The notes under the pieces are model-generated. The model did not search any database. It was not told the DNA's origin and saw only the letters and a program-made list of their open reading frames with translations. 10,728 nucleotides of DNA from Microcaldota archaeon (GTDB lineage: Archaea > Micrarchaeota > Micrarchaeia > Micrarchaeales > CABMGC01). The position numbers and the translations under genes were made by a program. The stretch lies in contig JAJZKH010000017.1 of assembly GCA_021850955.1 (NCBI GenBank), positions 1 to 10,728 of the forward strand, read 5' to 3'. Each line of letters begins with the position of its first letter. The stretch's first letter is position 1. Below are positions 1 through 10,728 of the stretch, piece by piece.

Positions 1-401
1 TATTTATAAAGTATGAGTATTTAATGATAAGCTACTATTATAAAAATAGAAAGAAAAACAGGAATGTTTAAAAATTACATTCCATCTGTTGTAACTATTA
101 AAAATGCAAACAAAGGAAAAGAAGTTTGAGGAACAGATTTACCAAGGGAGAAGATAAGCGAAAAGGGTTTACTTCATAGCCGATTTAGCAAACACCTTTG
201 TCATAACCGAAAAGTATTTAGAATAATCTTTTCTGTTAATGGTATTATTTGAAATTTTAGTGATATATGGTTCTTGGATTTTCTAACTTACATTTACACC
301 TCAAATTTTATTTTGTTATTATATGATTTACTATCTTTATGCCTCTATAAATTAATTTTCAGCTTAATTATCGGGTAACCTAAGTTTAAATTTTTGTATG
401 C
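1..401. other. Left-end region without an intact gene
   Basis: No open frame of useful length with a sensible start is visible on either strand. The stretch from about 100 to 220 is visibly richer in G+C than its AT-rich surroundings and reads as coding-like, and is described separately as a possible gene relic. A short inverted repeat (GGAATGT at 61-67, ACATTCC at 77-83, 9-base loop) lies inside it. From about 253 to 401 the DNA is AT-rich and I see nothing in it. It forms the 3' flank of the GT2 gene ending at 402. Confidence 0.5.
31..226 (+). pseudogene. Possible decayed coding sequence, family unknown
   Basis: Two overlapping plus-strand frames look protein-like but neither is intact. 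Frame 1 opens after the stop at 28-30, contains an ATG at 64, and is interrupted by TGA at 127-129; beyond it the frame stays open to a TGA at 250-252. Frame 2 starts with ATG at 104, is interrupted by TAA at 155-157, then continues through residues including YFIADLANTFVITEKYLE to a TAA at 224-226. The composition is richer in G+C than neighbouring intergenic DNA. A gene that has lost its frame is a reasonable reading, but I do not recognise the family. Chance open frames remain possible. Confidence 0.22.
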
Positions 402-1376
402 TTAACTTGTATTTGCTTTAAAATGAGCTATCCTTCTTTTTATAATATTTTTATCAGCGTTTTTGTGGTATAAACTTAGCAGGCTTTTAGAGTTATGTGT
501 TATTAACTTTGTTTGATTTAATCCGATATGGCATAAAGTATAAACTGTTTTTATTATGTCCTTAGAACTTATCCCATAGTTAACTTCTCCTACCCAATAT
601 TTATTTTTTATTCCTAGCCCTTTAGGACTTATAAAAAGTAAATGGTTATTAAATAAGTCTATATTATTGTATTTTTTAGAGTGCCTAAATTTTTTTGGAT
701 TTATAATTTTACAAAAAAAGTATAACAATATAATTTTTATTTTATTATGGTTTTTACGGCGATTTATAAGATCTAATAAATTTAAACCTCCTCCACTTAT
801 CATGTCTGCATAGTTTTTAAGTTGCCTTTTAATATAACTATACCCATTAGCGTATCTCTTTTCTCTATTTTTTTTTGTTTCATTTTCAAAAAATGCACAA
901 GGTATAGAATAAACCTTTACACCCTCTGAAATTGCATTTGCACTAAGTTCCAAATCTTCAGCATAATTTAGATTTTTCCAGTTTCCAATAGTTTTCATAG
1001 TCTGCCTTCTCATCATAAACATCGGGTAAATCTCATTTGGCTTTATCCTTTTATAGTTATAGACTATGTTTTTGAATGGTTCTAAATAAACAGTATCAAA
1101 GTCAATCATCAATACATACTTGCCTTTAGTGTTGTCAAAAGCAATAGCTCTGCCTTTACCTCTGGTGCATTTTTCCTGTATTATCGTTATGTTTGGGTAT
1201 CTTTTTTGGTATCCCTTTAGTATCTCGTAAGTTCCATCAGTAGAGTAGTTATCAACAATAACCATTTCGAATTTTTCCCTGAAATCAGGCAGTTTACTTA
1301 TCACAGATTCAATGGATTTCCTTATGATATTTGCGTTGTTGAAAACAGTCCCGTATATGCTTATTAAAGGTTTCAT
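402..1376 (-). CDS. GT2-family glycosyltransferase
   Basis: This 324-residue protein should transfer a sugar from a nucleotide-sugar donor to a lipid-linked or protein-linked glycan on the cytoplasmic side. The GT-A fold of family GT2 is visible. The N-terminal strand is followed by VIVDNYSTDGT (39-49), a nucleotide-binding signature. GKGRAIAF (73-80), a DXD-type metal site DFDT (92-95) and the catalytic-base region AED (139-141) come next. The segment RYANGYSY (174-181) resembles the conserved stretch that often closes the GT2 catalytic domain. The last 130 residues are basic and not recognisable; a hydrophobic patch near 213-225 may contact the membrane. The ATG at 1376 is supported by a TATA-like box 26 bp upstream. 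The 3' half of the gene is far more AT-rich than the 5' half (60-base line 661-720 is 17% G+C; 1141-1200 is 40%). Substrates cannot be predicted. Confidence 0.88.
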   Translation of the reverse strand: MKPLISIYGTVFNNANIIRKSIESVISKLPDFREKFEMVIVDNYSTDGTYEILKGYQKRYPNITIIQEKCTRGKGRAIAFDNTKGKYVLMIDFDTVYLEPFKNIVYNYKRIKPNEIYPMFMMRRQTMKTIGNWKNLNYAEDLELSANAISEGVKVYSIPCAFFENETKKNREKRYANGYSYIKRQLKNYADMISGGGLNLLDLINRRKNHNKIKIILLYFFCKIINPKKFRHSKKYNNIDLFNNHLLFISPKGLGIKNKYWVGEVNYGISSKDIIKTVYTLCHIGLNQTKLITHNSKSLLSLYHKNADKNIIKRRIAHFKANTS

Positions 1377-1397
1377 ATTTACTGTAGGTGTAATGCG

Positions 1398-1405
1398 TTT
1401 ATTAA
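1398..1405 (-). promoter_or_regulatory. TATA-like box for the GT2 gene
   Basis: On the minus strand this reads TTAATAAA, preceded by an A-rich element that could serve as BRE. Its centre is about 26 bp from the ATG at 1376, the spacing expected if transcription starts at the start codon. No Shine-Dalgarno sequence lies between. Confidence 0.4.
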
Positions 1406-1542
1406 TTTTATTCTATCAACAAGTTTAGTTTTAGAGGTATTCAAACAAGAATATTGATTATTTCTTAATTTTGTATAGCTTTACAGTACAACTTAATCAT
1501 TTTTTAAACAGCTTTCGAATGGGTATGAAATTATCTCTTACA

Positions 1543-1566
1543 TTTGAATAGCTTGAATTATTCAAA
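1543..1566. repeat. AT-rich inverted repeat at the FkbM gene end
   Basis: TTTGAATA at 1543-1550 is matched by its exact reverse complement at 1559-1566, with an 8-base loop. The arm overlaps the stop codon of the FkbM gene (1558-1560). It could form a small RNA hairpin at the 3' end of that mRNA. No T-run follows on the minus strand, so calling it a terminator is not justified. Confidence 0.3.
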
Positions 1567-2355
1567 GAATAAATTTGTCACCTTGTCAAACTTACTCTTT
1601 GCATTGTAAACTAAACGGCCCTCATGCTTTAATCTATAATCAAATCTCGAAAGAAGTTCTTTTGTCTTTTTCTCCAATTCTTTGCTATGCGTCTCTATAA
1701 TAATTTTAGGATGGTACTTTTTAATCGTTTCAATTGCTCCTTCCAGAACGTCTAATTCAAACCCTTCAACGTCTATTTTCATTAGATCCGGCTTAATCTT
1801 GTAGCTGTCGAGTGTCCTGAATTCCACTTCTATTCTATTACCTTCACCGAAGTTATTGGCCATCTCTCCGCTGTAACTTAAAATTTCAGTTTTGTCTTTG
1901 TTTCCAAGCGCCACATTAAAGGCTTGTATTTGCCGTTCATTTAACCCATTGAGCTTTATGTTCTCCGTTATTTCCTTGAAGTTTTCAGGCAGTGGCTCAA
2001 AGGTATAAACTTTAGCTTTGTAGACCTTGCTGCACAGTATAGCGTAATCTCCGTACTGTGCTCCAATATCTACCACAACTTGTCCTTCTTTAGGTATAAA
2101 ATCGCTGTAAATTGAGTAAATATTATCTGTAAAGATTTCATCAACATCGCTATTTTCTGTAAATTCTAGGTTGTATCTCTGCTTTGCATAGTATCTTCCA
2201 CGCTTCTTAAGAATCCTTTTTCCTGCCTTTATTCTTTCCTCTCTTTTGAATAGCAGGATAGAGTCATAGGCCAAAAGCTCTTTTAAAGGCACCCCCATCT
2301 TCTTGCGATTTCTATATAAGCTTATTCTTCTTTTTGCTGCTTTTTTAAGATCCAT
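1558..2355 (-). CDS. FkbM-family SAM-dependent methyltransferase
   Basis: This 265-residue protein is a Rossmann-fold methyltransferase of the FkbM family (named for an enzyme of FK506 biosynthesis), members of which O-methylate sugars and other small acceptors. The SAM-binding motif I is VVVDIGAQYGDYAI (93-106). An acidic FEPLPENF follows at 119-126, and the family hallmark LMKIDVEGFELDVLEGA lies at 191-207, with PKIIIETH (216-223) after it. The first 65 or so residues are strongly basic, with a run of Lys and Arg. In a glycan cluster the likely job is methylating a hydroxyl of a glycan sugar, which is inference. The nearest genes are 181 bp downstream and 284 bp upstream, so it is probably transcribed alone. 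A sampled line (2041-2100) is 40% G+C, above the flanking glycosyltransferase genes. Confidence 0.88.
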   Translation of the reverse strand: MDLKKAAKRRISLYRNRKKMGVPLKELLAYDSILLFKREERIKAGKRILKKRGRYYAKQRYNLEFTENSDVDEIFTDNIYSIYSDFIPKEGQVVVDIGAQYGDYAILCSKVYKAKVYTFEPLPENFKEITENIKLNGLNERQIQAFNVALGNKDKTEILSYSGEMANNFGEGNRIEVEFRTLDSYKIKPDLMKIDVEGFELDVLEGAIETIKKYHPKIIIETHSKELEKKTKELLSRFDYRLKHEGRLVYNAKSKFDKVTNLFFE

Positions 2356-2390
2356 AATTAATGTCTATTTAAAATCTAAGCAAATTAAGC

Positions 2391-2398
2391 TTATAAAG
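2391..2398 (-). promoter_or_regulatory. Possible TATA-like box for the FkbM gene
   Basis: On the minus strand this reads CTTTATAA, about 39 bp before the ATG at 2355. The predicted transcription start would give a leader of roughly 13 bases without a Shine-Dalgarno sequence. A second AT-rich element (2366-2375) is too close to the ATG to serve a normal leader. Confidence 0.25.
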
Positions 2399-2543
2399 TA
2401 AATGTATTCTTAAGTATTTAATTTAACTTTTCCAATAATATCCATTATGTTTTATTTTTAATTACCTACTAATTTTAGTGTCTTAAAATTTTAATGCAAT
2501 TATTTTATACGGATTTCTGCTTAAGACATTATTACGGCAGATT

Positions 2544-2597
2544 TTAAAGCTTCTTATAGGAATTCTTTCTTGTTATAACAGTATTATTTAGGTACAT
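2544..2597 (-). CDS. Possible leaderless 17-codon micro-ORF
   Basis: An ATG at 2597 opens a frame encoding MYLNNTVITRKNSYKKL, ending in TAA at 2544-2546. Its only support is position: the start lies about 30 bp from the centre of the TATA-like box at 2623-2630, close to the spacing seen at other genes here. That box matches the one in front of gmd. The peptide resembles nothing I know. It may be a relic of a gene that once followed this promoter copy, a small peptide, or chance. Confidence 0.15.
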   Translation of the reverse strand: MYLNNTVITRKNSYKKL

Positions 2598-2622
2598 TAA
2601 TTTTTATATCTATATAATCTTC

Positions 2623-2630
2623 TTTAAATA
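2623..2630 (-). promoter_or_regulatory. TATA-like box in duplicated flank, no clear gene behind it
   Basis: On the minus strand this reads TATTTAAA, in the same relative place as the box that serves gmd (4735-4742). The surrounding 20 or so bases also match between the two sites, with two small indels. Downstream there is only the 17-codon frame at 2544-2597, and the FkbM gene is more than 240 bp away. Confidence 0.35.
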
Positions 2631-2639
2631 CTTTTACCT

Positions 2640-3686
2640 TTATTCAAATACCTTTTTATACACTTCAATAATTTTAGGTACAACCTTATCGGCTCTACAT
2701 TCCTCAGCATCCAAATAAGCTTTTTCAACGTCTACTTTTTCCCATGATCTATTTTTTATAATCTCTAATAAGTTATCATCCTTCCACAGCAATGTGTTCC
2801 TTTTCACTAATTGCGGGATATCTCCATCATAGCATAATACAGGTACTTTACATGCCTTTGCTTGTATTATTGGTAGACCAAATCCTTCAATTGTTGATGT
2901 GGATAGATATGCGTCGAACTTGGATAGGGTGTCTACGAGTTTATTTTCTGGCAAAAATCCAAAGTACTTGATGTTTGTGTCCTTAATTAAATTTTGAAAA
3001 GGAAAACCTTTACCGTATATATGAAATTCTATATCATTATTTTTGAATTTTTTAAAATGTTCTATAAAAAGTTTTAATTTAGGTGTTTTATTAAATCCCT
3101 GTCCATTAATGTACCCTATAATTCGTTTTTTTGATTTATTTGTATATGTTCCCGTTACAAAGAATTTTTCAGGTATTATGTATGGAACTATCCCTATATT
3201 ATCTCCACTAACCCCAAAATGCTTTATTATTTTTTCCTTAGTGGTCTCTCCAGAAGTTATTACGTAATCATAATTTTTAGGATTATGGTCTCTACTTAAT
3301 CTTTTTTTAAGATATTTTGTTGCAACTCTATTTGTAATAAAATTCTTAGTTCTGTTAATATTAAAATTTGGTTCTAGATAATATAAATCATGAATAGTTA
3401 CGATTTTTTTCCTTGCTAAATTCAAAAAAAACGGCGGTATTACCCCTGGGTATAATATGTGTACATTCTTATTTCTTATTGCGTTTTTATTTTGTATAAA
3501 ATATAAATATCTGTTTAAGGTCCCAAACCCTATATATGAACTTTTTATCGCTTTTTTTATTGCTAAATCTATTTTTTCAATTTTAATTTTATCACTTTTG
3601 TTTAATCCTTCAAATAGTAATAGGCTACATCGGGGCCAACTTAATCCGATATCATTAAACCCATTCCCAATCAAAGTTACATCCAT
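2640..3686 (-). CDS. GT4-family glycosyltransferase, EX7Q variant (copy 1)
   Basis: This 348-residue protein is a GT-B-fold retaining glycosyltransferase of family GT4. The N-terminal acceptor domain includes TIHDLYY (97-103), a common GT4 motif. The C-terminal donor domain begins near RIIGYINGQ (188-196) and contains YGKGFPF (224-230) and IEGFGLPIIQAKACKVPVL (266-284). In the normal EX7E motif the second acid would be at 275, but here it is Gln (E267, Q275). The gene starts 7 bp after the gmd stop codon, so both are probably on one transcript. The last 92 residues differ at only 8 positions from the gene at 4754-5794, while the N-terminal 90 are hardly alignable. Sharing the donor half suggests the same nucleotide-sugar donor with different acceptors, which is inference. 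Whether the Gln enzyme is active is open. Confidence 0.85.
   Translation of the reverse strand: MDVTLIGNGFNDIGLSWPRCSLLLFEGLNKSDKIKIEKIDLAIKKAIKSSYIGFGTLNRYLYFIQNKNAIRNKNVHILYPGVIPPFFLNLARKKIVTIHDLYYLEPNFNINRTKNFITNRVATKYLKKRLSRDHNPKNYDYVITSGETTKEKIIKHFGVSGDNIGIVPYIIPEKFFVTGTYTNKSKKRIIGYINGQGFNKTPKLKLFIEHFKKFKNNDIEFHIYGKGFPFQNLIKDTNIKYFGFLPENKLVDTLSKFDAYLSTSTIEGFGLPIIQAKACKVPVLCYDGDIPQLVKRNTLLWKDDNLLEIIKNRSWEKVDVEKAYLDAEECRADKVVPKIIEVYKKVFE
2642..2809 (-). repeat. Direct repeat copy 1 (3' end of GT4 gene)
   Basis: This 168-bp block aligns without gaps to 4756-4923 with seven mismatches (at 2673, 2747, 2748, 2767, 2775, 2781 and 2805). A perfect run of 73 bp covers 2674-2746. Beyond 2809 the identity falls to roughly 80% over the next 60 bp and lower further on. 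Both copies are the 3' ends of GT4 genes in the same orientation. Confidence 0.93.
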
Positions 3687-3693
3687 AGTTTTA

Positions 3694-4713
3694 TTATAAA
3701 CTGTAAATCAAATCATTTTCTACCATTATTTTAACCAAATCCTCAAATTTAGTTTTTGGTTTCCACCCAAGCACTCTTTTTGCTTTTGAATAGTCACCTA
3801 AGAAGTTTTCTGCTTTAATTGGTCTAAAAAATTCCTTGCTGACTTTTACTAATATTTTGTTGCTGCCTTTTTCTTTTCCTACTTCGTTTATTCCTTTTCC
3901 TTCCCAATTTATTTCTTTGTTTATGCATTTGAATGATTCCTCTACAAATTCTCTTACAGTGTGCTGTTTTCCAGTGGCTAAGACAAAATCATCTGCTTTT
4001 TTCTGTTGAAGCATTAAATGCATGCCATCAACAAAATCTTTTGCATACCCCCAATCCTTTCTTGAATTTAAGTTTCCTAATACTAGTGGTTCTTTATCTC
4101 CTTTACTTATTTTAGCTACTTTCATTGATATTTTTCTAGTCACGAATTCTGGTCCACGCACTTCTGATTCGTGGTTAAATAAAATACCATTGCAGAAGAA
4201 TAAGTTATAGGCTTCTCTATAAGATTTAGCAGTCCAATAGCCAGCCAATTTTGATATTGCATACGGGCTATTAGGCATAAATGGAGTTTCTTCATTTTGC
4301 GGAGCGGTTGTTACTTTTCCAAAAAGTTCCGATGTAGCCGCAAAGTATAATCTTGTATTTTTAGACTTCTCTTTTACAGCATTTAATATATTCAAAGTAC
4401 CCATTATGTTGTTGTGGTAGGTAAATGTAGGGTTTTCGAAGCTGTACCCAACAAATGACTGCGCAGCTAGATGATAAACCTCATCAGGTTTTATTTTTTC
4501 TATAGTACTAACTATAAAGTTGTTATCTGTTATATCCCCATAGTAAATTTTTATTTGTTTTCTTTCTTCAGGATCAAGTTTCTCTAATGTACCTTGGCGC
4601 ATACTGCTATTACGTCTAATTATCCCAGAAACTTCGTATCCCTTTGATAATAACAATTTTGATAGAAAGTATCCATCCTGACCCGTTATCCCAGTTATTA
4701 AAGCTTTTTTCAT
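3694..4713 (-). CDS. gmd: GDP-mannose 4,6-dehydratase
   Basis: This 339-residue enzyme converts GDP-D-mannose to GDP-4-keto-6-deoxy-D-mannose, the branch point to GDP-rhamnose, GDP-fucose and GDP-perosamine. It belongs to the extended short-chain dehydrogenase family. TGITGQDG (7-14) is the NADP-binding loop, and HLAAQSFVGYSFENP (81-95) is typical of GMD. The catalytic residues are visible as T127, E129 and the pair Y151/K155 in YAISK. NSRKDWGYAKDFVDGM (216-231) is another GMD signature. The usual HESPxRG stretch reads HESEVRG here (181-187). Length is normal for the family. The ATG at 4713 has a TATA-like box 26 bp upstream. The gene sits between the two twin GT4 genes, suggesting that they use a deoxysugar made from its product. 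No reductase or aminotransferase that would complete the donor is in the window. Confidence 0.93.
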   Translation of the reverse strand: MKKALITGITGQDGYFLSKLLLSKGYEVSGIIRRNSSMRQGTLEKLDPEERKQIKIYYGDITDNNFIVSTIEKIKPDEVYHLAAQSFVGYSFENPTFTYHNNIMGTLNILNAVKEKSKNTRLYFAATSELFGKVTTAPQNEETPFMPNSPYAISKLAGYWTAKSYREAYNLFFCNGILFNHESEVRGPEFVTRKISMKVAKISKGDKEPLVLGNLNSRKDWGYAKDFVDGMHLMLQQKKADDFVLATGKQHTVREFVEESFKCINKEINWEGKGINEVGKEKGSNKILVKVSKEFFRPIKAENFLGDYSKAKRVLGWKPKTKFEDLVKIMVENDLIYSL

Positions 4714-4734
4714 ATATCACTTACAAAATCTTTT

Positions 4735-4742
4735 TTTAAATA
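4735..4742 (-). promoter_or_regulatory. TATA-like box for gmd
   Basis: On the minus strand this reads TATTTAAA, centred about 26 bp before the ATG at 4713, which predicts a leaderless gmd mRNA. It lies in the 40-bp gap after the preceding GT4 gene. The same element occurs at 2623-2630 behind the twin GT4 gene. Confidence 0.5.
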
Positions 4743-4753
4743 CCTTTTATAGC

Positions 4754-5794
4754 TCATTCAAATACCTTTTTATACACTTCAATAATCTTAGGTACAACCT
4801 TATCGGCTCTACATTCCTCAGCATCCAAATAAGCTTTTTCAACGTCTACTTTTTCCCATGCCCTATTTTTTATAATCTCTGATAAGTTGTCATCATTCCA
4901 CAGCAATGTGTTCCTTTTTACTATTTCTGGTATTTCTCCGTCGTAGCATAACACTGGTACTTTGCATGCTTTGGCCTGTATTATAGGCAATCCAAATCCC
5001 TCAACAGTAGAAGTAGATAGATAAACATCAAATGAATTATAAGTTTCTACAATTTTTTCTTCAGGCAAAAATCCAAGATACTTTATTCTTTGGTCGTCTT
5101 TTATCAAATCATTAAAGGGAAATCCTTTACCATATATTTGAAATTCTAGAGAATTATCCTCCATTTCTTTAAATATTTTAATGAATTTCCTTAGCTTGTC
5201 TGTTTTATTTTCAGTAAAATTATTTATGAAACCTATTATTTTTTTGCCTTCTTGCTTTCTATATTTTATTGGTTGAAATTTATCGGGTATTATACTATTA
5301 CTTACTTCAATTTTGTTTTTGTCGACATCAAAGTCATTTACCAGTTTTTCTATGATTTTATTATTTATTGCAAATACAAAGTCATAACGTTTAATCCTTG
5401 TATAATCATCTTGCTGTTTTTTAATTAGCTTTTTTGCCAAAATTTTATTCAAATACGACAATTTTTTTAATGTTTCTTTTATATAGTTTTCATCAAAAAT
5501 GTAGAAATCATGGATAGTAACTATTTTATTTTTTGGTAGCTCCAAGTAGGGTTTTGGTATTACATTTGGGGCCATCGCATGTACAAGTTTGTTTTTTATT
5601 TCATTGTGTTTAAGAAGAAAAAATAGTGTATTTTTAGCTTCTCTTCCAAGTCTAATATTTTTTAATATATCATTAGTTGCTATCTTTTTTACGTCAATAC
5701 CTTTTTTAAGTAGTTCATTATATAATCTTATTGAATAGGTACTTACACCCCTGCCATTTTCCTTAAAAGTATAATTTATTAAATTTATATTCAT
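4754..5794 (-). CDS. GT4-family glycosyltransferase, EX7Q variant (copy 2)
   Basis: This 346-residue GT-B glycosyltransferase is the twin of the gene at 2640-3686. The N-terminal domain has a glycine-rich loop, ENGRGVSTYS (12-21), of the kind that lines the GT4 active-site cleft; copy 1 lacks it in this form. TIHDFYIF (93-100) follows. The donor domain has IIGFINNF (186-193), YGKGFPF (221-227) and VEGFGLPIIQAKACKVPVL (264-282), with E265 present and Gln at 273 in place of the second Glu of EX7E. The last 92 residues match copy 1 at 84 positions. The upstream gene ends 32 bp away and gmd begins 40 bp downstream, so cotranscription is plausible alongside its own weak promoter. The likely role is adding a sugar to the glycan with the same donor as copy 1, which is inference. 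Confidence 0.86.
   Translation of the reverse strand: MNINLINYTFKENGRGVSTYSIRLYNELLKKGIDVKKIATNDILKNIRLGREAKNTLFFLLKHNEIKNKLVHAMAPNVIPKPYLELPKNKIVTIHDFYIFDENYIKETLKKLSYLNKILAKKLIKKQQDDYTRIKRYDFVFAINNKIIEKLVNDFDVDKNKIEVSNSIIPDKFQPIKYRKQEGKKIIGFINNFTENKTDKLRKFIKIFKEMEDNSLEFQIYGKGFPFNDLIKDDQRIKYLGFLPEEKIVETYNSFDVYLSTSTVEGFGLPIIQAKACKVPVLCYDGEIPEIVKRNTLLWNDDNLSEIIKNRAWEKVDVEKAYLDAEECRADKVVPKIIEVYKKVFE
4756..4923 (-). repeat. Direct repeat copy 2 (3' end of GT4 gene)
   Basis: This is the partner of 2642-2809, with 161 of 168 bases identical and a perfect 73-bp run at 4788-4860. The similarity extends through the stop codon (TGA here, TAA in the other copy) and, with two small indels, past the TATA-like box in the flank. 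The two copies bracket gmd and the first GT4 gene, so recombination between them would delete about 2.1 kb. Confidence 0.93.
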
Positions 5795-5812
5795 ATTTAT
5801 AAACCAATTTAT

Positions 5813-5824
5813 AATTATTTATTA
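5813..5824 (-). promoter_or_regulatory. Possible TATA-like box for GT4 copy 2
   Basis: The minus strand reads TAATAAATAATT here, about 25 bp before the ATG at 5794 and inside the gap after the upstream GT4 gene. The spacing fits a leaderless start, but the region is so AT-rich that the exact box is uncertain. Confidence 0.3.
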
Positions 5825-5826
5825 CT

Positions 5827-6852
5827 TCAGATTTTTATTAATCCCTCCACAAAATTATCAAAATCTTTTTTGAACTTGGGCAGCACTTTATCGGGATTAC
5901 AATTTTCTGCCAAACTTTTCGCCAATTTTGATAACTCGATTTTTTTATTTTCAGGTAATTTTAAATAATACTCTATACTTTTTGCTAAACTGTCCGCATT
6001 TGTATCCACTATAAACTCTTTTCCAAGCTTTTCTACGAAGACTTTTGCACCAGTATCCTTAGACACTATTGCTGGTAATCCCCCTAGCATCGCTTCAACT
6101 ATACTAAGTCCAAAGGCTTCTCCTCTAGAAGGATGAATATAAAGTGCGGAATCTTTTATGTATGAAAATAAAGAAGGCACTGGTCCTTGGAATTTTAGAC
6201 CATCTATATTCTTATATTTTTCTATAACTTCTTTCTTTTGTTTTCCAATCACAGTTAATTTAGCGTCTTTGTATTTGCTTTTTATGATTTTAAATGCATC
6301 TATTGAAATGTCTAGTCCTTTGTACTTTACCCTTTCATTTCCTATCGTTAAAAGGTTATGCGAATTTAAATTAGGGATAGTTCCATCATTTAATTCATTG
6401 TAAATCTTTGGCAATATTGGTGTGTAAACAACCACCTTTTTTGCATTAGGCATCCATTTTGTTAATAGTTCCGCTTGCCAGTTTCCATGGCACACAAAGC
6501 CGTCAACCTGTTTTAAAAAGTAGTTTAGTGTGAGTTTTTTTATTCCTTTAGTTTCTCCGTTTAATAAACGGTAAAATATCGGCTCTCCCACGTATTTTAT
6601 TATTTTTGTTTTTCTGTTGATTATATGCAATTTTCTTGCTATAATTGGAAGGATAAAATTACCTTCTATAAGGTATCCATCATAGTTTTTGGGAAGATAA
6701 AATATAGTTAATAAGCTTTTTATTGTGTTTTTAAATGATTCGCTAAAGAAATTTGTTATCTTTACCTTTTCTTTTATTCCTAAGTAGTCAGCCAATAGTA
6801 CTGTATTTGGGTGGCCATTTACGTATATAAATGCTATCTTATCCCTATCCAT
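5827..6852 (-). CDS. GT4-family glycosyltransferase
   Basis: This 341-residue protein is a GT-B glycosyltransferase with an intact GT4 signature. NLLTIGNERVKYKGLDISI (166-184) opens the donor domain; K177 and the following GLD match the usual Arg/Lys-containing phosphate-binding segment. EAFGLSIVEAMLGGLPAIVS (245-264) is a complete EX7E motif with E245 and E253. The N-terminal domain is atypical: it lacks the TIHD motif of its neighbours and has IIKYVGEPIFYR (84-95) and GFVCHGNWQAE (118-128). It is unlike the twin GT4 genes downstream, so it should add a different residue. The ATG at 6852 is set by a TATA-like box 27 bp upstream in a 38-bp divergent promoter region. The next gene begins 32 bp after its stop, so this may be the first gene of a four-gene unit running to 2640. 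Confidence 0.86.
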   Translation of the reverse strand: MDRDKIAFIYVNGHPNTVLLADYLGIKEKVKITNFFSESFKNTIKSLLTIFYLPKNYDGYLIEGNFILPIIARKLHIINRKTKIIKYVGEPIFYRLLNGETKGIKKLTLNYFLKQVDGFVCHGNWQAELLTKWMPNAKKVVVYTPILPKIYNELNDGTIPNLNSHNLLTIGNERVKYKGLDISIDAFKIIKSKYKDAKLTVIGKQKKEVIEKYKNIDGLKFQGPVPSLFSYIKDSALYIHPSRGEAFGLSIVEAMLGGLPAIVSKDTGAKVFVEKLGKEFIVDTNADSLAKSIEYYLKLPENKKIELSKLAKSLAENCNPDKVLPKFKKDFDNFVEGLIKI

Positions 6853-6854
6853 TT

Positions 6855-6864
6855 TTTATATAAA
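6855..6864 (+). promoter_or_regulatory. TATA-like box for the plus-strand GT-A gene
   Basis: TTTATATAAA is centred about 31 bp before the ATG at 6891, predicting a leader of only a few bases. It begins 3 bp from the ATG of the divergent gene, so it also lies in that gene's transcription start region. Confidence 0.55.
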
Positions 6865-6874
6865 TCTGGGTTAC

Positions 6875-6883
6875 TTTATAAAT
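6875..6883 (-). promoter_or_regulatory. TATA-like box for the minus-strand GT4 gene
   Basis: TTTATAAAT on the plus strand (ATTTATAAA on the minus strand) is centred about 27 bp from the ATG at 6852, matching a leaderless start. It lies between the other gene's TATA box and that gene's ATG at 6891, so the two promoters are interlocked. Confidence 0.55.
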
Positions 6884-6890
6884 AGAATAT

Positions 6891-7757
6891 ATGCCAGAGG
6901 AATTAGACGAATTGAACAGATTGTTTACCAGCAAGAACGTAGAGGATGTTATAAAATTCTATGATCATTTTGATACTCCAGATCAGTTAATAGAATGGAT
7001 GAAAAATAGACCAAGCGCTCCTATGAAAATCTATGAAGTAGAAGGAGAGAAAGACTTAGTAGTTATTATACCAACTAATAATCATAATGGCCAGTTTGCT
7101 AAAAATTGTAAAGATGTTTTCAAAGGATTACAGATAGTTTTTGTAGAAAGCAACGGGCCTTTCTTCAACTATGCAAGAAGCTGCAATTACGGCTTTAAAT
7201 ATGCTTTGAAATACAATCCTAAATGGATAATTTTGAGTGGGCATGATGTGTCCAATCTAGATGATATATCTAATTTAAAGTATAACCTTTTAAAATTCAC
7301 AGAATATGATTTGTTAATTTTGAGTCCAAAATTTGGGCATTCATTTTTTTCTAGTATTTCTAAAAAAACTTTTTTGGTGGATACATATTGGAAGTTCAAG
7401 GACAACGAGTACTTTAATTTATTTAAAAAATTTGGTATAACCTATTTTACGCCAACTCTTAAATTAAGAAGAAGACTTTTTTATAAGCCAATTTACAAAT
7501 TCTTTAGTTTTACCAATTTTGCATGTTTCAATTATTCTCTGGTTAAGAAACTAGATGGTAATATTTTTGATCCGGTTTTTATTAACGGTAGCGAAGATAT
7601 CTTCTTTTGTTACAAGTCTTATATTAATAAGTACAAACTTAAGTTAATAGATTATAATTTAGGAAATTTAGATAGATCTACTTTAGGCACAGGGAGAATA
7701 AGGCTTCTTCATTCTTTTGCATCGTTGGTGTATTTAAATTTTTTGTTTAATTATTAA
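6891..7757 (+). CDS. GT-A-fold glycosyltransferase (GT2-like)
   Basis: This 288-residue protein is probably a sugar transferase of the GT-A type. After an N-terminal segment of about 55 residues with LIEWMKNRPSAP (33-44), the fold starts with VVIIPTNNHNG (57-67). IVFVESNGPFFNYARSCNYG (82-101) follows, where the Asn/Ala-rich part resembles the FNxARNxG segment of GT2 enzymes. The position of the DXD metal motif reads SGHDV (116-120), with only one acid (D119). GSEDIFFCYK (233-242) supplies the ED catalytic-base motif. I have an impression of similar archaeal proteins annotated as glycosyltransferases, but could not check it. It is the only plus-strand gene in the cluster and has its own interlocked promoter, so it may be controlled separately. 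It converges on the sulfatase-fold gene with 59 bp between stop codons. Donor and acceptor are unknown. Confidence 0.75.
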   Translation: MPEELDELNRLFTSKNVEDVIKFYDHFDTPDQLIEWMKNRPSAPMKIYEVEGEKDLVVIIPTNNHNGQFAKNCKDVFKGLQIVFVESNGPFFNYARSCNYGFKYALKYNPKWIILSGHDVSNLDDISNLKYNLLKFTEYDLLILSPKFGHSFFSSISKKTFLVDTYWKFKDNEYFNLFKKFGITYFTPTLKLRRRLFYKPIYKFFSFTNFACFNYSLVKKLDGNIFDPVFINGSEDIFFCYKSYINKYKLKLIDYNLGNLDRSTLGTGRIRLLHSFASLVYLNFLFNY

Positions 7758-7816
7758 TTGTTATTTAGGATTTATTATAAGTATTTGATTTTACAAATTT
7801 ATTTTATGTCTCAAAT

Positions 7817-9145
7817 CTAATTGATTTTTGGTATTATAAATTCCTCTTTGCCTTTGAATATCTCCAATTCTTCCAGCAATTCCTTTGCCTTCTCTTTGTT
7901 ATCTTCAACTTTTAGCTCTTTGTTGCCTTCTAAGAATTCTTCGATTATGCCGTCAGTCCCGCTTACAGTTAGCTTAAATCCGTCTTTGTATACCGCTTTT
8001 CTCAGCTTTTCATACGTTTTCTTCACGTATTCTTCCCGGTGTTTGTACCCGCCGGGTAAAACAATAACTGCCCCATAGGCTTCGCTGAAAGTTGTTTCAG
8101 AGTAAACTGAGGAATCATCACCGCCGTCTAAAACATCTTTTATGAGTTTTGGCAGGTAAACCAAGTTCTGATACCCTTTTTTAGCCTCGAATTTTTTGTT
8201 GCCTGGGTATTTTATTATCATCGGTATTCTAATTAGTTCATCATAGAGGTAAGTGCTGTGCAGCATATATCCATGCTCATTTATTGCCTGTCCGTGATCG
8301 GAGGTTACTATTATCATCGTGTTGTCGTATTTTCCCGCCCTTTTCAGCGTTGAAATCAGTTTACCTATCTGCTCATCTAGGTATTCCATCTCTGCTATGT
8401 ATTCATTTCTTATGTTTTTTATCGAATTCTGGCTCATCGGCTTTATGCCGGTAACATTGTCCCATACTTCTTTTGAATTGTAGTTTCTGTATGGCTCGTG
8501 AACCTCCAAAAAGTTGATAAACCTGAAGAACTTGCTTTCCCAGTTTCCATTTGAAAGCAGCTTGTTAGTAAGTTCAGCGCCCTTATCCAAGGGGAAATTT
8601 ATAACTTCGCTGATTAATTTTTCTCTTTTACGTAATTTAGCAAATTCAAATATCTTTCCAAATTTGCCTTGTTTTATGAGTTTTAATGCGATTTCTTTTG
8701 GGCTTGCTCCTAACCTCCGGGCTTCCTGGAATATTGGGTCTTCCTTGCTTACCGGGAAGGGATCTATCATGAAGAAATTCTGGAAGCCGATATCAAATGC
8801 AGTTTGAGTGGAAACCATTGGATTGTTGGAAATTCCTAGGGTGTTATATCCCTTATTTGAAAAGTATTCTGCAAGCCTTTCAGCCTTTAGGTCCAAATTG
8901 AATTTAGTCAGATCCAAAAGCTTGTCCTTTTGAGTTTCATGTACTTTGTGTTCGTTTAGATACAAACCAGTAAACAATGAAACATGTGAAGGAAATGTCC
9001 ATGGAGAAGGAGCTATCGCATTTTCATAAACAACAGCATCTTCTTTAAGTTTTAATAAGTTAGGCGTTTTAGCTTCACCGCCGTAGATCTGCATTATGTC
9101 CTTTCGTAAACTGTCACAAACTATCAGCAAAACGTCTGGTTCCAT
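7817..9145 (-). CDS. Sulfatase/alkaline-phosphatase-superfamily hydrolase or transferase, Thr nucleophile
   Basis: This 442-residue protein has the alkaline-phosphatase-superfamily core. LLIVCDSLRKD (6-16) gives the first metal ligand D11. SPWTFPSHVSLFTGLY (47-62) is the nucleophile loop. VHEPYR (215-220) and SDHGQAINEHGY (282-293), with D283 and H284, supply further ligands, and LHSTYLYDELIRIPMIIKYP (295-314) is typical of sulfatase-like proteins. In true sulfatases the loop is C/S-x-P-x-R, whose first residue becomes formylglycine; here the aligned residues are T50-F-P-S-H54. Thr is the nucleophile in the phosphate-transfer branch (LtaS and EptA types), so a phosphodiesterase or phosphotransfer role on glycans is at least as likely as sulfate removal. 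No signal peptide or membrane segment is visible, suggesting a cytoplasmic protein. It follows the GT4 gene at 9177-10190 with a 31-bp gap, probably as an operon. Confidence 0.85.
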   Translation of the reverse strand: MEPDVLLIVCDSLRKDIMQIYGGEAKTPNLLKLKEDAVVYENAIAPSPWTFPSHVSLFTGLYLNEHKVHETQKDKLLDLTKFNLDLKAERLAEYFSNKGYNTLGISNNPMVSTQTAFDIGFQNFFMIDPFPVSKEDPIFQEARRLGASPKEIALKLIKQGKFGKIFEFAKLRKREKLISEVINFPLDKGAELTNKLLSNGNWESKFFRFINFLEVHEPYRNYNSKEVWDNVTGIKPMSQNSIKNIRNEYIAEMEYLDEQIGKLISTLKRAGKYDNTMIIVTSDHGQAINEHGYMLHSTYLYDELIRIPMIIKYPGNKKFEAKKGYQNLVYLPKLIKDVLDGGDDSSVYSETTFSEAYGAVIVLPGGYKHREEYVKKTYEKLRKAVYKDGFKLTVSGTDGIIEEFLEGNKELKVEDNKEKAKELLEELEIFKGKEEFIIPKIN

Positions 9146-9176
9146 TAATACATTAAAGATAATGTAAATTAATCCT

Positions 9177-10190
9177 TTAGCTTAATAGCTTTTTGTACTC
9201 TTCTATAAGAATTGCACGGCATTTATCCCATGAAAATTCTTCCTTAACTTTTTTTGCTTTTTCTGCAAAATCTTTTTGCAGTTCCTTGTAATCCTTTGTT
9301 ATTATATCATCTAGTTTGTCTATTTCAACAGCATATTTTTTGACTTCCTCAGGTATAACTGCATCCTTGTATATGAAAGATGGTATACCGCAGGCTATGC
9401 ATTCCAGTAACGGCAAGCCGAAGCCCTCATATGAAGTAGGGTAGACAAAGTAGTCAAAGCCGTTTATTACTTTTACTATCTCTTCTTCAGGTATTTTCTC
9501 CTTAAAGATTACACTGCCGAATTTTTCGTATTTTTTCTTTAGAAGCGGGTAATCTTCATTGTTTCCGAATATCACTAGCTTAAGCTTTGCATTTAACGAA
9601 GAGGCTATGAAGTCTTCAATAAGCTTTTCAACTCTTTTTCTCCTGTTGAAACCGCCAAAGTAACCTATTATTCCTTCTTTTTTGCTTTCCAAAGGCTTGA
9701 ATTTTTCTTCTATGCCCAAGTTATCAACGATAATTTTTCCGGGGTCGGTTTTAAGTATGTTTATTAATTCATCCCTTGTTTGGGTACTGTTTACCATTAT
9801 AGTGTCCGCTCGTTCAACGGCAAACTTAAATTGCTTTCTAAATGAAATCCCGCGTGCGGTGCCGTACACTCCCTTTACCTTCATTGTGCCGAAAACTGCA
9901 AGGTCATGCACTGTAAGGATAACTTTGCGTTTACTTAATTCCTTAGTTTTAACCATGACTTCAGGCTGCGTGAAATGTAGAACTTTGCCAAGCTTGTCGG
10001 CATTCTTTTCAAGTACTTTTTTCCGTCGGTAAAGCTTGTTTAATAGCTTGTTAGAAAGTCCTTCGTTGCTAAGGCTTTTTGAAAAGTCAACTACGTTTTT
10101 TATCTCCTTTATCTTAGAAATCTCATAGTTATATCTGGGTATGCCCCCTTTGCTAGGATCCAAAGTCTCAGATATAAGCGTCACTTCCAT
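9177..10190 (-). CDS. GT4-family glycosyltransferase
   Basis: This 337-residue GT-B enzyme carries a full GT4 signature. The N-terminus has DPSKGGIPRYNYEI (11-24), the glycine loop found near the acceptor site. LTVHDLAVFGTM (92-103) and MVNSTQTRDEL (132-142) complete the first domain. The donor domain starts with GIIGYFGGFNRRKRVEKLIE (173-192), includes the basic RRKR patch, and contains YEGFGLPLLECIACGIPS (254-271) with both acids of EX7E present (E255, E263). That contrasts with the Gln variants at 2640-3686 and 4754-5794. The ATG at 10190 has a TATA-like box 27 bp upstream. It is followed by the sulfatase-fold gene after 31 bp, so the two are likely cotranscribed. Acceptor and donor are unknown; its length is slightly short for the family but complete. 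Confidence 0.9.
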   Translation of the reverse strand: MEVTLISETLDPSKGGIPRYNYEISKIKEIKNVVDFSKSLSNEGLSNKLLNKLYRRKKVLEKNADKLGKVLHFTQPEVMVKTKELSKRKVILTVHDLAVFGTMKVKGVYGTARGISFRKQFKFAVERADTIMVNSTQTRDELINILKTDPGKIIVDNLGIEEKFKPLESKKEGIIGYFGGFNRRKRVEKLIEDFIASSLNAKLKLVIFGNNEDYPLLKKKYEKFGSVIFKEKIPEEEIVKVINGFDYFVYPTSYEGFGLPLLECIACGIPSFIYKDAVIPEEVKKYAVEIDKLDDIITKDYKELQKDFAEKAKKVKEEFSWDKCRAILIEEYKKLLS

Positions 10191-10212
10191 ACTATTTTAA
10201 TAGCAAAAGTAA

Positions 10213-10221
10213 AATTTAAAG
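10213..10221 (-). promoter_or_regulatory. TATA-like box for the GT4 gene at 9177-10190
   Basis: The minus strand reads CTTTAAATT, centred about 27 bp before the ATG at 10190, predicting a leaderless mRNA. The AATTTAAA core is close to symmetric, and the tRNA-Ser gene points the other way starting 38 bp away, so the same box might also serve the tRNA with a leader of about 16 bases. Confidence 0.45.
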
Positions 10222-10258
10222 TAATAATAAGCAGAAAATTCATATAAAAAAGTGAAAA

Positions 10259-10341
10259 GCTGGGTTGGCTGAGCGGTTAAAGCGCCGGTCTCGAGAACCG
10301 GTTTCCGAAAGGATGCGTAGGTTCGAATCCTGCACCCAGCG
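10259..10341 (+). tRNA. tRNA-Ser (anticodon CGA)
   Basis: The cloverleaf is readable directly. The acceptor arm GCTGGGT pairs with ACCCAGC, and the discriminator is G. The D arm is GCT/AGC with loop GAGCGGTTAA. The anticodon arm CCGGT/ACCGG holds loop CTCGAGA, giving anticodon CGA for the codon TCG. The long variable arm (TTTCCGAAAGGAT) marks a class II tRNA, as expected for serine. The T arm is GTAGG/CCTGC with loop TTCGAAT. CCA is not encoded and no intron is present at position 37/38. The gene lies between the glycan cluster and the next coding gene. Confidence 0.96.
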
Positions 10342-10347
10342 TTTTTT
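10342..10347 (+). terminator. T-run terminator after tRNA-Ser
   Basis: Six consecutive T residues follow immediately after the tRNA discriminator base, and CTT comes next. Archaeal RNA polymerase commonly stops at oligo-T stretches without a hairpin. The position directly after a stable RNA gene supports the call. Confidence 0.5.
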
Positions 10348-10431
10348 CTTAACAATTAAAACATTATAAACAACTCATAAAACACATAGAGTAAAGCAAT
10401 ACCGCTTATTTTTTGTGTTAATACAAAAAAA

Positions 10432-10439
10432 TTTAAATA
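10432..10439 (+). promoter_or_regulatory. TATA-like box for the gene starting at 10461
   Basis: TTTAAATA, preceded by a run of A that could be BRE, is centred about 25 bp from the ATG at 10461. This predicts transcription starting at or next to the start codon, so the mRNA should be leaderless. Confidence 0.6.
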
Positions 10440-10460
10440 TCGCTTGCTCCTTTTTACCTA

Positions 10461-10728
10461 ATGGACCATAAAAATAAAGAGGCTTACTCAGAAATAAAAA
10501 TAAATTTAAAAAGAGAAGAAAACGGGGCAAATTTGCTAAATTACTTGGAAAAAGCAGCCGCCGATCTTAATTTGTATACCGAAAATCAACATCTCAACGG
10601 GGTTATGTGCGGAAACCCTTGCCTTAACCAGGAAGACTGTGTAAACATTTCATTTTTCAGCCCGATTTCTAAGCTGCTCCACCTCTACATAGCTAAGTTT
10701 TCCATTACAGTAAACAAAAATGAGATTT
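10461..10728 (+). CDS. Unrecognised protein, 5' part only
   Basis: An ATG at 10461, placed about 25 bp after a good TATA-like box, opens a frame that is still open at the window edge (89 complete codons). It begins MDHKNKEAYSEIKINLKREE, an Asn/Lys/Glu-rich start. Residues 50-60 read CGNPCLNQEDC, three cysteines spaced C-x3-C-x5-C, which could bind a metal or form a disulfide. ISFFSPISKLLHLYIAKFSI (63-82) is more hydrophobic and may start a packed domain. I do not recognise the family. It is separated from the glycan cluster by the tRNA gene and its codon use is more balanced, so it need not belong to the glycan pathway. The start is well supported by promoter spacing; the end lies outside the window. 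Confidence 0.7.
   Translation, partial: MDHKNKEAYSEIKINLKREENGANLLNYLEKAAADLNLYTENQHLNGVMCGNPCLNQEDCVNISFFSPISKLLHLYIAKFSITVNKNEI

What the first reader, a model, noticed from the sequence alone, without database searches (positions are those of the whole stretch)
2642..4923. Near-identical 3' ends in two GT4 genes whose 5' halves have diverged
The last 168 bp of the genes at 2640-3686 and 4754-5794 match at 161 positions, with a 73-bp perfect run. Identity falls stepwise towards the 5' ends: about 80% just beyond, then weak, and the first 90 residues are hardly alignable. In GT-B enzymes the C-terminal half binds the nucleotide sugar and the N-terminal half the acceptor. The pattern fits gene conversion or domain shuffling that keeps one donor site while the acceptor half changes, a possible mechanism for glycan variation.
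Basis: partly seen in the sequence, partly recalled or inferred. Interest (0 to 1): 0.72.

Follow-up and report, generated by a model that had tools for sequence, protein, structure and literature searches.

The report
Gene conversion between neighbouring glycosyltransferase genes
Two neighbouring sugar-transferring enzyme genes of an uncultured archaeon share an almost identical tail, most likely because one copied that stretch from the other, and relatives of these genes look cut and re-joined in the same half of the protein while the other half drifts apart.

Summary
In detail: 161 of 168 nt match at the stated coordinates, with a 73-nt perfect run. Genes A (2640-3686) and B (4754-5794), minus strand, are GT4/GT-B enzymes of a family whose named close relatives are mostly MAGs titled Parvarchaeota or Nanoarchaeota. 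Synonymous divergence decides: dS between A and B is 1.4-2.3 over residues 1-296 and 0.10 over 297-348, while dN falls smoothly. So the identity gradient is protein constraint, and the last ~165 nt are a recent conversion tract. Two other genomes carry such tracts between neighbouring copies, also in the C-terminal domain. Counting A/B itself, 3 of 8 linked pairs have one, against 0 of 25 unlinked same-genome and 0 of 1020 different-genome pairs (threshold chosen afterwards). Proteins from other assemblies look mosaic, e.g. 40% identical before residue 139 and 98% after. The recombination reading is supported. 'Keeps one donor site' is only partly so: the A/B tract lies beyond the donor motif, while the other two tracts cover it. 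Glycan variation is inference.

The parts
2640..3686 (-). gene A, GT4 glycosyltransferase, 348 aa
   Evidence: ORF; PF00534 49.7 bits, cut-off 26.4; AF2 model pLDDT 92.4, GT-B matches
4754..5794 (-). gene B, GT4 glycosyltransferase, 346 aa, paralogue of A (52% aa identity)
   Evidence: ORF; PF00534 54.5 bits; identity
2640..2804 (-). conversion tract in A (3' end, about residues 295-348 and stop)
   Evidence: changepoint 165 nt from the end; dS 0.10 over residues 297-348; 46 of 49 shared residues use the same codon, p 0.0002
4754..4918 (-). conversion tract in B (same block)
2805..2981 (-). A residues 236-294, with EGFGLPIIQ (position of the E-X7-E motif, second residue Gln): alike in A and B by selection, not by the recent exchange
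   Evidence: dS 2.27 (236-275) and 1.80 (276-296) with dN 0.22 and 0.065
3694..4713 (-). GDP-mannose 4,6-dehydratase gene between B and A (40 nt after B, 7 nt before A)
   Evidence: TIGR01472 441 bits, cut-off 415; PF16363; spacing

Best explanation
A and B are old, strongly diverged paralogues of one GT4 family found mainly in Parvarchaeota/Nanoarchaeota-titled archaeal MAGs. SHOWN: their last ~165 nt became nearly identical far more recently than the rest of the genes separated, with an edge near codon 297. The same kind of tract occurs between linked, same-strand copies of the family in two other genomes, each time in the C-terminal (donor-side) domain. INFERRED, mechanism: ectopic gene conversion during repair or replication between nearby direct copies, seeded in the one part of these genes that stays alike, the conserved EGFG...KRNT stretch. 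That stretch keeps giving enough homology for new exchanges, while the N-terminal half is too diverged to recombine and drifts. INFERRED, effect: the linked enzymes keep an interchangeable C-terminal module, and exchanges between strains attach it to different N-terminal halves, which in GT-B enzymes mostly bind the acceptor.
For: dS A/B 1.38, 1.82, 2.27, 1.80 for residues 1-180, 181-235, 236-275, 276-296, then 0.10 for 297-348; dN 0.72, 0.43, 0.22, 0.065, 0.024. Best stretch of same-codon positions: A/B residues 295-348, 46 of 49, p 0.0002; G004 residues 267-303, 37 of 37; G006 residues 261-299, 30 of 32 (alignments). G004 tract dS = dN = 0 between saturated flanks. 147 GT4-like genes of 19 relative genomes and the window: score >= 12 in 3 of 346 testable same-genome pairs and 1 of 7103 testable different-genome pairs (Fisher p 0.0004). 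Pairs of at least 35% identity: linked same-strand 3 of 8, unlinked same-genome 0 of 25, different-genome (35-60%) 0 of 1020. B's tail is nearer to A's (93%) than to those of its 13 closest relatives by N-half (61-84%), and the C-terminal data reject those 14 as a clade (AU p 0.007). Close alleles part company at residue ~318 (P0002/P0007 97% then 77%); P0028's residues 318-348 equal P0021's while its residues 291-317 equal those of P0002, P0005 and P0007.
Against: The score threshold (12) was chosen, and A/B itself is one of the three cases (without it 2 of 7 linked pairs). By p < 0.005 the same-genome excess is smaller: 5 of 346 against 34 of 7103. A weaker same-genome stretch in G006 lies outside the C-terminal domain (residues 146-208, 13 of 14 codons, p 0.001), so 'confined to the C-terminal domain' rests on the three strong cases. 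Five of 8 linked pairs show no tract. N-terminal data do not reject A and B as sisters (AU p 0.18), and two of three N-clades tested on the C-terminal data were not rejected (p 0.14, 0.16). In the triplet with the KMA_Bin10 gene the whole-gene excursion tests were not significant (p 0.05, 0.18, 0.08). The mosaic proteins are metagenome predictions. Direction of the exchange is undecided.
Confidence: 0.85

Rival explanations
1. Plain tandem duplication with purifying selection on the C-terminal domain and little on the N-terminal half; no recombination.
For: The stretch 236-292 is 56-79% identical between A and every relative compared, and dN falls smoothly along the gene.
Against: Selection on the protein does not lower dS from 1.8 to 0.10 at one point. 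The G004 tract has no difference at all between saturated flanks. Shuffled codon columns never give runs over 39 nt, observed 73.
Confidence: 0.04
2. The shared 3' end entered one or both genes by recombination with DNA of another strain, rather than from the neighbouring gene.
For: Between-strain mosaics are seen in proteins. Short low-dS patches link B (255-275, dS 0.30) and A (276-296, dS 0.59) to the KMA_Bin10 gene. One strong different-genome tract was seen in another kind of GT4.
Against: Among the pairs tested, the strong tracts of this family are between linked copies of one genome (3 of 8 linked, 0 of 25 unlinked, 0 of 1020 between genomes). The nearest DNA to the block found in 32 relative genomes is 83% identical, with dS 1.7 over 297-348.
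Confidence: 0.1
3. Assembly artefact: a false join at a shared sequence.
For: Metagenome-type data. In relatives, contigs or scaffolds break in this domain (a KMA_Bin10 contig ends at EGFG, UBA446 has a run of N there).
Against: Eight differences lie on both sides of the perfect run, so this is not one sequence used twice. P0001, 100% identical to A over its full length, is recorded on a contig of at most 3170 bases, so not the 10.7-kb stretch of this window.
Confidence: 0.03
4. A programmed variation system with silent cassettes and a dedicated recombinase, like pilin or hsdS shuffling.
For: C-terminal-only copies exist in two relatives (G004:C64 1014-1277, G020:C7 from about 163). Tails differ between otherwise near-identical alleles.
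Against: Inverted repeats of 25 nt or more in the window are only 25-33 nt at 71-76%. No recombinase by Pfam or NCBIfam among the 9 main proteins of the window. No truncated copy in the window.
Confidence: 0.05

Closest known systems
Ectopic gene conversion between paralogues of one genome (e.g. H. pylori sabA/sabB; passages of PMC9973278)
   Same: Short tract of one paralogue copied into another in one genome.
   Different: Here the genes are glycosyltransferases of uncultured archaea, the untouched parts are at or near saturation at synonymous sites, and the strong tracts lie in one domain.
Segmentally variable genes, with glycosyltransferases as one class (PMC387263, passages)
   Same: Conserved donor-binding part, variable acceptor-binding part.
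   Different: That paper sets such genes apart from shuffled domains; here recombination tracts and N/C mosaics are seen on top of the difference in conservation.
Vertebrate UGT1 cluster (PMC1885805, passages)
   Same: One constant C-terminal donor domain combined with many N-terminal acceptor domains.
   Different: [quoted passage not shown] here separate genes with DNA exchange. No homology of mechanism is claimed.
Within-gene recombination in archaeal glycosylation genes, Haloferax aglJ, aglD, aglB (PMC5867893, passages)
   Same: Recombination inside archaeal glycosylation genes.
   Different: Described there between clades and strains; not as conversion between paralogues of one genome, nor tied to one domain, in the passages seen.

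Membership tests
GT4 glycosyltransferases (GT-B fold) | Pfam Glycos_transf_1 above its curated cut-off | tested here: met
   A 49.7 and B 54.5 bits, cut-off 26.4
GT4 glycosyltransferases (GT-B fold) | two-domain GT-B fold over the whole chain | tested here: met
   [not shown]
GT4 glycosyltransferases (GT-B fold) | E-X7-E motif (recalled) | tested here: inconclusive
   first Glu E267 invariant in the 60-row alignment; the second position is Gln in A and B (EGFGLPIIQ), Glu in the G004 and G006 copies; the motif is recalled and not taken as strictly defining
Ectopic gene conversion tract | sharp-edged stretch of high identity at synonymous sites between paralogues | tested here: met
   dS 1.80 to 0.10; tract p 0.0002
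Ectopic gene conversion tract | excess within genomes and between linked copies | tested here: met
   3 of 8 linked, 0 of 25 unlinked, 0 of 1020 between genomes; threshold set afterwards, A/B counted among the 3
Ectopic gene conversion tract | one-way (non-reciprocal) transfer | not testable with these tools
   needs close relatives with the state before the exchange
Programmed shuffling systems (pilE/pilS, invertible hsdS; recalled) | dedicated recombinase or repeat elements at the locus | tested here: not met
   no such protein family among the 9 main window proteins; no strong inverted repeats of 25 nt or more
Programmed shuffling systems (pilE/pilS, invertible hsdS; recalled) | silent partial copies and variants within one population | tested here: inconclusive
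   C-only copies in two relatives, none in the window; population data not available

The most novel reading that the evidence does not exclude
In these archaea a GT4 family works as a combinatorial kit: an N-terminal acceptor half (to about residue 139), a donor segment and a C-terminal cap (from about 318) are separately exchangeable, reassorted by conversion between linked copies and by recombination between strains, so that surface glycans change by new acceptor/donor combinations without new enzymes having to evolve. It would be a recombination-based counterpart of the vertebrate UGT1 arrangement.
Probability: 0.3. Interest if true: 0.75.

Novelty: new variant of a known kind. Interest (0 to 1): 0.5.

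Why it matters
Acceptor- and donor-binding halves of GT-B enzymes are known to differ in conservation; whether nature also reassorts them is less clear. Here is a small family where tracts, edges and mosaics can be read directly, and where the module idea can be tested with a handful of cloned genes. It also warns that trees of such glycosyltransferases, and annotation by their conserved C-terminal half, can mislead, and that assemblies may break there.

Tried and rejected
Viral origin or copies: in the viral-contig scan 369 stretches matched a pattern, 111 encode a relative, 80 were kept; identity 24-51% in the best segment, most matches short (one, L062, spans residues 11-283 at 24%). No close relative; not pursued.

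Further copies of the block: 6 of 32 genomes have a DNA match to the 191-nt query at E <= 1e-5, best 83%. That best one is protein conservation (dS 1.7, dN 0.05 over 297-348), so it is not counted as an exchange.

Whole-gene excursion tests on the triplet A/B/KMA_Bin10 were not significant (p 0.05, 0.18, 0.08). A test of same-label neighbours did show clustering in residues 251-348 (p 0.0001 for all sites, 0.0035 for third positions) and less in 1-250 (p 0.022 and 0.45). Used only as a hint of older exchanges.

Constraints tested on trees: N data reject P0013+P0036 (p 1e-5), P0002+P0007+P0017 (9e-40) and P0019+P0024+P0035 (8e-8) as clades, but not A+B (0.18); C data reject the group of B and 13 others (0.007) but not P0004+P0024 (0.14) or P0035+P0036 (0.16). 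The three rejected N groupings were picked from the C tree after seeing it, so their p values are optimistic. The C tree has few well supported branches (7 starred of 37), and A and P0039 are long branches in the N tree.

Split contigs: the 97% match between the start of G004:C9 and the end of G004:C69 is probably one gene broken between contigs; dropped.

GT4 set: built from the 147 PF00534 places; one weak place (G003:C18) was not fetched. 531 same-genome and 10200 different-genome pairs, of which 346 and 7103 had the 40 shared identical residues needed; the rest were dropped before the count. The order-level search returned the same 32 genomes as the family-level one.

Literature: nine searches; their listings (titles and starts of abstracts; searches list 20 of 51, 15 of 20 and 10 of 11 papers) showed no paper on conversion or module exchange in archaeal GT4 paralogues. 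Of six papers only passages were seen. The library lacks most subscription journals. Recombination of Helicobacter futA/futB and of Neisseria lgt genes is recalled, not found here.

Full report
WHAT IS THERE. The window holds a glycan cluster read mostly from the minus strand: GT2 (402-1376), FkbM methyltransferase (1558-2355), GT4 A (2640-3686), GDP-mannose 4,6-dehydratase (3694-4713), GT4 B (4754-5794), another GT4 (5827-6852), an unassigned plus-strand ORF (6891-7757), a sulfatase-family protein (7817-9145) and a further GT4 (9177-10190). No whole genome is held for the window. In the species genomes scanned, the 18 closer matches of the family (L001-L018) lie in MAGs titled Candidatus Parvarchaeota or Nanoarchaeota and one titled Thermoplasmata; the other 15 matches are weak and bacterial. 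A few of the protein relatives carry names such as Parvarchaeota, Thermoplasmataceae or Thermodesulfobium MAG. The closest gene matches in those loci are the dehydratase at 83% in FK_Sedi_A_Bin.204 and the sulfatase at 82% in UBA446. So the window most likely comes from a Parvarchaeota (ARMAN-type) archaeon; that these live in acid mine drainage is from passages of PMC7779479 and recall, and for this window it is inference.

OBSERVATION. 161 of 168 nt match at the stated coordinates, 73 in a row; with the stop codon it is 160 of the last 168. Shuffling the codon columns of the A/B alignment 5000 times never gives a run over 39. The best changepoint is 165 nt from the gene end, giving 2640-2804 and 4754-4918. 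Flanking DNA is unlike.

SYNONYMOUS SITES DECIDE. By Nei-Gojobori counts dS between A and B is 1.38, 1.82, 2.27 and 1.80 for residues 1-180, 181-235, 236-275 and 276-296, and 0.10 for 297-348 (3 synonymous differences in 31 sites). dN falls steadily: 0.72, 0.43, 0.22, 0.065, 0.024. So there are two layers. One is a gradient of protein constraint shared by the family: 236-292 is 56-79% identical between A and every relative compared. The other, in A/B, is a recent exchange of the last ~165 nt.

RECURRENCE. With the family profile, 23 of 32 genomes of one GTDB family have a match at E <= 1e-30, and 17 of the 32 list two or more places (in G012 one gene interrupted by N is counted twice). A scan for stretches of same-codon positions among identical residues gave three outstanding same-genome pairs: G004 (37 of 37 codons, residues 267-303, score 21.3), G006 (30 of 32, 261-299, 14.4) and the window pair (46 of 49, 295-348, 13.0). 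Of 44 same-genome pairs 4 had p < 0.01, of 1192 different-genome pairs 10, best score 11.1; the fourth same-genome pair (G006, residues 146-208, 13 of 14 codons, score 9.2) is not in the C-terminal domain. In G004 the tract has no difference (118-nt perfect run), starts exactly at the first Glu codon of EGFG and is flanked by unlike DNA. I then collected GT4-like genes from 19 relative genomes and the window: 147 genes, 531 same-genome pairs of which 346 could be tested, 10200 different-genome pairs of which 7103 could be tested. Score 12 or more: 3 of 346 against 1 of 7103 (Fisher p 0.0004). At p < 0.005 the excess is smaller, 5 of 346 against 34 of 7103. The one different-genome case is in another kind of GT4, near the N-terminus (G020/G023, 29 of 29 codons). 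By distance, for pairs of at least 35% identity aligned over more than 200 residues: 3 of 8 same-strand pairs within 6 kb, 0 of 25 other same-genome pairs, 0 of 1020 different-genome pairs of 35-60% identity (p 3e-7 against other genomes, 0.010 against unlinked pairs). The score threshold was set after and A/B is one of the three, so read the p values as a guide.

MOSAICS IN THE WIDER FAMILY. Two protein searches gave 83 and 186 relatives (120 of the latter listed), and a third on the tail alone 45. Of 2774 pairs compared, 26 have N-halves (1-180) under 45% identical and tails (293-348) of 84% or more; pairs with N-halves of 80-89% have a median tail identity of only 82%, and those of 90% or more only 84%. 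Examples: P0002/P0017 40% before residue 139, 98% after; P0002/P0007 97% before 318, 77% after; P0030/P0032 87% before 314, 46% after. P0028's residues 318-348 equal P0021's, while its residues 291-317 equal those of P0002, P0005 and P0007. Trees of the two halves disagree in part (results for and against in Tried and rejected). The C-terminal data reject the group of B and its 13 closest N-half relatives as a clade (p 0.007); the N data do not reject A+B (p 0.18), so A and B may well be true sisters. DNA of these proteins was out of reach, and chimeric assembly cannot be excluded for any single one. Short low-dS patches join B (255-275, dS 0.30) and A (276-296, dS 0.59) to the KMA_Bin10 gene, elsewhere dS is 1.29 or more: possible traces of older exchanges.

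WHERE THE TRACTS LIE IN THE ENZYME. The AF2 model of A (pLDDT 92.4) is a GT-B fold. The A/B tract covers strand 299-301 and helices 306-312, 314-317, 320-328 and 332-347, the end of the C-terminal domain; the donor motif EGFGLPIIQ (267-275) lies before it. The G004 and G006 tracts cover that motif. Tract edges lie at 261-267 and 295-303, and a C-terminal-only fragment in the G004 array starts a few residues before EGFG. The motif name is recalled; 'N half acceptor, C half donor' is stated for GT-B relatives in passages of PMC387263 and PMC1885805.

MECHANISM. Shown: local, recent, sharp-edged homogenisation between linked direct copies, in the conserved part of the gene. [quoted passage not shown] Donor and recipient cannot be told: at the A/B differences in the tract KMA_Bin10 sides now with A, now with B. 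The dehydratase between A and B also follows a family gene directly in FK_Sedi_A_Bin.204 (L005) and 2.4 kb downstream of one in DBS2-5.bin35 (L011), which makes a GDP-deoxysugar donor a reasonable guess (inference).

VERDICT. A real recombination tract, part of a recurrent pattern. Gene conversion itself is a known process; its recurrence in the donor-side domain of an archaeal GT4 family, with mosaic alleles, was not seen in the listings of nine paper searches. New variant of a known kind, interest 0.5.

Noticed in passing
L261 (G004:C64) 1014-1277 and 6525-6941: Three full family copies on one strand with a C-terminal-only copy (87 aa) beyond one end and an N-terminal-only copy (138 aa) beyond the other.
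   Followed up: partly
L231 (G020:C7) about 163-591: C-terminal-only copy of the family (about residues 213-349) shortly after a tRNA-Gln gene at 36-109.
   Followed up: partly
window 10259-10341: tRNA-Ser (cga) gene on the plus strand beside the glycan cluster; a possible island border.
   Followed up: no
window 6891-7757: Plus-strand 288-aa ORF with no Pfam or NCBIfam match but relatives near family genes in L003 (52%), L004 (28%) and twice in L018 (34-38%): an unassigned glycan-cluster protein.
   Followed up: no
L232 (G020) and L237 (G023): Different-genome GT4 pair with 29 of 29 identical codons near the N-terminus in otherwise diverged genes (63% aa): a candidate for exchange between species.
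   Followed up: no
L003 12932 and L016 about 386-548: A KMA_Bin10 contig ends at EGFG of a second copy, and the UBA446 scaffold has a run of N over the same domain: the conserved domain may break assemblies.
   Followed up: partly
window genes A and B in the protein database: B's 90% cluster is recorded on 8 contigs, A's on 1, although the genes are about 1 kb apart; A may be present in only some strains.
   Followed up: no
L006/L122 and L139 (G006), residues about 146-208: A weaker same-codon stretch between two unlinked G006 copies, outside the C-terminal domain (13 of 14 codons, p 0.001); L007 of G007 shows the same stretch with L139.
   Followed up: no
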